A stretch of DNA of 64,000 bases from Roseateles sp. DAIF2. GTDB lineage: Bacteria; Pseudomonadota; Gammaproteobacteria; Burkholderiales; Burkholderiaceae_C. The notes under the pieces are model-generated. The model saw nothing but the letters and a program-made list of their open reading frames with translations. It had not been told where the DNA came from and searched no databases. Made by a program: the position numbers and the translations under genes. Positions within the stretch are counted from its first letter, which is position 1; every line of letters starts with the position of its first letter. Location: contig NZ_CP049919.1 of the NCBI RefSeq assembly GCF_015624425.1, positions 5,766,001-5,830,000 on the forward strand, written 5' to 3'. Below, piece after piece: positions 1 through 64,000 of the stretch.

Positions 1-979
1 GGTTGGGCGCCAGCTTGCCCTTGGGCGTGGCCACCGTGGCGAAGGGGGCGGGCACGACCCAGGACAGATCGAACTCGCCGTTCAGGAAGGACAGCCAGCG
101 CGGCTGGTCCTCCTCGATGATCGCCACCTCGACCCGGTCCACCAGTGGCAGGCGCCGGCCCTTGAAGCGCGCCAGCCAGGCCTGGCCCTGGGCGTCATCG
201 GCATTCGGCTCGGCATCGTAGTAGCGCTCGCGGTAGCCGGGGTTCTTCTCCAGCACGACCAGCGAGCTGCGCCGCCAGCTCTTCAGCATGAAGGGCCCGG
301 TGCCGACCGGATGCGCCATGATCTTGTCGCCGTAATACTCCACCACCTCGCGCGCCACGCCGTTGAGCAGGTCGCTGGAAGCCAGGTTGAAGAGCAGGCG
401 CGGCCGCGGCGCCTTCAGCCGGAACTGCAGGGTGTAGCGGTCCGGCGCGCGCAGGCCCTCGATCGGCTTGTCGTAGTCGAAGGGCTTCTTGTCGTTCAGC
501 GCGGCCTGGCGCAACTCTTCCAGCCCCAGGATGCCGACATCCCTGAAGTTGGTATAGGCCGGGCTCTTGTTGGCCGGGTCGAAGAAGCGCTTCAGCGCAT
601 AGACGAAATCCTGCGCCACCAGCTCGCGCTTCTTGCCGCCGAAGGCCGGGTCGTCGGCGAAGTAGATCCCGGGCTTGATCCGGATGGTCCAGACCTTGAA
701 GTCGGGCGAGCTCTCCGGCAGGTCCTGCGCGACATTGGGCCGGATCTTGTAGGGCCGGGCCAGGTAGTCGTACTCGTACAGCCCGTCGAAGATATGGCTG
801 ACGATGATGCGCGAATAGAGATCCTGCAGCTGCGCCGGATCGAAGCCGGTTTCGGCGGCGTTGAAGGCGTAGCGCAGCACCTTGGGCGGGGGCTGAACCT
901 GCGCCTCGGCGACCGGCGCAGCAGCCACGGCCATCAGCAGCGCGCAGCAGGCCGCCGCCCAGCAGCGACGCGCCCTCAC
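1..979 (-). CDS. Solute-binding protein, family 5 (fifth tandem paralogue, 3' partial)
   Basis: Periplasmic binding protein of a peptide-type ABC importer (SBP_bac_5, DppA/OppA class). The window edge removes the C-terminal lobe. The frame starts at a GTG (979) whose last two bases overlap the TGA of the preceding paralogue. An N-terminal hydrophobic signal region ends near AEAQ, followed by motifs shared with its neighbours: LRYAFNAAETGFDPAQ, KKRELVAQDFVYALKR, HPVGTGPF and a region around IIEEDQPRWLSF. It is the most distal gene of a five-gene array read leftwards from 8295. An ATG at 934 is an alternative start but would remove the arginine-rich start of the signal peptide. The substrate cannot be read from sequence; oligopeptides are a family-level guess. 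Confidence 0.9.
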   Translation of the reverse strand, partial: MRARRCWAAACCALLMAVAAAPVAEAQVQPPPKVLRYAFNAAETGFDPAQLQDLYSRIIVSHIFDGLYEYDYLARPYKIRPNVAQDLPESSPDFKVWTIRIKPGIYFADDPAFGGKKRELVAQDFVYALKRFFDPANKSPAYTNFRDVGILGLEELRQAALNDKKPFDYDKPIEGLRAPDRYTLQFRLKAPRPRLLFNLASSDLLNGVAREVVEYYGDKIMAHPVGTGPFMLKSWRRSSLVVLEKNPGYRERYYDAEPNADDAQGQAWLARFKGRRLPLVDRVEVAIIEEDQPRWLSFLNGEFDLSWVVPAPFATVATPKGKLAPN

Positions 980-2814
980 GAGCCGGTCCTCGCCTTCTTC
1001 CGATCCATGTCCACGTCGATGTACTGCCAGAACTGGTTGCCGAACAGGGGCCGGCGGTAGCCGGTCACCCAGGGCTGGCTCAGCTCGGTCAGCACGCGGT
1101 GCACCAGGAACTTCTGCGGCATGAAGGCCGTCGTGATCTTCTGCGCCTCGCGCAGCAGGGCCAAGCGCTCCGGCCCGTCGGGCAGGCGCTGCATCTGCTC
1201 GTAGACCTCGTCGAAACGCTTGTGCTTGAAGCGCCCCAGGTTCTGCCCGCCCGAGGTCGGACCGTAGAGGATCTCGAGGCCGGGCTGGGTGTCGGGGGTA
1301 CTCGCGGTATAGCCGAGCTGCCAGATCATCAGCTGGCCGGCGCGCGCGGCCTTCAGCTGCTCGGGCCATTTGCCGGCCTTGATGTTCAGCTTCAGGCCCA
1401 GGTTGTCCATATTGCGCTTCCACAGCTCGTCGAAGCTGCGCGACAGCGCGTCGGGCTGGCTGGCATATTCGATCAGCAGCGGCTTGCCGTCCGGCTGCTC
1501 GCGCCAGCCGTCGCCGTCGCGATCGACATAGCCGTACATCTCGAGCAGGGCACGAGCGCGCGGCAGATCGTAGTCGCCGTTCTCGTTCTTGTAGTCGGGG
1601 TCATAGCCCCAGGTGCCGGGCGCGACCACCGATTGCGCGATCACGGCCTGGCCGCGCCGCACCGTGTTGATCTCGCGCTGCGTATCGGTGCCCAGCGCGA
1701 TCGCGCGCCGCAGTGCCACCCGTTCCGGCGTATAGCCCCCGACCACGGGATCTTCCATGTTGAAGTAATAGAGCGTGCGGTCGACATTGACAAGGCGCTG
1801 CATCTGGACACCCTGCTTGGCCAGGTTCGGTGCGACCTTGCCGTTGGGCGCGGCGATGTTCGAGAACTCCAGCGGCACGCTGATGTAGTCGAGCTCGCGG
1901 TTCAGGAAGGAGAGCCAGCGCGGCTGGCTCTCCTCGATGATCGAGACCTCGACCCGGTCCAGCATCGGCAGGCGCCGGCCCTTGAACTTGGCCAGCAAGG
2001 CCTGACCCTCGACATCATCGGCATTCGGCTCGGCGTCGTAATAGGTTTCGCGATAGTTCGGATTTTTCTCCAGCACCATCTGGGAACTGCGGCGCCATTT
2101 GCTGAGCATGAAGGGGCCGGTACCGACCGGGTGCTCCATCGTGCGCCCGGCGTAATGCTCGATCACCTCACGAGCCACCGCGCCGTACTGGTCGCCGCCG
2201 GCCAGGCTGAAGATAAATCGCGGGCGCGGTGCCTTCAGCCGGTACTGGATCGTGTAGCGGTCCAGCGCACGCAGGCCCTCGACCGGCTTGTCATAGTCGA
2301 AGGGCTTCTTGTGCTTCAGCGCTTCCTGGCGGAGTTCGTCCAGGCCCAGGATGCCGGCATCATTGAAGTAGGAATAGGCCGGGCTCTTGGACGCGGGGTC
2401 GAAGAAGCGCTTCAGCGCATAGACAAAGTCCTCCGCCACCAGCTCGCGCTTCTTGCCACCGAAGGCGTCGTCGGGAGCGAAATAGATGCCCGGCTGGATC
2501 TTCACGGTCCAGACCTTGTAGTCCTCGCTGATCTCCGGCATGCCCGCCGCGACATTGGGCCGGACCTTGTAGGGCCGGGCCAGATAGTCGTACTTGTAGA
2601 GCCCCTCGAAGATATGGTCGGTGACGATGCGCGAGTACAGGTCGCTGATCTGCGCCGGATCGAAGCCCGTCTCGGCGATCAGGAAGGCATAGCGGAACAC
2701 CTTCGGCTCGGCCGGCTGTGCCGGCGCAGCCCCCGCGCTGGAAAACGCCAGCATGCCGCCGGTCGCGGCGCAGATCATCATCAGGGACTTGAACATCTTC
2801 GGCAGCAGCGTCAT
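976..2814 (-). CDS. Solute-binding protein, family 5 (fourth tandem paralogue)
   Basis: Periplasmic ligand-binding component of an ABC importer, about 612 residues, somewhat longer than the usual 500-550 of DppA/OppA. The frame is open to 2880, but a start there would overlap the upstream gene. ATG 2814 (MTLLPKMFKS) or ATG 2796 (MFKSLMMICA) gives a signal peptide ending near SSAGAAPAQ. Mature protein begins with the paralogue hallmark FRYAFLIAETGFDPAQ and contains HPVGTGPF, NMEDPVVGG and ALRRAI. Twenty bases separate it from the upstream paralogue, and its stop overlaps the start of the next, so co-transcription is likely. Divergence between paralogues is scattered across the binding lobes, which suggests differing ligand ranges. 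Confidence 0.93.
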   Translation of the reverse strand: MTLLPKMFKSLMMICAATGGMLAFSSAGAAPAQPAEPKVFRYAFLIAETGFDPAQISDLYSRIVTDHIFEGLYKYDYLARPYKVRPNVAAGMPEISEDYKVWTVKIQPGIYFAPDDAFGGKKRELVAEDFVYALKRFFDPASKSPAYSYFNDAGILGLDELRQEALKHKKPFDYDKPVEGLRALDRYTIQYRLKAPRPRFIFSLAGGDQYGAVAREVIEHYAGRTMEHPVGTGPFMLSKWRRSSQMVLEKNPNYRETYYDAEPNADDVEGQALLAKFKGRRLPMLDRVEVSIIEESQPRWLSFLNRELDYISVPLEFSNIAAPNGKVAPNLAKQGVQMQRLVNVDRTLYYFNMEDPVVGGYTPERVALRRAIALGTDTQREINTVRRGQAVIAQSVVAPGTWGYDPDYKNENGDYDLPRARALLEMYGYVDRDGDGWREQPDGKPLLIEYASQPDALSRSFDELWKRNMDNLGLKLNIKAGKWPEQLKAARAGQLMIWQLGYTASTPDTQPGLEILYGPTSGGQNLGRFKHKRFDEVYEQMQRLPDGPERLALLREAQKITTAFMPQKFLVHRVLTELSQPWVTGYRRPLFGNQFWQYIDVDMDRKKARTGS

Positions 2815-2834
2815 GGCGGGGGCTCTTGCGTTGG

Positions 2835-4640
2835 TCAGTGCGGCTTCTTGTCGGCTTCGATGTCCACGTAGCTCCACCAATCCTGCTTGAACGGATGGCG
2901 GCGATAGCCGATCAGCTGCGGCTGGGCCAGGTCAGTGATGAATCGATGCGCCTTGTGCTTGTAGGGCATGTAAGCGGCCATGATGCGATCGCTTTCGCGG
3001 AACAGGGCGGCACGCTCGGGACCGTCAGGCATCGGACCGACCTGCTCGAACAGGCGGTCGGCCGCCGGCAGGCGGATGCGCGCGAAGTTCTGGCTGCCGA
3101 TATAGCTGGAAGCCAGGCTGCTCAGGAAATCCTGCGGATCGGGCATCGAGGCCGAGGTGGCCAGGCTCCAGATCTGGAACTTGCCGGCGCGCAGCGCCTT
3201 GTAGTTCTCTGGCCACTTGCCCACCTTGAAGCTTACGCGCAGCCCCACCTTGCTCAGGGACTTCTGCCAGATCTCGTCGACCTGCCGCTGCGCGCCGTCC
3301 GGTGTGGTCAGGCTTTCCAGCACCAGCGGGCTGCCGTCGGGGCGGTCGCGCCAGCCGTCACCGTCCTTGTCCACATAGCCATACATGTCCAGCAGGGCCT
3401 TGGCGCGCGCCGGGTCGTAGTCGCTCATCTCGCTCTTGAACGCGGGATCGTAGGCACTGGTGCCCGGCGGATAGATCGATTGCGCGACGATGGCCTGGCC
3501 GCGGCGGGCCACGCGGATCTCCTGGTCCATGTCCGAGGCCAGCGAGATGGCACGGCGCAGCGCGACGCGCTCGGGCGTGTAGCCGCCGATCACCGGATCT
3601 TCCAGGTTGAAGACCCAGAAGCCCACGTCCGGGGTCAGCACCCGATAGCCATGCATGCCCTTCTTGAGCAGATTGGGCGCCAGCTTGCCATTCGGCATCG
3701 CCTGGCTGATGAACTCATTGGGCACGCGCTCCAGCAGGTCGAACTCACCGCCGAGGAAGGACAGCCAGCGCGGCTGGCTCTCCTCGATGATGGACACCTC
3801 CACCCGGTCGATCATCGGGATGCGACGCCCTTTGAAACGAGCCAGCAAGGCCTGACCCTCGACATCATCGGCGGCCGGCTCCGCCTCGTAGTAACGCTCC
3901 CGGTAGCCGGGGTTGCGCTCCAGCACGATCTTCGAGCTGCGGCGCCATTCCTTCAGCACGAAGGGGCCGGTGCCGACCGGATGCTCCATGGTCTTGCCCG
4001 GATAGGCCTCGATCACCTCGCGCGCGACAGCCCCATAAAGGTCGGTCTGGGCCATGATCTGGGGCAGTCGCGGGCGCGGTTTGTCCAGGCGCAGCTGCAG
4101 GGTGTAGCGGTCGAGCGCGCGCAGACCCGCGATCGGCTTGTCATAGTCGAAGGGCTTACCGGACTGTCGCAGTTGGTCGCGGTACTCGGCCAGCCCCTGG
4201 ATAGCCAGCCCCTCGATTTCGCTCCAATGGAGCGAAACCACCTCGGGGTCGGCCACACGCCGGAGCGCATAGAGGTAGTCCGCGGCCACCAGCTCACGCT
4301 TCTTGCCCTTGAAGGCCGGATCATCGGCAAAGTAGATACCGGGCTTGACTTTGAAGGTCCAGGTGCGGAAGTCTTCGCTGGAGACCGGCATGCCCTCGGC
4401 CGTCAGCGGGATCAGCCGCGCCGGTTGCGCCAGATGGTCGTAGCTGTACAGGCCTTCGAAGATATGGGCGGTGACGATGCGCGAGTAGATGTCAAGGATC
4501 TTGGTCGGGTCGAAACCCGTCTCGGCCACCGGGAAGGCGTAGCGGATCAACTTGGGTTCGGCCGCCTGCACCGAGCCGGCACCGAGCTGCAGGGCCAGCA
4601 GGCCGACCAGGCCGGCGCGCCAAAGAGTCTTCTTGATCAT
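2835..4640 (-). CDS. Solute-binding protein, family 5 (third tandem paralogue)
   Basis: Family-5 periplasmic binding protein of 601 residues. The start ATG at 4640 overlaps the stop of the upstream paralogue (ATGA). A Lys-Lys signal peptide ends near GSVQAAEPK, followed by LIRYAFPVAETGFDP, KKRELVAADYLYALRR, HPVGTGPFVLKEWRRSS and NLEDPVIGG. Compared with its neighbours it has an altered loop: VVSLHWSEIEGLAIQG replaces the SPAY-type stretch. This may be where ligand contacts differ. Assignment to the family is firm; the ligand is unknown. Confidence 0.93.
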   Translation of the reverse strand: MIKKTLWRAGLVGLLALQLGAGSVQAAEPKLIRYAFPVAETGFDPTKILDIYSRIVTAHIFEGLYSYDHLAQPARLIPLTAEGMPVSSEDFRTWTFKVKPGIYFADDPAFKGKKRELVAADYLYALRRVADPEVVSLHWSEIEGLAIQGLAEYRDQLRQSGKPFDYDKPIAGLRALDRYTLQLRLDKPRPRLPQIMAQTDLYGAVAREVIEAYPGKTMEHPVGTGPFVLKEWRRSSKIVLERNPGYRERYYEAEPAADDVEGQALLARFKGRRIPMIDRVEVSIIEESQPRWLSFLGGEFDLLERVPNEFISQAMPNGKLAPNLLKKGMHGYRVLTPDVGFWVFNLEDPVIGGYTPERVALRRAISLASDMDQEIRVARRGQAIVAQSIYPPGTSAYDPAFKSEMSDYDPARAKALLDMYGYVDKDGDGWRDRPDGSPLVLESLTTPDGAQRQVDEIWQKSLSKVGLRVSFKVGKWPENYKALRAGKFQIWSLATSASMPDPQDFLSSLASSYIGSQNFARIRLPAADRLFEQVGPMPDGPERAALFRESDRIMAAYMPYKHKAHRFITDLAQPQLIGYRRHPFKQDWWSYVDIEADKKPH

Positions 4641-6448
4641 GGGTGTGAGGGACGCTTGCTGTTATCGATGTCCACGTACTGCCACCAGTCCAGCGCGAAC
4701 AGCGGGCGGCGGTAGCCGCTCAGCCAGGGCTGGGCCATGTCGGTCAGGATGCGGTGCACATGCTGCTTGTAGGGCAGGTAGGTGGCGGCGAGGCGCTTGC
4801 CGTCATGGATCAGGGCCAGGCGCTCCGGGCCATCCGGCAGGGCCTGCATGCGCTCGTACAGCGCGTTGAACTCGGCCATGTCGAAGCGCGACAGGTTCTG
4901 CCCGCCGATGGCCGGCCCATAGAGGCGCTGCAGCGCCGGCTGGGCATCGGGACGGTCGGCCGCCGAGGCCACGCCCCACATCTGGAACTTGCCGCCGCGC
5001 ACGCTCTTCAGGTTCTCCGGCCATTTGGCGGTCTTGAATGTCAGGCGCAGCCCGACCGCCTGCAGGTTCTTCTGCATCAGCTCGTCGAGGCGGCGCGAGG
5101 CGTTGTCGGGCTGGGTATGGCGCACCAGCAGCAGCGGCTGGCCATCGGGCTGCTCGCGCCAGCCATCGCCGTCACGATCGCGGTAGCCGTACAGCTCCAG
5201 CAGGGCCTTGGCGCGGGCCGGATCATGGTCGCTCAGGCTGCTCTTGAAATCGGCCGTGTAGCCGGTGGTGTGCGGCACCACCGGCGACTGCGCCGGGATC
5301 GCCTGGCCATGCCGGGCCAGCTGGATCTCGCGCGGAATGTCGATCGCCAGGCTGATCGCGCGGCGCAGCGCGACCCGCTCCGGCGCCATGCCGCCGACCA
5401 CCGGGTCCTCCATATTGAACACGGTCATCGTCGATTCGGGGCCGACGATGCGAAAGCCCTGGATGCCGCGCTTGGCCAGATTGGGCGCGACCTTCCCGTT
5501 GGGCATGGCCTGGCTGATGAAGTCGGCCGGCACGCGCTCCAGGAAATCCTTCTCGCCATTGATGAAGGACAGCCAGCGCGGCTGGGCCTCCTCGATGATC
5601 GCGATCTCGACCCGGTCGATCATCGGCAGGCGGCGGCCCTTGAGTTGCGCCAGCACCGCCCGACCCTCGGCATCGTCCGCGGCCGGTTCCGCCTCATAGA
5701 AGCGCTCGCGATAGCCGGGGTTCTTCTCCAGCACGATCTGCGAGCTGCGCCGCCAGCTCTTCAGCTGGAAGGGGCCGGTGCCGACCGGATGGGCCATGAT
5801 GCGGTCGCCATAGGCCTCGACCACCTCGCGCGCCACCGCGCCATAGAGGTCGGAGCCGGCCATCATCGCCTCGATCAGCCGCGGGCGGGCCTGCTCGGTG
5901 CGCAGCTGCAGGGTGTAGCGGTCCAGCGCGCGCAGGCCTTCGACCGGCGCGGCATAGTCGAAGGGCGTCTTGTGCTTCAGCGCCCGCTCGCGCAGCGCCT
6001 TCAGGCCCAGCAGGCCGGCATCGTCGAAGGTGGACCAGAACGGGCTTTTGACCGCCGGATCGGCAAAGCGCTTGAAGCTGTAGACATAGTCCTCGGCGAC
6101 CAGCTCGCGCTTCTTGCCGCCGAAGGCCGGATCGTCGGTGAAGAAGATGCCCGGCCGGATCCGGATGGTCCAGGTCCGGAAATCGTCGCTGACCTCGGGC
6201 ATCGCCGCGGCGGTCAGGGGCCGGAGCTTGGCGGGCTGGGCCAGCGGGTCGTAGTGGTACAGCGTCTCGAAGACATGGGCCGTGACGGCGCGTGAATAGA
6301 GATCGGTGATCTGGGCCGGATCAAAGCCGGTCTCGGCGATCAGGAAGGCATAGCGCAACACCTTGGGTGCATCGCCGCTCCCTTGCGCCAGTGGAGCCGC
6401 CGCCAGCGCTGCGCAGGCCAGCAGGGCCCGGGTCAGGATCTTCTTCAT
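4637..6448 (-). CDS. Solute-binding protein, family 5 (second tandem paralogue)
   Basis: Family-5 periplasmic binding protein, about 603 residues. The open frame extends to 7597 but runs antisense-in-frame through the upstream paralogue. The signal peptide MKKILTRALLACAALAAAP shows that translation starts at ATG 6448, or at ATG 6457 (MGPMKK), just after the upstream stop at 6463. The mature protein has VLRYAFLIAETGFDPAQ, KKRELVAEDYVYSFKR, HPVGTGPFQLKSWRRSS and NMEDPVVGG. It sits between paralogues with a 14-base gap upstream and a 4-base overlap downstream. Confidence 0.93.
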   Translation of the reverse strand: MKKILTRALLACAALAAAPLAQGSGDAPKVLRYAFLIAETGFDPAQITDLYSRAVTAHVFETLYHYDPLAQPAKLRPLTAAAMPEVSDDFRTWTIRIRPGIFFTDDPAFGGKKRELVAEDYVYSFKRFADPAVKSPFWSTFDDAGLLGLKALRERALKHKTPFDYAAPVEGLRALDRYTLQLRTEQARPRLIEAMMAGSDLYGAVAREVVEAYGDRIMAHPVGTGPFQLKSWRRSSQIVLEKNPGYRERFYEAEPAADDAEGRAVLAQLKGRRLPMIDRVEIAIIEEAQPRWLSFINGEKDFLERVPADFISQAMPNGKVAPNLAKRGIQGFRIVGPESTMTVFNMEDPVVGGMAPERVALRRAISLAIDIPREIQLARHGQAIPAQSPVVPHTTGYTADFKSSLSDHDPARAKALLELYGYRDRDGDGWREQPDGQPLLLVRHTQPDNASRRLDELMQKNLQAVGLRLTFKTAKWPENLKSVRGGKFQMWGVASAADRPDAQPALQRLYGPAIGGQNLSRFDMAEFNALYERMQALPDGPERLALIHDGKRLAATYLPYKQHVHRILTDMAQPWLSGYRRPLFALDWWQYVDIDNSKRPSHP

Positions 6449-6462
6449 CGGGCCCATCCAGC

Positions 6463-8295
6463 TCAGGGAGTCTTGCCTTGCTGCTTCGCCAGCACCTCGT
6501 TGTCGATGTCCACGTACTGCCAGAAGTCGCGCAGGAACACGTTGCGGTCGAAGCCGATCACCCAGGGCTGGGCCAGGTCGGTGAACAGGCGGTGCACCGA
6601 GATCTTGTAGGGCATGTAGGCGATCATCAGCTTGGCCGCCTGCTCCATCACCGCCTGGCGCTCGGGGCCATCGGGCAGCATCTTCTGCTTCTCGTACAGC
6701 GCGTTGTAGGCCGGCAGGTCGAAGCGCGACTTGTTGGACTGGCCCTTGGCGCGGCCGTCGCCCAGCGCCAGGAAGGTGTCGCCGTCCGGCGCGGTGGCGA
6801 CCCAGGAGACGCCCCACATCATCAGCTTGCCGGCGTTGGCGCTCTTCAGGTTCTCGGGCCATTTGGCGGTCTTGAACTCGATGCGCACGCCCAGCGCGTC
6901 CATATTCTTCTGCCATTGCTCGATCAGCTGGCGGCTCTGGCTGTCCGGCTGGGTCGAATACTCCAGCAGCAGCGGTTTGCCATCCGGCAGGTCGCGCCAG
7001 CCGTCGCCGTCCTTGTCGACATAGCCATACATGTCGAGCAGGGCCTTGGCCTTGGGCAGGTTGAACTCGCTCATCTCGGACTTGTAGTCCGGGCGGTAGC
7101 CGTAGGTGCCGGGACTGAACGGGCCCTGGGCGGCCATCGCCTGGCCGCGGCGCGGCAGCATGATCTCCTTGTCGATGTCCACCGCCAGGGAGATCGCGCG
7201 ACGCAGCGCGACCTTGTCCGGCGTGTAGCCGCCGACCACCGGGTCCTCCATATTGAAGTAGGAGAACGCGACCTCGGGATAGGGGAAGCGCACCGAACGC
7301 ATGCCCTGCTTGGCCAGATTGGGCGCCAGCTTGCCGTTGGGCGTCGCAAGGCTGACATATTCCGACGGCACCTCCTCCAGCACATCGGCCTCGCCGCGCA
7401 GGAAGGACAGCCAGCGCGGTTGGTTCTCCTCGATGATCGCGATCTCGACACGGTCGGTCAGCGGCAGGCGCCGGCCCTTCAGCTTGGCGGCCTGGGCCTT
7501 CAGCACCGGGTCGGCATCGGCGGGCGGCTGTTCGTTGTAGAACTCCTCGCGGTAGTTCGGATTGCGCTCCAGCACGATGCGCGAGCTGCGGCGCCATTCG
7601 GCCAGGCGGTAGGGCCCGGTGCCGACCGGGTGCTCCATGATCTTCTTCTCGCCGTAGAACTCGACCACCTCGCGCGCCAGCGCGCCGAGGAAGGCCGAAT
7701 CGGCGAACTGGTTGATGAAGCGCGGATCGCCAACACTCAAGCGAATGCGGAAGGTGTAGCGGTCCAGCAGCTGCAGGCCCTCGACCGGGCGGTCGTAGTC
7801 GAAGGGCTTCTTGCTGGCCAGCACTTCCTTGCGCAGTTCCGACAGGCCCAGGATGCCGACGTTCTCCAGCAGGTAGAGATTGCGGCTGTTCAGCTTGGGG
7901 TCGTAGTGGCGCTTGATCGAGTAGATGTAGTCGGCCGCGGTCAGCTCGCGCTTCTGCCCCTTGAAGGCCGGGTCGTCGTTGAAGTAGATGCCGGAGCGGA
8001 TCTTGAAGGTCAGGGTCTTGAAGTCCTCCGACACCTCGGGCATCGCCACCGCGGTGGATGGGCGCATCTGGAAGGGCCGCGCCAGATAGGCGAACTCCAG
8101 CGGCGCCTCGAAGATGCCGGCCGAAACGGCTTTCGAATAACGATCGGTGATTTGCGCGGGATCAAAGCCGGTTTCCGCAACGCGGAAGGAATACCTCAGC
8201 ACCTTGGGAGACTCGCTCGCCTGGGCGGCGGCGGTCAGGGAAAGGGTGCCGAGCAGGGCGGCCAGGCAGGCGGCCCGTGCAAAACCACGTCGCAT
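6463..8295 (-). CDS. Solute-binding protein, family 5 (first tandem paralogue)
   Basis: First gene of the five-paralogue array, about 610 residues. The frame is open far upstream (to 9015), but the signal peptide MRRGFARAACLAALLGTLS fixes the start at ATG 8295, or at the adjacent GTG 8298. The GTG has better spacing to an AAGGA ribosome site on the minus strand. Mature motifs: LRYSFRVAETGFDPAQ, KRELTAADYIYSIKR, HPVGTGPYRLAEWRRSS, NMEDPVVGGYTPDKVALRRAI. It has an insertion (EQPPADADPVLKAQAAK) before the KGRRLP motif that the others lack. The divergent permease operon begins about 380 bases away and probably provides the translocator. Confidence 0.93.
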   Translation of the reverse strand: MRRGFARAACLAALLGTLSLTAAAQASESPKVLRYSFRVAETGFDPAQITDRYSKAVSAGIFEAPLEFAYLARPFQMRPSTAVAMPEVSEDFKTLTFKIRSGIYFNDDPAFKGQKRELTAADYIYSIKRHYDPKLNSRNLYLLENVGILGLSELRKEVLASKKPFDYDRPVEGLQLLDRYTFRIRLSVGDPRFINQFADSAFLGALAREVVEFYGEKKIMEHPVGTGPYRLAEWRRSSRIVLERNPNYREEFYNEQPPADADPVLKAQAAKLKGRRLPLTDRVEIAIIEENQPRWLSFLRGEADVLEEVPSEYVSLATPNGKLAPNLAKQGMRSVRFPYPEVAFSYFNMEDPVVGGYTPDKVALRRAISLAVDIDKEIMLPRRGQAMAAQGPFSPGTYGYRPDYKSEMSEFNLPKAKALLDMYGYVDKDGDGWRDLPDGKPLLLEYSTQPDSQSRQLIEQWQKNMDALGVRIEFKTAKWPENLKSANAGKLMMWGVSWVATAPDGDTFLALGDGRAKGQSNKSRFDLPAYNALYEKQKMLPDGPERQAVMEQAAKLMIAYMPYKISVHRLFTDLAQPWVIGFDRNVFLRDFWQYVDIDNEVLAKQQGKTP

Positions 8296-8674
8296 CACGT
8301 CAGAAATCCTTATCGAAAGCCAGGGCACCGTCGTCCTTGTGGGCGGCGGCGTTGCCTCATATCCAGGGAGCCGGCGCGTGATGGGCGCGGGCTCGGAGAA
8401 GCCGCGCAGTCTACGGCGCCAAGCGGCCAAAAGCCATGCACGGCAACCCCAGGCCGGCCGGCTTGGGGTGCGCTGGGCGCGCATTTTGGCCCATAAAACC
8501 GCCGGCCGACCCGATGCCATCGGATGTTTGGGCGCGTTTTCCCTGCAAACCCAGGGCAAATGCGGGTTGTCCCGGGGCTGGCCTCCATTAGACTCGCGCC
8601 TGTTTTCGCCTGGGACCCCGTGCGCCACAAGTGCCCGGGGTTTCGTTTTAGACCTTGCATGGAGACCGACAGCG
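8296..8674. promoter_or_regulatory. Divergent intergenic region between binding-protein array and permease operon
   Basis: 379 bases without a convincing gene. It must hold the promoters of both the leftward binding-protein array and the rightward permease operon. On the plus strand TTGTCC (8567-8572) and TAGACT (8589-8594), 16 bases apart, form a weak sigma-70-like promoter about 80 bases before the permease start. The stretch 8440-8480 is rich in short GGCCGGCC-type palindromes. No operator could be assigned. Confidence 0.4.
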
Positions 8675-9613
8675 ATGGCGGCATACCTGATAAGGCGCCT
8701 GTGGCAAATGATTCCCACGCTGTTGGGTGTCGTGCTGCTGGTGTTCTTTCTCTTCAAATACTTCGGTGGCGACCCCGCCGAAATTCTCGGCGGCCTGAAT
8801 GCCAGCCCCGAACAGATCAACGCCATCCGTGAGCAGCTGGGCCTGAACAAGCCCGTCTGGGAACAGCTGTGGATCTTCATCAAGCAGATCGTCACCTTCG
8901 ATTGGGGCAAGAGCTGGGCCACCAATGAATCGGTCGCGAGCCTGTTCTCCAGCCGTCTGCCGGCCACCCTGACGGTGATGCTGCCGATCCTGCTGCTGGA
9001 AGTGCTGCTGGCCATCCCCTTCGCGCTGGCCGTGGCCTATGTGCGCGGCAGCCTGACCGACCGCGCGGTGATGATCATCACCACGGTGGCGGTCTCGATC
9101 TCGCTGCTGGTCTATGTGATCGTCGCGCAGTACGTGTTCGCCTTCCGCCTGGGCTGGTTCCCGGTGCAGGGCTGGACCGACAGCGTCTGGACCAACCTGA
9201 CCACCTATGCGCCGCTGCCGGTGCTGGTGGCGGTGGCGGTGGCACTGGCCCCGCAGACGCGCCTGTACCGCACCTTCTTCCTGGACGAGATCGGCCATGA
9301 CTATGTGCGCACCGCGCGCGCCAAGGGCATGACCGAGCGCACCATCCTGCTCAAGCATGTGCTGCGCAACGCGATGATCCCGATCCTGACCAACGTCGCC
9401 GTGGCGCTGCCGGGCGTGTTCGTCGGCAGCTTCCTGCTGGAAGTGTTCTTCTCGATTCCGGGTCTGGGCCGCGAGATCCTGCTGGCGGTGAACCGCAGCG
9501 ACTATCCGGTGATCCAGGCCTTCGCGATCTACATCGCCTTCCTGACCATGGTGGTCAATCTCCTGACTGACCTGCTGTACAAGCTGGTCGATCCTCGCGT
9601 GGTGCTGAAATGA
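8675..9613 (+). CDS. OppB/DppB-type ABC transporter permease
   Basis: Inner-membrane permease of a peptide-type ABC importer, 312 residues. It has about six hydrophobic segments, beginning with IRRLWQMIPTLLGVVLLVF, which is typical of OppB/DppB. The cytoplasmic EAA loop that contacts the ATPase is seen in DYVRTARAKGMTERTILLKH. The start ATG 8675 is chosen over longer in-frame options because GGAG lies at 8661 and the N-terminus matches the family. The stop overlaps the ATG of the OppC-type gene. It is the first gene of a three-gene transporter operon facing away from the five binding-protein genes. Confidence 0.95.
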   Translation: MAAYLIRRLWQMIPTLLGVVLLVFFLFKYFGGDPAEILGGLNASPEQINAIREQLGLNKPVWEQLWIFIKQIVTFDWGKSWATNESVASLFSSRLPATLTVMLPILLLEVLLAIPFALAVAYVRGSLTDRAVMIITTVAVSISLLVYVIVAQYVFAFRLGWFPVQGWTDSVWTNLTTYAPLPVLVAVAVALAPQTRLYRTFFLDEIGHDYVRTARAKGMTERTILLKHVLRNAMIPILTNVAVALPGVFVGSFLLEVFFSIPGLGREILLAVNRSDYPVIQAFAIYIAFLTMVVNLLTDLLYKLVDPRVVLK

Positions 9614-10662
9614 GCGCAGTGCTTTCCCAAACCGCGACTGCCCCGAAGGCGCAGCGTTCCGAAGGCGTCTGGGCCGCGTCCTGGCGCCGCATGCGCGCCG
9701 ACAAGGTGGGCATGGTCTGCATGACCATCGTCGCGCTGTTCCTGCTGCTGGTGCTGGCCTCCGGCGTCGGCCTGGTCGCGAAGAACTGGCAGAAGGAAGT
9801 CGGCGTACCCAACGCGCCGCCGACCTTCATGGGCCCGGCCCCGGCCGAGGCCATCGGCACCATCGCCGTACCCAAGGGCCCGAACGTCGACCTGAGCGAC
9901 ATCGACCCGCTGGCCCCGCGCTATCAGGAGTGGGACGAGCGCGCCAAGCAGTTCAAGACCGAGGAGACGGTCAAGTCCGAGACCCTCACCTTCGGCGGCG
10001 ACCGCCTGGGCCGCGACGTGCTGGCCAAGGCCATCAAGGGCGCCGAGGTCTCGATCATGGTGGGCGTGCTGGCGGCCGTCGTGGCCACCATCATCGGCAC
10101 CGTGCTGGGCGCGATCTCGGGCTTCTTCGGCGGCAAGGCCGGCGACTTCCTCGAGTGGCTCTACAACGTCTTCACCGCCATCCCCTCGATCCTGCTGATC
10201 TTCGCCTTCGCGGTGATCTTCGGCCGCGGCGTGCTGTCGGTCGTGATGATCCTGGGCCTGGCGGGCTGGCCCGGCATCTACCGCCTGATCCGGGCCGAGT
10301 TCATGAAGCATTCGGTGCGCGAGTACGTGCGCTCGGCCGAGGCCATCGGCGCCTCCAAGGCCAGCCGCATGTTCAAGCACATCCTGCCCAACGTCTCGCA
10401 TGTGGCCCTGGTGCAGCTGTCGCTGCATGTGGTGAGCTTCATCAAGAGCGAGGTGATCCTGTCCTACCTGGGCCTGGGCGTCGGCGTGGACCAGGTCTCC
10501 TGGGGCACGATGCTGGCCGAGAGCCAGAGCGAGCTGATCCTGGGCTACTGGTGGCAGCTGGCCGCCGTGACCGCCTTCATGGCGGTGTTCGTGACCGCCT
10601 TCGCGCTGTTCACCGATGCCTTGCGCGATGCGCTGGACCCGAAACTGCGTGGCCTGGAGTAA
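9610..10662 (+). CDS. OppC/DppC-type ABC transporter permease
   Basis: Second permease of the peptide-type importer, 350 residues, about 50 longer than a typical DppC because of a periplasmic insertion of roughly 90 residues after the first membrane segment (residues about 55-125). The insertion resembles that of YejE-type permeases. GGDRLGRDVLAKAIKGAEVS is the characteristic OppC/DppC entry motif, and EYVRSAEAIGASKASRMFKH is the EAA loop. It overlaps the upstream permease by four bases. Only a few bases separate it from the ATPase gene, so it is translated from one transcript. Confidence 0.94.
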   Translation: MSAVLSQTATAPKAQRSEGVWAASWRRMRADKVGMVCMTIVALFLLLVLASGVGLVAKNWQKEVGVPNAPPTFMGPAPAEAIGTIAVPKGPNVDLSDIDPLAPRYQEWDERAKQFKTEETVKSETLTFGGDRLGRDVLAKAIKGAEVSIMVGVLAAVVATIIGTVLGAISGFFGGKAGDFLEWLYNVFTAIPSILLIFAFAVIFGRGVLSVVMILGLAGWPGIYRLIRAEFMKHSVREYVRSAEAIGASKASRMFKHILPNVSHVALVQLSLHVVSFIKSEVILSYLGLGVGVDQVSWGTMLAESQSELILGYWWQLAAVTAFMAVFVTAFALFTDALRDALDPKLRGLE

Positions 10663-10666
10663 GAAC

Positions 10667-12355
10667 ATGCTGCTGAGTATTCAAGACCTGAAGGTCGCCT
10701 TCCGCATGGGCAAGGTCGACGGCCAGATGCAGCGCCAGCTGGCCGTCAAGGGCGTCAGCTTCGACATCCCTGAGAACAGCACCGTGGCGCTGGTCGGCGA
10801 GTCGGGTTCGGGCAAGAGCGTCACCGCGATGTCCATCCTGAACCTGCTGCCGAGCAATGCGGAGCGCGAGGGCAAGATCCTGTTCCAGGGTCGCGACCTG
10901 CTGCAGACCTCGCTGCCCGAGCTGCAGGCGGTGCGTGGGCGTGAGATCGCCTGCGTGTTCCAGGATCCGATGACCTCGCTGAACCCCGTGTTCACCGTGG
11001 CCGACCAGATCATGGAGCCGCTGATCAAGCACATGGGCATGTCGCGCAGGCAGGCCCTGGTGCGCGCCGAGGAGCTGCTCAACGAGGTCGGCATCCCCGA
11101 GCCCAAGCGCCGCCTGAAGGCCTATCCGCACGAGATGTCCGGTGGCCAGCAGCAGCGCGTGATGATCGCCGTGGCGCTGGCCTGTTCTCCCAAGCTGCTG
11201 ATCGCCGACGAGCCCACCACGGCGCTCGACGTGACGATCCAGCGCCAGGTGATGGAGCTGATGGCCAAGCTGAAGGAGTCGCACAAGATGAGCATGCTGT
11301 TCATCTCGCACGACCTGGGCGTGGTCGGCGAGATCTCGGACCATGTCGTCGTGATGCGCCATGGCCAGATCCGCGAGAAGGCGCCGGTGGCGGAGATCTT
11401 CAAGAACCCGCAGGACAGCTACACCAAGGCCCTCTTGGCCTGCCGCCCCTCGCTGACCGAGAACCCGGCGCGCCTGATGGTGATCGACGATCACATCGCC
11501 GGCCGCGCCGCTCAAGGCACCGGCAAGGCCAAGGACCCGAACGCACCGGTGATCCTTGAGGTGCAGGGCCTGAAGAAGAGCTTCTTCTTCAAGAGCGGCC
11601 TGTTCGGCAAGAAGGAGTTCAAGGCCGTCAAGGGCGTGAACTTCAAGCTGCGCAAGGGCTACACCCTCGGCGTCGTCGGCGAGTCCGGCTCCGGCAAGAC
11701 CACGATGGGCCTGACCCTGCTGCGCCTGCACGAGCCCAGCGGCGGCCAGGTGCTGTTCGAGGGCAAGGACCTGCTGAAGATGAGCGGCAACGACTGGCAG
11801 AAGATGCGCCGCCGCATCCAGGTCGTGTTCCAGAACCCGTACGCCTCGCTGAACCCGCGCTTCACGATCGGCCAGACCCTCTTGGAGCCGATGGAGATCC
11901 ATGGCATCGGCAAGAGCCTGGCCGAACGCCAGGCCCGGGCCAGCGAGCTGCTGAAAAAGGTCGGCCTGGACGACAGCGCGCTCAACAAGTACCCGCACGA
12001 GTTCTCCGGCGGCCAGCGCCAGCGCATCGCGATCGCGCGCTGCCTGACCCTGAACCCCGAGGTGCTGGTGCTGGACGAGGCCGTCTCGGCACTGGACGTG
12101 TCGGTGCAGGCCCAGGTGCTGAACCTGCTGAAGGATCTGCAGGACGAGTTCGGCCTCTCCTACATCTTCATCAGCCATGACCTGGCCGTCGTCAAGTTCA
12201 TCTCCGACGAGGTGCTGGTGATGCAGAACGGCGATGTGGTCGAGCAGAGCGAGACGCAAGCCCTGCTGGCCGCCCCGCAGCAGGAATACACCCGCCGCCT
12301 GCTGGGCGCGGTGCCGCGCGGCTATCAGGAGACGGCCGCCGCGGCCGCTGCCTGA
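10667..12355 (+). CDS. Double-domain ABC transporter ATP-binding protein (DppD-DppF fusion)
   Basis: Cytoplasmic ATPase that powers the adjacent permeases, 562 residues, with two complete nucleotide-binding domains in one chain as in GsiA/YejF. Domain 1: Walker A GESGSGKS with Lys50, signature SGGQQQR, Walker B LLIADEPTTALD. Domain 2: Walker A GESGSGKT with Lys344, signature SGGQRQR, Walker B VLVLDEAVSALD. Both keep the oligopeptide-importer landmark around FQDP/FQNP. ATG 10667 follows a GGAGTAAGA ribosome site and starts the family-typical LLSIQDLKV. A strong terminator follows the stop. Confidence 0.96.
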   Translation: MLLSIQDLKVAFRMGKVDGQMQRQLAVKGVSFDIPENSTVALVGESGSGKSVTAMSILNLLPSNAEREGKILFQGRDLLQTSLPELQAVRGREIACVFQDPMTSLNPVFTVADQIMEPLIKHMGMSRRQALVRAEELLNEVGIPEPKRRLKAYPHEMSGGQQQRVMIAVALACSPKLLIADEPTTALDVTIQRQVMELMAKLKESHKMSMLFISHDLGVVGEISDHVVVMRHGQIREKAPVAEIFKNPQDSYTKALLACRPSLTENPARLMVIDDHIAGRAAQGTGKAKDPNAPVILEVQGLKKSFFFKSGLFGKKEFKAVKGVNFKLRKGYTLGVVGESGSGKTTMGLTLLRLHEPSGGQVLFEGKDLLKMSGNDWQKMRRRIQVVFQNPYASLNPRFTIGQTLLEPMEIHGIGKSLAERQARASELLKKVGLDDSALNKYPHEFSGGQRQRIAIARCLTLNPEVLVLDEAVSALDVSVQAQVLNLLKDLQDEFGLSYIFISHDLAVVKFISDEVLVMQNGDVVEQSETQALLAAPQQEYTRRLLGAVPRGYQETAAAAAA

Positions 12356-12375
12356 CAGTTCTCGGCCTCAATGAG

Positions 12376-12402
12376 AAGGGCGGCTTTCGGGCCGCCCTTT
12401 TT
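12376..12402 (+). terminator. Rho-independent terminator of the permease/ATPase operon
   Basis: GGGCGGC (12378-12384) pairs with GCCGCCC (12391-12397) around a six-base loop, extended by two A:T pairs, and is followed by a T tract. It lies 20 bases after the ATPase stop codon and closes the transporter operon. Confidence 0.9.
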
Positions 12403-12478
12403 CATGGCGCGGGCGGGACCCCTCCTGTCTTCATGAAGCGCTTAGGCCGGGCCATTGCATTCCGCCGAACATGCAATT

Positions 12479-12494
12479 AAAGTGATATCACTTT
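12479..12494. promoter_or_regulatory. Perfect 16-bp palindrome upstream of the SPFH operon
   Basis: AAAGTGATATCACTTT is a perfect inverted repeat ending 17 bases before the SPFH start codon. It lies directly before the ribosome site, where a bound repressor would block initiation. A related half (GTGACATCAC) follows at 12502-12511. It is likely an operator. The ribbon-helix-helix protein encoded at the end of this operon is a candidate ligand, but this is inference. Confidence 0.55.
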
Positions 12495-12511
12495 TAAGGG
12501 AGTGACATCAC

Positions 12512-13411
12512 ATGAGCAACAACGGCATCGGCGCGGGCCGCCAGGAAACGCCGGCCAGCACCGCCAACGGCTATCTGGCCATCCTGCTGGGCCTGGGCGC
12601 GCTGGCGGCCGGCGTGCTGCTGGCCTGGCTGACCCACGGACGACCGGCCACGGCCCTGATCCTGAGCGGCCTCCTGCTGGGCGCCGGCGGCGCGATGCTG
12701 GCCGGCCTGTACATGCAGCAGCCCGGCGAGGGCCGCATCCTGACCCTGTTCGGCCAGTACCGCGGCACCGACCGCCAGACCGGCCTGCGCTGGGCGAACC
12801 CGCTGACGACGCGCCGGCGCATCTCGCTGCGCGCGCGCAACTTCAATGCGCCGACCCTGAAGGTCAACGACAAGCGCGGCAACCCGGTCGAGATCAGCGC
12901 CGCGGTGGTCTGGCGGGTCGAGGACACGGCACGCGCAGTGTTCGAGGTCGACGACTACGAGCTCTATGTCAGCATCCAGGCCGAGGCCGCGATCCGCCAT
13001 CTGGCCGCCCAGTTCGCCTATGACGAGGGCGAGGACCTGGCGCCCGGCGAGACCACCCTGCGCGCCGGCGCCGAGGAGGTGATCAGCGCGCTGAAGACCG
13101 AGCTACAGGCGCGCTTCGCCGATGCCGGCGTGGCGGTGCAGGACGCCAAGATCACCCACCTGGCCTATGCGCCCGAGATCGCCCAGGTGATGCTGCGCCG
13201 CCAGCAGGCCGAGGCCATCATCAGCGCCCGCAAGAAGATCGTGCAGGGCGCGGTCAGCATGGTCGAGGAGGCGCTGAAGGGCCTGTCCGAACGCTCGATC
13301 GTCGAGCTCGACGACGAGCGCAAGGCCGCGATGGTGTCCAATCTGCTGGTGGTGTTGTGTTCGGACAAGGACACCCAGCCGATCGTCAACGCGGGCACGC
13401 TCTACAACTGA
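12512..13411 (+). CDS. SPFH/band-7 domain membrane protein
   Basis: Stomatin/prohibitin-like membrane-anchored scaffold, 299 residues. Two hydrophobic segments (about residues 20-41 and 48-67) precede the band-7 domain, which starts at [19 protein letters not shown] and includes the typical [20 protein letters not shown] strand. The C-terminal half is a predicted helix/coiled coil ([19 protein letters not shown]). AAGGGAG at 12495-12501 supports ATG 12512. It is first in an operon with two small membrane proteins and a ribbon-helix-helix protein. SPFH proteins organise membrane microdomains or proteases; the specific role here is unknown. Confidence 0.88.
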
Positions 13412-13443
13412 GCCCGGCCGCGCCATCCACAGGGAACCACACC

Positions 13444-13878
13444 ATGACACCGCGCCGCTTCCGCCAGCTGTTGAGCCTGGCCATCCTGCTCGCCATCGCC
13501 TCCGCCTGCGTCGACCTGCTCTTCCCCCAACTGCTGCCATCGGCCTTCCGGGACCTGATCACACAGCATGATGCCGCCAAGCCAGTCTGGCTGATGGTGG
13601 TCATGGGCCTGGCGGGCCTGGCCTTCCTGGCGACCGGCCTCTGGTCCACGATCGGGCTGTTCCGTTTTCGCGCATCGGGCCGACGCTGGTCGCTGATCCT
13701 GTCGATCGCCGTCCTGCCCCTGCTGCTGCTGATGGGGCCGGTGGCCCTTTCCAGCCTGGCCCTGGTGCTCACCGAGCTCTCGCTGATGCTGTGGGGCGGC
13801 GCACTCGCCCTGGCCTACTACCATGCCGAGCTGGCCGCGCGCTTCGACGCGGGCTCGCCCCAACCCGGCGGAGACTGA
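13444..13878 (+). CDS. Small integral membrane protein, unknown function
   Basis: 144 residues with four hydrophobic segments (about 10-27, 48-68, 78-98 and 104-122) and no recognisable catalytic motif. The start ATG 13444 is 32 bases after the SPFH stop. It lies in the operon between the SPFH protein and a second membrane protein, which suggests the three form or serve one membrane complex. I do not recognise a named family. Confidence 0.75.
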   Translation: MTPRRFRQLLSLAILLAIASACVDLLFPQLLPSAFRDLITQHDAAKPVWLMVVMGLAGLAFLATGLWSTIGLFRFRASGRRWSLILSIAVLPLLLLMGPVALSSLALVLTELSLMLWGGALALAYYHAELAARFDAGSPQPGGD

Positions 13879-13884
13879 CGCGCG

Positions 13885-14391
13885 ATGAGCTGGCTGTTCC
13901 ATCTCGCCTGGCTGGGCCTGCTCGGCTTCCTCGTCGGCAGCTTCGATCTGCTGCCCGCGCAGGTCGGCGATCCGGGCAAGACCGTGGCGCGCGAGAGCTA
14001 TCTGGCGCTGATGCTGGGCCTCGCCGTGCTGGTGCCCTGGCTCTGCACCCATGGCGGCCTGCTGATCGCGCGGCGCTGGCCGCGGCACTTCAACATGCCC
14101 CACAAGGACTACTGGCTGGCCGAGCCGCGACGCGCCGCCAGCCTGGCCTGGATGCGCGGCTTCCTGTTCGCGCTGGGCCTGCCGATGCTGCTGCTGCTTG
14201 CCAGCGTGCACTACGAGGCCCTGAGCACCGCCCAGCCCAGTTGGCCGCAGCCCGGCGCCTGGCTGTGGGGCCTGCATGGGCTGCTCGTGCTGGCCCTGTG
14301 CCTGCTGCCGCTGGCCGCGTTCCGGCGCTTTCCGGCGCCGCCGCGCCCGGTGGAGACCAAGAGCCGGCGGCCGCGCCAGGTCCGCCGCTAG
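13885..14391 (+). CDS. Membrane protein of the SPFH operon (DUF1648-like motif)
   Basis: 168 residues with an N-terminal hydrophobic segment, then further hydrophobic segments around 37-60, 90-107 and 125-145. The loop WPRHFNMPHKDYWLAEPRR resembles the PxHFN-type motif of DUF1648-like proteins that often accompany SPFH genes; this is a family-level impression. The C-terminus is very basic (KSRRPRQVRR) and probably cytoplasmic. It starts six bases after the previous gene and ends two bases before the next, a typical tightly packed operon. Confidence 0.72.
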   Translation: MSWLFHLAWLGLLGFLVGSFDLLPAQVGDPGKTVARESYLALMLGLAVLVPWLCTHGGLLIARRWPRHFNMPHKDYWLAEPRRAASLAWMRGFLFALGLPMLLLLASVHYEALSTAQPSWPQPGAWLWGLHGLLVLALCLLPLAAFRRFPAPPRPVETKSRRPRQVRR

Positions 14392-14393
14392 TC

Positions 14394-14612
14394 ATGGCCA
14401 GTCCCGACAAGAAGAGCTTCGCCCTGCGCATCGATCCGGCCCTGTGGGCCGAGATCGAGCGCCTGGCCGCGCATGAGCTGCGCTCGGCCAATGCCCAGAT
14501 CGAGTACCTGCTGCGCGAGGCGCTGGCGCGGCGCGGCATCAGGCCCGACCAGGGCCCGTCGGCCCGGCGCGGCCGGCCGCCGCGCGCGCCCGATCAGGGC
14601 GAGGAAGGCTGA
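14394..14612 (+). CDS. Arc-like ribbon-helix-helix DNA-binding protein
   Basis: 72 residues. KKSFALRIDPALWAEIERL, followed by a second helix SANAQIEYLLREALARRG, is the classic Arc/MetJ beta-strand-helix-helix fold used by small dimeric repressors. The C-terminal tail is Arg/Pro-rich and likely flexible. It is the last gene of the SPFH operon, two bases after the previous stop, and its 3' end overlaps the convergent DUF6463 gene by 19 bases. An autoregulatory role on the palindrome at 12479-12494 is plausible but unproven. Confidence 0.85.
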   Translation: MASPDKKSFALRIDPALWAEIERLAAHELRSANAQIEYLLREALARRGIRPDQGPSARRGRPPRAPDQGEEG

Positions 14613-14983
14613 GACGCCAGCGCCGGGCGCGGACGCAGCAGCGCCCAGACCACCGGCAGCAGCAGCCAGAAGCCCGAGGCCGGCATCAGCACGATGCCCA
14701 GCAGGCCCAGGGCCAGCAGCCCCCAGCCCAGCGGGCGCAGCGCTGGCGCATCCACCCGGCGCTCGAGCAGGGTCAGGGCTTGCCCCAGCAGCGCCAGCGG
14801 CGCACCGAACAGCAGGAACCAGGTGACGGCGCCCAGCAGCGGGTCCGCGCCCACCGCGTTGAACAGCCCGAGCCGCAGCAGCTGCCGCAGCGGCCCGGCG
14901 AACACCAGCAGGCCGAACAGCGTGTGCAGCGCGGCCACGGCCAGCAGCCAGCGACCCATCCAGGGGCGTGAGCTCACAGTCAT
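14594..14983 (-). CDS. DUF6463-type small membrane protein
   Basis: 129 residues with four hydrophobic segments (about 10-30, 48-68, 81-100 and 103-118). The opening WMGRWLLAVAALHTLFGLLV and the LLRLGLFNAVGADPLLGAVTWF stretch resemble the DUF6463 family; the match is from memory. The ATG at 14983 overlaps the stop of the ABC1-kinase gene, so it is the last gene of that TetR-led operon. Its 3' end overlaps the opposing RHH gene by 19 bases. Confidence 0.75.
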   Translation of the reverse strand: MTVSSRPWMGRWLLAVAALHTLFGLLVFAGPLRQLLRLGLFNAVGADPLLGAVTWFLLFGAPLALLGQALTLLERRVDAPALRPLGWGLLALGLLGIVLMPASGFWLLLPVVWALLRPRPALASQPSSP

Positions 14984-16332
14984 GGTCCATCTCCTCCGAT
15001 CCAGGGGTTGCGGGTGCGCACCCGGGCGCCCAGCCGCGCCAGCAGCTGGTTCAGGCCCAGGAAGGCGCGGTCGAGATACGGCAGCTCGGGCGGCATGCCA
15101 TGCAGATGCCGCATCGCCTGGCGCTGCTGCGCGGCGTCCAGATGCGGCAGCGGCGCGCGCGCGCCGAAGTCGAACATCGGCACGCGAAACGGCGCCAGCT
15201 GCCAGTCCAGCAGCGGCGCCAGCGCCGGGCGCAGCTCGCGCCGGAAGTGATCCAGGTCCAGGCCGGCATCGATGAGGCCCAGCGCCAGATAGGCCTCGCG
15301 CAGCGCGGCGTCACCGTCCGGCGCCAGGCCGGCCGACCAGGCCCGCGCCAGGTTCGTGACGAAGGCGCGCGGCAGCGCCCGCGTGCAGCCGAAGTCCAGC
15401 AGGCCCAGCCGGCCGTCGGGCATGAAGAGGTAGTTGCCGGGATGTGGATCCGCATGCAGCCGGCCCAGCTCGAACACCATCACCATGAAGGCATCGAAGA
15501 TCAGCTGGCCATAGCGGTCGCGTTCGGCCTGGCCGGGCCCACCGGCCAGCCATTCGGCCAGGTGCAGGCCCGGCAGCGCCTGCATCGCCAGCAGCTGCGG
15601 CGTGCTGAGCTCATGGCAGACCTCGGGCACGGCCAGCCGCGGCAGGCGCGGCGCCAGCGCGGCGCGGAACTCGTCCATCGCACGCGCTTCCTGCGCGTAG
15701 TCCAGCTCGGCCGCCAGGCCGGCCTCGATCTCGTCCAGCACGCGGCCCAGCAGCGCCGCGTCGGGCAGCGCGCCCTCGCCCAGCGCCAGGCCGCTCAAGG
15801 GCCCGAGCAGCAGGCCGCGCAGCAACCGCATATCGCTGGCGACGGTGGCGGCGATGCCCGGGTACTGCAGCTTCAGCGCCAGCTCGCAGCCATCGGCCAG
15901 GCGCGCGCGGTGCACCTGGCCCAGGCTGGCCGCGGCAAAGGCCTGCGGTTCGAAGTGGGCGAAGCGCTCCGCCCAATCCGGCCCCAGGGCCTGGCGCATG
16001 CGCTTGCCCACCAGGGCCTGGTTCATCGGCGTGGCCTGGTAGCAGGCCCGGGCCAGCTGCTCGCGCAGGGCCTCGGGCAGCAATTGCGCCTCGCAGCTCA
16101 GCAGCTGGGCGGCCTTCAGCGCCACGCCCTTCAGCTGGTTCAGCGCACCGAACAGGATGCGCCCCAGCTCGGCCTCATGCGCCGCGCGGGCCGCGGCGCG
16201 CTGCGCCTCGTCGCGCGCCAGGTCCTGCGCCTTCTGGCTCAGCCGCGCGACGCCGGCCCGCGCCAGCGCGCCGCCGGCGATCGCGCCGCGCGCCAGCCGG
16301 CTGGTGCGGGGAGGCTTGCTGGCCGCGTTCAT
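14980..16332 (-). CDS. ABC1/UbiB-family atypical kinase (AarF-like)
   Basis: Atypical protein-kinase-like protein of the ABC1/ADCK/UbiB family, about 450 residues. Visible family motifs: a KGQ-like segment QLKGVALKAAQLLS (here KA instead of KxGQ), AAASLGQVHRARL (the ala-rich nucleotide loop), the catalytic-loop-like LHADPHPGNYLF and the DFG-equivalent LLDFGCTR. UbiB members support ubiquinone or lipid homeostasis. This copy sits with TetR and DUF2867 genes rather than ubi genes, so a dedicated lipid or stress role is more likely. Start ATG 16332 overlaps the upstream stop; the longer frame to 16425 would overlap the neighbouring gene. Confidence 0.88.
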   Translation of the reverse strand: MNAASKPPRTSRLARGAIAGGALARAGVARLSQKAQDLARDEAQRAAARAAHEAELGRILFGALNQLKGVALKAAQLLSCEAQLLPEALREQLARACYQATPMNQALVGKRMRQALGPDWAERFAHFEPQAFAAASLGQVHRARLADGCELALKLQYPGIAATVASDMRLLRGLLLGPLSGLALGEGALPDAALLGRVLDEIEAGLAAELDYAQEARAMDEFRAALAPRLPRLAVPEVCHELSTPQLLAMQALPGLHLAEWLAGGPGQAERDRYGQLIFDAFMVMVFELGRLHADPHPGNYLFMPDGRLGLLDFGCTRALPRAFVTNLARAWSAGLAPDGDAALREAYLALGLIDAGLDLDHFRRELRPALAPLLDWQLAPFRVPMFDFGARAPLPHLDAAQQRQAMRHLHGMPPELPYLDRAFLGLNQLLARLGARVRTRNPWIGGDGP

Positions 16333-16880
16333 CGCCGCTGTGCTTGCTCTTCGCGTTGCATCTGGCGCATTACCTGGCGCAGCATCAACGGCACGATCAG
16401 GCTGTGCACCGGCCCGACCACCCACATATAGATCCGGCCCAGGCGGTTGTGCTCATGCACCACGGTGCTCAGCGCCAGCCGGCTGCCGCCCCCGGGCTGC
16501 GCCAGGCGCAGCAGCGACAGGCGCACATGCAGATGCTTGTCCCGGTCGCCGATCACCAGCTCGTCGGGCCGCTGCTGCTCCAGGGTGAAGATGCCGACCC
16601 GGTCGCCGATGCGGTAGGCCTCGGCCGGCTTGGCCGCCTGGCGCGCCGCTAGGCCGCCCAGGTCCTTCAGGCCCATCAGGCGCACGACGCGGTTGCGCAG
16701 CGCCATCAGCGCCGCCATCCAGGCCGGCGTGCGCGCGCTCAGGGCCAGGTACGTCTGCAGCAGCCCGCGTGCCGGGTCCGGATCGGGCAGCAGATAGCTG
16801 TCGGCAAAATCGGCCGTCGCGAGGCTGGGCGCCAGCACGCTCTGCGGCGGCACCGCGATCTTTTGCAGGCTGGCATTCAT
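16329..16880 (-). CDS. DUF2867 family protein
   Basis: 183 residues, predicted cytosolic with a hydrophobic C-terminal patch (RIYMWVVGPVHSLIVPLMLRQ). The N-terminal FADSYLLPDPDPARGLLQTYL and ALMALRNRVVRLMGL segments match what I recall of DUF2867, a family often found beside oxidoreductases and TetR regulators. No catalytic function is established. It is linked to both neighbours by ATGA overlaps, which implies translational coupling. Confidence 0.8.
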   Translation of the reverse strand: MNASLQKIAVPPQSVLAPSLATADFADSYLLPDPDPARGLLQTYLALSARTPAWMAALMALRNRVVRLMGLKDLGGLAARQAAKPAEAYRIGDRVGIFTLEQQRPDELVIGDRDKHLHVRLSLLRLAQPGGGSRLALSTVVHEHNRLGRIYMWVVGPVHSLIVPLMLRQVMRQMQREEQAQRR

Positions 16881-17617
16881 GTCCGGGCCTCCCGCGCCGC
16901 GCCCAGGCCGCGCCGCGCCAGGGTCAGCAGCTCCAGCACGCCGCCGCCCTGCAGCAGGCGCGCCAGCTGGTTGCGCAGCAGGAAGCCGCCCAGCTCGCCA
17001 AGCTTGTTGATCAGGCCGCTCTGCAGCATCAGCGCCAGCAGGCCCAGGCTCAGGTCGGTCAGTTGGGTGGTGTCGGAGAACTCCGCGCTCTCGTCCTGCA
17101 GCCAGTAGACGACGATGCCGAACATATAGTCCGCCATCAGCCCGGCCAGCAGGCCCTTGTAGCCACAGGGCGCGATCTGGCCGGCCGCCTCGGCCTCGGC
17201 CAGCCAGGCCTCGACCTGGGCCCGCAGCGCCGGCTTGCCCGGCAGCGCGTCGCCCAGCAGCAGCAGCGGGTTCTCGCGCGCCAGGCCGCGGGTGATCGCG
17301 ACGAACTCGCGGTCCGGCAGCAGGCGCTCCAGCACCGCGTCCACCAGGCGCTGCAGGCGCTCCTGCAGCTGGTAGCCGGCCAGGCCCTTGGTCTTCAGGG
17401 TCTGGGCCAGCGCCTCGGCGATCGCCAGCTCGTAATAGGCCAGCACCAGCTTTTCCTTGCTGGGGAAGTACTTGTAGATCGTCGCGTCGCCCAGGCCGGC
17501 GGCGCGCGCGATCTGCTTCATCGTCGTGCGCTCATAGCCCTGGCTGCTGATCAGCTCCACCGCGGCATTCAGCAACAGGCGCTGGTTCTTGTCCTGCTGC
17601 GACTTCGATATCTTCAT
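16877..17617 (-). CDS. TetR-family transcriptional regulator (operon leader)
   Basis: 246 residues. N-terminal TetR helix-turn-helix is clear: NAAVELISSQGYERTTMKQIARAAG, then GLGDATIYKYFPSKEKLV. The C-terminal ligand domain is longer than usual (about 190 residues). It heads the operon TetR-DUF2867-ABC1 kinase-DUF6463. A degenerate palindrome ATTGACTATCCAAT (17616-17629) overlaps its own start codon and could be an autoregulatory operator (10 of 14 positions symmetric). The ligand is unknown. Confidence 0.88.
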   Translation of the reverse strand: MKISKSQQDKNQRLLLNAAVELISSQGYERTTMKQIARAAGLGDATIYKYFPSKEKLVLAYYELAIAEALAQTLKTKGLAGYQLQERLQRLVDAVLERLLPDREFVAITRGLARENPLLLLGDALPGKPALRAQVEAWLAEAEAAGQIAPCGYKGLLAGLMADYMFGIVVYWLQDESAEFSDTTQLTDLSLGLLALMLQSGLINKLGELGGFLLRNQLARLLQGGGVLELLTLARRGLGAAREART

Positions 17618-17735
17618 TGACTATCCAATAAAAAGAAAATCAACTCTTTAAATGAATAGTAAGTACACAAAACAAGAAGATCAAGCAAAAAGCGTTTGAA
17701 TTTCTCCGCACGATCGTGCTAAATTTGCCGCCATC
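17618..17735. promoter_or_regulatory. AT-rich divergent promoter region between two TetR genes
   Basis: This 118-base spacer is strikingly AT-rich against the surrounding GC-rich DNA and separates two divergent TetR genes. It contains the GCACGATCGTGC palindrome near its right end and the ATTGACTATCCAAT element at its left end, one candidate operator for each regulator. Confidence 0.5.
17708..17719. promoter_or_regulatory. TetR operator candidate, copy 1
   Basis: GCACGATCGTGC is a perfect 12-bp palindrome ending 16 bases before the ATG of the TetR gene at 17736. The same core with one centre change (GCACGGTCGTGC) occurs upstream of the next transcription unit. This supports autoregulation by that TetR protein and control of the downstream peptide/hydrolase genes. 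Confidence 0.7.
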
Positions 17736-18344
17736 ATGGAAGCCAAGACCGAACGCAGCGAGCTGACCCAGAGCGCCATCGTCGACGTCGCGCTGGAGAT
17801 GGCCGCGCTGGACGGGCTGGAGAGCCTCTCGATCGGCGAAGTGGCCAAGCGCCTGAACCTGTCGAAGAGCGGCGTGTTCTCGCGCATCGGTTCGCGCGAG
17901 GCGCTGCAACGCGCGGTACTGGACGAGTTCGACAAGCGCTTCCAGCAGGACATCCTGATGCCCGCGCTGCGCGAGCCGCGCGGCCTGCCGCGGCTGGACG
18001 CGATCATGCGCGCCTGGCTGCAGCGCACCACCCTGCCCGGCGCGCGCGGCGCCTGCCTGTATGCCGCCGGCAGCTTCGAATTCGACGACCGCGACGAGAA
18101 GGACCCGCTGCGCGAGGCGCTGATGGCCGGCATCAAGCGCTGGCGCGGCGCGCTCAAGCGCAGCGTGCTGCAGGCGGTCGAGATGGGCCATCTGCAGCCC
18201 GAGCTGGACGCCGAGCAGCTGGTGTTCGAGCTCGACGGCCTGTTCACCGCGCTGATGCGCGAGGCCCGCTTCATGCGCGACCCGCAGGTCGTGGAGCGCG
18301 GCTGGGCCTGCTACCAGCGCCTGATCAACACCTACCGCGGCTGA
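17736..18344 (+). CDS. TetR-family transcriptional regulator (hydrolase locus)
   Basis: 202 residues. TetR DNA-binding domain: IVDVALEMAALDGLESLSIGEVAKRLNLSKSGVFSRIGSRE in two pieces, where SKSGVFSRIGS is the recognition-helix region. The C-terminal part includes PGARGACLYAAGSFEFDDRD, typical of TetR_C domains that accompany small hydrolases. The palindrome GCACGRTCGTGC lies just upstream of this gene and again between it and the peptide/hydrolase pair. The sequence therefore suggests one regulator with two operators. The inducer is unknown. Confidence 0.9.
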   Translation: MEAKTERSELTQSAIVDVALEMAALDGLESLSIGEVAKRLNLSKSGVFSRIGSREALQRAVLDEFDKRFQQDILMPALREPRGLPRLDAIMRAWLQRTTLPGARGACLYAAGSFEFDDRDEKDPLREALMAGIKRWRGALKRSVLQAVEMGHLQPELDAEQLVFELDGLFTALMREARFMRDPQVVERGWACYQRLINTYRG

Positions 18345-18387
18345 GACCGGCCATGACACCGTTCCCGCCGTCTTTCTGCGCCAACAC

Positions 18388-18405
18388 TTCGCACGGTCGT
18401 GCGAA
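18388..18405. promoter_or_regulatory. TetR operator candidate, copy 2
   Basis: TTCGCACGGTCGTGCGAA is an 18-bp inverted repeat with only the central two bases unpaired. It shares the GCACG-RT-CGTGC core with the site at 17708-17719 and lies 40 bases before the small membrane peptide start, so it should control the peptide/hydrolase transcript. Confidence 0.7.
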
Positions 18406-18444
18406 CATGATCCGGCGCGCCATTCCTAGCCCATGGAGGCTGTC

Positions 18445-18570
18445 ATGCTTTCCTACCTGCTGTTCCTGATCCTCGCCGCCGCGGCCGCCTGGCGGCTCTG
18501 GACCGCCTGGCACCGGCTCTGGCGCTCGATCCCGTCGAGCAACCGCGACTTCGGGCTGGAGTGGCGATGA
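18445..18570 (+). CDS. 41-residue single-pass membrane peptide
   Basis: A short frame not captured by normal length cut-offs. ATG 18445 follows a GGAGG ribosome site (18436-18440) at good spacing. The product starts MLSYLLFLILAAAAAWRLW, one membrane span, and ends with a short charged tail NRDFGLEWR. Its TGA overlaps the ATG of the alpha/beta hydrolase (ATGA), so the two are translationally coupled. An in-frame ATG at 18433 lies upstream of the ribosome site and is less likely. Function unknown; a membrane partner or leader for the hydrolase is possible. Confidence 0.7.
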   Translation: MLSYLLFLILAAAAAWRLWTAWHRLWRSIPSSNRDFGLEWR

Positions 18571-19460
18571 GCGCCGGCCAGCCCCCCGGCGGCAACCCCG
18601 CCGCGCTGTTCTACGGCCAGGGCGGCGGCCAGCGCCTGCTGCGCCGCGGCCTGGACGGCCTGCAGCGCCTCAGCCCGGCGCTGGCCGCGGCGCTCGCCTT
18701 CCGTTTCTTCATCACGCCGCTGCCCAGCAAGCTGGCGGCGCGCCGCCGCCCGATGCCCGCCGACTGGAAACCTCTGGCCTGGCGGGCCGAGGACCTGCGG
18801 CTCTGCGCCTGGCAGCATCGCGACGCCCTGGAATCCCATGGCCCGCGGCCGCGGGTGCTGCTGGTGCATGGCTGGGCCGGCGACGCGCGGCAGATGCTGC
18901 CGCTGGCCGAGGCGCTCTGGGCAGCCGGCTTCGACCCGCTGCTACTGGACATGCCGGCCCATGGCCGCAGCGCCGGCTGGCAGAGCCATCTGCCGGCCTT
19001 CGTCGCCACCTTGTTGGCGGCGGGCGAGCGCTTCGGGCCGCTGCAGGGCCTGGTCGCGCATTCGCTGGGCGCGCTGGCCGCCAGCCAGGCGCTGGCGCGC
19101 GGTCTGGCGGCCGAACGTCTGGTGCTGCTGGCCGCCTCGGCGCCGCCGCGCCAGGTGCTGGCCTGGTACGGCGCCAGCTTCGGCCTCGGCGCCCCGGTGC
19201 TGGCGCGGCTGCGCGCGCGGCTGGAGGGCCTGAGCGGCGCCGCGCTGGAGAGCTACGAGCCGGCCTGGCTGGCCGAGCGCCTGCGGCAGCCGACCCTGCT
19301 GCTGCACGACCGCGACGACCGCGCCGCGCCGCTGGCGGCCGCGCAGGCGCTGGCGGTCGCCCTGCCGGCCGCGCGGCTGCAGATCAGCCAGGGCCTGGGC
19401 CACCGCCGCCTGCTGGCCGATCCGGCCACGCTGGAGGCGGTCAGCCTGCACCTGCGCTAG
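18567..19460 (+). CDS. Alpha/beta hydrolase
   Basis: 297-residue alpha/beta-fold hydrolase, probably an esterase or lipase-like enzyme. The oxyanion segment LLVHGWAGD, nucleophile elbow AHSLGA (Ser in A-H-S-L-G), acidic residue in LLHDRDDRAAP and catalytic His in GLGHRRLL give a complete Ser-Asp-His triad. The N-terminal 60 residues before the core (LAFRFFITPLP) may associate with membrane. The start is coupled to the peptide stop. The gene is convergent with fumarylacetoacetase, and the stop codons overlap. Substrate unknown. Confidence 0.85.
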   Translation: MSAGQPPGGNPAALFYGQGGGQRLLRRGLDGLQRLSPALAAALAFRFFITPLPSKLAARRRPMPADWKPLAWRAEDLRLCAWQHRDALESHGPRPRVLLVHGWAGDARQMLPLAEALWAAGFDPLLLDMPAHGRSAGWQSHLPAFVATLLAAGERFGPLQGLVAHSLGALAASQALARGLAAERLVLLAASAPPRQVLAWYGASFGLGAPVLARLRARLEGLSGAALESYEPAWLAERLRQPTLLLHDRDDRAAPLAAAQALAVALPAARLQISQGLGHRRLLADPATLEAVSLHLR

Positions 19461-20743
19461 CCGACCACCGTCGCGCTGACCTCGCCCAGGCCGATGCGCA
19501 CCGCGCCCTCGCGCTCGCACCAGCCGCGCAGGGTCAGCCGGTCGCCGTCCTCGAGGAAGCTGCGCCGCTCGCCGCCCGGCAGCTGCAGCGGCCGCTGGCC
19601 GCCGACGCTCAGCTCCAGCAGCGAGCCGGCCTCGTCCGGCCCCGGGCCCGACAGGGTGCCCGAGCCCAGCAGGTCGCCCGGCTGCAGATTGCAGCCGTTG
19701 ACCGTGTGGTGCGCGACCATCTGGGCCGGCGTCCAGTAGGCGGCGCGCTGGCTGTCGGTCAGCGACAGGCGCTGCGCCGGTCGGCCCTCGGCGCGCATGC
19801 GCTCGGTCTGCAGCAGCACCTCCAGCGTGATCGCGAACGCCCCCTGCGCGCGCTGCTGCGGCGAGTCCAGATAGGGCAGCGGCTGCGGATCTTCCGGGGC
19901 CCGCTCGAAGGGTCGCCGAAACGGCGTCAGCGCCTCCAGGGTCACGACCCAGGGCGACAGGCTGCTGGCAAAGTTCTTCGACAGAAAGGGCCCCAGCGGC
20001 TGGTACTCCCAGCCCTGCAGGTCGCGCGCGCTCCAGTCGTTGAACAGCGCCACGCCGAACAGATGCGCCTCGGCCGACTCGATGCCGATCGGCTCGCCCA
20101 GCGCATTGCCGGGGCCGACGAACCAGCCCAGCTCCGCCTCGTAGTCGAGCCGCCGGCTCTGGCCCAGCACCGGCGCGGCCGCGTCCGGCGCCTTCAGTTG
20201 GCCCGACGGCCGGCGCAGCGGGCCGCCGCCCAGGCCGATCGAGGAGGCGCGGCCGTGATAGCCGATCGGCAGCCATTTGTAGTTGGGCAGCAGCGGCGCA
20301 TCGGGCCGGAACAACCGGCCGACATTGGTCGCGTGGTGCACGCTGGTGTAGAAGTCGGTGTAGTCGCCGATGCGGCAGGGCAGGGCCATCTCGGCCTGCG
20401 CCTGCGGCAGCAGCGCGCGCGACCAGGCGGCCTGCTCGGCGCTGCCCGCGCTCAGGCCGGCCGACAGGCGCCGGCGCAGCGCCCGGCGCGCGTCGGCCGG
20501 CAGGGCCATCAGCGCATTCATGTCCGCCCGCTCGACCAGGCCGGTCGCGCCCAGGTCCAGGATCTGGTCGCCGATCGCCACGCCCAGGCGCCAGGCCTGA
20601 TCATCGCCAGCGCCGGCCGCGCGGAAGCGGCCGAAGGGCAGGTTCTGGATCGGATGGTCGACACCGGGCCGGTTGGCGCTCTCCACCCAGCTGCGCAGCC
20701 GGGGGTCGTGGGTCTCGTCGGGAAGCTGGAGCGGGGTGGACAT
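19457..20743 (-). CDS. fahA: Fumarylacetoacetase
   Basis: Hydrolyses fumarylacetoacetate to fumarate and acetoacetate, the last step of the homogentisate branch of tyrosine/phenylalanine breakdown. 428 residues, the normal length for the two-domain enzyme. Visible motifs: IGDYTDFYTSVHHATNVG (metal and catalytic His region), YHGRASSI, YEAELGWFVG and LFNDWSARDLQGWEYQPLG. These are characteristic of true fumarylacetoacetases rather than single-domain FAH-like enzymes. It follows a Bug-type binding-protein gene by 16 bases, and a divergent IclR gene probably controls both. The other homogentisate enzymes are not in the window. Confidence 0.95.
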   Translation of the reverse strand: MSTPLQLPDETHDPRLRSWVESANRPGVDHPIQNLPFGRFRAAGAGDDQAWRLGVAIGDQILDLGATGLVERADMNALMALPADARRALRRRLSAGLSAGSAEQAAWSRALLPQAQAEMALPCRIGDYTDFYTSVHHATNVGRLFRPDAPLLPNYKWLPIGYHGRASSIGLGGGPLRRPSGQLKAPDAAAPVLGQSRRLDYEAELGWFVGPGNALGEPIGIESAEAHLFGVALFNDWSARDLQGWEYQPLGPFLSKNFASSLSPWVVTLEALTPFRRPFERAPEDPQPLPYLDSPQQRAQGAFAITLEVLLQTERMRAEGRPAQRLSLTDSQRAAYWTPAQMVAHHTVNGCNLQPGDLLGSGTLSGPGPDEAGSLLELSVGGQRPLQLPGGERRSFLEDGDRLTLRGWCEREGAVRIGLGEVSATVVG

Positions 20744-20761
20744 GGAACTGCTTTCGGCCGA

Positions 20762-21760
20762 TCAGTCCAGGCTCATCTGCGCCTTGCGCGCGACCTTGCC
20801 CAGGCGCTCGTACTCGCGCTTGCTCAGCGCCTCCAGCTCGGCGGCCGTCGAGCTGCGCGGCGTGAAGCCGGCGGCCAGCAGCTTGTCCTTCACCGCCGGC
20901 TCGGCCAGCGCCTCCTGCAGGGCCTTCTGCAGGCGCTGCAGCACCGGCGCGGGCAGGCCGGCCGGGCCGTAGACGCCGAACCAGGGCTCGACCACCGAGT
21001 CGGCGAGGCCGGCCTCGGCCAGGGTCGGCACGTCCGGCAGCGCCGGCGAGCGATGCGCGCCGGCCACCGCCAGCGCGCGCAGCTTGCCGGACTGGATATG
21101 CGGCAGCGAGGCGGGCAGGTTGTCAAAGGCCACCGGCACCTGGCCGGCGATCAGGTCGGTGATCAGCGGCGCGCTGCCCTTGTAGGGCACATGCACCCAT
21201 TCGGTATGGCTGACATCGGCGAACAGCACGCCGGCCAGGTGCATCGAGGTGCCGGCGCCGGCGGTCGCATAGGGCAGGCCGGGGTTCTTGCGCACATGGG
21301 CCAGCAGCTCGGCCACGTTCTTCACCGCCAGGCCGGGGCCGACCTCGAGCACGATGGTGGAATTGCCCAGCAGGCCCACCGCCGTGAAGTCCTTGCGCGG
21401 GTCGAAGGGCATCTTGCGGTAGAGATGGGCGTTCAGCGCATTGGTCGAGATCGCGCCCATGCCGACGGTGTAGCCGTCCGGCGCGGCCTTGGCGACCGCG
21501 TCCATGCCGATATTGCCGCCCGCGCCGGCGCGGTTCTCGATGATGATCTGCTGGCCCAGGGTCTGTGCCATGCGGGCGCCGACGGTGCGCGCCACCAAGT
21601 CGGTGGTGCCGCCGGCGGCATAGGGCACGACGAAGCGGATCGGCTTGTTCGGGAAGGCCTCCTGGGCGGCCAGCGGGCCGGCGGCCAGGCCCAGCAGCGC
21701 GGCGGTGGCGGCGCCCAGCAGCGCGCGGCGCGGGGCGAGGACGGGACGGGAACGGGTCAT
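20762..21760 (-). CDS. Bug/TctC-family periplasmic binding protein
   Basis: Tripartite tricarboxylate transporter substrate-binding (Bug) protein, 332 residues, with a twin-arginine-like or Sec signal region (RSRPVLAPRRALLGAATAA) ending near AAQEAFP. Family motifs: IRFVVPYAAGGTTDLVART, ENRAGAGGNIG, HVPYKGSAPLITDLIAGQV and FDNLPASLPHI. ATG 21760 is preceded on its strand by AGGAG at good spacing, so the longer frame to 21787 is not used. No TctA/TctB membrane genes are adjacent, which is common for Bug proteins in Burkholderiales. Linkage to fahA suggests an aromatic or organic acid ligand. Confidence 0.92.
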   Translation of the reverse strand: MTRSRPVLAPRRALLGAATAALLGLAAGPLAAQEAFPNKPIRFVVPYAAGGTTDLVARTVGARMAQTLGQQIIIENRAGAGGNIGMDAVAKAAPDGYTVGMGAISTNALNAHLYRKMPFDPRKDFTAVGLLGNSTIVLEVGPGLAVKNVAELLAHVRKNPGLPYATAGAGTSMHLAGVLFADVSHTEWVHVPYKGSAPLITDLIAGQVPVAFDNLPASLPHIQSGKLRALAVAGAHRSPALPDVPTLAEAGLADSVVEPWFGVYGPAGLPAPVLQRLQKALQEALAEPAVKDKLLAAGFTPRSSTAAELEALSKREYERLGKVARKAQMSLD

Positions 21761-21805
21761 GAGGTCTCCTGCGGGTGAGGGGCGCACATCGGCGTGCCCG
21801 GCGCA

Positions 21806-21833
21806 TTGTTCCGATCCACCGCCTTCCTACAAT
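21806..21833 (+). promoter_or_regulatory. Candidate promoter of the IclR gene
   Basis: TTGTTC (21806-21811) and TACAAT (21828-21833) with a 16-base spacer. This site would place the transcript start near 21840. That excludes the in-frame ATG at 21832, which lies inside the -10 element, and supports ATG 21865 for the regulator. Confidence 0.5.
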
Positions 21834-21864
21834 GACTTTTTCCACTGGATGGACAAGCGGCCGG

Positions 21865-22644
21865 ATGGCAACCCTGGTGCTCGATCGCGCGCTGCGCATC
21901 CTCGAACAGCTGTCGCGCTACGACGCGCGCGGCCTCTCGCTCTCCGACTTGGCGCGCCAGTCCGGCATCCCGCATCCGACCGTGCACCGCCTGCTGCGCG
22001 ACATGGCGGCCGCGCGCCTGGTGACGCCGCTGCCCGACGGCCGCGGCTATGTGCTGGGCCGCCTGCCCTTCGAGCATGGCCTGGCCGCGCGGGCGCGCCA
22101 CGACGTGACGCCGCTGTTCGCCGCCAATCTGCGCCGCCTCAGCGAGGCCACCGGCTATGCGGCCTATCTGTTCGTGCTCAGCGGGGTCGAGGCGGTCTGC
22201 TACGACCATACCCAGAGCCAGCGGCTGGACCCGCCGCTGAGCGTCACCGTTGGCGGGCGCCGCCCGCTGGGCGTCGGTGCCGCCGGCCTGGCCCTGATGG
22301 CGGCGCAGGACGATGCGCGCATCGAGGCCGCGCTGCGCGCCAACGGCGAGGCGCTGGGCCGCTACGGCGGGCTGGACGTGCCGACCCTGCGCGGCCTGCT
22401 GGCCCAGACCCGCAAGCTCGGCTATGCGCGCAACGGCGGCTGCCTGAACACCAACACCGCCGCGATCGGCCATGCGGTGGCCGATGCCGGCGGGCGCGCC
22501 TTCGCGGCGATCAGCCTGTCCACCACGGTGGCGCGCCTGACCCAGCGCGAGGCCCTGCGCCTGGCCGCGCTGCTGCGCGCCGAGATCGCCGAGATCCGGC
22601 CGCGCGTGCATTTCCACTGGGACGACGCGGCGGCGCTGCGCTGA
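21865..22644 (+). CDS. IclR-family transcriptional regulator
   Basis: 259 residues. N-terminal winged helix: LDRALRILEQLSR, LSLSDLARQSGIPHPTVHRLLRDM. The C-terminal IclR effector domain contains GVGAAGLALMAAQ and ends with AAISLSTTVARLTQRE. It is divergent from the Bug/fahA pair, so it is the likely regulator of that unit. IclR proteins commonly respond to aromatic-catabolic intermediates, consistent with the fumarylacetoacetase, but the effector is not visible. Confidence 0.92.
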   Translation: MATLVLDRALRILEQLSRYDARGLSLSDLARQSGIPHPTVHRLLRDMAAARLVTPLPDGRGYVLGRLPFEHGLAARARHDVTPLFAANLRRLSEATGYAAYLFVLSGVEAVCYDHTQSQRLDPPLSVTVGGRRPLGVGAAGLALMAAQDDARIEAALRANGEALGRYGGLDVPTLRGLLAQTRKLGYARNGGCLNTNTAAIGHAVADAGGRAFAAISLSTTVARLTQREALRLAALLRAEIAEIRPRVHFHWDDAAALR

Positions 22645-22898
22645 GTCGGGCCTTGTAAGTCGTTGTAAGCGTGCAAATGTGCGCGCCCCGCGGCCCCGGC
22701 CTAGGGGCGGCCCCAGGTCGGCTAGAGGCCGGCCCCTCCTACACTCGCCGCGACAGCCGTGAGGGAGAGCCGCCGCGCCACGATGAAGAACCCGTTCCCG
22801 CCCATCCGGGCCGACGCGCGCCGCCCGATCGCATCCCGCCCTGGGGCCTGACCCGGCCCCGTCATTCCCTTGCCCCGCCGGATGCCCCGATAGTTCCC
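22645..22898. other. Non-coding spacer before the GGDEF pair
   Basis: 254 bases with no convincing gene. It is rich in GGCC/CCGG inverted repeats around 22690-22740, which could help terminate iclR transcription, but there is no T tract. The twin motif TTGTAAGTCGTTGTAAGC near 22653 may belong to the promoter of the downstream cyclase gene. Confidence 0.35.
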
Positions 22899-24974
22899 GT
22901 GAAGAGCATGGCTTCCCTCGCCCCCGCCTGGGCATCGGCCCTGCTGCTGGCGGCCGGTCTGCTGCTGGCCGGCTGCCGGCCGGCCAATGCTCCGACCGAG
23001 ACCCCGGCCACCGCCGCGCCGGCCCAGGCCCTGCACGACGGCGCGATGTGGCAGGAGCTGGAGCGCATCGAGCGCAGCGGCCGCGCCCGCCCGCGCGAGC
23101 AGGAGCCGGTGCTGCAGCCCCTGTTCGCCCGCAGCGCGCCGGGCAGCGCCGAGCGGCTCGAGATCCTCGCCCTGCGCGGCATCATGGCCGCCTACAACCG
23201 CGACCGCCAGCTGATCGAGGAGCTGCAGACCCAGCTGCGCCATTGGCCGGTCGAGGCCGGCCGGCCCTCGGCCGAGCTGGCCGCCGCGACCATGCAGGCC
23301 CTGTACCACCAGGCGCGCGGCGACCTGCGCGAGGCGCTGAAGGCGCTGGCGCCGCTGCGCGACAACGCCGCCGCGCAGCGCTCGCCGCAGATCCTGCTGC
23401 GCGCGCGCAGCGTGATGGCCGGCATCCAGTCCGACAAGGGCCTGCTGGAGGAGGCCCTGGCCTCCGCGCTGGAGGCGGTGCGCCAGGCCGAGGCGCTGGG
23501 CGGCCATTGGCGCCGCGCGCTGGCGCTCAACGAGCTGGCGCGCATCTACTTGCGCGCCCAGCAGGTCGAGCGCGCCCAGCAGATCAGCGCCGAGGCGGTG
23601 CGCACGGCCCAGCAGGACCCCGAGCCGGTGCTGCTGAACCTGGTCAGCACGGTGCGCGGCATCGTGCATGCCGAGGACGCCGACCCGACCATCACCCGGC
23701 TGGCCTGGGAGGATGCGCTGCGCCATGCGCGCGAGGCCCAGGCCGAGGGCCTGCAGGCGCTGGCCCTGGCCAACTACAGCGACCATTACCTGCGCCACGG
23801 CGACTTCCCGCGCGCGCTGGAGCTGTCCAGCCAGGCCCTGCCGCTGGCGCGCCGCGCGCTGAACCTGAACGCCGAGATCGTCGCGCTGCACAACCTGGGC
23901 CTGGCCAAGATCGGCCTGAAGCGCCTGGCGGAGGGCACGCGCGACGTGCGCCAGGCCATCACCCTGGACGAGCAGCAGGGCGCGCTGCCCTATGCGGCCG
24001 ACGGCTGGAAGGAGCTGGGCGAATACCTGGAGCAGGCCGGCGACTGGGCCGGCGCGATCGAGGCCCATCATGAATACCGCCGCCTGATCGACCAGGTGCT
24101 GCGCGACGAGACCCGCAAGACCGTGCTGGAGGAGCAGGAGCGCTACGACGCCGAGCGCCGCGCCAAGGAGATCGAGCTGCTGAACCGCGACAACAGCCTG
24201 AAGGCCGAGCAGATCCGCGCCCAGGCCCTGCAGTTCCGGCTCTGGGCCGCGCTGGCCGGCTGCGTGCTGCTGTCGGCCGCGCTGCTGGGCCTGGCCTACC
24301 AGCGCATCCGCCGCACCAATGCGGCCCTGGCCCACAGCAACGAGCATCTGAAGATCCAGAGCGAGCGCGACCCGCTGACCGGGCTGGCGAACCGACGCCA
24401 TTTCCAGTCCGCGATCAAGCGCCTGGCCGATGCCGGCAAGCTGTCCGGCACCGTCTACCTGATCGACATCGACCATTTCAAGCGCATCAACGACCAATGG
24501 GGCCATGCCGCCGGCGACAGCGTGCTGATCGAGGTGGCGCGGCGCCTGGCCGAGGCGCTGCGCGAGGACGACCTGGTGGTGCGCTGGGGCGGCGAGGAGT
24601 TCCTGATCGTCGTGCCCTCGCGCGCCGCCGGCGACGCGCGCGCGCTGGCCCAGCGCCTGCTGGACCTGCTGGGCGGCCAGCCGGTGGCGCATGGCGCGCA
24701 GCGCATCTCGGTCACCGCCTCGATCGGCTTCGCCAGCTTCCCGGTCGCGCCGCATGGCCTGGGCCTGAGCTGGGAGCGCGCGATCGACCTGGTCGACACC
24801 GTGATGTACCTGGCCAAGGCCCATGGCCGCAACAAGGCCTATGGCGTGCTGCATATCGACGCACGCGACGAGGCCGAGCTGGAGCGCCTGTCGCGCCGCA
24901 TGGAGGCGGCCTGGCAGGAGGGCCAGCTGGGTCTGGTGGCGCTGCAGGGCCCGAGCGCGGAGGCCGGCGCATGA
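22899..24974 (+). CDS. Lipoprotein-anchored TPR-GGDEF diguanylate cyclase
   Basis: 691 residues. The N-terminus is a lipoprotein-like signal (LLLAAGLLLAGC). A long helical repeat region (about residues 40-400, TPR-like, with blocks such as REALKALAPLRDN and RALELSSQALPLARRALNL) is followed by a coiled coil, one membrane span (about 446-466) and a C-terminal GGDEF domain with ERDPLTGLANRRHF, DIDHFKRINDQWGH and the active-site GGEEF at residues 564-568. It probably makes cyclic di-GMP in response to a periplasmic signal read by the repeats. GTG 22899 or ATG 22908 are both possible starts. Its TGA overlaps the ATG of a paralogue. Confidence 0.88.
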   Translation: MKSMASLAPAWASALLLAAGLLLAGCRPANAPTETPATAAPAQALHDGAMWQELERIERSGRARPREQEPVLQPLFARSAPGSAERLEILALRGIMAAYNRDRQLIEELQTQLRHWPVEAGRPSAELAAATMQALYHQARGDLREALKALAPLRDNAAAQRSPQILLRARSVMAGIQSDKGLLEEALASALEAVRQAEALGGHWRRALALNELARIYLRAQQVERAQQISAEAVRTAQQDPEPVLLNLVSTVRGIVHAEDADPTITRLAWEDALRHAREAQAEGLQALALANYSDHYLRHGDFPRALELSSQALPLARRALNLNAEIVALHNLGLAKIGLKRLAEGTRDVRQAITLDEQQGALPYAADGWKELGEYLEQAGDWAGAIEAHHEYRRLIDQVLRDETRKTVLEEQERYDAERRAKEIELLNRDNSLKAEQIRAQALQFRLWAALAGCVLLSAALLGLAYQRIRRTNAALAHSNEHLKIQSERDPLTGLANRRHFQSAIKRLADAGKLSGTVYLIDIDHFKRINDQWGHAAGDSVLIEVARRLAEALREDDLVVRWGGEEFLIVVPSRAAGDARALAQRLLDLLGGQPVAHGAQRISVTASIGFASFPVAPHGLGLSWERAIDLVDTVMYLAKAHGRNKAYGVLHIDARDEAELERLSRRMEAAWQEGQLGLVALQGPSAEAGA

Positions 24975-26971
24975 AAAGGCCACTGTTCGCGCTGCTGCTG
25001 GCCCTCGTCGGCACGACGGCCCAGGCCGTGCTCGACCCGGCGCTGGACGCCCAGCTGGACCGACTGACGACCCAGGCCTATGACCGCCCCGACGCCTCGC
25101 TGCAGGCCCTGCAGGCGCTGCGCGCGGCCCAGCATGGCGGCGGTGGCCCGCAGCGGGTGCAGCTGCAGATCGCCGAGGCCCAGATCCTGGTGCAGGGCGG
25201 CCGCGTGGCCGAGGCCGAGCGCATCGCCGCCGCGCTGGAGGGCGATGCCGACGGCCATGACCGCGCCCTGCTGCTGCGCGCCCAGATCGCCGAGCGCCTG
25301 GGCCGCAACCGCGAGGCCGCCGAGGGCGCGCGCGACAGCCTCACCCGCCTGCTGAAGCATTGCCCGGCCGGCGCCGAGGCGGCCGCGATCGCGCGCGGCG
25401 CCTGCGACTTCCGCGCCGCCTGGGCCGCGCTGCGCATCCTGGAGCGCGAGCAGATGTCGCAGGGCACGCCGGTGCAGGCCCTCGCCACCCTGCAGCAGGC
25501 CCTGGGCCTGGCGCAGGCCGGCCAGGACGGCTATATGAGCGCGATCAGCATGGGCTCGCTGGCCCTGATGCACCAGGAGCAGGACCAGCCGGACGAGGCG
25601 CGCCGCTGGCTCGCCGCCACCCTGGAGCTGGCCCAGGGCGAGCCGCTGGCGATGGCGCGCGCCAAGGTGATCGAGGCGCGCATCGCGGTGCGGCGCGGCG
25701 ACAAGCGCACCCAGTTGGCCGCCTACGAGGAGGCGCTGGACTTCGCGACCCGCGCCGAGGCGCCGCGCACGGTGGCGCAGATCAAGGCCAGCCTGACCGA
25801 CCTGCACATGCACAACGGCCGCCCGGCCGTCGCGCTGCAGCTGGGGCGCCAGGCGCTGCCGGTGGTGCTGGCCTTCAAGGACCTGCGGCTGGAGCGCACC
25901 CTGCGCCACAACATGACGGTCTCGCTGATCCTGCTCAAGCAGTTCGAGCCGGCGCGGCGCGAGCTGGCGCGCGCCCAGCAGCTGGCCGCGGCCCAGCCCG
26001 ATCCGGTGCGCACCGCCGACGAGCTGCGCGAGATCGGCCAGGCCTGGGCCGCCAGCGGCCAGCCGCGCGAGGCGATCATGGTCTTCCATGCCGAGCGCGC
26101 GCTGTCGGCCGAGATCCAGGCGCGCAACCGCGAGGCCCAGCTGCAGCAGCTCAATCTCAAGTACGACAGCGAGCGCAAGCAGCGCGACCTGGAGCTGCTG
26201 ACGCGCGACAAGACCCTGAAGGACCAGCAGCTCGCCAACCACCAGCTGGCGCAGCGCGTCGGCATCGCGGTCGGCGCGCTGCTCGCCCTGTCGCTGCTGC
26301 TGGTGGCGGTGATGCTCAAGCGCGTGCATGCCGCCAACAAGCGCCTGAAGGCCAACCAGCTGCTGCTGCGCGCGCAGAGCGAACGCGACCCGCTGACCGA
26401 TCTGGCGAACCGGCGCCATTTCCTGGCGGTGATGCAGCAGCGCGCCGGCGAGCTGTTCAGCGGCGGCCTGCTGATGGTGGACATCGACCATTTCAAGCAT
26501 GTCAACGACCAGCATGGCCATGCCGCCGGCGACGTCGTGATCCGCGAGGTCGCGCGCCGCATCAGCGAGGCGGTGCGCCACGAGGACCTGGTGGTGCGCT
26601 GGGGCGGCGAGGAGTTCCTGGTGTTCGCGCCCAATGTGGCGCAGGACGCGCTGCGCCTGCTGGCCGAGCGCATCCTGTTCGGCGTCGGCACCGAGCCCGT
26701 CGGCACCGAGGTGGGCGCATTGCGCATCACCGTGTCGATCGGTTTTGCGCATTTCCCGCTGCCGCCGGGCCAGCTGCGCCAGCATTGGGAGCAGGCGGTC
26801 AACTGGGCCGACATGGTGCTCTACACCGCCAAGGCCCAGGGCCGCAACCGCGCGGTCGGCATCGCCACCGTGGACGCGCGCGACGCCGAGGCGCTGCTGC
26901 AGATCGAGGCCGACTTCGATGCCGCCTGCGGCTCCGAGCGGGTCAGCCTGCTGCACATTCCGGGCCCCTGA
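24971..26971 (+). CDS. TPR-GGDEF diguanylate cyclase (tandem paralogue)
   Basis: 666 residues with the same architecture as the upstream gene: signal peptide ([19 protein letters not shown], here cleavable rather than a lipobox), helical repeats, coiled coil ([20 protein letters not shown]), one membrane span (about 433-452) and a GGDEF domain with [28 protein letters not shown] and GGEEF at 545-549. The active site is intact. ATGA coupling to the first cyclase suggests a duplication that keeps both copies stoichiometric. No EAL or HD-GYP partner is nearby. Confidence 0.9.
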
Positions 26972-27018
26972 TCGGGGGCATACTCGGCGGCATCAAAACG
27001 ATATCCAGGAGACTCACG

Positions 27019-28032
27019 ATGCCGCAAGACCTGACCCGTCGCCATCGGCTGCTGGCCCTCACCGTCGCCGCCGCCGCGCTGGCCCTGCCCGGCCTGGCGC
27101 GGGCGCAGGCCGCCGCCTGGCCAGCCAAGCCGCTGCGCATCGTCGTGCCCTTCGCGGCCGGCGGCACCACCGACATCCTGGCGCGCGCGCTGGCGCCCGA
27201 GCTGCAGAAGGCGCTGGGCCAGCCGGTCATCGTCGACAACAAGCCCGGCGCCGGCGGCAACACCGGCAGCGCCGAGGTGGCGCGCGCGAGCGACGGCCAC
27301 ACGATCCTGATGGGCACGGTCGGCACGCATGGCATCAACCAGTCGCTCTATCCCAAGCTGCCCTACGACCCGATCAAGGACTTCGCGCCGATCACCCTGG
27401 TCGCGGCGGTGCCCAATGTGCTGGTGCTGAACCCGGCCAAGGCGCAGCAGCTGGGCATCAACACGGTGCCGGACCTGATCCGGGTCGCCAAGGCCAACCC
27501 CGGCAAGCTGAACATGGCCTCCAGCGGCAACGGCACCTCGATCCATCTGGCCGGCGAGCTGTTCAAGAGCATGACCGGCAGCTTCATGCTGCATTTCCCC
27601 TACCGCGGCTCGGGCCCGGCCCTGCTGGACCTGATGGGCGGCAATGTCGATCTGATGTTCGACAACCTGCCCTCGTCGATGCCGCATATCAAGGCCGGCA
27701 AGCTGAAGGCGATCGCGGTCACCAGCGCGAAGCGCAGCGAGGCCCTGCCCGACATCCCGACCATCGAGGAGGCCGGCGGCCCGGCGCTGAAGGGCTACGA
27801 GGCCAGCTCCTGGTTCGGCCTGCTGGCGCCCGCCAGCATGCCGGCCGAGCAGGTCGCGCTGCTGCAGCGCGAGACCGCCAAGGCCCTGGCCACGCCCGCG
27901 CTGAAGGAGCGCCTGGCCGGCCAGGGCGCGGTGGCCAGCGGCATGCCGAGCAAGGACTTCGCGGCGCTGATCGCCAGCGAAACCAAGAAATGGGCCCAGG
28001 TGGTCAAGACGTCGGGAGCCAAGGTCGATTGA
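27019..28032 (+). CDS. Bug/TctC-family periplasmic binding protein
   Basis: 337 residues. Signal peptide ends near LARAQAAAW. Bug motifs: [52 protein letters not shown] and [19 protein letters not shown] at 27007 supports ATG 27019. It lies 47 bases after the second cyclase and overlaps the SulP transporter start by one base (TGATG), so it is probably co-expressed with an anion permease instead of with TctA/B. Ligand unknown. Confidence 0.92.
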
Positions 28033-29675
28033 TGTTGCTGAAGTGGCCGGATTGGAAAGCCTACGGCCGGCGTTATTTCCGTGAAGACCTGCTGGCGGCC
28101 CTGGTCGTCAGCGTGCTGCTGATCCCGCAGAGCATCGCCTACGCGATGCTGGCCGGCCTGCCGCCGCAGGTGGGCCTCTACGCCAGCCTGCTGCCGCTCG
28201 TGTTCTACGCGGCCCTGGGCTCCAGCCCGCACCTGGGCCTGGGCCCGGTGGCGGTGCTGGCGCTGATGATCGCGCAGACCCTGGGCCAGGCGCCGCCCGG
28301 CGTCAGCCCCAGCGAGGCGGCCCTGGTGCTGGCGGCCGAGGTCGGCCTGATCCTGGCGCTGGCCGCGGCGCTGCGCCTGGACGCGCTGGCGGCGCTCTTG
28401 AGCGTGCCGGTGCTGCATGGCTTCGAGACCGGCGCCACCCTGTCGATCGCGGCCAGCCAGCTGCCGGTGCTGCTGGGCAGCCCGGCCAAGGGCTTCGAGC
28501 TGCCGGCCCTGCTGGAAAGCGCCTGGGCCAGCGGCTTCGCCTGGCAGGGCGGCGCGGCCGCCTATGGCCTGGCGGCGCTGCTGCTGCTGCTGGCGGCGCG
28601 GCGCTGGCTCAAGGGCATGGCGGCGCGGCTGGCGCCGCTGCTGATCCTGCTCGGCGCGATCGCGCTGGCCGCCGGCAGCGACGCGGTGTCGCGCGGCGTG
28701 CCGCTGGTCGGCGCGCTGCCGCCGCTGCACCTGGGCCTGGCGCTGCCGCGCCTGGATGCGGGCCTGTGGCTGGCGATGCTGCCGGGCGCGTTGCTGGTGG
28801 CCCTGGTCGGCTTCGTCTCCAGCCTGGTGGTGGCCGAGTCGCTGGGGCGGCGCGCCAATGTGCGCATCGACGCGCGCGCCGAGCTGCGCGGCCTGGCCGG
28901 CGCCAACCTCGCCGCGGCGCTGTCCGGCGGCATGCCGGTGGCGGCCAGCTTCTCGCGCAGCGTGCTGATGTCGGACGCCGGCAGCCGCACCCGCATGACC
29001 GGCGTGTTCATCGCGCTGGCGATGGGCGCGGCGATGCTGCTGCTGGCCGGGCCGCTGGGCCTGCTGCCCAAGGCCGTGCTGGCCGCGACCATCATGGTCG
29101 CGGTGCTGTCGGGCCTGAAGCTCGGCCCCTACCGCGACGCCTGGCGCTATGCGCGGCCCGAGGCCCTGCTGATGCTGACGGTCAGCCTGCTGGTGCTGTG
29201 CTGGAGCGTCACCGCCGCGCTGGGCCTGGGCGTGCTGGGCTCGATCGCGCTGCTGCTGCAGCGCACCGCGCGGCCCCATGTCGCGCTGATCGGCCGCGTG
29301 CCCGGCACCGAGCATTACCGCAACATCGACCGCCACGCGGTCGAATGCCTGCCGGGCGTGCTGGGCCTGCGCATCGACGAGAGCCTGCTGTTCACCAATG
29401 CGCGCAGCCTCAGCGACGTGGTGCAGCTGCATGTGAACGCGCATCCGGACACGCGCCGCGTGGTGCTGCAGATGTCGCCGGTCAACGCGATCGACTTCAG
29501 CGGCCTGGAGGCGCTGCGCGAGCTGCACGACAACCTGGCGCGCCAGCAGATCCGCCTCGACCTCAGCGAGGTCAAGGGACCGGTGCTGGACCGGCTGCGC
29601 GCCGGAGCTTGGCAAGGCTGGTTCCGCGGCCAGGTGTTCCTCAGCCACCACCAAGGCATGGAAGCAGGCAGTTGA
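28032..29675 (+). CDS. SulP-family anion transporter with STAS domain
   Basis: Inner-membrane SLC26/SulP transporter, 547 residues. The hydrophobic core covers about residues 15-415, with the family motif IPQSIAYAMLAGLPPQVGLYASLLP near the N-terminus (residues about 36-60), and is followed by a C-terminal cytoplasmic STAS domain (VVLQMSPVNAIDFSGLEAL). Likely substrates for the family are sulfate, bicarbonate or C4-dicarboxylates; sequence alone does not decide. ATG 28032 overlaps the Bug gene stop. The stop codon at 29673-29675 lies inside the left arm of a palindromic repeat. Confidence 0.92.
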   Translation: MLLKWPDWKAYGRRYFREDLLAALVVSVLLIPQSIAYAMLAGLPPQVGLYASLLPLVFYAALGSSPHLGLGPVAVLALMIAQTLGQAPPGVSPSEAALVLAAEVGLILALAAALRLDALAALLSVPVLHGFETGATLSIAASQLPVLLGSPAKGFELPALLESAWASGFAWQGGAAAYGLAALLLLLAARRWLKGMAARLAPLLILLGAIALAAGSDAVSRGVPLVGALPPLHLGLALPRLDAGLWLAMLPGALLVALVGFVSSLVVAESLGRRANVRIDARAELRGLAGANLAAALSGGMPVAASFSRSVLMSDAGSRTRMTGVFIALAMGAAMLLLAGPLGLLPKAVLAATIMVAVLSGLKLGPYRDAWRYARPEALLMLTVSLLVLCWSVTAALGLGVLGSIALLLQRTARPHVALIGRVPGTEHYRNIDRHAVECLPGVLGLRIDESLLFTNARSLSDVVQLHVNAHPDTRRVVLQMSPVNAIDFSGLEALRELHDNLARQQIRLDLSEVKGPVLDRLRAGAWQGWFRGQVFLSHHQGMEAGS

Positions 29676-29799
29676 AAAGCTACTGCGGCGGCCATCTGCG
29701 TCGTTGCGCGGTGCTCGGAATCCTCACGTACAGGAAGTACGTTCCGGTTCCTGCTGCCCGGGCGCCTAGCAGCTGGCCGTCCTCGCGACGCTTTCAACA
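29671..29799. repeat. Palindromic intergenic repeat, copy 1
   Basis: About 129 bases between convergent SulP and HxlR genes. The outer arms are complementary (GTTGAAA at 29671, TTTCAAC near 29793). The core contains the hairpin ACGTAC-AGGAA-GTACGT within CTCGGAATCCTCACGTACAG. The same core occurs at 53475-53606, also directly after a stop codon and between convergent genes. A role as bidirectional terminator or as a REP-like mobile palindrome is likely. Confidence 0.75.
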
Positions 29800-29805
29800 G
29801 CCTGC

Positions 29806-30171
29806 TCAGCGCTGTATGGCGGTGAGCTCCGCGTGATGCGCCTCGGCCCAGCGGTCCACCGCCAGCAGGGTCTTGCTCAGCGAGGCGCCGAGTTCGCTCA
29901 GGCGGTAGTCGACATGCGGCGGCACGCTCTGGTGGTCGGTGCGCAGCACCAGGCCGTTGTCCTCCAGTTCGCGCAGGGTCTGGGTCAGCATCTTCTGCGA
30001 GATGCCGCCCACCTTGCGCAGCAGCTCGTTGTTGCGCATCGGGCCGCGCCGCAGCGCCGGCACGATCAGCAGCGCCCATTTGTTGGCGACCAGCTCCAGC
30101 GCCCGGCGCGAGGGGCAGCTCTCGCTGTACACGTCGGCGGCGCCATCCGCTGCGGCGGTTTCTATTTCCAT
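29806..30171 (-). CDS. HxlR-family transcriptional regulator
   Basis: 121-residue winged-helix regulator. CPSRRALELVANKWALLIV, followed by GPMRNNELLRKVGGISQKML and LRELEDNGLVLRT, is the HxlR signature. Cys19, in the conserved CP motif at the domain edge, is the position used for thiol sensing by YodB/QorR-type members. The divergent operon encodes a SugE-like exporter and a flavin azoreductase, matching the quinone or electrophile-stress role of thiol-sensing HxlR proteins. Start ATG 30171 is chosen because longer frames run through the divergent promoter. Confidence 0.9.
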   Translation of the reverse strand: MEIETAAADGAADVYSESCPSRRALELVANKWALLIVPALRRGPMRNNELLRKVGGISQKMLTQTLRELEDNGLVLRTDHQSVPPHVDYRLSELGASLSKTLLAVDRWAEAHHAELTAIQR

Positions 30172-30193
30172 GGTTACCAGAAGGTGCGTACTT
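30172..30193. promoter_or_regulatory. Candidate HxlR operator
   Basis: GGTTACC (30172-30178), a four-base spacer and GGTGCGTACT (30183-30192) form an imperfect inverted repeat directly at the HxlR start, within the 78-base divergent spacer. Its position fits autoregulation and control of the exporter/azoreductase genes. Assignment is from symmetry and location only. Confidence 0.35.
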
Positions 30194-30249
30194 GTTGGCC
30201 GGCGAGTGTGTCGCCATCCTTCGAACCTCGTCAACGACAAGGATTTCCG

Positions 30250-30567
30250 ATGGGATGGTTGTATCTGCTGCTGGCCGGCGTGATCGAGGTCGCGATGGCC
30301 TATGCCCTGAAGCTCAGCGAGGGCTGGAGCCGGCCCCTGCCCTCGGTGCTGGCCGTGCTCGCCGCCGCCGCCAGCATCTTCTGGCTGACCCAGGCGCTCA
30401 AGCATCTGCCGCTGGGAGCCGCCTACGCGATCTGGACCGGCATCGGCTCGGTCGGCGTGGTGCTGGTCGGCATGCTCTGGCTGGGCGAGGCGGCCTCGGC
30501 CTTCAAGCTGGTCTGCATCGCGCTGGTGGTGGCCGGCAGCATGGGCCTGCGCCTGGGCGAAGCCTGA
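30250..30567 (+). CDS. sugE: Small multidrug resistance family exporter, SugE/Gdx-like
   Basis: 105 residues, four membrane helices, the standard SMR length. The membrane-embedded glutamate (Glu13 in GVIEVAMAY) is present. The helix-3 motif AYAIWTGIGSVGVVLVG is of the SugE/Gdx type, whose characterised members export guanidinium and some quaternary ammonium compounds. AAGGA precedes ATG 30250. It is the first gene of a unit with azoreductase, divergent from HxlR. Only one subunit is encoded, so a homodimer is expected. Confidence 0.88.
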   Translation: MGWLYLLLAGVIEVAMAYALKLSEGWSRPLPSVLAVLAAAASIFWLTQALKHLPLGAAYAIWTGIGSVGVVLVGMLWLGEAASAFKLVCIALVVAGSMGLRLGEA

Positions 30568-30575
30568 GGAGAACG

Positions 30576-31220
30576 ATGATGACGCAACAAGCCCACAAGA
30601 TCCTGCACATCCAGGCCTCGCCCTCGCCGGATTCACGCAGCGCCTCGGTGGCGCGGCATTTCCTGGCCGAGCACCACAGGCATCGCCCTGGGTCCGCCCA
30701 TGAACATCTCAATGTCTGGCAGGAACCGCTGCCGGCCTTCGACGCCGAGATGATCGCCGCCAAGTTCGCGGTGCTGCGCGCGCGCAATGCCACGCCCGAG
30801 CAGCAGCGGCGCTGGGAGGAGGCGCGCCGGCTGTCGCAGCGCTTCAATGCGGCCGACCGCTATGTGCTCAGCGTGCCGATGTGGAACTTCGGCCTGCCCT
30901 ACCGGCTCAAGCATTACATCGACGTGGTCACCCTGGCCGGCGAGAACTGGATCTGGACGCCCCAGCGCGGCTACGAAGGCTTTCTGCGCGACAAGAAGGC
31001 GCTGCTGGTCTACACCAGCGCCGGCGCCTATCCGATCGCCCCCGGCGATGCCGAGAACGATTTCCAGAAAGGCCAGATGCGGCGCTGGCTGAAGTTCCTG
31101 GGCATCACCGAGATCGCCGAGATCAGCGCCGCACCCAGCCTGGCGCCGCCCGAGACCACGGCCGCGGCGCTGGAACAGGCCAAGGCCGAGGCGGAGCGCC
31201 TGGCCCTGGACTTTTTCTAG
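30576..31220 (+). CDS. azoR: FMN-dependent NAD(P)H azoreductase / quinone reductase
   Basis: 214 residues of the AzoR flavodoxin-like family, which reduces azo dyes and quinones by two electrons using NAD(P)H and FMN. Motifs: LHIQASPSPDSRSASVA (FMN phosphate loop), SVPMWNFGLPYRLKHYID and YTSAGAYP. GAGGAGAACG precedes ATG 30576; ATG 30579 is an alternative. Eight bases separate it from the exporter gene. Its last codons and stop (CTTTTTCTAG) are repeated at 31641-31650 because of the insertion that follows. Confidence 0.92.
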   Translation: MMTQQAHKILHIQASPSPDSRSASVARHFLAEHHRHRPGSAHEHLNVWQEPLPAFDAEMIAAKFAVLRARNATPEQQRRWEEARRLSQRFNAADRYVLSVPMWNFGLPYRLKHYIDVVTLAGENWIWTPQRGYEGFLRDKKALLVYTSAGAYPIAPGDAENDFQKGQMRRWLKFLGITEIAEISAAPSLAPPETTAAALEQAKAEAERLALDFF

Positions 31221-31267
31221 GCTCTTTGCGCGCTGATTGACGATGCCGCGATAGCAAAGGTCTGGGC

Positions 31268-31428
31268 GCAGGAGGGCGGGCAGACCTGCTGCTACCTGCC
31301 AGGGCCTCGCAGCCCTGGCTTTCGCCAGGCACCAGAAGTCCACCGGACTTCTGGTGTCCGGGCTCAATCCCCCGGCCGCTGCGCGGCCTCCTCCTTAACC
31401 TCCGCATCAGGCCCGCCCACCCTCCTGC
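31268..31428. repeat. Folded hairpin domain inside the MITE-like insert
   Basis: Outer arms GCAGGAGGGCGGGC (31268-31281) and its complement at 31411-31428 enclose smaller perfect hairpins: GCCAGGGC/GCCCTGGC (31298-31319), CACCAGAAGTCC-ACC-GGACTTCTGGTG (31330-31356) and GGCCGC/GCGGCC near 31373-31387. The density of stems is far above the local background. Confidence 0.65.
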
Positions 31429-31475
31429 TTGGCGTTGCATCTGACTTTCTCCGCGAACAACTTGCGGTGGAGGAG

Positions 31476-31571
31476 CCGGGATGCGGGTGTGCGCAATTGC
31501 GCAGGTTAAGGAGGAGGGCCGCGCAAGGCGGCCCGGGGGACACGGAGCAATTGCGCGCACCCGCGTCCCGG
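31476..31571. repeat. 25-bp inverted repeat with interlocking partner arm
   Basis: Arms at 31476-31500 and 31547-31571 match at 23 of 25 positions, and both mismatches would be G-U pairs in RNA. The loop holds AGGTTAAGGAGGAGG (31503-31517), which is the exact complement of 31387-31401 upstream. The two stems therefore interlock in pseudoknot order. Confidence 0.6.
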
Positions 31572-31646
31572 CGCCATCCGGCTCTTTGCAGGGGCCATCA
31601 AGACCACGCCGGGAATATCACAGGTCAATGAACAAAGAGCCTTTTT

Positions 31647-33914
31647 CTAGGCCCGCTCCTCCAGCAGCGCATCCAGCCCGCGCAGGAAGCGCGCCATCTC
31701 CAGCGGCTTGGTCCAGTAGTCGTCGAAACCCTGGGCCAGCGCGGTCTGGATGTCGCTGTTCATCGCATTGGCCGACAGCGCGATCACCCGGCAGGCGCTC
31801 AGCTCCGGCGCGCGCCGCAGCGCGCGCAGCACCTGGCTGCCATGCAGGTCGGGCAGCTGCATGTCGAGCAGGATCACGTCGGGCCGCAGCTGCAGCGCCA
31901 GCGCCAGGCCGGCGCGGCCGCAGTCGGCGCTGCTGAACTCGAACTGCGGGCGCAGCGCCAGCAGCTCGCGCACCAGCAGCAGGTTGGCGGCGTTGTCCTC
32001 GATGCACAGCAGCTTCAGGCGCTGGCCCGCCGGCGCCGGCTGGGGGCGGGTCAGCACCGGCAGCTCGTCCAGCGGCGCCGGGCGCGTGTCCTCCTCGTCG
32101 GCACGCAGCCAGACGCGGAACTCGCTGCCGACGCCCGGCTCGCTGTCCACCTCGATATGGCCGCCCATGCGCTCGGTCAGCTGGCGCACGATGGTCAGGC
32201 CGATGCCGGTGCCGGCTATGCCCTCCAGCTCCGCGCCCAGGCGGTTGAAGGGCTCGAAGATGCGCTGCTTGGCCTCGGGCGTCATGCCGCGGCCGCTGTC
32301 GCGCACCACCAGCGCCCATTCGGTCGAGGCCTCCTCGGCCCAGCCGTCGTTCAGGCCGCGCGTCTCCACCTCGACCCAGCCACCGCGGCGGTTGTACTTG
32401 ATCGCATTGGTCAGCAGGTTGACCAGCACCTGGCCGAGCCGGCGCTTGTCGGCGCGCACGCGGCCCGGCAGGCGCGGCCGCGCCAGGCGCAGGCTGACGC
32501 CCGCGGCCAGCGCCTGGTCGGCCACCCAGCCCAGCGCCTCGCGCGCCAGCGCGTCCAGCGGCACCGGCTCGTCGGCCAGCGGCTGGCGGTCGGCGTCGAT
32601 GCGGGCCAGGTCCAGCACATCGTCGATCAGCGCCAGCAGATGGCGCCCGGCCGTGTCGATGCGGGCCAGGCGCTCGCTCTGGCGCGCGGTCAGCGGCTCG
32701 GCGTTGTCGTAGGCCATCAGCTGGGCGAAGCCCAGCACCGCATTCATCGGCGTGCGCAGCTCATGGCTGACCCGCGCCAGGAATTCCGACTGGGTGCGCT
32801 TGAGCTGCTCCAGGCGCTGCCCTTCCAGCATCAGCGCCTGGGCCTTGTGGCGCTCGGTCACGTCGACATTGACGCCGGTCATGTAGAGCGGCCGGCCCTG
32901 CTCGTCGCTGACCGTGCGGCCGCGGCTGACCAGCCAATGCACCGAGCCGTCCGGCCAGACGACGCGGAACTCCCATTCATAGGCCTCGCTGACGCGCTGG
33001 CCCTCGCCGTAGCGCTGCGCGATCTGCTGCCACTGGCCGCGATCCTCGGGATGCAGGCAGCTGATCGCCAGTTCCTCGGGCGAGCGCGGGTCGGACGGAT
33101 CCAGCCCGCGCAGGCGGTACATCGCCTCGCTCCAGTAGGTGCTGCGGCCGTCGGTGCGGCGCCAGACGCCGACGCCGCCGGCGTCCAGCGCGAACAGCGC
33201 GCGCTCGCGCTCGCGCTGCAGCGCGTACTCGGCGCCGCGCCGCTCGGTCACGTCCAGGTGCAGGCCGAAGGCGACGCGCCGCCCGTCCTTCAGCTCGCGG
33301 CGCGTCCAGCTGTAGATCCAGCGCGGATCGCCGTCGGGCGCCAGGATGCGGAACTCGGCATGGTGCACCGGCCGCCATTCGCGCTCGGCCGCCGCGGATT
33401 CCTCGCGCAGGCGCTCGCGGTCCAGCGGATGCACCTGGGCCCACCATTGCGCCAGGCTCGGCGGCCCGGCGACCGGGTCGCGGCCATGCAGGCGGTACAT
33501 CGGCAGGTTCCAGTCGGCCACGCCGTCGATGCGGCTCCACAGGCCCAGGCCGGCCGCCTCGGCGGCCGAGGCCATGCGTTCGCGCTCGGCGACGATGCGC
33601 CCCAGGTCCAGCGCCGCCTCGGCCGCGCCGGCCGGCGTCAGCCACCACAGCAGCGCGCCGCCGTCGTCCGCGCGGATCGCCTGACCCTCGAAGCTCGGGC
33701 CGTCCGGCCCCAGGCGCCAGCCGCGCCGGGCGGCATCGGGCGCGGCCAGCACGCGCGGGGCCAGGTCTTGCCAGCGCTGGGCCAGCCCGGCCTCGTCCAG
33801 GCCTTGCGCGCGCGCCCATTGCAGGGCCGCCGCGTTGGGTTCGCAGCGCAGCCCGTCGACCTGCCTCCAGATGCGCAGCGCCGCCTGCTGTGCCAGACGC
33901 CAAAACTCTTCCAT
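31647..33914 (-). CDS. Hybrid sensor histidine kinase/response regulator with two PAS domains
   Basis: 755 residues, cytosolic (no membrane span). N-terminal unassigned region (1-105), PAS 1 with PAC (about 115-232), PAS 2 with PAC (about 240-360), HisKA with SHELRTPMN (phospho-acceptor His384), HATPase with NLLTNAIKYN, VRDSGRGM and GTGIGLTI, and a C-terminal receiver with LLDMQLPD (Asp684) and a conserved Lys in YWTKPLE. No output domain or adjacent regulator gene is present, so phosphotransfer probably goes to a distant partner. Its stop codon lies inside the right copy of the target duplication of the MITE-like insert. Confidence 0.92.
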   Translation of the reverse strand: MEEFWRLAQQAALRIWRQVDGLRCEPNAAALQWARAQGLDEAGLAQRWQDLAPRVLAAPDAARRGWRLGPDGPSFEGQAIRADDGGALLWWLTPAGAAEAALDLGRIVAERERMASAAEAAGLGLWSRIDGVADWNLPMYRLHGRDPVAGPPSLAQWWAQVHPLDRERLREESAAAEREWRPVHHAEFRILAPDGDPRWIYSWTRRELKDGRRVAFGLHLDVTERRGAEYALQRERERALFALDAGGVGVWRRTDGRSTYWSEAMYRLRGLDPSDPRSPEELAISCLHPEDRGQWQQIAQRYGEGQRVSEAYEWEFRVVWPDGSVHWLVSRGRTVSDEQGRPLYMTGVNVDVTERHKAQALMLEGQRLEQLKRTQSEFLARVSHELRTPMNAVLGFAQLMAYDNAEPLTARQSERLARIDTAGRHLLALIDDVLDLARIDADRQPLADEPVPLDALAREALGWVADQALAAGVSLRLARPRLPGRVRADKRRLGQVLVNLLTNAIKYNRRGGWVEVETRGLNDGWAEEASTEWALVVRDSGRGMTPEAKQRIFEPFNRLGAELEGIAGTGIGLTIVRQLTERMGGHIEVDSEPGVGSEFRVWLRADEEDTRPAPLDELPVLTRPQPAPAGQRLKLLCIEDNAANLLLVRELLALRPQFEFSSADCGRAGLALALQLRPDVILLDMQLPDLHGSQVLRALRRAPELSACRVIALSANAMNSDIQTALAQGFDDYWTKPLEMARFLRGLDALLEERA

Positions 33915-34034
33915 AAAGGTCTTACACCGTCGTCAGGTCCAGAGCCAGTGTAGCCATGCAGGAAGCGAATCTTGACAGGCCGGACCGGGAGATACAAACG
34001 GTCACTTGTGAGGGCCGTCCGTTAAGCTGGCGAC

Positions 34035-34985
34035 ATGAGACCCTCCCTCCTGTCGCGGCTTGCCGCCTTGTTGCTGACGTCCCTGCTTGCCGCCCCCGCC
34101 GCGGCCGCAGAGCCCATGCTGCCGGAGCCGCAGCGCCTCTCGCCCCATGTCTGGCTGTTCCAGGGCCTGTCGGCCGCTGGCAGCGCGGAGAACCGCAACA
34201 ACATCTCCAACGCCGGCCTGATCGAGACGCCCGCCGGCTGGGTGCTGGTCGACGCGCTCGGTTCGCCGGCGCTGGCGCGCGAGCTGCTGGCGCGGCTGAA
34301 GACCCTCGGCCCGGCCGACAAGCCGCTGACCCATGTGATCCTGACCCATTACCACGCCGACCATATCTACGGCCTGCAGGTCTTCAAGGCGGCCGGCGCA
34401 CAGATCCTGGCGCACGAGCGGGCGCGCGAGTACCTGAACAGCGACACCGCCGCGCTGCGCCTGCGGGCCAGCATCGAGGAGGGCCTGGTCGAGCCCGGCA
34501 CCCGCCTGGTGCCGGCGGATCGCTGGATCGACGGCGAGACCACGCTCACGCTGGGCGGGCTGGCGCTGCAGCTGATCCCGGTCGGGCCGGCGCACACGCC
34601 GGAGGATCTCGGCATCTGGCTGCCGGCCGACAAGCTGCTGTTCGCCGGCGACCTGGTGTTCCGCGGCCGCGTGCCCTTCGTCGGCCAGGCCGACAGCCGG
34701 CGCTGGGTGGCCTCGCTGGACCGGCTGCTGGCGCGCCCGGCCGCGATCGTCGTGCCCGGCCATGGCCCGGCCTCGACCGAGGCGCGCCAGGACCTGCTGC
34801 TCACGCGCGACTACCTGGCCTTCCTGCGCGCCAGCATGGGCCGCGCGGCGCGCGAGATGACGCCCTTCGACGAGGCCTACGCCGCCACCGACTGGTCGCG
34901 CTATGAGAACCTGCCCCTGTTCAAGCTGGCGAACCGGATGAACGCGTATAACACCTATCTGCTGATGGAGCAGGAGCCGGACTAA
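34035..34985 (+). CDS. Secreted metallo-beta-lactamase-fold hydrolase
   Basis: 316 residues with signal peptide (LLLTSLLAAPAAAAEP). The zinc site THYHADH is complete (His105, His107, Asp109, His110), and FAGDLVF and VPGHGPAS supply the bridging Asp and last His. The third-ligand motif reads VGPAHTPEDL. The fold and export fit quinoprotein-relay or SoxH-like MBL proteins of unclear substrate. The short upstream spacer carries TTGACA at 33972. It is followed by gshA on the same strand, 60 bases away. Confidence 0.87.
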   Translation: MRPSLLSRLAALLLTSLLAAPAAAAEPMLPEPQRLSPHVWLFQGLSAAGSAENRNNISNAGLIETPAGWVLVDALGSPALARELLARLKTLGPADKPLTHVILTHYHADHIYGLQVFKAAGAQILAHERAREYLNSDTAALRLRASIEEGLVEPGTRLVPADRWIDGETTLTLGGLALQLIPVGPAHTPEDLGIWLPADKLLFAGDLVFRGRVPFVGQADSRRWVASLDRLLARPAAIVVPGHGPASTEARQDLLLTRDYLAFLRASMGRAAREMTPFDEAYAATDWSRYENLPLFKLANRMNAYNTYLLMEQEPD

Positions 34986-35045
34986 AGCGCGGGTCACACG
35001 CTTCTGTTACCTTCCGCCCTCGAAAAATACTGGGGACCGCCGCAC

Positions 35046-36575
35046 ATGAGCGAAGCATCCAATAAAGCGCCGCAGGCACCCGCGGCCACACAACTACAGG
35101 GCATTCGTCGCGGCGTCGAGAAGGAAAGCCTGCGCGCGCTGCCGGAGGGCAAGCTCGCGCTGACCCCGCATCCGGCCGCGCTGGGCTCGGCCCTGACGCA
35201 TCCCCATATCACCACCGATTTCAGCGAATCGCAGCTGGAGCTGATCACCGGCGTGCATGGCGATGCCGAGGTCTGCCTGGCCGAGCTGCGCGAGGTGCAC
35301 CAGGCCGTCTACCAGGCGCTGCACGAGCAGGGCGAGGAACGCCTGTGGGTCGGCTCGATGCCCTGCGGCCTGCCGACCGACGAGACCATCCCGCTGGGCC
35401 GCTACGGCAACAGCAATGTCGGCCGCTCCAAGAGCGTCTACCGCATGGGCCTGGGCCAGCGCTACGGCCGGCGCATGCAGACCATCTCGGGCATCCACTA
35501 CAACTGGTCGATGCCGGGCGTCAGCACCGAGCAGTATTTCGGCCTGATCCGCAACTTCCGCCGCCACTCCTTCCTGCTGCTCTATCTGTTCGGCGCCTCG
35601 CCGGCCCTGTGTTCGAGCTTCGTCGAAGGACGCGCGCATGAGCTGCTGCCGCTGGGCCAGCACAGCTTCCACATGCCGCATGGCACCTCGCTGCGCATGG
35701 GTCGGCTGGGCTACCAGAGCGATGCCCAGGCCTCGCTCTCGGTCAGCTACAACAGCCTGGAGAGCTATGCCGCCTCGCTGCAGGAGGCGCTGACCCGGCC
35801 CTACGGCCCCTACGAGCAGCTGGGCATCCGCGGCGTCGGCGGCGACTACAACCAGCTCAGCCCGACCCTGCTGCAAATCGAGAACGAGTTCTACGGCACG
35901 ATCCGCCCCAAGCGCGTGATCCGCGCCGGCGAGCGCCCGCTGCATGCGCTGCGCGAGCGCGGCGTCGAATATGTCGAGGTGCGCTGCATGGACCTCGACC
36001 CCTTCGAGCCGCTGGGCATCAGCGCCCAGACCATGCGCTTCCTCGACGTGTTCCTGCTGCATTGCCTGCAAAGCGACAGCCCGCCGGACAGCCCGGCCGA
36101 GATCGCCGCGCTGGCGCGCAACCAGCATCTGACCGCCGCGCGCGGCCGCGAGCCGGGCCTGCGGCTCAGCCGCGGCGAGGCCGAGATCCCCCTGCTCGAC
36201 TGGGGTCGCGAGATCCTGGACCAATGCGAACCGCTGGCCGCCGCGCTCGACGCGGCCCAGGGCGGCGGCCTGCACCGCGAGGCCCTGGCCGCCGCGCGGC
36301 TGGCGCTGGAGGAGCCGCAGCGCACGCCCTCGGCGCGCGTGCTGGCCGCGATGGCGCAGGACTTCGGCGCCAGCCATGTGGACTTCATCCGCGCGCGCTC
36401 CGAAGCGATCCGCCGCGAGCTGCTGGAGCTGAACTTCGGCGCCGCGGCGCGCCAGCGCTATGCCGCGATGGCCGCCGCCTCGGTGGCCGAGCAGCAGCGC
36501 ATCGAGGCCGCCGACACGCTGGACTTCGAGAGCTACCGCCTGCGCTACCTGGCGCCGGAGAGCCTGCTGGCGTAG
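35046..36575 (+). CDS. gshA: Glutamate-cysteine ligase
   Basis: First enzyme of glutathione synthesis: ATP-dependent joining of glutamate and cysteine in the cytosol. 509 residues, the size of the proteobacterial GshA class. Motifs: RGVEKESLR, ITTDFSESQLELIT, ISGIHYNWSMP, GYQSDAQ and EYVEVRCMDLDPFEP. ATG 35046 gives the short variable leader before the conserved GIRRGVEKE. The 3' end overlaps the opposing permease gene by 31 bases. No gshB is adjacent. Confidence 0.95.
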   Translation: MSEASNKAPQAPAATQLQGIRRGVEKESLRALPEGKLALTPHPAALGSALTHPHITTDFSESQLELITGVHGDAEVCLAELREVHQAVYQALHEQGEERLWVGSMPCGLPTDETIPLGRYGNSNVGRSKSVYRMGLGQRYGRRMQTISGIHYNWSMPGVSTEQYFGLIRNFRRHSFLLLYLFGASPALCSSFVEGRAHELLPLGQHSFHMPHGTSLRMGRLGYQSDAQASLSVSYNSLESYAASLQEALTRPYGPYEQLGIRGVGGDYNQLSPTLLQIENEFYGTIRPKRVIRAGERPLHALRERGVEYVEVRCMDLDPFEPLGISAQTMRFLDVFLLHCLQSDSPPDSPAEIAALARNQHLTAARGREPGLRLSRGEAEIPLLDWGREILDQCEPLAAALDAAQGGGLHREALAAARLALEEPQRTPSARVLAAMAQDFGASHVDFIRARSEAIRRELLELNFGAAARQRYAAMAAASVAEQQRIEAADTLDFESYRLRYLAPESLLA

Positions 36576-38071
36576 ATCGGCCCCGACAGCGCCAGCCCCA
36601 GCAACGCCAGCGCCCAGGCCAGCAGCGCGCCCGGCGCCGCGGCCGCGCCGGCCGGCGCCGCCAGCGCGGCCGAGGGCGTGAAGCGCGGCACCGCCTCGAA
36701 GGCCGTGAAGCCGTAACCCTCCACGCAGGTGCGGGCACAGCGCCCGCGCTCGTCGCGCAGCGCCGCCTGCTGCAGCTGCGCGCCGAAGAACTCGCGCAGC
36801 CGCCCCTGATGCGCCGCCACCTCGGCCATGAAGCGGCGCTGCCGCTGCGCGTCATGCCCCGCCAGCCGGGCCCATTGCTCGCTGGCCAGCGAGACCGGGC
36901 TCAGCCACAGGAAGCGATCGAACAGGGCCTGGCGGCGCGCGCGCGCCGCCTCGTACTGCTGCTCCAGCGGCGCCAGCAGCCGCTCCTGCTCGAGCGCGCG
37001 CGGGATGCGGGTGACGGCATGCGGCAGGGCCGCCAGCGCGGTCTGCTGCGGCCGCCATTGCGGATGCGCGTCGTAGAAGCGCTCCAGCACCTGCTGGCGG
37101 TTCGCCGCCACCGCATCGCCGGCATCGCGCAGCGCGCGCACATAGAGCTCGCGCCCCGGCACCGGCGCGGCCAGGCTGCTGGCCAGGCTCAGCCCCGCCG
37201 GCAGCAGGATGGCCAGCAGCACCCAGGCGCCGAAGCCAGCAAAGGCCGCGGTCAGCTGGCGCTGGCAATGGGCGCAGATCAGCGCCGAGACGCCGGCCCA
37301 GAACAGCGAGTAGGCCAGCAGCAGCCCGCTCCATTGCAGCAGCGCCCAGGCGCCCGCCGCATCGGCCGGCACCGCGCCGCTCAGCAGCGCCAGCGCCGCG
37401 ATGCCCAGCGCCAGCACCAGGCCGGCCACCAGCGCGCGCGCCAGGCTGCGCGCCAGCAGCAGCAGGCCCGGCGCCACGCCCTGCAGCCGCAGCGGCGCCA
37501 GCCGCCCGGTCTCGCGGTCCTGCGTCAGCACCGAGGCCCCCAGCGCCAGCAGCACCAGCGGCCAGAGGTAGACCACGCAGAACATCAGGTCGAAGCGCCC
37601 AACCGCCAGCCGCGCCGGATGCTCGAGGTCGTAGGCACCGCGCGCGCTGTCCAGGCTCTCGGCCCGCACCCGCACATAGCGCGGCAGCACATCGGCCTGC
37701 GCCACCGCCAGCGCGGCCCCCGGCAGGGCCGGGCGCAGCGCGAAGTCCAGATGCTCGTAGAAGGCATAGCCGCGCACGTCGAAGGGGCTGCGCCACCACT
37801 TCATCTGCGCGAAGCGCGGCGCCTCGGGCGCGGCGAAATAGTCGCGCGCCAGCGCCTGCGCGGCGCCGCGCGCGCGCTCCTGCTGGGCCTGGGCCGCGGC
37901 GGCGGCCTGCCGACCCTCGGCCTCGAAGCGTGCGCCCTGCAGCAGCGCCCAGCCGAATACCAGCAGGGTCGCCCCCAGCAGCCACAGCAGGCTGCGCTCG
38001 CGCCACAGCGCGCGCAGGTCGTAGACCACCAGCCACCAGGCCTGGCGGCCGCTACCGGATCGCTTGTTCAT
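36545..38071 (-). CDS. ABC-2-type permease with large periplasmic loop (DUF3526-like), subunit B
   Basis: 508 residues. One N-terminal membrane helix (about residues 27-44), a large extracytoplasmic domain (about 45-165), then five or so helices (VYLWPLVLLALGASVL, GLVLALGIAALALLSGA, LLLAYSLFWAGVSALI, AFGAWVLLAILLPAG region), another soluble stretch and a final helix. This is the DUF3526/ABC-2 layout of paired exporter-like permeases. The frame is open to 38215, but ATG 38071 overlaps the previous stop. It is the last gene of a receptor-ATPase-permease-permease operon. Substrate unknown. Confidence 0.85.
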   Translation of the reverse strand: MNKRSGSGRQAWWLVVYDLRALWRERSLLWLLGATLLVFGWALLQGARFEAEGRQAAAAAQAQQERARGAAQALARDYFAAPEAPRFAQMKWWRSPFDVRGYAFYEHLDFALRPALPGAALAVAQADVLPRYVRVRAESLDSARGAYDLEHPARLAVGRFDLMFCVVYLWPLVLLALGASVLTQDRETGRLAPLRLQGVAPGLLLLARSLARALVAGLVLALGIAALALLSGAVPADAAGAWALLQWSGLLLAYSLFWAGVSALICAHCQRQLTAAFAGFGAWVLLAILLPAGLSLASSLAAPVPGRELYVRALRDAGDAVAANRQQVLERFYDAHPQWRPQQTALAALPHAVTRIPRALEQERLLAPLEQQYEAARARRQALFDRFLWLSPVSLASEQWARLAGHDAQRQRRFMAEVAAHQGRLREFFGAQLQQAALRDERGRCARTCVEGYGFTAFEAVPRFTPSAALAAPAGAAAAPGALLAWALALLGLALSGPIYASRLSGAR

Positions 38072-39492
38072 CGCGTCATCCCTCCGCGGCGCAGGCGCCG
38101 CAGCGCCAGCGCACAGAAAACCGCGCTGGCCAGCAGCAGCGCCAGCAGCGGCGCCAGCAGCGCGGCGCCGGCCAGCGGTTCGAACACAAAGCGCAGCGGC
38201 GGCACGCGCGACCACAGCTCCGCGCCATGCTCGACCCGCTCGCCGCGGCTCGGTGGCGTCGCCGCGATCGCCTCGTTCATCAGGCGCTGGATCAGGCGCC
38301 GGTGCGCCTCCGCGCCCTGCACGAACTGCAGGTGATGCGCGGTGTCGCTGCCGGCCGCCGCGGCCGACAGCACCGCCACCGCGACGGTCGGCGAGGCCCA
38401 GCCCCAGCGCGCCGCCGCCTCGCCCTGCGCGCGCAGCGCGGCGAACAGGCGGCCGTAATGGGCGTCGAAGACGCGATCGCCCGCCTCCTCGCCGCGCTGC
38501 AGCCCGATGCCGGCCCAGTTGACCGGCAGCTCCCGCAGCGTGCGCACGCCGTACTGCGCCAGCAGGGTCTGCTGCTGGCGCGCCTCGACGTCCGGGTCAT
38601 GCGGCTCGCCCAGCGCCGCCTCCAGCGCGGCGCGGAAGGCCTGGCCGCTGGGCAGCGGCGCGACATCCTGCGAGGCCTGCAGCGCCGCGCGCGGCAGCAG
38701 CAGGGCCAGCAGCACCCACAGCGCCAGCGCCACCGCCAGGCTGCGCATCAGACTGGGCGCCAGCGCCGAGATACCCACCACCAGCAGGCACCAGGCCGCG
38801 AAGTACAGGCCGTAGCCGAGCGCGAACAGCGCCAGCCGCGCGCCGGCATCGCTGAAGGGCTCGCCGGCCCCGGCCTGCAGCAGCGCCACGCCCAGGCAGG
38901 CCGGCAGCGCCAGCAGCAGGGCCAGCAGCCACAGCACCGCCGCGCGCGCCGCGGCCACCAGGCCCAGCGGCGCCGCGGCCAGGCGCAGCCCCGGCAGCTG
39001 GCCGCGCTCGCGCTCCCCGGCGAAGCTGCCGAAGCCGAGGAACACGATCGCCAGCGGCACCAGCACCTGCAGCACGAAGGCCGGGCTCAGGCCGAACTGG
39101 CGCACCGCACCGGGCTCGTCGTTGACGGGCCGGTAGGCGAACTCGTTCTGCTTGTGCGCCTCCAGCCAGACGCTGGAGCCGACATAGGGCTCGACCCCGG
39201 GGTCCAGCGCCGCCAGGGTGGCGCGCGGCTTGAAGGCATAGATGCCGTAATGGGCGGCCGAATGCGGGTACTTCTGCCCCTGCTCCAGCCAGCGCTGGCG
39301 TTCGGCCTGCTGGGCCTCGGTCCGCGCGGCCTGGCTGGCGCGCAGCTCGCGCGCGCCGATCAGGGTTGCGGCCGCGGCCAGCAGCAGGGCCAGGGCCAGC
39401 ACCAGCAGCACGCGCCAGTCGCGCCGGCGCTCGCGCCAGTCGGCCGACCAGGCGCCGGCGAAGGCGCACCATCCTCGCGCGAGGCCGCTCAT
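38068..39492 (-). CDS. ABC-2-type permease with large periplasmic loop (DUF3526-like), subunit A
   Basis: 474 residues, paralogous in layout to its downstream partner: N-terminal helix (WRVLLVLALALLLAAAATL), soluble loop with KYPHSAAHYGIYAFKP (typical of this permease family), a bundle of helices around residues 150-300, a second soluble region and a C-terminal helix. Both termini are coupled by ATGA overlaps, upstream to the ATPase and downstream to the second permease. The pair likely forms a heterodimeric transmembrane channel. Confidence 0.87.
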   Translation of the reverse strand: MSGLARGWCAFAGAWSADWRERRRDWRVLLVLALALLLAAAATLIGARELRASQAARTEAQQAERQRWLEQGQKYPHSAAHYGIYAFKPRATLAALDPGVEPYVGSSVWLEAHKQNEFAYRPVNDEPGAVRQFGLSPAFVLQVLVPLAIVFLGFGSFAGERERGQLPGLRLAAAPLGLVAAARAAVLWLLALLLALPACLGVALLQAGAGEPFSDAGARLALFALGYGLYFAAWCLLVVGISALAPSLMRSLAVALALWVLLALLLPRAALQASQDVAPLPSGQAFRAALEAALGEPHDPDVEARQQQTLLAQYGVRTLRELPVNWAGIGLQRGEEAGDRVFDAHYGRLFAALRAQGEAAARWGWASPTVAVAVLSAAAAGSDTAHHLQFVQGAEAHRRLIQRLMNEAIAATPPSRGERVEHGAELWSRVPPLRFVFEPLAGAALLAPLLALLLASAVFCALALRRLRRGGMTR

Positions 39493-40208
39493 GCCACCGC
39501 CTCCGCCAGGGTGCTCAGGTAATGCCGCTCCAGCTCGCCGGCCGCCAGGCTGGCCAGCCGCCATTCGCCGAGCAGGCGCCCGCCGACCAGCATGCCGCAG
39601 CGCTGCGCCAGCTCCTGGGCACGGAACAGGTCATGGGTGGCAATCAGCACCGCGGTGCCGCGCTCGGCCGCCAGCTCGCGGATCAGCGCGCCGAAGGCGA
39701 TGCTGGCCTGCGGGTCCAGGCCCGAGGTCGGCTCGTCCAGCACCAGCACCCGCGCGGCCTTGGCCAGCGCCATCACGATGCCGACCTTCTGGCGCATGCC
39801 CTTCGAATAGGTGCCGGCCTGGCGCGCCCAGGCCTGCTCGGGCAGGCCGGCGCGCGCCAGCCAGCCCTCGATCTCGGCGCGGCGCGGCCGCTGCCCCTGC
39901 AGGCGCATGAAGAACTCGACGTTCTCGATGCCGCTCAGGCGCTCATACAGCGCGACGTTCTCCGAGATATAGGCCGCATGCCGGATCGCCGCCTCGGGCG
40001 GCGCCGCGCCGGCCAGGCGCACGCTGCCGGCGTCCGGCCGCAAGAAGCCCAGGGTGCAGGCGATCGTCGTGCTCTTGCCGGCGCCGTTCGGGCCCAGCAG
40101 CGCATAGATCTCGCCGGACTCGACGCGCAGGTCCAGCCCGTCGACCGCGCGCTGCTCTCCATAGCGCTTGACCAGGCCCTCGATCTGCAGCGCGACCTCA
40201 GAAGACAT
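39489..40208 (-). CDS. ABC transporter ATP-binding protein (ABC-2/CcmA-like)
   Basis: 239-residue ATPase. Walker A GPNGAGKS (Lys45), signature YSKGMRQKV (SKGM in place of SGGQ, as in CcmA/NosF-type exporters), Walker B VLVLDEPTSGLD and H-loop ATHD. It is coupled to both permease genes. Its start overlaps the TonB-dependent receptor gene by 11 bases (40198-40208), which ties the transporter to the receptor. The NosF-like signature favours export or membrane-complex assembly over import. Confidence 0.93.
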   Translation of the reverse strand: MSSEVALQIEGLVKRYGEQRAVDGLDLRVESGEIYALLGPNGAGKSTTIACTLGFLRPDAGSVRLAGAAPPEAAIRHAAYISENVALYERLSGIENVEFFMRLQGQRPRRAEIEGWLARAGLPEQAWARQAGTYSKGMRQKVGIVMALAKAARVLVLDEPTSGLDPQASIAFGALIRELAAERGTAVLIATHDLFRAQELAQRCGMLVGGRLLGEWRLASLAAGELERHYLSTLAEAVA

Positions 40209-42540
40209 GGCGCACCTCCGCGAACAGGCTGCGGCCCGGGTAGGGATGGGCCTGGAAGGCGAGCTGGTTGCCGACGTTGTCCACGCCCAGCGCCAGCTCC
40301 AGGCCCGGCAGGCCGCGCCACAGCAGGCGCAGATCCAGCTGGCCGTAGGAGGAGACGCCGCCGTAGCGGTCGGGCTGCAGGTCGCTGTTGTCCAGTTCGT
40401 TGTACTGGCGCCCGCTGTGGCGATAGGTGGCGGACCAGGTCCAGGCCCGCTCCGGCTGGTAGCTCAGGGTCAGCGCCGAGCGCACGCGCGGCACGCGCAG
40501 CCAATGCTTGCCCACCGAGGCCGGCAGCGCGGCGTTCTCCAGGATGGTCGCGCGGTTGAAGGCCACATGCCCCTCCAGGCTCAGGCCGCGCAGCGGCCAG
40601 TCATGCCATTCGCCCGCCAGCTCCAGGCCGCGGGTGCGCACCCGGCCGACGTTCTGCGTGGTGCTGACGATCGGGAACAGGGTCGGGTTGAGCTGGTTCC
40701 AGATCGTGTCGCGCACATCGTCCTGGAACAGCGAGGCGCGCAGCTGGCCCTGCGCGAAGCGCCGCTCGGCCGACAGCTCCAGCGCATCGGAGCGCTCGGG
40801 GCGCAGCTGCGGATCGCTGCGCTCGATCTTGCTGCCCGAGCGCGTGCCGGCGAACAGCTCGGACACGGTCGGGAAGCGCACGCCGCGCCCGGCCGAGACG
40901 CGCAGGCTCAGGTCCGGCGCCGCATCCCAGCTCAGCGAGAGCTTGGGCGACCAGGCCTCCAGCCGGCGCTCGGCGTACTGCACCGGCGCGATGCCGGCGA
41001 AGGACTGCAGCCCGTCGCGCGCGCGCCAGGCCTCCCAGCGCAGGCCCGAGACCAGGCGCCAGTCCGGCGCGAAGCGCCAGGCATCCTGCGCATACAGCGC
41101 CAGCAGGCGGCTGCGCCCGCCGACCTCGGACAGCAGCGCCCCGGGCGCGCCGCCGCGCCAGTCGGCCAGCGCCAGGCCGCGCTGGCGCAGTCGAAAGCGC
41201 TGGTCCTGCAGACCCAGGGTCAGCGCATGGGCGCCGCCGCCCCAGTCGCCCGCGCTGGGCGTGTAGCGGGCCTGCGCCTCCAGGTTGTCGAAGCCCGTGC
41301 CGTCGCGCGTGGCGGCCTGGCCGGGCCCGCCGGCCGCGGCCTGCGGGTCGGGCGCGGCGGCGTCGCGCTGGATGTCCTCGCGCACGCGGTAGACGCTGCT
41401 TTGCAGCAGCAGGTTCCAGCCGCGCGCATGGCGGGTGCGCAGGCTCAGGCCGCCCTGCAGATGGGCCTCGTCGCGGCTGTAGGGCGCGAAGGCCTGGGCC
41501 GGGATGTCGAACTGGGCCGTGGCGTCGCCGGCATCGCGCACCCGGCCGGACCAGACCGTGCGGCCCGCCGCGTCGCGCAGGAAGCTGCGGTTGCTGGTGT
41601 GGCTGTCATTGCGCCACCAGGCCAGGAAGCCGTCGACGCCCAGGCTGGGCGAGAAGTCGTGGCCCGCGCTGAGCTTGGCGGTGTGCTGCAGGGTGCGGTC
41701 GATCGCGCCGGCATTGGCGCCGAACACCGCGCGGCGGCGCCCGTTCGGCGCGATGTCGTAGCGGATGCCCTGCACCGGCAGCGCCATGCCGGGGCCGGAC
41801 GGCGTCGGGAAGCGGCCCTGCGCATCGGCCAGCACCACGTAGTACTGCTGCGGCTGGCTGGTCGACTGCTGGCGGTTCAGCAGCAGGCGCCACCAGCTGC
41901 CCGACTCCAGCCGCCCGCCCAGCAGGGCCGAGGCCTGGCTGTTGCCGTAGCGGCCGGCATCGTCGTAGAGGTCGAAGCTCTGCGACTGGCCGGCCAGGCG
42001 CAGTGCGCCCTCGAAGGCGCTGCGCGGCCGGCTGGTCTGCATCAGCACGGTCACGCCCATCGAGTTGCCGGCATACAGCGCCGAGAAGGGGCCGTAGGCC
42101 ACGTCGACCCGCTCGATCTCCTCCGGCGCGATCATGTTCCAGCGCGGCGCGTCGAAGCGGTAGAGGAAGTTGGACAGCAGATAGCCGTCCATCTGCACCA
42201 GCGCGCGCTGCGCCTGCAGGCTGGAGAAGCTGCGGCCGGCCAGCAGCGCGTTGCGGTCGCCGCTGTAGCGCTTGCGCAGGGTCAGGTTGGGCAGGTTGCG
42301 CAGCGCGTCCTCCGGGTTGAAGACGTTCTGCTGCTCCAGCAGCGCCTCGGCGCTCTTGCCGACCAGGGTGCTGGGCAGGTCCGGATCGAGCTGGCCGGGG
42401 CTGCGGCTGCCGTGGACCTGCACGGCGTCCAGCCGGGCGCCGGCCGTCGGTTCATCGGCCGCGGCGGCACCGGCGGCCAGGCAAAGGACGAGCAGGGGCC
42501 TCTTGCCCTGCGGCGGCAGGGCCAGATATCTTGGTTTCAT
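40198..42540 (-). CDS. TonB-dependent outer-membrane receptor (Fur-linked)
   Basis: 780 residues with signal peptide, N-terminal plug (LDAVQVHGSR as the TonB-box-proximal region, PEDALRNLPNLTLRKRY, VDVAYGPFSALYAGNSMGVTV) and a 22-strand beta-barrel ending in the outer-membrane signature LFAEVRHVF with terminal Phe. Sequence resembles vitamin/siderophore/metal receptors; the ligand is not clear. A Fur-box-like palindrome lies 35 bases upstream. It is first in an operon with an exporter-like ABC transporter, an unusual pairing. Confidence 0.9.
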   Translation of the reverse strand: MKPRYLALPPQGKRPLLVLCLAAGAAAADEPTAGARLDAVQVHGSRSPGQLDPDLPSTLVGKSAEALLEQQNVFNPEDALRNLPNLTLRKRYSGDRNALLAGRSFSSLQAQRALVQMDGYLLSNFLYRFDAPRWNMIAPEEIERVDVAYGPFSALYAGNSMGVTVLMQTSRPRSAFEGALRLAGQSQSFDLYDDAGRYGNSQASALLGGRLESGSWWRLLLNRQQSTSQPQQYYVVLADAQGRFPTPSGPGMALPVQGIRYDIAPNGRRRAVFGANAGAIDRTLQHTAKLSAGHDFSPSLGVDGFLAWWRNDSHTSNRSFLRDAAGRTVWSGRVRDAGDATAQFDIPAQAFAPYSRDEAHLQGGLSLRTRHARGWNLLLQSSVYRVREDIQRDAAAPDPQAAAGGPGQAATRDGTGFDNLEAQARYTPSAGDWGGGAHALTLGLQDQRFRLRQRGLALADWRGGAPGALLSEVGGRSRLLALYAQDAWRFAPDWRLVSGLRWEAWRARDGLQSFAGIAPVQYAERRLEAWSPKLSLSWDAAPDLSLRVSAGRGVRFPTVSELFAGTRSGSKIERSDPQLRPERSDALELSAERRFAQGQLRASLFQDDVRDTIWNQLNPTLFPIVSTTQNVGRVRTRGLELAGEWHDWPLRGLSLEGHVAFNRATILENAALPASVGKHWLRVPRVRSALTLSYQPERAWTWSATYRHSGRQYNELDNSDLQPDRYGGVSSYGQLDLRLLWRGLPGLELALGVDNVGNQLAFQAHPYPGRSLFAEVRHVF

Positions 42541-42574
42541 GAGTGGGAGGGGCGGCGGCGCCCTGTTGATTTAT

Positions 42575-42596
42575 TGCTAATGAGAACGCATTCGCA
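42575..42596. promoter_or_regulatory. Fur-box-like palindrome in a divergent promoter
   Basis: A 22-base near-palindrome with arms TGCTAATGAG and CGCATTCGCA. The AATG...CATT core and outer TGC...GCA are symmetric, as expected for Fur-family operators. It sits between the leftward TonB receptor and the rightward Fur-family gene, so it can control both. Confidence 0.75.
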
Positions 42597-42659
42597 AATA
42601 CTAGCATGCGACACTTGGCCGCCTCAAGTCCCGCGTCTCCCCAATCCCCTTCGCCAGCC

Positions 42660-43061
42660 ATGGAACGATCCACCCGCCAGCGCGCGGCCATCCGCAGCAC
42701 CATCGAGGCCGCCGGCCGGCCGCTGTCGCCGCAGGAGGTGCTGGACGCCGCCCAGGCCGAGGTGCCGGGCCTCGCGATCGCGACGGTGTATCGCAACCTG
42801 AAGCTGCTGGTCGATGCCGGCGAGATCGTGCCGGTCACCCTGCCCGGCGAGAGCCCGCGCTACGAGGCCCATCAGACCGGCCACCACCATCACTTCCAGT
42901 GCACCGAATGCAAGCGCGTGTTCGATGTGCACGCCTGCCCCGGCGACCTGGCCGCGCTGGCGCCGCGCGGCTTCACCGTCGACCACCATGAACTGACCCT
43001 GTACGGCCGCTGCGACCAATGCGCGGCGCCGCGCAAACGAAGCGGCGGAGGCAAGACATGA
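42660..43061 (+). CDS. Fur-family metal-responsive repressor
   Basis: 133 residues from ATG 42660 (151 from ATG 42606). Winged helix with RQRAAIRSTIEAAGRPLSPQEVL and LAIATVYRNLKLLVDAG; dimerisation domain with HHHHFQCTECKRVFDVHAC and a second Cys pair in CDQC that would form the structural zinc site. The poly-His and Cys pattern is Fur/Zur-like; which metal is sensed is not clear. It is divergent from the TonB receptor across the Fur-like box, suggesting autoregulated metal control of that operon. A VOC protein follows with an ATGA overlap. Confidence 0.9.
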   Translation: MERSTRQRAAIRSTIEAAGRPLSPQEVLDAAQAEVPGLAIATVYRNLKLLVDAGEIVPVTLPGESPRYEAHQTGHHHHFQCTECKRVFDVHACPGDLAALAPRGFTVDHHELTLYGRCDQCAAPRKRSGGGKT

Positions 43062-43447
43062 CCCCACAGCCGATGATCGCGGTGCGCGACGTGCCGGCCA
43101 GCAGCCGCTGGTACCAGGCCGCGCTGGGTCTGGCGAGCGGCCATGGCGGCGCCGAGTACGAGCAGCTGCTCGACGCCGCCGGCGCGATGGTGCTGCAGCT
43201 GCACCACTGGGACGCGCATGAGCATGCGCACCTGGGCGACCCGGCCCTGGCCGCGCGCGGCAACGGCATGCTGCTGTGGTTCCAGCATGACGCGGTGGCC
43301 GCCGCCTTCGAGCGCGCGCAGCGCGCCGGCGCGACGGTGCTGGAGCCGCTGAAGCTCAACCCGCTGGCCCAGCACCGCGAGTTCTGGCTGCGCGACCCGG
43401 ACGGCTATGTGGTCGTGGTCGCGGGGCGCTACGGCGACATCGCTTAA
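43058..43447 (+). CDS. VOC-family (glyoxalase/bleomycin-resistance) protein
   Basis: 129 residues. Opens with MIAVRDVPASSRWYQAALGL and ends with FWLRDPDGYVVVVAGRYG, the two paired beta-alpha-beta-beta-beta modules of the vicinal-oxygen-chelate fold. Members include glyoxalases, dioxygenases and antibiotic-binding proteins; no specific activity can be assigned. Its start overlaps the Fur-family stop, so it is in that operon, and its stop overlaps the convergent phytase stop. Confidence 0.85.
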   Translation: MTPQPMIAVRDVPASSRWYQAALGLASGHGGAEYEQLLDAAGAMVLQLHHWDAHEHAHLGDPALAARGNGMLLWFQHDAVAAAFERAQRAGATVLEPLKLNPLAQHREFWLRDPDGYVVVVAGRYGDIA

Positions 43448-45045
43448 GGCAGGTCCAGCGCCTCGGCCACCGCGCGCCAGGGCAGGAGCTTGAAGTTCTG
43501 CGGCCCCTGCGGCAGGCGCTTGCGGCCGTCCTGCACCACCAAGAGGCCGCGCGCGTAGACGCCGCCGAGGTTGGCGGCTGTCAGCTCCAGCCCGTCGGTC
43601 TCCGAGGCGCCGTCGATGCCCAGCCGCGCATGGATGCCGATGCGGAAGGCGCCGCGCGGCGCATGCGGCGGGGCGGCGTCGAACAACGCATAGCTGTCGC
43701 TGCCCTGCGAGGACACCAGCAGATAGCGCCCCTGCCGGCCGGCATAGATCGCCAGGCCCTCGACATCGGCGGCCAGGGTCGGCCCCAGCGGCACCGCGAG
43801 CGCCGGCTCGGCGCGCGGGTCGCCCAGCGCCAGGCGCCAGACGCCGCGCTTTTCCTCGCCGACGAAGAGCAGGCCCTGCGCCTCGTCGACCACGCAGCCC
43901 TCCGGCTGGCTGGCCAGGCGGATCTCGCGCAGCCGCTCGGTGCGCCAGACCGCGCCCATGCGGCGCAGGCGCAGCTGCAGCACGCGGCCGTCCTTGTCGT
44001 TCGGGAAGATGTCCAGCCCGCCCACCTCGTTGCGGCCGACGCACAGGCCGTAGATCTCGTCCAGGCCGGTCGGCAGGCGCGCCAGCTCGGTCACACGCCC
44101 CTCGGCGCCGATGCCGAACAGCACCAGCCCGGCCTCGTCGCGCTGACTGGCCACCGCCAGGTCCAGGCGGCGCGCGCCGCCGTAGCGCAGGCCCTGGCGC
44201 AGATCCACGTTGTTGACCCGGCCGACCGGCAGGAACTGGCGCTCGCGGCCCTGCAGGTCGTAGACCGCCAGGCCGCGCTTCTTGTCGGTGCCGAGGATCA
44301 AGCTGGCCGCCGGCCGGCGCCCATGCACCCAGATCGCCGGGTCGTCGGCCGCATCGCCCTGGCTGCGCATCGGCCGGGTCTGGGCGCTGGGCGCCAGCAG
44401 CGGTAGAGCCGGCGCCGCGGCCGGCGCGGGATGCGCGGCCAGCCAGTCGTCCAGACGCCGGACCAGCGCGGCCGCATCGACCTGCGGCGCATGGGCGATC
44501 AGCCGCCGGCCCTCGCGCTCGGCATCGGCCTCGTAGGCCCACAGGCCGACGCCGGGCTCGGCGATGTAGAGCCGCGCCTCGCCGTCGCGCACCCGGCAGG
44601 CGCCGGGCTCCGGCGGCGTGGCCAGCAGGCGCTCGGGCCGCGCCCGACCCTCATGCAGCAGCCATTGCTCGGAGCGCCCGTCCTCGCCGAGCAGGAAGAC
44701 ATGCAGCAGGTCCTGCCCGTCGCGGAACAGGCACAGCTGCTCGACGGCGAAGCCCGGCCCCGCCCAGCGCCCCTCGGGCCGCAGCCGCCCGCCGGCCGCG
44801 CGCAGCAGGCGCAGCTCGCCGCTGTCGGCATCCTGCAGCAGGGCCAGATCGCCGCGCCGGTCCCAGCGCTTGGCGCGCAGCGCCAGCCGGTCCAGCTCGC
44901 GCCCCTGGGCATCCTGCAGCAGCAGGCCGCGGCCCTTGTCCAGGCTCAGCTGCGGCTGCTGCTCCGCCCGCACCGCCGTGCCGGCCAGCAGCAGGCCCAG
45001 CGCGCAGCACAGCGCCCTCGTCCAATGCTTCATCGTTCGCGCCAT
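43444..45045 (-). CDS. Beta-propeller phytase (3-phytase)
   Basis: 533 residues with signal peptide (MKHWTRALCCALGLLLAG from ATG 45033, or ATG 45045). It releases phosphate from phytate in the periplasm or outside the cell. The C-terminal half carries beta-propeller phytase motifs: GDAADDPAIWVH, GTDKKRGLAVYDLQG, RVNNVDLR, PEGCVVDE, DVEGLAIY, SSQGSDSYALFD and GASETDGLELT, which supply the calcium and phosphate sites. The N-terminal half (about residues 25-200) looks like a degenerate second propeller. Three bases separate it from the TonB receptor gene, a linkage known for these phytases. Confidence 0.93.
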   Translation of the reverse strand: MARTMKHWTRALCCALGLLLAGTAVRAEQQPQLSLDKGRGLLLQDAQGRELDRLALRAKRWDRRGDLALLQDADSGELRLLRAAGGRLRPEGRWAGPGFAVEQLCLFRDGQDLLHVFLLGEDGRSEQWLLHEGRARPERLLATPPEPGACRVRDGEARLYIAEPGVGLWAYEADAEREGRRLIAHAPQVDAAALVRRLDDWLAAHPAPAAAPALPLLAPSAQTRPMRSQGDAADDPAIWVHGRRPAASLILGTDKKRGLAVYDLQGRERQFLPVGRVNNVDLRQGLRYGGARRLDLAVASQRDEAGLVLFGIGAEGRVTELARLPTGLDEIYGLCVGRNEVGGLDIFPNDKDGRVLQLRLRRMGAVWRTERLREIRLASQPEGCVVDEAQGLLFVGEEKRGVWRLALGDPRAEPALAVPLGPTLAADVEGLAIYAGRQGRYLLVSSQGSDSYALFDAAPPHAPRGAFRIGIHARLGIDGASETDGLELTAANLGGVYARGLLVVQDGRKRLPQGPQNFKLLPWRAVAEALDLP

Positions 45046-45048
45046 CGC

Positions 45049-47553
45049 TCAGTACACCGCCAGTTTCAGGCCCAGCTTGTAGCTGCGGCCATATTGCTCG
45101 TACTGCGCATTGCGCGCGCGCTCCGCCTGGTAGACGTAGTAGCGCGCGTTGGCGAGGTTCAGCGCCTCGAAGCTCAGCTCCAGGCCCGGGCGCAGCTGGT
45201 AGCGCAGCGCGAAGTCGAGCTGGTTCTGGCTGTCGACCTTCAGGTCCTTGTCCGCGTCGAGCACATCGCCGACCTCCAGCAGGTAGGGCGACTTGTGGTT
45301 CAGCGCCAGGCGCGTGCTGAGGCCCTGGCCCTCCCAGCCCAGGCTCAGGTTCAGGGTGCGGTCGGACTGGCTGGGCAGCGCGATCTCGCGGCCGCGCCAT
45401 TGGCCGTCCTGATAGCCGCCGATGCGCGCGGTCGAATCGACGAAGGTCGCGTTGGCGCCCAGCACCAGGCCGTTCCAGGGCGCCGGCAGCTGGCGCAGCG
45501 CCTGGTTGTAGGCCAGCTCCAGGCCGCGCACGCTGGCCTTGCCGCCGTTGGCATGGCTGGCCACATGCTCGAACCGCTCCCAGCCGGGGCTGCCGGCCAG
45601 GTCGGTCTGGAACACGAAGTCACGGATGTTCTTGTGGAAGGCGTAGACCGAGACGCTGCCGTCGCGGCCCAGCGCCTGCTCCAGGCCCAGGTCCAGATTG
45701 CGCGAGCGCAGCGGCTTGAGCAGGGGGTTGCCGAGCTCGGCCTCCTTCTCGCCCTCAACCACCCGGCCGGGCGAGAGCTGGCCGAAGCTCGGGCGCAGCA
45801 CCGAATGGGTCAGCGCGGCGCGCAGCTGCAGCCCCGGGGCCAGGTCTTGCCGCAGCAGCAGGGCCGGCAGCCAGTGGCGGCTACCGGTCTCGGCGCGGCT
45901 GGGCGAGAGCTGGTCATCGACGGCCGCGGTGCCCGCGGCGCGGAAGCTCAGGCGCTCATGGCGCAGGCCGCCCAGCAGCTGGGTGCCGCCCTGCTCGTAC
46001 TTCAGCTGCAGATAGGCGGCGTCGACATCCTCGTCCATCGTGTAGTCGTTGCTGGCCGAATCGACCGCATGGCGGAAGGCCGCCGCGTCCAGGCCTGCGG
46101 CCAGCGCGCGCAGCTTCGCGGCGCTCAGCGCCGGGCCGAAACCGCCCCAGGCATAGGCCGGCGCCTCGCCCTCCTGCAGGAACCGGCCCAGCGCCAGCCG
46201 GTCCTTCGCGACGCCGGCCTTGGCCAGCGCCTTGGCGCTGTAGCTCCAGGTCTCCTGCGCGCTGCTCTTGTGGCGGCGCGTGGCCTTGAGCCCGCCCTTG
46301 ATCTCCAGCTCGGCGCCGCCGTCCAGCGCCAGCTCGCGCTGCAGGTCCAGCCGCGCATGGCGCACCCGGTCGCGTGCCAGCGTGTCCTCCAGCTTGAACT
46401 TGTCCAGCGCATAGCCGGTGGCCTGGGCCAGGCCGGCCGGGCCCTGCAGCTGCGGCCGCTTGCCGTCGACAAAGCCGACGCCGTCGAACTTGGCCTTGAA
46501 GGCCGAGGAGGCCAGCGCATCCGGCGTGGCCTCGCTGGCGCGGCCCAAGCCCGCCTCGGCGGCGACCCGCCAGTCGCTGCCCAGGCGCCAGTCCGCGCCC
46601 AGCGCCAGCGAGGCGGTCTTGGCGGTCTCGGTGCGGCTCTTCAGGCCGCGCGCGGCCTCGGCGGCGCCGAGCGCACCGGCCGGCTGCGCAGCGGCAAAGG
46701 CGATCGCCTGCGACTGGCGGCTTTCCTTGTCGCTGAAGCGGCTGGCGAAGCCGCGCAGGTAGTAGTGCCGGCCGGCCGCGGGCTTGTAGTCGAGGTTCAG
46801 CGCGCCGCCCAGGCGCTCGCGGCTGATCTCGTAGCGCCGCAGCTCGAACTTCTCCAGCTTGGCGCCGTCCCAGGCGCCGCCGGTCTCGACGTTGTCGCTG
46901 GCGAAGCGGCGCTGGTCGGCCGACAGCGAGAAGGCCAGGCCCAGCGTGCCGCCGGCGAAGCGGTCGGCAAAGGTCAGCGCGCCGCGGGGTCGGGTCTTGC
47001 CGGCATTGGCGTCGTGGTTCGCGCCCAGCTCGACGCTGAACAGCCGTCCGGGCAGGTCGAAGGCCGACAGGGTGTTGACCGCGACGCTGCCGCCGATCGA
47101 GTTGGCGTCCTGCTCCGGCGTCAGGGTCTTCGTGACCTCCAGCGAGCGGATCAGCCCGGCCGGCACCACGTCCAGGCCCGGCGCGCGGCGCTCGGCCTCG
47201 GAGGCCGGCACGGTGGCGCCGTTGATCGTCACCTGGTTGTAGTCCGGGCCCAGGCCGCGCACGCGGATGAAGCGGCCCTCGCCCTGGTCGCGCTCGACCG
47301 AGACGCCCGGCAGGCGCGCCAGCGCCTCGGCCGCATTGTTGTCGGGCAGTTGGCCGATCGCGTCGGCATGCACGACGCTGAGCACGCCCAGGGCGGCACG
47401 CTGCTTGTCCAGCGCGCCACGCAGGCTGGCACCCTGGCCGGTGACCTGGACGGTGTCAAGTTTTTCGGGGGCTGGGGCGGTCTGGGCCTGGGCGGTCCAG
47501 GCCAGCGCGAGGGTCAGGCTCAGCAGGCTGAGGCGCAGGGGCGGTCGGTTCAT
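45049..47553 (-). CDS. TonB-dependent receptor linked to phytase
   Basis: 834 residues with signal peptide (ending near WTAQAQTAP), TonB box-like LDTVQVTG, plug with AAEALARLPGVSVERDQGEGRFIRVRG in two segments (RLPGVSVERD, RFIRVRGLGPDYNQVTING), and a barrel ending in YKLGLKLAVY. It belongs to the Caulobacter/Xanthomonas-type TonB receptor class (TIGR01782-like, from memory). Because it is in an operon with a phytase, it probably imports phytate or its products. ATG 47553 is chosen for the signal peptide; the longer frame has no export signal. Confidence 0.92.
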   Translation of the reverse strand: MNRPPLRLSLLSLTLALAWTAQAQTAPAPEKLDTVQVTGQGASLRGALDKQRAALGVLSVVHADAIGQLPDNNAAEALARLPGVSVERDQGEGRFIRVRGLGPDYNQVTINGATVPASEAERRAPGLDVVPAGLIRSLEVTKTLTPEQDANSIGGSVAVNTLSAFDLPGRLFSVELGANHDANAGKTRPRGALTFADRFAGGTLGLAFSLSADQRRFASDNVETGGAWDGAKLEKFELRRYEISRERLGGALNLDYKPAAGRHYYLRGFASRFSDKESRQSQAIAFAAAQPAGALGAAEAARGLKSRTETAKTASLALGADWRLGSDWRVAAEAGLGRASEATPDALASSAFKAKFDGVGFVDGKRPQLQGPAGLAQATGYALDKFKLEDTLARDRVRHARLDLQRELALDGGAELEIKGGLKATRRHKSSAQETWSYSAKALAKAGVAKDRLALGRFLQEGEAPAYAWGGFGPALSAAKLRALAAGLDAAAFRHAVDSASNDYTMDEDVDAAYLQLKYEQGGTQLLGGLRHERLSFRAAGTAAVDDQLSPSRAETGSRHWLPALLLRQDLAPGLQLRAALTHSVLRPSFGQLSPGRVVEGEKEAELGNPLLKPLRSRNLDLGLEQALGRDGSVSVYAFHKNIRDFVFQTDLAGSPGWERFEHVASHANGGKASVRGLELAYNQALRQLPAPWNGLVLGANATFVDSTARIGGYQDGQWRGREIALPSQSDRTLNLSLGWEGQGLSTRLALNHKSPYLLEVGDVLDADKDLKVDSQNQLDFALRYQLRPGLELSFEALNLANARYYVYQAERARNAQYEQYGRSYKLGLKLAVY

Positions 47554-47751
47554 GGTGGTGCTACGGGATGCGCAGTGGTCGGAATGGCTGCGCATGCTGG
47601 TCGGCGGCGATGGCGCTTGCGTGACAGCACCGCCCCGCGGGGCCGGGCGGCGCAAACGCGGCCGCGCGCTGAGCTGTTCGGACTCCCCCGCGATGCTGCC
47701 GCGCTTGCATGACAGCACTGTCATCGAGCCGGCCTAGCATCGCGACCCATC

Positions 47752-48684
47752 ATGCGGATCCCCTTCTCCTCCCTGCTCGCGCGCCACCGCGGCGCCGCGC
47801 TGCCGGCCATGGCGCCGGTGCTGGGCCTGCGCCATTTCGGCCATGGCCTGCTGCTGGCCGCGGCGCTGCTGCTGCTGCCCTATGCGCTGCTGGGCGCGCC
47901 GCGCCCGCTGGCCGACTGGCGCTGGATGGACGTGCTGGGCGAGGGCGGCATGGCGGCGCTGGTGGCGGTCTGGCTGGCCTATCTGCGCGCCAGCCGGCCG
48001 GCCGGGCCGGTGACCGACCGCCTGTGCCTGGGCATGGCCGGCATGCTGCTGGGCGCCTATGTGGACCTGCTGGACGAGTTCTGGCTGCTGCCCAAATCGA
48101 TGCTGTGGGACAACTGGCTGGAATCGCTGCTGACGCCGCTGGGCATGGCCCTGCTGACCTGGGGCCTGCATCTGTGGCGCCAGGAGCAGCTGGCGCTGGC
48201 GCGCCAGCTCGGCCCGCGCGAGCGCCTGTTCCGCGACCACCGCCGCATCGACGCGCTGACCCAGCTCGGCGACGCCGCCTACATGGCCGCGCAGATCGCG
48301 CTGGAGCGCCAGGCCGGCCGCCCGGGCCAGCTGCTGATGCTGGGCTGGCGCGATTTCGACGCCGCGCTGGCGCGCCGCCTGGGCCTGGCCGAGACCGACC
48401 GGCTGCTGCAGTCCGCCGGCCTGCTGCTGGCCCTGCAGCTGCGGCCCGATGTGCTGCTGTGCCGCTATGCCGGCGACCGCTTCGTCGTGCTGCTGCCCGG
48501 CGCCGGCGCGGCCGAGGCCTGCGCGCAGGCCGAGCAGCTGCGCCAGGCGCTGCTGGGCTGGCCGCAGGGCCCGGCCCTGCCGGTGCTGCTGGCGCGCGCC
48601 GGCACCGCGGACCCGGCCGAACCCGAGGCCCTGCTGCGCCGGCTGGCCGCACACCTGCGCAGCTGCGACGACGGCCATGACTGA
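47752..48684 (+). CDS. Membrane protein with degenerate GGDEF domain
   Basis: 310 residues. Four N-terminal hydrophobic segments (about 25-50, 65-83, 95-110 and 122-142) precede a GGDEF-like fold beginning at HRRIDALTQLGDAAYMA. The active-site loop reads AGDRF instead of GGDEF, and the metal-binding D-x-D-H-F stretch is replaced by LGWRDFDAA. It is thus probably inactive as a cyclase and may act as a nucleotide sensor or scaffold. Its stop overlaps the AraC gene by eight bases, so the two are likely one regulatory unit. Confidence 0.82.
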   Translation: MRIPFSSLLARHRGAALPAMAPVLGLRHFGHGLLLAAALLLLPYALLGAPRPLADWRWMDVLGEGGMAALVAVWLAYLRASRPAGPVTDRLCLGMAGMLLGAYVDLLDEFWLLPKSMLWDNWLESLLTPLGMALLTWGLHLWRQEQLALARQLGPRERLFRDHRRIDALTQLGDAAYMAAQIALERQAGRPGQLLMLGWRDFDAALARRLGLAETDRLLQSAGLLLALQLRPDVLLCRYAGDRFVVLLPGAGAAEACAQAEQLRQALLGWPQGPALPVLLARAGTADPAEPEALLRRLAAHLRSCDDGHD

Positions 48685-49687
48685 GCTGCCCTGGGCCGCG
48701 CTGCCGCCCGGGCCGGCCGCTCCTCATTACGAGCTGGACCAGCCCTGCCTGGCCTATGCCGACCAGGCGGTGCTGCTGGCCGAGTTCGCGCGCAGCCGCG
48801 GCCTGGCCGAGGCGCTGCCGGCCGAGACGCCGCCGCTGATCAGCCCGCGTCGGCTGCTGGCCCTGCTGGCGCCGCTGCAGGAACGGGGCGGGCCGGATGC
48901 CGCCTTCGTGATCGGCCGGCATTGGCTGCCCGGCCATTACGGCCTGGCCAGCCAGGCGCTGCAGGAGGCGCCGGACCTGGTCGAGGTGCTGCGCCTGCTG
49001 TGCGCGCTGGCCGGGCGCCTGACGCCGCTGCTGACGCCGCGCCTGCTGCTCGACGAGCGCGAGCTGATCCTGGTCTGGACCGAGGCCTGCGGCCTGCCGC
49101 CGGGCCAGCGCGGCTTCCTGGTCGACCTGCACATGAGCGCGGTCGCCGGCCTGGCGGACTGGCTGGGCGGGCAGCGCCTGCCCTGGCGCTTCAGCTTCAA
49201 CCGCACCGCGCCGCGCGACCTGGCCCAGCATGCGGTGCATCTGGGCGAATCGCTCGCCTTCGGCTGCCAGGCCGATGCGATGCGCCTGGACCTGGCCTGG
49301 GCCCGCCGGCCCTGGCCGACGCGCGCCGGCGGACGCGCCGCCGCGGCACTGGCCCGCGGTGCCGATCCGCAGGCCGGGCGCCGCGGCTTGCTCGCCGCGC
49401 TGCACGACCGCCTGCTGCCGCGCCTGGACCAGGCGCCGACCCTGGACGAGCTGGCAGCCGGCTTCGGCATGAGCCCGGCGACGCTGAAGCGCCGCCTGGC
49501 CCAGCATGGCACGCATTACCAGGCCGAGCTGGACCAGCTGCGCGCGCTGGTCGCGCTCTACCTGCTGCGCCTGCGCGGCCAGCCCAACGAGGCGGTCGCC
49601 GAGGCGCTGGGTTTCTTCGACGGCGCGAACTTCCGGCGCTTCTTCAAGCGCTGGACCGGCCTGCGGCCGAGCGCGCTGGGGCGCTGA
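48677..49687 (+). CDS. AraC-family transcriptional regulator
   Basis: 336 residues. The C-terminal AraC helix-turn-helix pair is clear: APTLDELAAGFGMSPATLKRRL and NEAVAEALGFFDGANFRRFFKRWTG, ending with the family GLRPSA. The N-terminal 240 residues resemble the arabinose-binding-type domain of the OruR/ArgR-like branch. Translation is coupled to the degenerate GGDEF protein. Targets are not visible; the SDR gene downstream is 98 bases away and could be one. Confidence 0.9.
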   Translation: MTELPWAALPPGPAAPHYELDQPCLAYADQAVLLAEFARSRGLAEALPAETPPLISPRRLLALLAPLQERGGPDAAFVIGRHWLPGHYGLASQALQEAPDLVEVLRLLCALAGRLTPLLTPRLLLDERELILVWTEACGLPPGQRGFLVDLHMSAVAGLADWLGGQRLPWRFSFNRTAPRDLAQHAVHLGESLAFGCQADAMRLDLAWARRPWPTRAGGRAAAALARGADPQAGRRGLLAALHDRLLPRLDQAPTLDELAAGFGMSPATLKRRLAQHGTHYQAELDQLRALVALYLLRLRGQPNEAVAEALGFFDGANFRRFFKRWTGLRPSALGR

Positions 49688-49785
49688 GCCGCGAGCCGAT
49701 TTGCATGTCCGGTTCCGGCGCGTCCGCGCCGGCGGGGCGCCCTAGGCTGCGCCCTGTTTTCTTCAACTCACCGGACATTCATCCC

Positions 49786-50556
49786 ATGACAGCAAGACTG
49801 AGCGGCAAGGTCGCGATCATCACCGGCGCGAGCTCGGGCATCGGCCGGACCGCGGCGCGCCTGTTTGCCCGCGAGGGCGCGGCGGTGCTGGCCGGCGCGC
49901 GGCGCGCGGCCGAACTCGAGACCCTGGTGCGTGAGATCGAGGCCGAGGGCGGGCGGGCGGCAGCGCTGGCCGGCGATGTCAGCGACGAGGCCTATGGTGC
50001 GGCGCTGGTGCGCGAGGCGCTGCAGCGCTTCGGCCGGCTCGACATCGCGCTCAACAACGCCGGCACGATGGGCCCGCTGGGCCCGACCGTCGAGCAGAGC
50101 GCGGCCGACTGGCGCCAGGCGCTGGAGGTCAACCTGACCGGTGCATTCCTCGGCGCCAAGCACCAGATCCCGGCCCTGCTGGAGGCCAGTGCCGGCAGCA
50201 GTTTGATCTTCACCTCCACCTTTGTCGGCCATACCGCCGGCTTCCCCGGCGCCGCGGCCTATGCGGCCAGCAAGTCCGGGCTGATCGGCCTGACCCAGGC
50301 CCTGGCCGCCGAGTTCGGCCCGCAGGGCCTGCGCGTCAACGCGCTGCTGCCCGGCGGCACCGACACGCCGATGGCGCATCAGATGAATGGCACACCCGAG
50401 GCCCTGGCCCAGGTCGCGCGCCTGCATGCGCTGCGGCGCCTGGCCCGGCCCGAGGAGATCGCCGAGGCGGCGCTGTTCCTGGCCTCGCCGGCCGCCTCCT
50501 TCGTCACCGGCACTGCATTGCTGGTCGATGGCGGCGTCTCCATCCAAAAAACCTGA
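49786..50556 (+). CDS. Short-chain dehydrogenase/reductase (SDR)
   Basis: 256-residue classical SDR, NAD(P)-dependent oxidoreductase. Cofactor loop TGASSGIG, NNAG motif, catalytic region with YAASKSG (Tyr and Lys of YxxxK) and C-terminal PEEIAEAALFLASPAASFVTG. ATG 49786 begins the usual RLSGKVAIITGASSG. Substrate cannot be predicted. It is followed by a second, dissimilar SDR on the same strand. Confidence 0.9.
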   Translation: MTARLSGKVAIITGASSGIGRTAARLFAREGAAVLAGARRAAELETLVREIEAEGGRAAALAGDVSDEAYGAALVREALQRFGRLDIALNNAGTMGPLGPTVEQSAADWRQALEVNLTGAFLGAKHQIPALLEASAGSSLIFTSTFVGHTAGFPGAAAYAASKSGLIGLTQALAAEFGPQGLRVNALLPGGTDTPMAHQMNGTPEALAQVARLHALRRLARPEEIAEAALFLASPAASFVTGTALLVDGGVSIQKT

Positions 50557-50620
50557 TTTCCTGCTGCGCCACCGCCACCGGTCTATCGTTGGGCGCTTGC
50601 CAAGCAGCAGGAGCTCAACG

Positions 50621-51526
50621 ATGCCATCCTCGCCTCAACCTCCCCTGCAGGGCCGCCTGGCCCTGGTCACCGGTGCCAGCCGCGGCGCGGGCCGTGCGAT
50701 CGCGATCGAGCTGGGGGCGGCCGGCGCCACCGTGATCGTGACCGGGCGCAGCACGCGCGCCGCGCCCGCCGCCGGCTATGAGAGCCTGCTGGCGCTGGCC
50801 GGCAGCGATCGCATGCCCGGCTCGATCGAGGACACGGCCGAGCAGGTCGAGCGCGCCGGCGGGCACGCGATCGCGCTGCGTTGCGACCATGGCGACGAGG
50901 CCCAGGTGGCCGCGCTATTCGCGCGCATCCGCGCCGAGCATGGCGGCGCGCTGGACCTGCTGGTCAACAACGCCTGGGGCGGGCACGAGAGCTTCGACGG
51001 CGTGTTCGACGCGCCGTTCTGGGAGCGGCCGATGCGGCATTGGGACGCGATGTTCGAACATGGTGTTCGCCTGCACCTGCTGGCCGCGCGGGCGGCCGCG
51101 CCGCTGATGATCGAACGCGGCCGCGGCCTGGTCGTCGCGACCACCTTCTGGGACCGCGACCGCTACCTGCGCGGCCATCTGTTCTACGACCTGGCCAAGG
51201 CCGCGATCACGCGTCTGGCCTTCGGCATCGCCGAGGAGCTGCGCCCACATGGCGTGGCCTCGCTGGCCGTCTCGCCGGGCTGGATGCGCACCGAGCTGGT
51301 CCTGCAGGGCCACCAGACCGACGAGGCCCATTGGCGGGAACGCCCGGCGCTGGCGCGCACCGAATCGCCGCATTACCTGGGCCGCGCGATCGCCGCGCTG
51401 GCGGCCGACGACCCGGCGGCGCTGGCCGGGAAGAGCGGCCGGGTGCTGCGCGTCGCCGACCTGGCGCGCGAATACGGCTTCCGGGACCTCGACGGCCGGC
51501 AGCCGCCGGCCTTCGAATTGGACTGA
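50621..51526 (+). CDS. Short-chain dehydrogenase/reductase, DHRS1-like
   Basis: 301 residues, longer than the classical SDRs nearby. Cofactor loop TGASRGAGRAIA, NNAW in place of NNAG, and YDLAKAA as the catalytic YxxxK. The length, VTGRSTR and the SPGWMRTE segment recall the DHRS1-like subgroup. AGGAG precedes ATG 50621. It is convergent with a third SDR gene across a compound-hairpin spacer. Confidence 0.88.
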   Translation: MPSSPQPPLQGRLALVTGASRGAGRAIAIELGAAGATVIVTGRSTRAAPAAGYESLLALAGSDRMPGSIEDTAEQVERAGGHAIALRCDHGDEAQVAALFARIRAEHGGALDLLVNNAWGGHESFDGVFDAPFWERPMRHWDAMFEHGVRLHLLAARAAAPLMIERGRGLVVATTFWDRDRYLRGHLFYDLAKAAITRLAFGIAEELRPHGVASLAVSPGWMRTELVLQGHQTDEAHWRERPALARTESPHYLGRAIAALAADDPAALAGKSGRVLRVADLAREYGFRDLDGRQPPAFELD

Positions 51527-51570
51527 ACATCCCCGCATCTACCGCACCGCCTGCATTACCAAGCGAGCGG

Positions 51571-51640
51571 CGCCGATCCGGCTTTGCCGGGCGGTCGGCG
51601 CTGCCCCCTTGAGGGGCCGGCGCAGCCGGTAGGGGGTGGT
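51571..51640. repeat. Compound-hairpin intergenic element at convergent genes
   Basis: Three perfect small stems in series, CCGGC-TTT-GCCGG (51578-51590), CCCC-TTGA-GGGG (51605-51616) and CCGGC-GCA-GCCGG (51617-51629), within a larger CCCCC...GGGGG enclosure. It fills the gap between two convergent SDR genes. It resembles REP-like palindromes frequent in Burkholderiales and may terminate transcription from both sides. Confidence 0.6.
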
Positions 51641-51644
51641 CCGT

Positions 51645-52421
51645 TCAGGCGCCAAAGCCACCGTCGATGTTCAGGCTGGCGCCGGTAACGAAACCCGCCT
51701 CCGGGCCGGCCAGGTAGGCCACCATCGCGGCGATCTCCTCCGGGCGGCCATGGCGGCGCAGCGCCATCAGGTCGTGCAGCGAGGCACCGAATTCCGTCTG
51801 CTCGGGGTTCATGTCGGTGTCGACCGGGCCGGGCTGCACATTGTTGATCGTGATGCCCCTGGGGCCGAGGTCGCGCGCCAGGCCCTGCACCAGGCCCTTC
51901 AGCGCCGACTTGCTCATCGCATAGACGCTGCCGCCGCCAAAGGGCATGCGCTCGGCGTTGATGCTGCCGATGTTGACGATGCGGCCACCCGCGCCCATAT
52001 GCGGCAACACCGCCTGGGTGGCGGCGAACACCGCGCGCACATTGACCGCGATGGTCTCGTCGAAGTCCGCCAGCGCGAACTGGTCCACCGGGCCCAGCCG
52101 AAGCACGCCGGCGTTGTTGACCAGGATGTCGACATGGCCGCCGAGGCGCTGCGCGGCCGTGTCGATCGCCGCGCGCAGCGCCGCCGGGTCGGCCGCATCG
52201 GCGCGCAGGGCCAGGGCGTGGCCGCCGGCGGCCTCGATCTCCGCCGCCAGCGCCAGCGCCGGGGCTTCCGAGGCCTGGTAGCTGAAGGCCACCGCGGCGC
52301 CGTCGCGCACCAGGCGGCGCACGATCGCGGCGCCGATGCCGCGCGAGCCGCCGGAGACGAAGGCGATCCGGCCGGCAAGTGCTTGGGTGTTGTTGCTAAT
52401 GCTGCTGATGCTGTTGCTCAT
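51645..52421 (-). CDS. Short-chain dehydrogenase/reductase (SDR), LysR-linked
   Basis: 258-residue classical SDR. The cofactor loop SGGSRGIGAAIV and YQASE after the second strand suggest NADP preference. NNAG and YAMSKSA (YxxxK) are present, and C-terminal VTGASLNIDGGFGA is typical of FabG-like members. It is divergent from a LysR regulator, which probably controls it. The substrate is not known. Confidence 0.9.
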   Translation of the reverse strand: MSNSISSISNNTQALAGRIAFVSGGSRGIGAAIVRRLVRDGAAVAFSYQASEAPALALAAEIEAAGGHALALRADAADPAALRAAIDTAAQRLGGHVDILVNNAGVLRLGPVDQFALADFDETIAVNVRAVFAATQAVLPHMGAGGRIVNIGSINAERMPFGGGSVYAMSKSALKGLVQGLARDLGPRGITINNVQPGPVDTDMNPEQTEFGASLHDLMALRRHGRPEEIAAMVAYLAGPEAGFVTGASLNIDGGFGA

Positions 52422-52548
52422 CTGAAAACTCCATCGTTGATCGGGGTGTCGATGGACTCAGTATGGGAAGCCGATTGCAATTCCAGAAGATGGGATTCGG
52501 GAACATCAGCTTCAACCATCGGTAGCGGATTGAGCGAGACTCCTGGCC
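52422..52548. promoter_or_regulatory. Divergent SDR/LysR promoter region
   Basis: 127 bases between the SDR and LysR starts. An inverted repeat GGGAA...TTCC separated by 11 bases (about 52464-52484, containing GCCGATTGCA) is in the right place for a LysR recognition site. No strong -10/-35 pair stands out. Confidence 0.35.
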
Positions 52549-53475
52549 ATGGACGCGCTCAATCTGCTGGAATCCTTCATCGTCAGCGCCGAGACCGGCG
52601 GCTTCTCGGCGGCGGCGCGGCGCCTGGGGCTGACGCCGGCGGCGGTCAGCAAGAACGTGGCGCGGCTGGAGGAACGGCTGGGCCTGCGCCTGCTGCAACG
52701 CAGCACCCGGCGCCTGACCCTGACCGCCGGCGGTGAGCAGTTCCTGGCCCAGGTCTCCGGCCCGCATGCCAGCCTGCAGGACGCCTTCGCCGGCATCGCC
52801 ACCAACGCCCAGGGCCAGCCGGCCGGCCTGCTGAAGGTGGCGCTGGCGCCGGCGCTGGGGCGCGACTATCTGGTGCCGCTGCTGCCCGAGTTCCTGCGCC
52901 GCTATCCGGCCATCGTGCCGGACTGGCGCTTCGACAACCGGCCGGTGGACCTGGTGGCCGAGGGCTTCGATGCGGCGATCGCCGGCGGCGTCGAGCTGAC
53001 GCCGGGCGTGGTGGCGCGGGTGCTGGCGCGCACCCGGCTGGTGGTGGCCGCGGCGCCGGCCTATCTGGCGGGCCGGCCGCTGCCGCGCCATCCGGCCGAA
53101 CTGGCCGGGCTGGACGGCATCTCGCGCCGCTCCGCCGCGACCGGGCGCGAGCGCAGCTGGATTTTGCGCAATGCGGCCGGCGAGGAGGCGCCGGCCGACT
53201 GCCGCACCCGGATGATCTTCGACGACCCCGATGCGCTGCTGCACGCCACCCTGCAGGGCCTGGGCATCGCGCTGCTGCCGACGCCGCATGCCTCGCGCTG
53301 GCTGGCCAGCGGCGCGCTGCAACGCCTGCTGCCGGACTGGTGGGTCGAGCTGAGCCCGCTGTCGCTGTACTACCCGAACAAGAAGCTGCTGCCGCCCAAG
53401 ACCCGTGCCTTCATCGACTTTGTCGTCGAGGCCTTCCGCGCACCGGAGCTGCTCGCACGCCTGGAAGGGCGCTGA
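52549..53475 (+). CDS. LysR-family transcriptional regulator
   Basis: 308 residues. N-terminal winged helix: LNLLESFIVSAETGGFSAAARRLGLTPAAVSKNVARLEERLG in two segments of the standard LysR pattern. The C-terminal periplasmic-binding-like effector domain carries PNKKLLPPKTRAFIDFV, typical of the CrgA-like branch that often regulates adjacent dehydrogenases. It is divergent from an SDR gene. The stop codon is immediately followed by the palindromic repeat copy 2. Confidence 0.92.
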   Translation: MDALNLLESFIVSAETGGFSAAARRLGLTPAAVSKNVARLEERLGLRLLQRSTRRLTLTAGGEQFLAQVSGPHASLQDAFAGIATNAQGQPAGLLKVALAPALGRDYLVPLLPEFLRRYPAIVPDWRFDNRPVDLVAEGFDAAIAGGVELTPGVVARVLARTRLVVAAAPAYLAGRPLPRHPAELAGLDGISRRSAATGRERSWILRNAAGEEAPADCRTRMIFDDPDALLHATLQGLGIALLPTPHASRWLASGALQRLLPDWWVELSPLSLYYPNKKLLPPKTRAFIDFVVEAFRAPELLARLEGR

Positions 53476-53606
53476 GAGTTTTTCTACTGCGCCGCCGCCA
53501 TGCGTCGTTGGCCGGATGCTCGGGATCCTCACGTACAGGAAGTACGTTCCGGTCCCTGCGCTCCGTCCGCCTAGCCTGACGCCGGCTCGCTACGAAAAAC
53601 TCTCAG
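53475..53606. repeat. Palindromic intergenic repeat, copy 2
   Basis: Starts at the LysR stop codon. Outer arms GAGAGTTTTTC and GAAAAACTCTC are perfectly complementary (11 bp), and the inside carries the same core as 29671-29799, with ACGTAC-AGGAA-GTACGT in the centre. Outer arm sequences differ between the copies but pair within each copy. The element lies between convergent lysR and dsrE-like genes. Confidence 0.8.
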
Positions 53607-53625
53607 CCGAACCGTCCTACGCGCT

Positions 53626-54084
53626 TCAGGGCTTCAGGTAGGCATAGCCCTCACGCTGCTGCAGCCGCGCGACGCGCACCACACCGGAGGGGGTGAACTG
53701 CGCCTCCATCTGGAACTGCGCCTTGTCGATCTTGCGGTTGCGCAGCGTGATCTCGCAGACCTCGAAGCGCACGCCGCGCGCCACCAGGGCCGAGACCAGC
53801 GCGCCGTAGTCGATGTCGGGGTTCTTCTTGTCCTTCGCGCCTTCCAGCAGGAAGTCCACGCCGTCGGCATGGGTCACGACGACGATCTTGGTGTCCGGCG
53901 CGACGTCCAGGTGGTTGCGGATATTGCGCAGGCCCTTGGTGGCCTGGGCCTCGGTGTTGTCGATGTGATAGACCACCTTGTCGCCACCGGCCGGCGTCTG
54001 GGCCTGGCTCGCAGTGGCCGTCAGGCCCAGCAGGGCGCCGAGCATCAGGGTGGTGGTGATCGTGCGGCGGTTCGGCTTGTTCAT
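53626..54084 (-). CDS. Exported DsrE/DsrF-like protein
   Basis: 152 residues with cleavable signal peptide (ending near TASQAQTPA). KVVYHIDNTEAQATKGLRNIRNHLD, in two parts, and IVVVTHADGVDFLLEGA match the DsrE-like fold. A single Cys in VRFEVCEITLRN is at the position of the sulfur-carrying Cys of DsrE-like proteins. Role possibly in periplasmic sulfur handling; genes around it give no further clue. Confidence 0.85.
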   Translation of the reverse strand: MNKPNRRTITTTLMLGALLGLTATASQAQTPAGGDKVVYHIDNTEAQATKGLRNIRNHLDVAPDTKIVVVTHADGVDFLLEGAKDKKNPDIDYGALVSALVARGVRFEVCEITLRNRKIDKAQFQMEAQFTPSGVVRVARLQQREGYAYLKP

Positions 54085-54130
54085 GGGTGAGGCTCCGTTC
54101 TTCTGGGTGATCGATCAATCGATGGGTCGG

Positions 54131-54655
54131 CTAGGGCAGGCGGAGTTCGGCCAGCTTCCACTGCAGCAGGCCCTCGCGCCGCAGCACCAGGTCCACCGGC
54201 TCCTCGCCGGCGCCCTGGCGGCGCACGCTGAAGACGAAGCGGCTGGGGCTCTCGTAGCCCATCGCGGTCTCGAGCCGCTCGGGCGCCTCGGCCGGGCGCT
54301 CGCCGACCCGGGTCATCGCCGAGACCGGCTGCTGGCCCTGCAGGATGCGGCCCAGCGCCTCGGGCGTGATCAGCGCGTCGACCATCGGCCCCAGCAGCGC
54401 CCCGGCCACCGCCGCGCCCATCGCCGCGGCGGGGGTCGGGTCGCCGCGCTCGTTGCGGTCCAGGCCGGCCAGCTTGGCCTGCACCTCGGTCTTCAGGCTG
54501 GCGCGCACCGCCGGGAAATCGACGTAAGAAGCCAGGCGCTCGCCATCACGCTCCTTGGCCGCGGCGCGCATCTGCTGCACGGTCAGATAGGGCGTGGCAT
54601 ACAGGCCGGCGGCGGCCAGCGCCACCAGAGCGATCAGCAGGGACTTGAATTTCAT
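54131..54655 (-). CDS. DUF2939 protein
   Basis: 174 residues with an N-terminal membrane anchor or signal (MKFKSLLIALVALAAAGLYAT), followed by PYLTVQQMRAAAKERDGERLASYVDFPAVRASLK in the family-typical order, where DGERLASYVDFPAVR is the DUF2939 hallmark. A TTG three bases upstream is an alternative start. It is in line with the DUF1992 and LysE genes on the same strand. Function unknown. Confidence 0.85.
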   Translation of the reverse strand: MKFKSLLIALVALAAAGLYATPYLTVQQMRAAAKERDGERLASYVDFPAVRASLKTEVQAKLAGLDRNERGDPTPAAAMGAAVAGALLGPMVDALITPEALGRILQGQQPVSAMTRVGERPAEAPERLETAMGYESPSRFVFSVRRQGAGEEPVDLVLRREGLLQWKLAELRLP

Positions 54656-54664
54656 CAACCGGGT

Positions 54665-54997
54665 CTAGAGAGAAGCATTGATGCGCAGGGATTCGAGGCG
54701 CAGCGCCAGCGACTGTTCCAGCTCGGAGAGTTGGCGCTGCAGCTTGGGGCGCTCGCCCTCGTCGGCGCAGGCCTCCAGCGCGGCACGCAGGCGCGCGCGT
54801 TCATGGAACAGCGCCAGCTCGGGCGGCGCGTAGCCGGCGTCCTTCAGGATCTTGAAGGGCATGCGCAGCGCATCGGGCGTCGCGCTCCAGCCCTCGTCCT
54901 CCTCGGGCAGCGGCTTGCCGTAATGCTTGGCCGTGGCCAGCTCGCCGGAGGCCTGGGCCTCGCGCAGCTTGCGGGCGATCTCCTCGTCCAGGGTCAT
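54665..54997 (-). CDS. DUF1992 (DnaJ-C28-like) protein
   Basis: 110 residues, helical and charged, with no membrane span. MTLDEEIARKLREAQASGE, then KPLPEEDEG, and a C-terminal coiled-coil-like LQRQLSELEQSLALRLESL, match the conserved DUF1992 domain found in YhdN-like proteins and human DNAJC28. Function is not established. It ends nine bases before the DUF2939 start. Confidence 0.85.
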   Translation of the reverse strand: MTLDEEIARKLREAQASGELATAKHYGKPLPEEDEGWSATPDALRMPFKILKDAGYAPPELALFHERARLRAALEACADEGERPKLQRQLSELEQSLALRLESLRINASL

Positions 54998-55007
54998 GTC
55001 TTGCCTT

Positions 55008-55664
55008 TCAGCGCTCGGAGGACAGCGCCAGCTTGATGCCGAAGCTCAGGAACAGCGCGCCGATCGCGCGGTTCAGCCATTGGGCCAGCGCGCCGCCGAC
55101 GCGCAGGCGCGAGCTGGCCAGCGCGGTGGAGACGGCCAGGAAATGGCACCACAGCATGCCGTTGAAATTGAAGATCGCGCCCAGCACGATGAAGGCCAGG
55201 GCCTTGTGCGGCGCGTCCGGCGCGATGAACTGCGGCACGAAGGCCAGGAAGAACAGCGCCACCTTGGGGTTCAGCACATTGGTCAGGAAGCCCTGGGCGA
55301 AGATCTTGCGCCAGGGCAGCAGCGCCGGCAGGCCGGCGCCGGGCGCCGCGTCGGTCGCCACCTCGGAGCGCCGGCGCGCCCAGAGCATCTGCAGGCCGAT
55401 CCACACCAGGTAGGCCGCGCCCACCCATTTGACGATCGTGAAGGCCCAGCTCGAGGCCGCCAGCAGGGCCGACAGGCCCAGCGCCGCGGCCAGCACATGC
55501 ACGCAGGTGCCGGCGCCGATGCCCAGGGCCGCGGCCGAGCCGGCGCGCCAGCCCTGGGTGGCGCTGCGCGTCATGATCAGGATGGAATCCGGCCCCGGCG
55601 CGATGTTCAGCAGCAGGCCGGAGACGACGAACAGCGGGAGATCGTGGATGCCCAGGTGCAGCAT
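55008..55664 (-). CDS. LysE/RhtB-family amino-acid exporter
   Basis: 218 residues, about six membrane helices. Family motif NIAPGPDSILIMTRS near the N-terminus, then GWRAGSAAALGIGAG and FLTNVLNPKVALFFLAFVPQF. The frame is open to 55709, but ATG 55664 (MLHLGIHDLPLFV) gives the family-typical start. Exports amino acids or their derivatives; substrate unknown. It ends 11 bases before the DUF1992 start. Confidence 0.92.
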   Translation of the reverse strand: MLHLGIHDLPLFVVSGLLLNIAPGPDSILIMTRSATQGWRAGSAAALGIGAGTCVHVLAAALGLSALLAASSWAFTIVKWVGAAYLVWIGLQMLWARRRSEVATDAAPGAGLPALLPWRKIFAQGFLTNVLNPKVALFFLAFVPQFIAPDAPHKALAFIVLGAIFNFNGMLWCHFLAVSTALASSRLRVGGALAQWLNRAIGALFLSFGIKLALSSER

Positions 55665-55719
55665 GGTGGCCCAGCATAACCGCAGGCACGCCGGCCTGCC
55701 GCCGGTCACGGGGCGATGT

Positions 55720-56013
55720 TCAGACCGGCCGTAGCGTCGCGGCGCCGTCCTCGCTGCCGTCGTCGGCTTCTCGCAGGCCCGGCTCGGGCAGCGGCGTCGC
55801 CGCGTCCCAGTCGGCCAGCACCTGGCGCGCGACGGCCTCGTCCTCGGCGTCCACCACCAGGCGCAGCAGCCCTGCGGCCGGCAGCTCGCCCACCGCGCCC
55901 AGCAGCTGCTCGCCCAGCAGCCAGACCCGCAGCCCCTGCTGCTGCAGGAGGCCCAGCAGCAGGTTGGCCTCGATCGGGTTGTCGAGCGTGCGCAGGGTGA
56001 GGCGGGGATTCAT
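55720..56013 (-). CDS. DUF2007-type putative signal-transducing protein
   Basis: 97 residues. LDNPIEANLLLGLLQQQGLRVWLLGEQL and LRLVVDAEDEAVARQVLADW form the small DUF2007 fold (one ferredoxin-like unit). The C-terminal 20 residues are acidic and probably disordered. ATG 56013 is chosen for the canonical NPRLTLRTLDNP opening. The gene is divergent from the MlaE-type permease. Confidence 0.82.
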   Translation of the reverse strand: MNPRLTLRTLDNPIEANLLLGLLQQQGLRVWLLGEQLLGAVGELPAAGLLRLVVDAEDEAVARQVLADWDAATPLPEPGLREADDGSEDGAATLRPV

Positions 56014-56057
56014 GTGGTGACAGCATACGCCGATGGCGGTTGCACAATGGGACGACC

Positions 56058-56855
56058 ATGCCCGACCATTTACCCCGCCGCCCGCCACGCGCCCCGCACC
56101 AGGCCCTGCTCGGCTGGCTGCTGGGCTGGTGGCAGCTGATCGAGCTGGGCGCGCGGCTGGCGGCGCTGGCGCTCTCGCCCTCCAGCTACCGGCGCGCGCA
56201 GCGGCCGCTGCTGCGGCAGGCCTGCTACCGCGCCACCGTGCCGCTGCTGCTGCCCTTCGGGCTGATCTCGGCGATCGCCGCGCAGATCATCATCCGCATC
56301 GTGCTGGCGACGGCCGCCAGCTACGGCCTATCGCGCTATGCGCTGGACGTGCTGATCCGCACCCTGGTGCTGGAGCTGATCCCGCTGTCGGCCGTGCTGT
56401 TCACCGCGGTGCGCGCGACCATGCCGGCCGGCGCGCGGCTGCGCGGCCTGCGCCAGCAGGGCCTGTTCAAGGCCCAGTTCGCGCGCGGGCTGGACCCGCT
56501 GCGCGACCAGGTGCTGCCGCAGGCCCTGGCCGGCATGTTCGCGGCCGTCACGCTGACCGCGCTGTCCGGCCTGCTGGCCCTGCTGCTGACTTACCTGTCG
56601 GTCTACGGCTTCGGCAGCTGGGGCCTACCGGGCTTCACGCGCAGCGTGGGCCAGATCTTCACGCCGGTGATCGTGCTGATCTTCGGGCTCAAGACCCTGC
56701 TGCTGAGCCTGGCGGTGGCCATCATCCCGATGCTGCCGACGCCGCGCGAGCTGCAGGACGCGCCGCTGGGCAGCGGCGACATCGGCCGGCTGGCGCGGCT
56801 GCTGGCGGTGGTGCTGGCGGTCGAGCTGCTGTCCCTGGTCGGCAACTACTATTGA
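56058..56855 (+). CDS. MlaE-type ABC permease
   Basis: 265 residues, permease of the MlaE/YrbE (DUF140) class that moves phospholipids with an MCE protein. Visible: N-terminal amphipathic helix (LLGWLLGWWQLIELGARLAALAL), then five hydrophobic segments, ending with LLAVVLAVELLSLVGNYY. The first start, ATG 56040, is possible, but ATG 56058 begins the family-like leader. Next gene is an MCE protein. The usual MlaF-like ATPase is not present between or beside them. Confidence 0.85.
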   Translation: MPDHLPRRPPRAPHQALLGWLLGWWQLIELGARLAALALSPSSYRRAQRPLLRQACYRATVPLLLPFGLISAIAAQIIIRIVLATAASYGLSRYALDVLIRTLVLELIPLSAVLFTAVRATMPAGARLRGLRQQGLFKAQFARGLDPLRDQVLPQALAGMFAAVTLTALSGLLALLLTYLSVYGFGSWGLPGFTRSVGQIFTPVIVLIFGLKTLLLSLAVAIIPMLPTPRELQDAPLGSGDIGRLARLLAVVLAVELLSLVGNYY

Positions 56856-56884
56856 TTGATCGATCTAAGCCAGTCACCCTCATC

Positions 56885-57877
56885 ATGAGCGACCAGCCCA
56901 TTCCGCAAGACCTGACCCCTGAGCCGCCGCCGCCATCGGATGCCGCGCCGGTCGCGCACCTGGACCTGAAGGCGCGGCTGCTGCTGCTCGTGGTGGCGCT
57001 GCTGCTGGCCGGCGCGGCGGCCTATGTGATGTACGCGCGCGGCGCCTTCGAGCGCACGCAGCGCCTGGTGCTGATCGCCGACCATGCCGAGGGCACCGCG
57101 GTCGGCATGGATTTGAGCTTCGCCGGCTTTCCGATCGGGCGCGTCAGCCGCATCGAGCTGGGCGACGACGGCAAGGCGCGCATCGTCGTCGCCGTGGCGC
57201 AGAAGGACGCGCGCTGGCTGCGCGTCAGCAGCGTGTTCACGATGGAGAGCAGCCTGGTCGGCGCGCCGCGCCTGCGCGCCTACAGCGGCATCCTGACCGA
57301 CCCGCCGCTGCCCGACGGCGCCGAACGCCCGGTGCTGATCGGCGACGCCACCGCCGAGATCCCGCGCCTGGTGGCCGATGTGCGCAGCCTCTTGGCCAAC
57401 CTGACCGCGCTGAGCGCCGACGACGCCGCGCTGGCCGGCACCTTGCGCAATCTGCAGGCCACCACCGAGAAGCTGAACGGCCCCGGCGGCGCGCTCGGCG
57501 CGGTGCTGGGCGAGGACGGCGGGCGCCGGCTGATCGCGACGCTGGAGCGCACCAACCAGCTGCTGGCGCGGCTGGACGGCCTGGCGCAGAAGGCCGACAC
57601 GCAGGTCTTCGGGGAGCGCGGCCTGCTGCGCGACACGCAGGGCAGCGTGCAGCAGCTCAACGGCCTGCTGGGCGAAGCGCGCCAGAGCCTCAAGAAGGTC
57701 GACGCGCTGCTGGTCGAGGCCCAGGCCATCGCCGGCAATGCGCGCGAGGCGAGCACCGATCTGGGCCAGCTGCGCGCCGAGGTCGAGGCCAGCCTGCGCA
57801 AGGTCGAGCAGATGCTGACCGAGGTGAACCGGCGCTGGCCGTTCAATAAGCGCGAGACGGAGATCAAGTTGCCATGA
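56885..57877 (+). CDS. MlaD-type MCE-domain protein
   Basis: 330 residues. One membrane span (about 31-50) followed by the MCE domain, with VLIADHAEGTAVGMDLSFAGFPIGRVSRI in two segments (the G-x-x-V-x-x-x-x-G-x-x-V-G pattern of the family), then a long helical C-terminal region with repeated heptads (LLARLDGLAQKADTQV, QQLNGLLGEARQSLKKVD) that could form a periplasmic tunnel. The permease gene precedes it by 29 bases, and the lipoprotein start overlaps its stop (ATGA). Confidence 0.88.
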   Translation: MSDQPIPQDLTPEPPPPSDAAPVAHLDLKARLLLLVVALLLAGAAAYVMYARGAFERTQRLVLIADHAEGTAVGMDLSFAGFPIGRVSRIELGDDGKARIVVAVAQKDARWLRVSSVFTMESSLVGAPRLRAYSGILTDPPLPDGAERPVLIGDATAEIPRLVADVRSLLANLTALSADDAALAGTLRNLQATTEKLNGPGGALGAVLGEDGGRRLIATLERTNQLLARLDGLAQKADTQVFGERGLLRDTQGSVQQLNGLLGEARQSLKKVDALLVEAQAIAGNAREASTDLGQLRAEVEASLRKVEQMLTEVNRRWPFNKRETEIKLP

Positions 57878-58548
57878 GGAGCAAAGCACTCGCCCCGACC
57901 TCGATCCTGGTCCTGCTGATCATCGGCTGCGCCGGCACGCCGCAGCCGGACTGGCAGCTGGAATCCAGGAGCGCGCTGGACCGCGCCACCACGGCCTGGC
58001 TGGCCGGCAACAACACCCGCGTAGTCGAGGTCGATGCCGCGCGCGCCCGCGCCGAACTGTCGCGCACCGGCCGGCCCGAGCTGCTGGCGCGTGCCGAGCT
58101 GCTGTTGTGCGCGGCGCGCGTGGCGGCGCTGGAGTTTGACAACAACGGTTGCCCCGCTTTCGAGGTGCTGGCGCAGGATGCGGGCGCGGCCGAGAACGCC
58201 TATGCCGAGTACCTGGCCGGCAAGGTGCCGGCGCGGGTGGAGCTGCTGCCGGAGGCACAGCGGGGATTGGCAACGGGGGCGGTCACCGCGGAGCGGCTGG
58301 CCGCCACGATCAAGGCCGACGATCCGCTGGCGCGGCTGGTGGCGGCGGGCACGGCCTTGAGGCGCGAGGGAGATCGCCGGCTGGACCGTGGCGTGGCACT
58401 GCTGGCGATCGACACCGCCTCGGCGCAAGGCTGGCGAAGGCCGCTGCTGGCGTGGCTGCATATCGGGATCAGGCAGGCGGAGGCGGCAGGGGATGAGAAG
58501 GAGGCGGAGAGGTTGGGGAGGCGAGCTGCGGTGGTGTCGGGGAGGTAG
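57874..58548 (+). CDS. Lipoprotein of the MlaE/MlaD cluster
   Basis: 224 residues with a lipobox (LVLLIIGCAG, Cys19). The mature part is alpha-helical, with Leu/Ala-rich repeat-like blocks and no clear family. Coupling to the MCE gene suggests an accessory outer-membrane or periplasmic anchor of that transporter, as in other operons that end in a lipoprotein gene. The C-terminal codons are less biased than the front half, which may mean the gene end is less conserved. Confidence 0.75.
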   Translation: MRSKALAPTSILVLLIIGCAGTPQPDWQLESRSALDRATTAWLAGNNTRVVEVDAARARAELSRTGRPELLARAELLLCAARVAALEFDNNGCPAFEVLAQDAGAAENAYAEYLAGKVPARVELLPEAQRGLATGAVTAERLAATIKADDPLARLVAAGTALRREGDRRLDRGVALLAIDTASAQGWRRPLLAWLHIGIRQAEAAGDEKEAERLGRRAAVVSGR

Positions 58549-58916
58549 GGGGCGGGGTGAGCGGCGGCTTGAGGCTGATCTGAGCCATTCGCATGCCTAC
58601 GCCTGAGCGGCAGCATCCACGAAAACCGGTCATTGGGCGCCGTTGGCCACGACCGGCTGCTTCACCCCGAGAACCGGTCGCTCGATCGCGGGGCAAGCCA
58701 TGCAAAGGCTCGAACAGCAGCTTCAGCGCGCTGCGACAGACTCATGTCGACCCGAAGCGGTCCGTCGCTATATACGAGAGCGGACGTTCGGCCGATAGCT
58801 TGTGGATGTCCGCTGTAGTCCGCCGCAAATGTGGGTCAGAATTCGGCGCGCAGACCCCGGCGGAGTACTGGGTCAAGATTCAGCGAGCATCATCACTACG
58901 TGTTTAGTGCGCTTCT
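58549..58916. other. Junction spacer with insertion-sequence-like remnants
   Basis: 368 bases without a gene between the lipoprotein and the ATPase island. The left part is ordinary GC-rich sequence. The middle holds dispersed GACCGG/CCGGTC words. The right part holds two imperfect copies of a 21-base unit starting TGGGTCARRATTC (58832-58852 and 58869-58889), like the repeated ends of IS21-type elements. The last 20 bases before the start codon contain CACTA...TAGTG, a possible small operator. Confidence 0.45.
58832..58889. repeat. Two tandem TGGGTCA-type terminal-repeat remnants
   Basis: Units at 58832-58852 and 58869-58889 share 17 of 21 positions and are 37 bases apart in the same orientation. 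Repeated TGGGTCA-type units at element ends are a feature I associate with IS21-family ends. There is no transposase gene nearby, so at most a decayed end remains. Confidence 0.4.
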
Positions 58917-61313
58917 ATGAGTAAACCAATCGAAGCCATTCTGGCGGAGTGCGAGGATCTGATCTCACGCAATGAGGTTAGTCGAGCGTTCGACACGCTC
59001 CTCGCACTCATCCAGCATGGAAGCAAGGCAGACATCCAGCGCCTCCAACCGTCGCTGGGCGAAATCATTGGGCGCTTTCTCCCGAAACGGAAGCGCGACC
59101 TCGGCCAAGCGCTGGAACAACGCCTTGGCACGAGCGATACGCGCGACGCCGTCCCGATAGCGACGAGGAAGTGCGCACAAGGAGGCATCAAGGAGTTTGA
59201 GGCGACGGTCAGTGAGCGCTTCGATGAGCTGAGCCGCTGGCACATTTTCCAATGGTCAACGTATTACCGGGATGAACTGCGCGGCATCCTGGCCGACGTT
59301 GTTGATCTGATCCGAGCCGACAAGGCCGCGGATGCCGCATTTGATCTTCTGCGCGACCACGCGCGGAAACACGCCAGAGAGATCTTCACGAAGGGCTATA
59401 ACTTCGTCATGTCCCAGCCCTGGGCCGTCGCGGACTCGGCTGAAGGGAAGGCGCTCGGCGGGCTCCGATCCTTTCTCGTCTTGCCCGTTGAACTGTATGC
59501 CGACCAGTCCGCCCGACTTAGTGCACCGCAAGACTGCAGAGTCCTGAGGCGCGCAACCTCTCGCCTGCTGTCGGCAATCTTGCTTGGCTTTACTGAAGCC
59601 ACTTTGGGATCCAGTTCCTCGATTGACATGCTGCGACGGACGGTCAAGTCCTGGGCGCATGTCCTGCCACTCCTGGAGGGGCAGGATCTCAAGGCTGTCG
59701 ATCAGCGCCTCGGGCTCGATTCGCTATCGCCCATTCTCGGCGAACCGTTGCATCGCTTGACAAGGGCTCTAGATGAAGCATCCCAGATGAGCAGTGTCGA
59801 TCCGATAGTGGTGCTGTTCACCTCGATGAACTTGGACGATCGAGTCCTAGACGTGACGCTTCGTCCACCGGCAGATTCCAGCGATACGAAGCCACTCGAA
59901 GTGGCGGTCATTGGTGGAGATGGCATCGCCGCCCGTTCGCAAATCGAGCAACGGGCCAAGCATGGCTACATTGCGTGCTTAACGAACAAGCCCGCGCGGG
60001 ACTATTGGGGCGGAAAGTTTGTGCCCGGAACCATCTCAGAGCTTGTCGTGCCGTTTGCAGAAGCCGACAGTGGTTTTCTGCTTACACGATTGCGGCAGCG
60101 GTTCCACGAAACCAAGGTCGTGATACCGAGGGGCGCTCCACTGCGTACCAACGTCGCAGAGCGCTTCCCTCTAGAGAACCCAACCCTTCTCACCTTCTTC
60201 CGTGTCCAGCGTCAGAGCATCCGTGCCCTCGAAGCGACCATTTCCAACCGGACTGGCGTTCTGCTTTGGTGCAGCGTCAGGCGCAGTGGAAAGACCACGG
60301 GTGTCAGCGAACTGGCAAACGCTATCCAGGAGAAGAGCGCAGTCTTTCAGCGGTGCGAGATGACCGGCCTGGACATGGGGAGTCGCGTTCTCTTTGAGGC
60401 TGTGCGCGATGCGCTCTCTGAACTGACCCCGCTTCCGAAGGACTTCGTACGCAAGCTCGTCGCCCAGGCCGCTCCAATGGGAGTTGCTCCGAGCCAAGGT
60501 TCTATTCTGATCCTCGATGAGTACGACCGGCTGTTTGGCCTTCTTCGTGCCGCTGGGCGGCGGAACGAGGATGCACGCCACTTGGTTGTGCAGCCACTTC
60601 TCGACCAGTTCGTGGAGTTCGCCACTGAGAACTTGTTGATCTTTCTCGGTCAGCAGCCGAACGCGCATTTCATCTTCATGGATCAGAACCAGTTGAGCGC
60701 ATACGTGCAGCAGGAGTCCTATCCGCTCTTCTCTCATTCGAAAGATGCGACCCAGGGCGAGTTCTGGGGTCTACTGGAGAAGGTATTTTCGAACACACTG
60801 AAGTACGACGCATCGTTCGCGAATGTGGCCTTCGAGGAGACCGGCGGGCACCCGTTTTTGACGGTGAACCTTTTGCGAGAGCTGGTGGACTGGCTGATCA
60901 GCAAGAGCGTCGTTCCGAGCGACGTCATGCTGACCAAGGCAGTGTTCGACGAGTTTATGAGTGAGCGACTCGATCCCAAGTCGATTGCGCTCAGCAAGCA
61001 CTTCGAGTACTTCAGGTCAGCCGCCGCCGAGGCACTTTCTGAGGACGGCGCCCAGGAGACGCCCTGGGTCCATACTGCTTATCACCTCTTGACTTTGCTC
61101 GGCACCTCCGGCTCAGGCGGGAAGCTGGCTGCGGATCGAGCCGACATCGAGGCATCGCTTACCACCACATTGGAGCGAACTGGATTGTCGAGCTTCACAT
61201 GCGAGTCCTTCATCGCCAGTGCGGCTCGAAGCAACTTTGTGGAGGTCGAGGACGATCAGGTCGCTGCCAAGATTCCCATCTTGGCCAGGATCGCTTCAGC
61301 GACTCGCAGGTGA
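58917..61313 (+). CDS. Large P-loop ATPase of the island (STAND/AAA-like), unknown system
   Basis: 798 residues, cytosolic, no signal. The first 430 residues have no family I recognise; they include a helical N-terminus and a strand-rich stretch (VDPIVVLFTSMNLDDRVLD, LEVAVIGGDGIAARSQIEQ). The ATPase follows: a Walker A-like CSVRRSGKT (Lys459, with RRSGKT instead of the GxxxxGKT consensus) and Walker B ILILDEYDRL (Asp534, Glu535). It also has ETGGHPFLTVNLLREL, the GG-x-P sensor-like motif of STAND and archaeal-type ATPases. A winged-helix-like C-terminus follows. Codon use is less GC-rich than the neighbours. It is 21 bases before a second gene of unknown family. A nucleotide-gated sensor or effector in a defence or mobile-island context is inferred. 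Confidence 0.82.
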   Translation: MSKPIEAILAECEDLISRNEVSRAFDTLLALIQHGSKADIQRLQPSLGEIIGRFLPKRKRDLGQALEQRLGTSDTRDAVPIATRKCAQGGIKEFEATVSERFDELSRWHIFQWSTYYRDELRGILADVVDLIRADKAADAAFDLLRDHARKHAREIFTKGYNFVMSQPWAVADSAEGKALGGLRSFLVLPVELYADQSARLSAPQDCRVLRRATSRLLSAILLGFTEATLGSSSSIDMLRRTVKSWAHVLPLLEGQDLKAVDQRLGLDSLSPILGEPLHRLTRALDEASQMSSVDPIVVLFTSMNLDDRVLDVTLRPPADSSDTKPLEVAVIGGDGIAARSQIEQRAKHGYIACLTNKPARDYWGGKFVPGTISELVVPFAEADSGFLLTRLRQRFHETKVVIPRGAPLRTNVAERFPLENPTLLTFFRVQRQSIRALEATISNRTGVLLWCSVRRSGKTTGVSELANAIQEKSAVFQRCEMTGLDMGSRVLFEAVRDALSELTPLPKDFVRKLVAQAAPMGVAPSQGSILILDEYDRLFGLLRAAGRRNEDARHLVVQPLLDQFVEFATENLLIFLGQQPNAHFIFMDQNQLSAYVQQESYPLFSHSKDATQGEFWGLLEKVFSNTLKYDASFANVAFEETGGHPFLTVNLLRELVDWLISKSVVPSDVMLTKAVFDEFMSERLDPKSIALSKHFEYFRSAAAEALSEDGAQETPWVHTAYHLLTLLGTSGSGGKLAADRADIEASLTTTLERTGLSSFTCESFIASAARSNFVEVEDDQVAAKIPILARIASATRR

Positions 61314-61334
61314 CGCAGCCAGGGGCAACGAATC

Positions 61335-62357
61335 ATGATGAACGTTCAAGTTATCGCAGACTACCTGAGGAACCTTCACGTGCAGCGCGACGTTGCCGTA
61401 GCCGCGTATTGGCTTGAGGAGGCAGCATCGCGCTCAGAACTCGTGTCCCAGCTCTCGGCTCTGCTGTCGGACCTACCCGTCCTCATTGCCGCGGTCCCGA
61501 AAGGAGCCTTCGATGATCCGAATGGGATCATCGATGACCTCGCGAAGACCATTTCGGACAACGCCGAGTGGTTCGGCGAGGAGAAGCGAACAGCCATTAC
61601 GCGAGATGAGAAGTTCTCGCTGGTCCTGGTGTCAAAGCGGGCACTTGACGTACCCCAGCTCTCTTCACCGGTTACTTTGCCGGACTGGTTTCCGCAATGG
61701 CCCGGCGAGCTGTTGACGGTCACGATCAAGAGCGTCACGGACGCTATCGACATTTCATTCGCATCGGCGGATATCCCTGTCGCTTCTATCAACGCTTCGT
61801 TGCATGCGCTCGAATCTGCTCTATGCGCTAGGCTTGACTCTGTCTTGCGGCGCGCCCCGACAGCCGCTGCGAGTTTGCGTGCACGCCTTGGTGGAAGCAA
61901 GGGCCCCGTCGACTTGATACAACTGATCTCCCAGTCAGAGGAGAAGAGACGCAGTGTCGCGCCTGCCGACTTCCGGCCGGGAGGTAGCGCAAGTGGTGAG
62001 TATCTTGTATCGCGACTGTTCAGCCAGTGGTGGGAGTGCAGCCACAAAGACCTTCACAGGCTTGCCGTCGACATAGCAGAAGCGCTGGATATCCACACGG
62101 GCTCAAAAGTCGAGGCGCAGCATTCCTTGGCATCGCTGCTGACACGCACCGTAAGACCGAAGCTCGCGGAAACCCCGCCCGGCGTGACGCTCGCTCGCAA
62201 TGCGATCGTCAGCTTGGCCCATGCGATTCAATTCACGAACGCCGTTCATCACGCCGGCGACTATCCCAACTTCCCGGCTGCGCTAACGATCAGCTACGCA
62301 AAGGACTTGTCTCGGTCGTGTAAGCGTGCGGCGGATGCACTCAGCACTTTGGCTTGA
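61335..62357 (+). CDS. Partner protein of the ATPase, unknown family
   Basis: 340 residues, no signal or membrane span. Predicted mixed fold in the first 150 residues (VIADYLRNLHVQRDVAVAAYW, LPDWFPQWPGELLTVTIKSV) and helical C-terminal half (LFSQWWECSHKDLHRLAVDIAEAL in two parts, ARNAIVSLAHAIQFTNAVHH). No catalytic motif is convincing. It starts 21 bases after the ATPase stop on the same strand with similar, less GC-rich codons, so the two form an operon. Whether it is a sensor, an effector or an adaptor cannot be told from sequence. Confidence 0.7.
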   Translation: MMNVQVIADYLRNLHVQRDVAVAAYWLEEAASRSELVSQLSALLSDLPVLIAAVPKGAFDDPNGIIDDLAKTISDNAEWFGEEKRTAITRDEKFSLVLVSKRALDVPQLSSPVTLPDWFPQWPGELLTVTIKSVTDAIDISFASADIPVASINASLHALESALCARLDSVLRRAPTAAASLRARLGGSKGPVDLIQLISQSEEKRRSVAPADFRPGGSASGEYLVSRLFSQWWECSHKDLHRLAVDIAEALDIHTGSKVEAQHSLASLLTRTVRPKLAETPPGVTLARNAIVSLAHAIQFTNAVHHAGDYPNFPAALTISYAKDLSRSCKRAADALSTLA

Positions 62358-62559
62358 TCAGGGGCCCGCGAATCAGGTGTAGATCGGTTCAACACCTGTC
62401 CAAATGATCAATTGCATGGTGGATGGAGTTGACGTGTAGTCGACGAAGAAGGTCTGTTTTGGGGTGCGCATGCGGATGTCTGTCCTGTCGCAGCCAAATA
62501 TGGCTAATGCACTGGCTGTGCGGGCAACACTCAAGCCTTAACCCCTTACCGGTGAACTT
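62358..62559. promoter_or_regulatory. Spacer between the ATPase pair and the DUF4238 gene
   Basis: About 200 bases, AT-richer than the chromosome average here. An inverted repeat CAGGTGT...ACACCTG (near 62376-62400) follows the upstream stop and may be a weak terminator without a T tract. The rest probably contains the promoter of the DUF4238 gene. Confidence 0.35.
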
Positions 62560-63534
62560 GTGGCCATAGCGAAAGTCCAACACTACGTACCGCAGTTCCT
62601 ACTCAGGAACTTTGGCAACGGCAAGAAGGATCAAGTGTGGGTTTACGACAAGTCGTCTGCGCGGGCGTTTCCGTCAAATACGAAGAACGTTGCTAGCGAG
62701 AGCCGCTTCTACGATTTCGAGTATCAAGGTCAAACTATTTCACTCGAGCCATGGCTTAGTCAGCTAGAAGGCAACGCGCAATCGGTGATCCGGTCCATTC
62801 TTGAGGCGGACTCGCTGGCCACGCTGACTAATGAGCAGAGGCAAATCCTGGCGGCATTCTTGGCAGTCCAACTGACCAGAACTAAGACGTTCCGCGAACA
62901 ATGGGATGCCCTCCCAAGGCTGCTACGCGAGCACTTACAGCGCAACGGTGATCAAGTTGCAGCGGGTTCCCAGGCAGAAGAGTTGATACGGGACATTCCG
63001 CCAAACGATCTCAAGGAGCAGGCCGCGAGAGTCATCTACAAGGCCCCAGAGACTTACGCTTCGCAGTTCCTCAACAAGGACTGGGTACTTGCAGCTACGA
63101 CGCGCAAGGCTCCGTTCTTGCTTAGCGATAACCCGCTGACACGCCAGAACATGGTCGATCGACCCGGCAGAGGGAATCTCGGGTTGGCGCTCCCAGGTAT
63201 CGAGATCTACTTCCCCCTGTCACCTACTCGTGCTTTGGCGATGTGGTGCCCTACCCTTACAGAGACAGTTCATCGTGGAGCTCTGACTCTTATGAGTCGC
63301 AACGGCTCCACAGCGACGGTGCACGATCCCAACGGCATCATCAGAATGAGCGACGCGTTGCTCAATGGCGATCCCGTCCTGTACTCGCCGGAAAACGTCG
63401 AGAACTTCAACTCGCTCCAGATCATCTGGAGTGAGCGATACATTTTCTCAAGCGCCAATGACTTTCAGCTCGCGCAAACCATGCTTAGCAAGCATCCAAG
63501 CCTCAAAAAGGGGCCGAGACCAGCTACGGCGTAG
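62560..63534 (+). CDS. DUF4238 protein
   Basis: 324 residues, no signal. The N-terminal VQHYVPQFLLRNF is the DUF4238 hallmark, followed by helical segments (LSQLEGNAQSVIRSILEAD, TNEQRQILAAFLAVQLTRT) and a C-terminal strand region with FLLSDNPLTRQNM and IEIYFPLSPTRALAMW, also typical. It starts at GTG 62560, with no better ATG that keeps the motif. DUF4238 proteins are often found in islands next to restriction or defence genes; no function is proven. Codon use matches the ATPase pair. Confidence 0.85.
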   Translation: MAIAKVQHYVPQFLLRNFGNGKKDQVWVYDKSSARAFPSNTKNVASESRFYDFEYQGQTISLEPWLSQLEGNAQSVIRSILEADSLATLTNEQRQILAAFLAVQLTRTKTFREQWDALPRLLREHLQRNGDQVAAGSQAEELIRDIPPNDLKEQAARVIYKAPETYASQFLNKDWVLAATTRKAPFLLSDNPLTRQNMVDRPGRGNLGLALPGIEIYFPLSPTRALAMWCPTLTETVHRGALTLMSRNGSTATVHDPNGIIRMSDALLNGDPVLYSPENVENFNSLQIIWSERYIFSSANDFQLAQTMLSKHPSLKKGPRPATA

Positions 63535-63727
63535 CGTATCGCCGCTGTAAAGCTCACTCCCCCGCTCTCGCCCCCGCACCGTTTGCCTTACCGGGCGGCG
63601 CTCGCCCGTCGAGGACAGCTTTCTGAGCTCTCTTTTTAGGCTGAGCGACGACGGCAACGGGTCGGCTGCGTGAGTTCACAGGTCGACCGTGAACGGCCGC
63701 AACCGCTGCATTGCCACCGCCCCACCA
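63535..63727. other. Right boundary spacer of the island
   Basis: 193 bases with no gene and no T-tract terminator. A CTTTCTGAGCTCTCTTTTTAGG stretch near 63620 is pyrimidine-rich. GC content rises towards the Nudix gene. No repeat matching the left boundary at 58549-58916 was found. Confidence 0.3.
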
Positions 63728-64000
63728 TCAGTCGATGCTCGCCCTTAGCTTCCCCAAAAACCGCCCCATATGCGGATCACTCCGCGTCAGCGGCACCTCA
63801 TCGAACGCAAACCACCGCACCGACTCGAACTCACCCGCATCGAAGCGCGATAGCGGCGCATGGCGGTCGCCTCGCAGCAGGTACCACAGCGACACATCCT
63901 GATGCCCGGCGGTCAGGCCGACCGTGGTGGTGCAGGTGAGAAAGCGCGGCGGGCCAACTTGAGCCTCGTCGATGATCAGACCCAGCTCCTCCTGCAGCTC
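63728..64000 (-). CDS. Nudix hydrolase (5' partial)
   Basis: 91 C-terminal residues on the minus strand, cut by the window edge. It begins with ELQEELGL, the end of the Nudix box (REx2EExGx), and continues with TCTTTVGLTAGHQDVSLWYLLRGD and FESVRWFAFDEVP, typical of Nudix hydrolases. Stop at 63728-63730. The GC-rich codon use is that of the main chromosome, so the island ends before it. The substrate nucleotide is unknown. Confidence 0.88.
   Translation of the reverse strand, partial: ELQEELGLIIDEAQVGPPRFLTCTTTVGLTAGHQDVSLWYLLRGDRHAPLSRFDAGEFESVRWFAFDEVPLTRSDPHMGRFLGKLRASID

Follow-up and report, generated by a model that had tools for sequence, protein, structure and literature searches.

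Two adjacent genes of Roseateles sp. DAIF2, encoding a large P-loop ATPase and a smaller partner protein, probably constitute a horizontally mobile, two-component, NTPase-gated anti-phage defence module, a function predicted here from gene context. We favor this reading because the pair travels as a unit and lies near known anti-phage genes in several genomes. The pair is patchy in occurrence, mobile, and conserved in gene order, which are traits of defence systems.

Both genes lie on the forward strand of the window, that is, the whole stretch of 64,000 nucleotides analyzed, and are separated by a gap of 21 bases (Table 1). A preliminary description of this DNA had given the coordinates, lengths, and gap of the two genes, all of which proved exact when the open reading frames (ORFs) were rechecked. 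It had also noted that the pair uses fewer GC-rich codons than the genes to its left, and this holds against the four nearest of them: GC3 is 0.695 in the ATPase gene and 0.672 in the partner gene (0.67–0.70 rounded) versus 0.88–0.96, and GC content is 58.6% and 58.7% versus 71%–72%. Genes further to the left are covered by a 2-kb GC profile. According to profile searches, the next gene after the partner encodes a DUF4238 protein (62560–63534).

Table 1. Positions in the window of the gene pair, its conserved motifs, and the shared DNA unit
Feature	Position	Strand	Description
Transferred unit: two genes with 184 bp upstream and 120 bp downstream	58733..62477	+	blastn, 92.9% identity to Sphaerotilus mobilis
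ATPase gene	58917..61313	+	798 aa, P-loop NTPase without curated family
N-terminal region, residues 1–430	58917..60206	+	without recognised domain; residues 101–260 best conserved (W113, Y117, H152 invariant)
Walker A, residues 453–460 SVRRSGKT	60273..60296	+	K459 invariant in alignments
Walker B, residues 531–535	60507..60521	+	ends in invariant D534-E535
GGHP motif, residues 643–646	60843..60854	+	G644, H645, P646 invariant
Partner gene	61335..62357	+	340 aa, without recognised domain

Homologue searches, each scoring 8000 candidates, returned at least 151 relatives of the ATPase (best 120 of 151 listed) and 53 relatives of the partner, or 58 with a wide alignment. When 84,980 species genomes were scanned for two exact peptide patterns only, 21 loci emerged, each with a homologue of the partner immediately 3' of the ATPase gene and on its strand. 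The same order occurs in family genome G254 (L026/L044) and in two Klebsiella plasmids. With the window included, the partner is therefore directly downstream of the ATPase at every locus examined, 25 of 25 in four phyla; the identical ORFs of L017 and G339 count as one locus, and the other homologues, mostly on metagenome contigs, lie outside this count. Family genome G327 contains a fragment, namely a 74-residue match to the ATPase N-terminus only (E 3.1e-7), and the 3 kb retrieved there contains no partner. Stop-to-start distances across loci range from overlaps up to gaps of 39 bases, some starts being uncertain. Identities of the ATPases and of the partners are correlated (r = 0.89; 17 loci, 136 locus pairs), the partner being the more divergent in 133 of the 136 comparisons, and both proteins are large and can be aligned over their full length across phyla. 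The proposal that the two genes form a pair is thus upheld at all 25 loci with more than a fragment. Two apparent gene fusions were dismissed: that at L024 is a decayed copy, having lost the 3' part of the ATPase gene, with the remainder running in frame into the partner, and the one at L011 is an ORF-calling artefact.

As read from genome comparisons, the pair moves between distant bacteria as one small unit. In Sphaerotilus mobilis the cassette alone matches the window by blastn, at an unrelated site and with flanks that have no homology. Differences between the window and S. mobilis fall on codon positions 1, 2, and 3 at 31, 16, and 93 sites in the ATPase gene and at 9, 12, and 45 sites in the partner gene, a pattern that points to purifying selection. 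No consensus promoter was found at the cassette borders, nor were repeats that could be taken as transposon ends. Three different queries against 72,556 plasmid records were positive for two records, both from Klebsiella, and these copies represent one lineage since their proteins are identical and their downstream DNA is common. Two queries against 50,697 phage records, one scan of IMG/VR, and a single DNA query of plasmid origin against E. coli genomes all failed to reveal a copy. Counting its own genome, the pair is rare and patchy, being present in one of three genomes of the genus, in 4 of 399 of the family (the G327 fragment included), and in 1 of 398 of the phylum; this differs from the mainly core-genome occurrence that the preliminary description had named as contrary to its reading.

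The same short or negative gaps between two genes, together with mobility on two conjugative plasmids, could also be expected if one gene neutralised the other, as in an addiction or toxin-antitoxin-like cassette. We regard such a cassette as very unlikely, given that both proteins are so large and alignable from end to end across phyla, and that no Pfam toxin or antitoxin family is common to the partners.

The surroundings of the pair in the window differ from both congeneric genomes from about base 55,700 onward, to 64,353 in G002 and 66,571 in G001, so that the differing segment ends about 350 bases past the window end in the former and about 2.6 kb past it in the latter; the exception within it is a repeated stretch of about 260 bases. 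GC-rich MlaE/MCE genes lie inside this segment, and a DNA search with them in the two congeners gave short matches only. The pair had been placed at a chromosomal junction, which stands in this looser sense. Where the DNA of G002 differs, it includes an FRG-domain gene. The DUF4238 gene was rejected as a third component because it lies beyond the unit shared with S. mobilis and has no blastp match at E 1e-3 among the ORFs of the 21 other loci.

Alignments show the ATPase core to be a conserved P-loop NTPase, as judged from its sequence: K459, T460, D534, E535, G644, H645, and P646 are invariant both in a 91-row and in a diverse 39-row alignment. The unusual Walker A (RRSGKT with Lys459), the clear Walker B, and the GG-x-P motif first noticed in the window are real. 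The glycine that normally opens GxxxxGK[ST] is replaced in the Walker A by Ser453, and Trp451-Cys452-Ser453 is also invariant, giving WCSVRRSGKT. The NTPase core begins near residue 450, after the long N-terminus, and by estimate some 110 residues lie C-terminal to it. As in the preliminary description, the N-terminal 430 residues could not be placed, with no sequence-profile match to a housekeeping ATPase.

Searches of Pfam, NCBIfam, PADLOC, and PDB sequences gave no match above cut-off for either window protein. The ATPase gave a single sub-threshold AAA match in Pfam (E 0.076, residues 457–572), a single chance match in NCBIfam (E 0.31), and none in PADLOC; the partner gave none in Pfam, PADLOC, or NCBIfam, in agreement with its description as a protein of no recognised family. 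Among 39 diverse ATPases searched against Pfam at E up to 1, 11 matched AAA_22 (best E 4.5e-5) and five matched AAA, and when ten ATPases were scanned singly, two matched AAA_22 over the region from P-loop to Walker B, both with scores short of the family cut-off. No NCBIfam or PADLOC family was matched by more than two of the 39 at E up to 0.05, and the best single PADLOC matches were PrimPol (2.3e-4) and IetA (1.8e-3), in one member each. For 27 partners, no Pfam family was matched by more than one member at E up to 1, and residues S111, P116, W118, P120, R214, P215, and H306 are invariant in the 27 rows. PDB sequence-profile searches with both proteins gave chance-level matches, none of them credible, and profile comparison revealed no relation between ATPase and partner or between either of them and the NYN protein described below.

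Current profiles might miss a divergent member of a known STAND or AAA+ defence family (Avs, RADAR, nSTAND), which would account for the P-loop, the DEY Walker B, the GHP motif, and the weak AAA_22 matches. We consider this unlikely in view of the scarce PADLOC matches given above and of the comparisons that follow. STAND NTPases have a P-loop, an acidic Walker B, and a GxP-type motif, and typically carry C-terminal superstructure-forming repeats as sensor. The ATPase has these motifs, with K459, T460, D534, E535, G644, and P646 invariant, but no NACHT, NB-ARC, or nSTAND family is among the Pfam matches of the 39 ATPases at E up to 1. Profile comparison with one nSTAND3 protein gave a probability of 0.3%; a genome search with the nSTAND3 model matched 14 of 14 control genomes as well and is hence uninformative. 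Long C-terminal sensor repeats may be absent, as only the estimated 110 residues seem to follow the core, and no repeat family was matched. The ATPase also differs from STAND proteins by its long N-terminus and by the separate partner at every locus examined. The RRxGKT, DExD-L, and GGHPyL pattern that we take to characterise AAA_35 (PF14516) resembles that of the ATPase by eye, yet PF14516 is absent from the Pfam matches of the 39 ATPases at E up to 1, and hhalign with one AAA_35 protein aligned the Walker B stretch alone, at a probability of 1.1%. Kinship with AAA_35 or nSTAND3 is thus unsupported by profile comparison with one protein each.

RADAR, composed of the ATPase RdrA and the deaminase RdrB, resembles the pair in being a defence module of two genes, one of which encodes a large AAA+-type ATPase. 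No model of the PADLOC library, which presumably contains RdrA, matches the window proteins, and no deaminase is among the Pfam matches of the 27 partners at E up to 1. The domain order is also unlike that of RdrA, whose AAA+ domain is N-terminal and whose C-terminus is largely alpha-helical according to PMC9994260, whereas the Walker A here lies at residues 453–460 of 798. Gabija (GajA/GajB) is likewise ATPase-based and encoded by two genes, but the window proteins matched none of GajA, Old, TOPRIM, and UvrD, nor do these appear among the shared matches of their relatives. The pair may work like RADAR, STAND, or AAA_35 systems without belonging to any of them, the likeness to STAND and AAA_35 being one of motifs.

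A gene-neighbourhood check named beforehand found, in addition to the constant pairing, that genes with profile support as defence or restriction genes occur at most 10 kb from the pair in 8 of the 21 genome loci, a count to be read as association. In L005, a complete Gabija system precedes the pair by about 0.5 kb (GajA E 1.2e-213, GajB E 1.4e-255), and relatives of both of its proteins are found upstream in L019, where a class II Argonaute is also near the pair. L004 has a C5 DNA methylase and an OLD/HEC-04-like ATPase, L006 a DpdB-like neighbour (E 1.2e-15), L017 a type III restriction enzyme upstream and HEC-05 downstream, and L022 a PglZ neighbour (E 1.3e-56). N6 methylases, assigned to their loci by coordinates and frame length, occur in L012 (E 3.1e-62) and, as a weak match, in L010 (E 8.1e-9), and this family was matched in 13 of 14 control genomes as well. 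On plasmid pKP1601-1, the record annotation places a dGTPase 1.3 kb, a NACHT protein 7.5 kb, and Mov34/MPN and ThiF proteins 10–11 kb from the pair; the annotated stretch of the second Klebsiella plasmid is free of defence genes, so that by annotation one of the two plasmid copies has such neighbours. DptFGH, guessed by eye beside the pair in Streptomyces L008, was not confirmed, and control genomes were equally silent. Neighbours scanned as a set comprised 113 hand-picked ORFs of 22 loci, chosen to the exclusion of five ORFs longer than 1000 aa and of some that were short or overlapping, and the family counts from this set reflect the commonest 25 of 487 and of 142 families. The anti-phage architecture proposed for the pair is supported in part: pairing and patchiness hold, defence genes lie nearby at some of the loci, and the function itself is predicted from this context.

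It is somewhat unlikely, though less so than the alternatives above, that the pair is a mobile stress-response, nucleic-acid-processing, or regulatory module without a specific anti-phage role, in which the ATPase would remodel a host complex with the partner as adaptor, and which would ride in islands because islands collect cargo. Such a module would fit the 6 of 21 loci (L007, L009, L013, L015, L018, and L020) that have ordinary neighbours only, as far as scanned or read by eye. Neighbours scanned singly in L009, L011, L013, L018, and L020 were metabolic or tRNA-synthetase genes, and one neighbour each in L007 and L011 had no PADLOC match. The lack of copies in the phage records and IMG/VR searched, and a defence-neighbour count that is an association, would fit it as well. 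Against it, defence systems of several unrelated classes are found near the pair in different phyla, and its distribution is patchy.

A third gene may indicate how the proposed defence module acts in one clade. Just downstream of the pair, four actinobacterial loci (L014, L016, L022, and L023) have a homologous gene of about 485 aa, 47%–58% identical among them. The L016 protein, scanned singly, contains an NYN domain (E 1e-12), and NYN was matched by 4 of the 113 neighbour ORFs. Residues D12, N15, D83, D107, and D109, which we take to be the nuclease site, are invariant in all four proteins. These loci form one side of a branch in a 23-row ATPase tree (support 100/100); L008, L011, and L015, also actinobacterial, have no relative of the NYN gene, and neither does the window, where the DUF4238 gene comes next instead. 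Because the NYN gene keeps the expected acidic residues, RNA cleavage is a likely output, at least in this clade.

In the mechanism that we propose, the 430-residue N-terminal region of the ATPase would sense a phage-induced cue, and ATP binding or hydrolysis at the AAA+/STAND-like WCSVRRSGKT/DEY core with its GHP motif would switch or assemble a complex with the partner. By itself or by recruiting a further protein, the partner would then perform or license a reaction, toxic or directed at nucleic acids, that halts the infection, with RNA cleavage as the output in the NYN clade. We are less sure of these sensor and effector roles than of the defence reading, and the effector step of the partner is a guess because none of 27 partners matched a catalytic domain in Pfam. 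More tentatively, the pair could represent a new class of immune NTPase, with a non-canonical WCSVRRSGKT P-loop as switch, an N-terminus of no known family as sensor, a constant partner of possibly new fold as effector or adaptor, and an NYN RNase acquired as a third component in Actinomycetota.

The literature surveyed, which leaves supplements and most subscription papers outside its scope and includes passages of PMC12629846, PMC11291487, and PMC9994260, holds no description of the pair, and accessions and locus tags of its relatives had no match in the full-text literature searched. Two protein families for which the searched libraries have no curated model thus occur together across four phyla at all loci examined, and their self-contained 3.7-kb cassette is directly testable in a laboratory strain. 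If the pair is defensive, it would add a system unmatched by the 2023 PADLOC library, and the NYN clade would provide a handle on its effector step.

The gene located 202 bp 3' of the ATPase/partner pair encodes a DUF4238 product that is also matched by the PADLOC defence-system model DUF4238-Pers (E 1.6e-8). Its GC content is low, and DNA comparison places it outside the cassette common to the window and Sphaerotilus mobilis. From approximately 55,700 to beyond the window end (loci L040, L041, and L042), the DNA is unlike that of both congeneric genomes, with conserved flanks on either side. The corresponding segment of one congener, G002, contains a gene that looks transposase-like by eye, and an FRG-domain gene is found there as well.

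Features in and around the pair and its homologues
Feature	Locus and coordinates	Strand	Source or match
DUF4238 gene	window 62560-63534	+	Pfam E 2.5e-45
1863-aa protein gene and two more genes, adjoining pair	L008 13555-22219		Streptomyces lincolnensis
766-aa protein gene near pair	L019 17277-19577		Acinetobacter record
Decayed cassette copy	L024 9605-11467		Gemmatimonadota MAG

The 1863-aa S. lincolnensis protein contains a Walker A pattern; a by-eye suspicion that this gene and its two companions form a phosphorothioate-linked restriction set was not confirmed on search, which was silent in control genomes too. The Acinetobacter protein weakly matches LmuA (E 1.3e-6) and nSTAND3 (E 5.9e-6, just under the cut-off). 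In the decayed copy, the 5' part of the ATPase gene is out of frame and the 3' part is gone, with the remainder run into the partner. Finally, four loci forming one actinobacterial clade (L014, L016, L022, and L023) carry a third gene 3' of the pair, which encodes an NYN-domain protein of approximately 485 aa.
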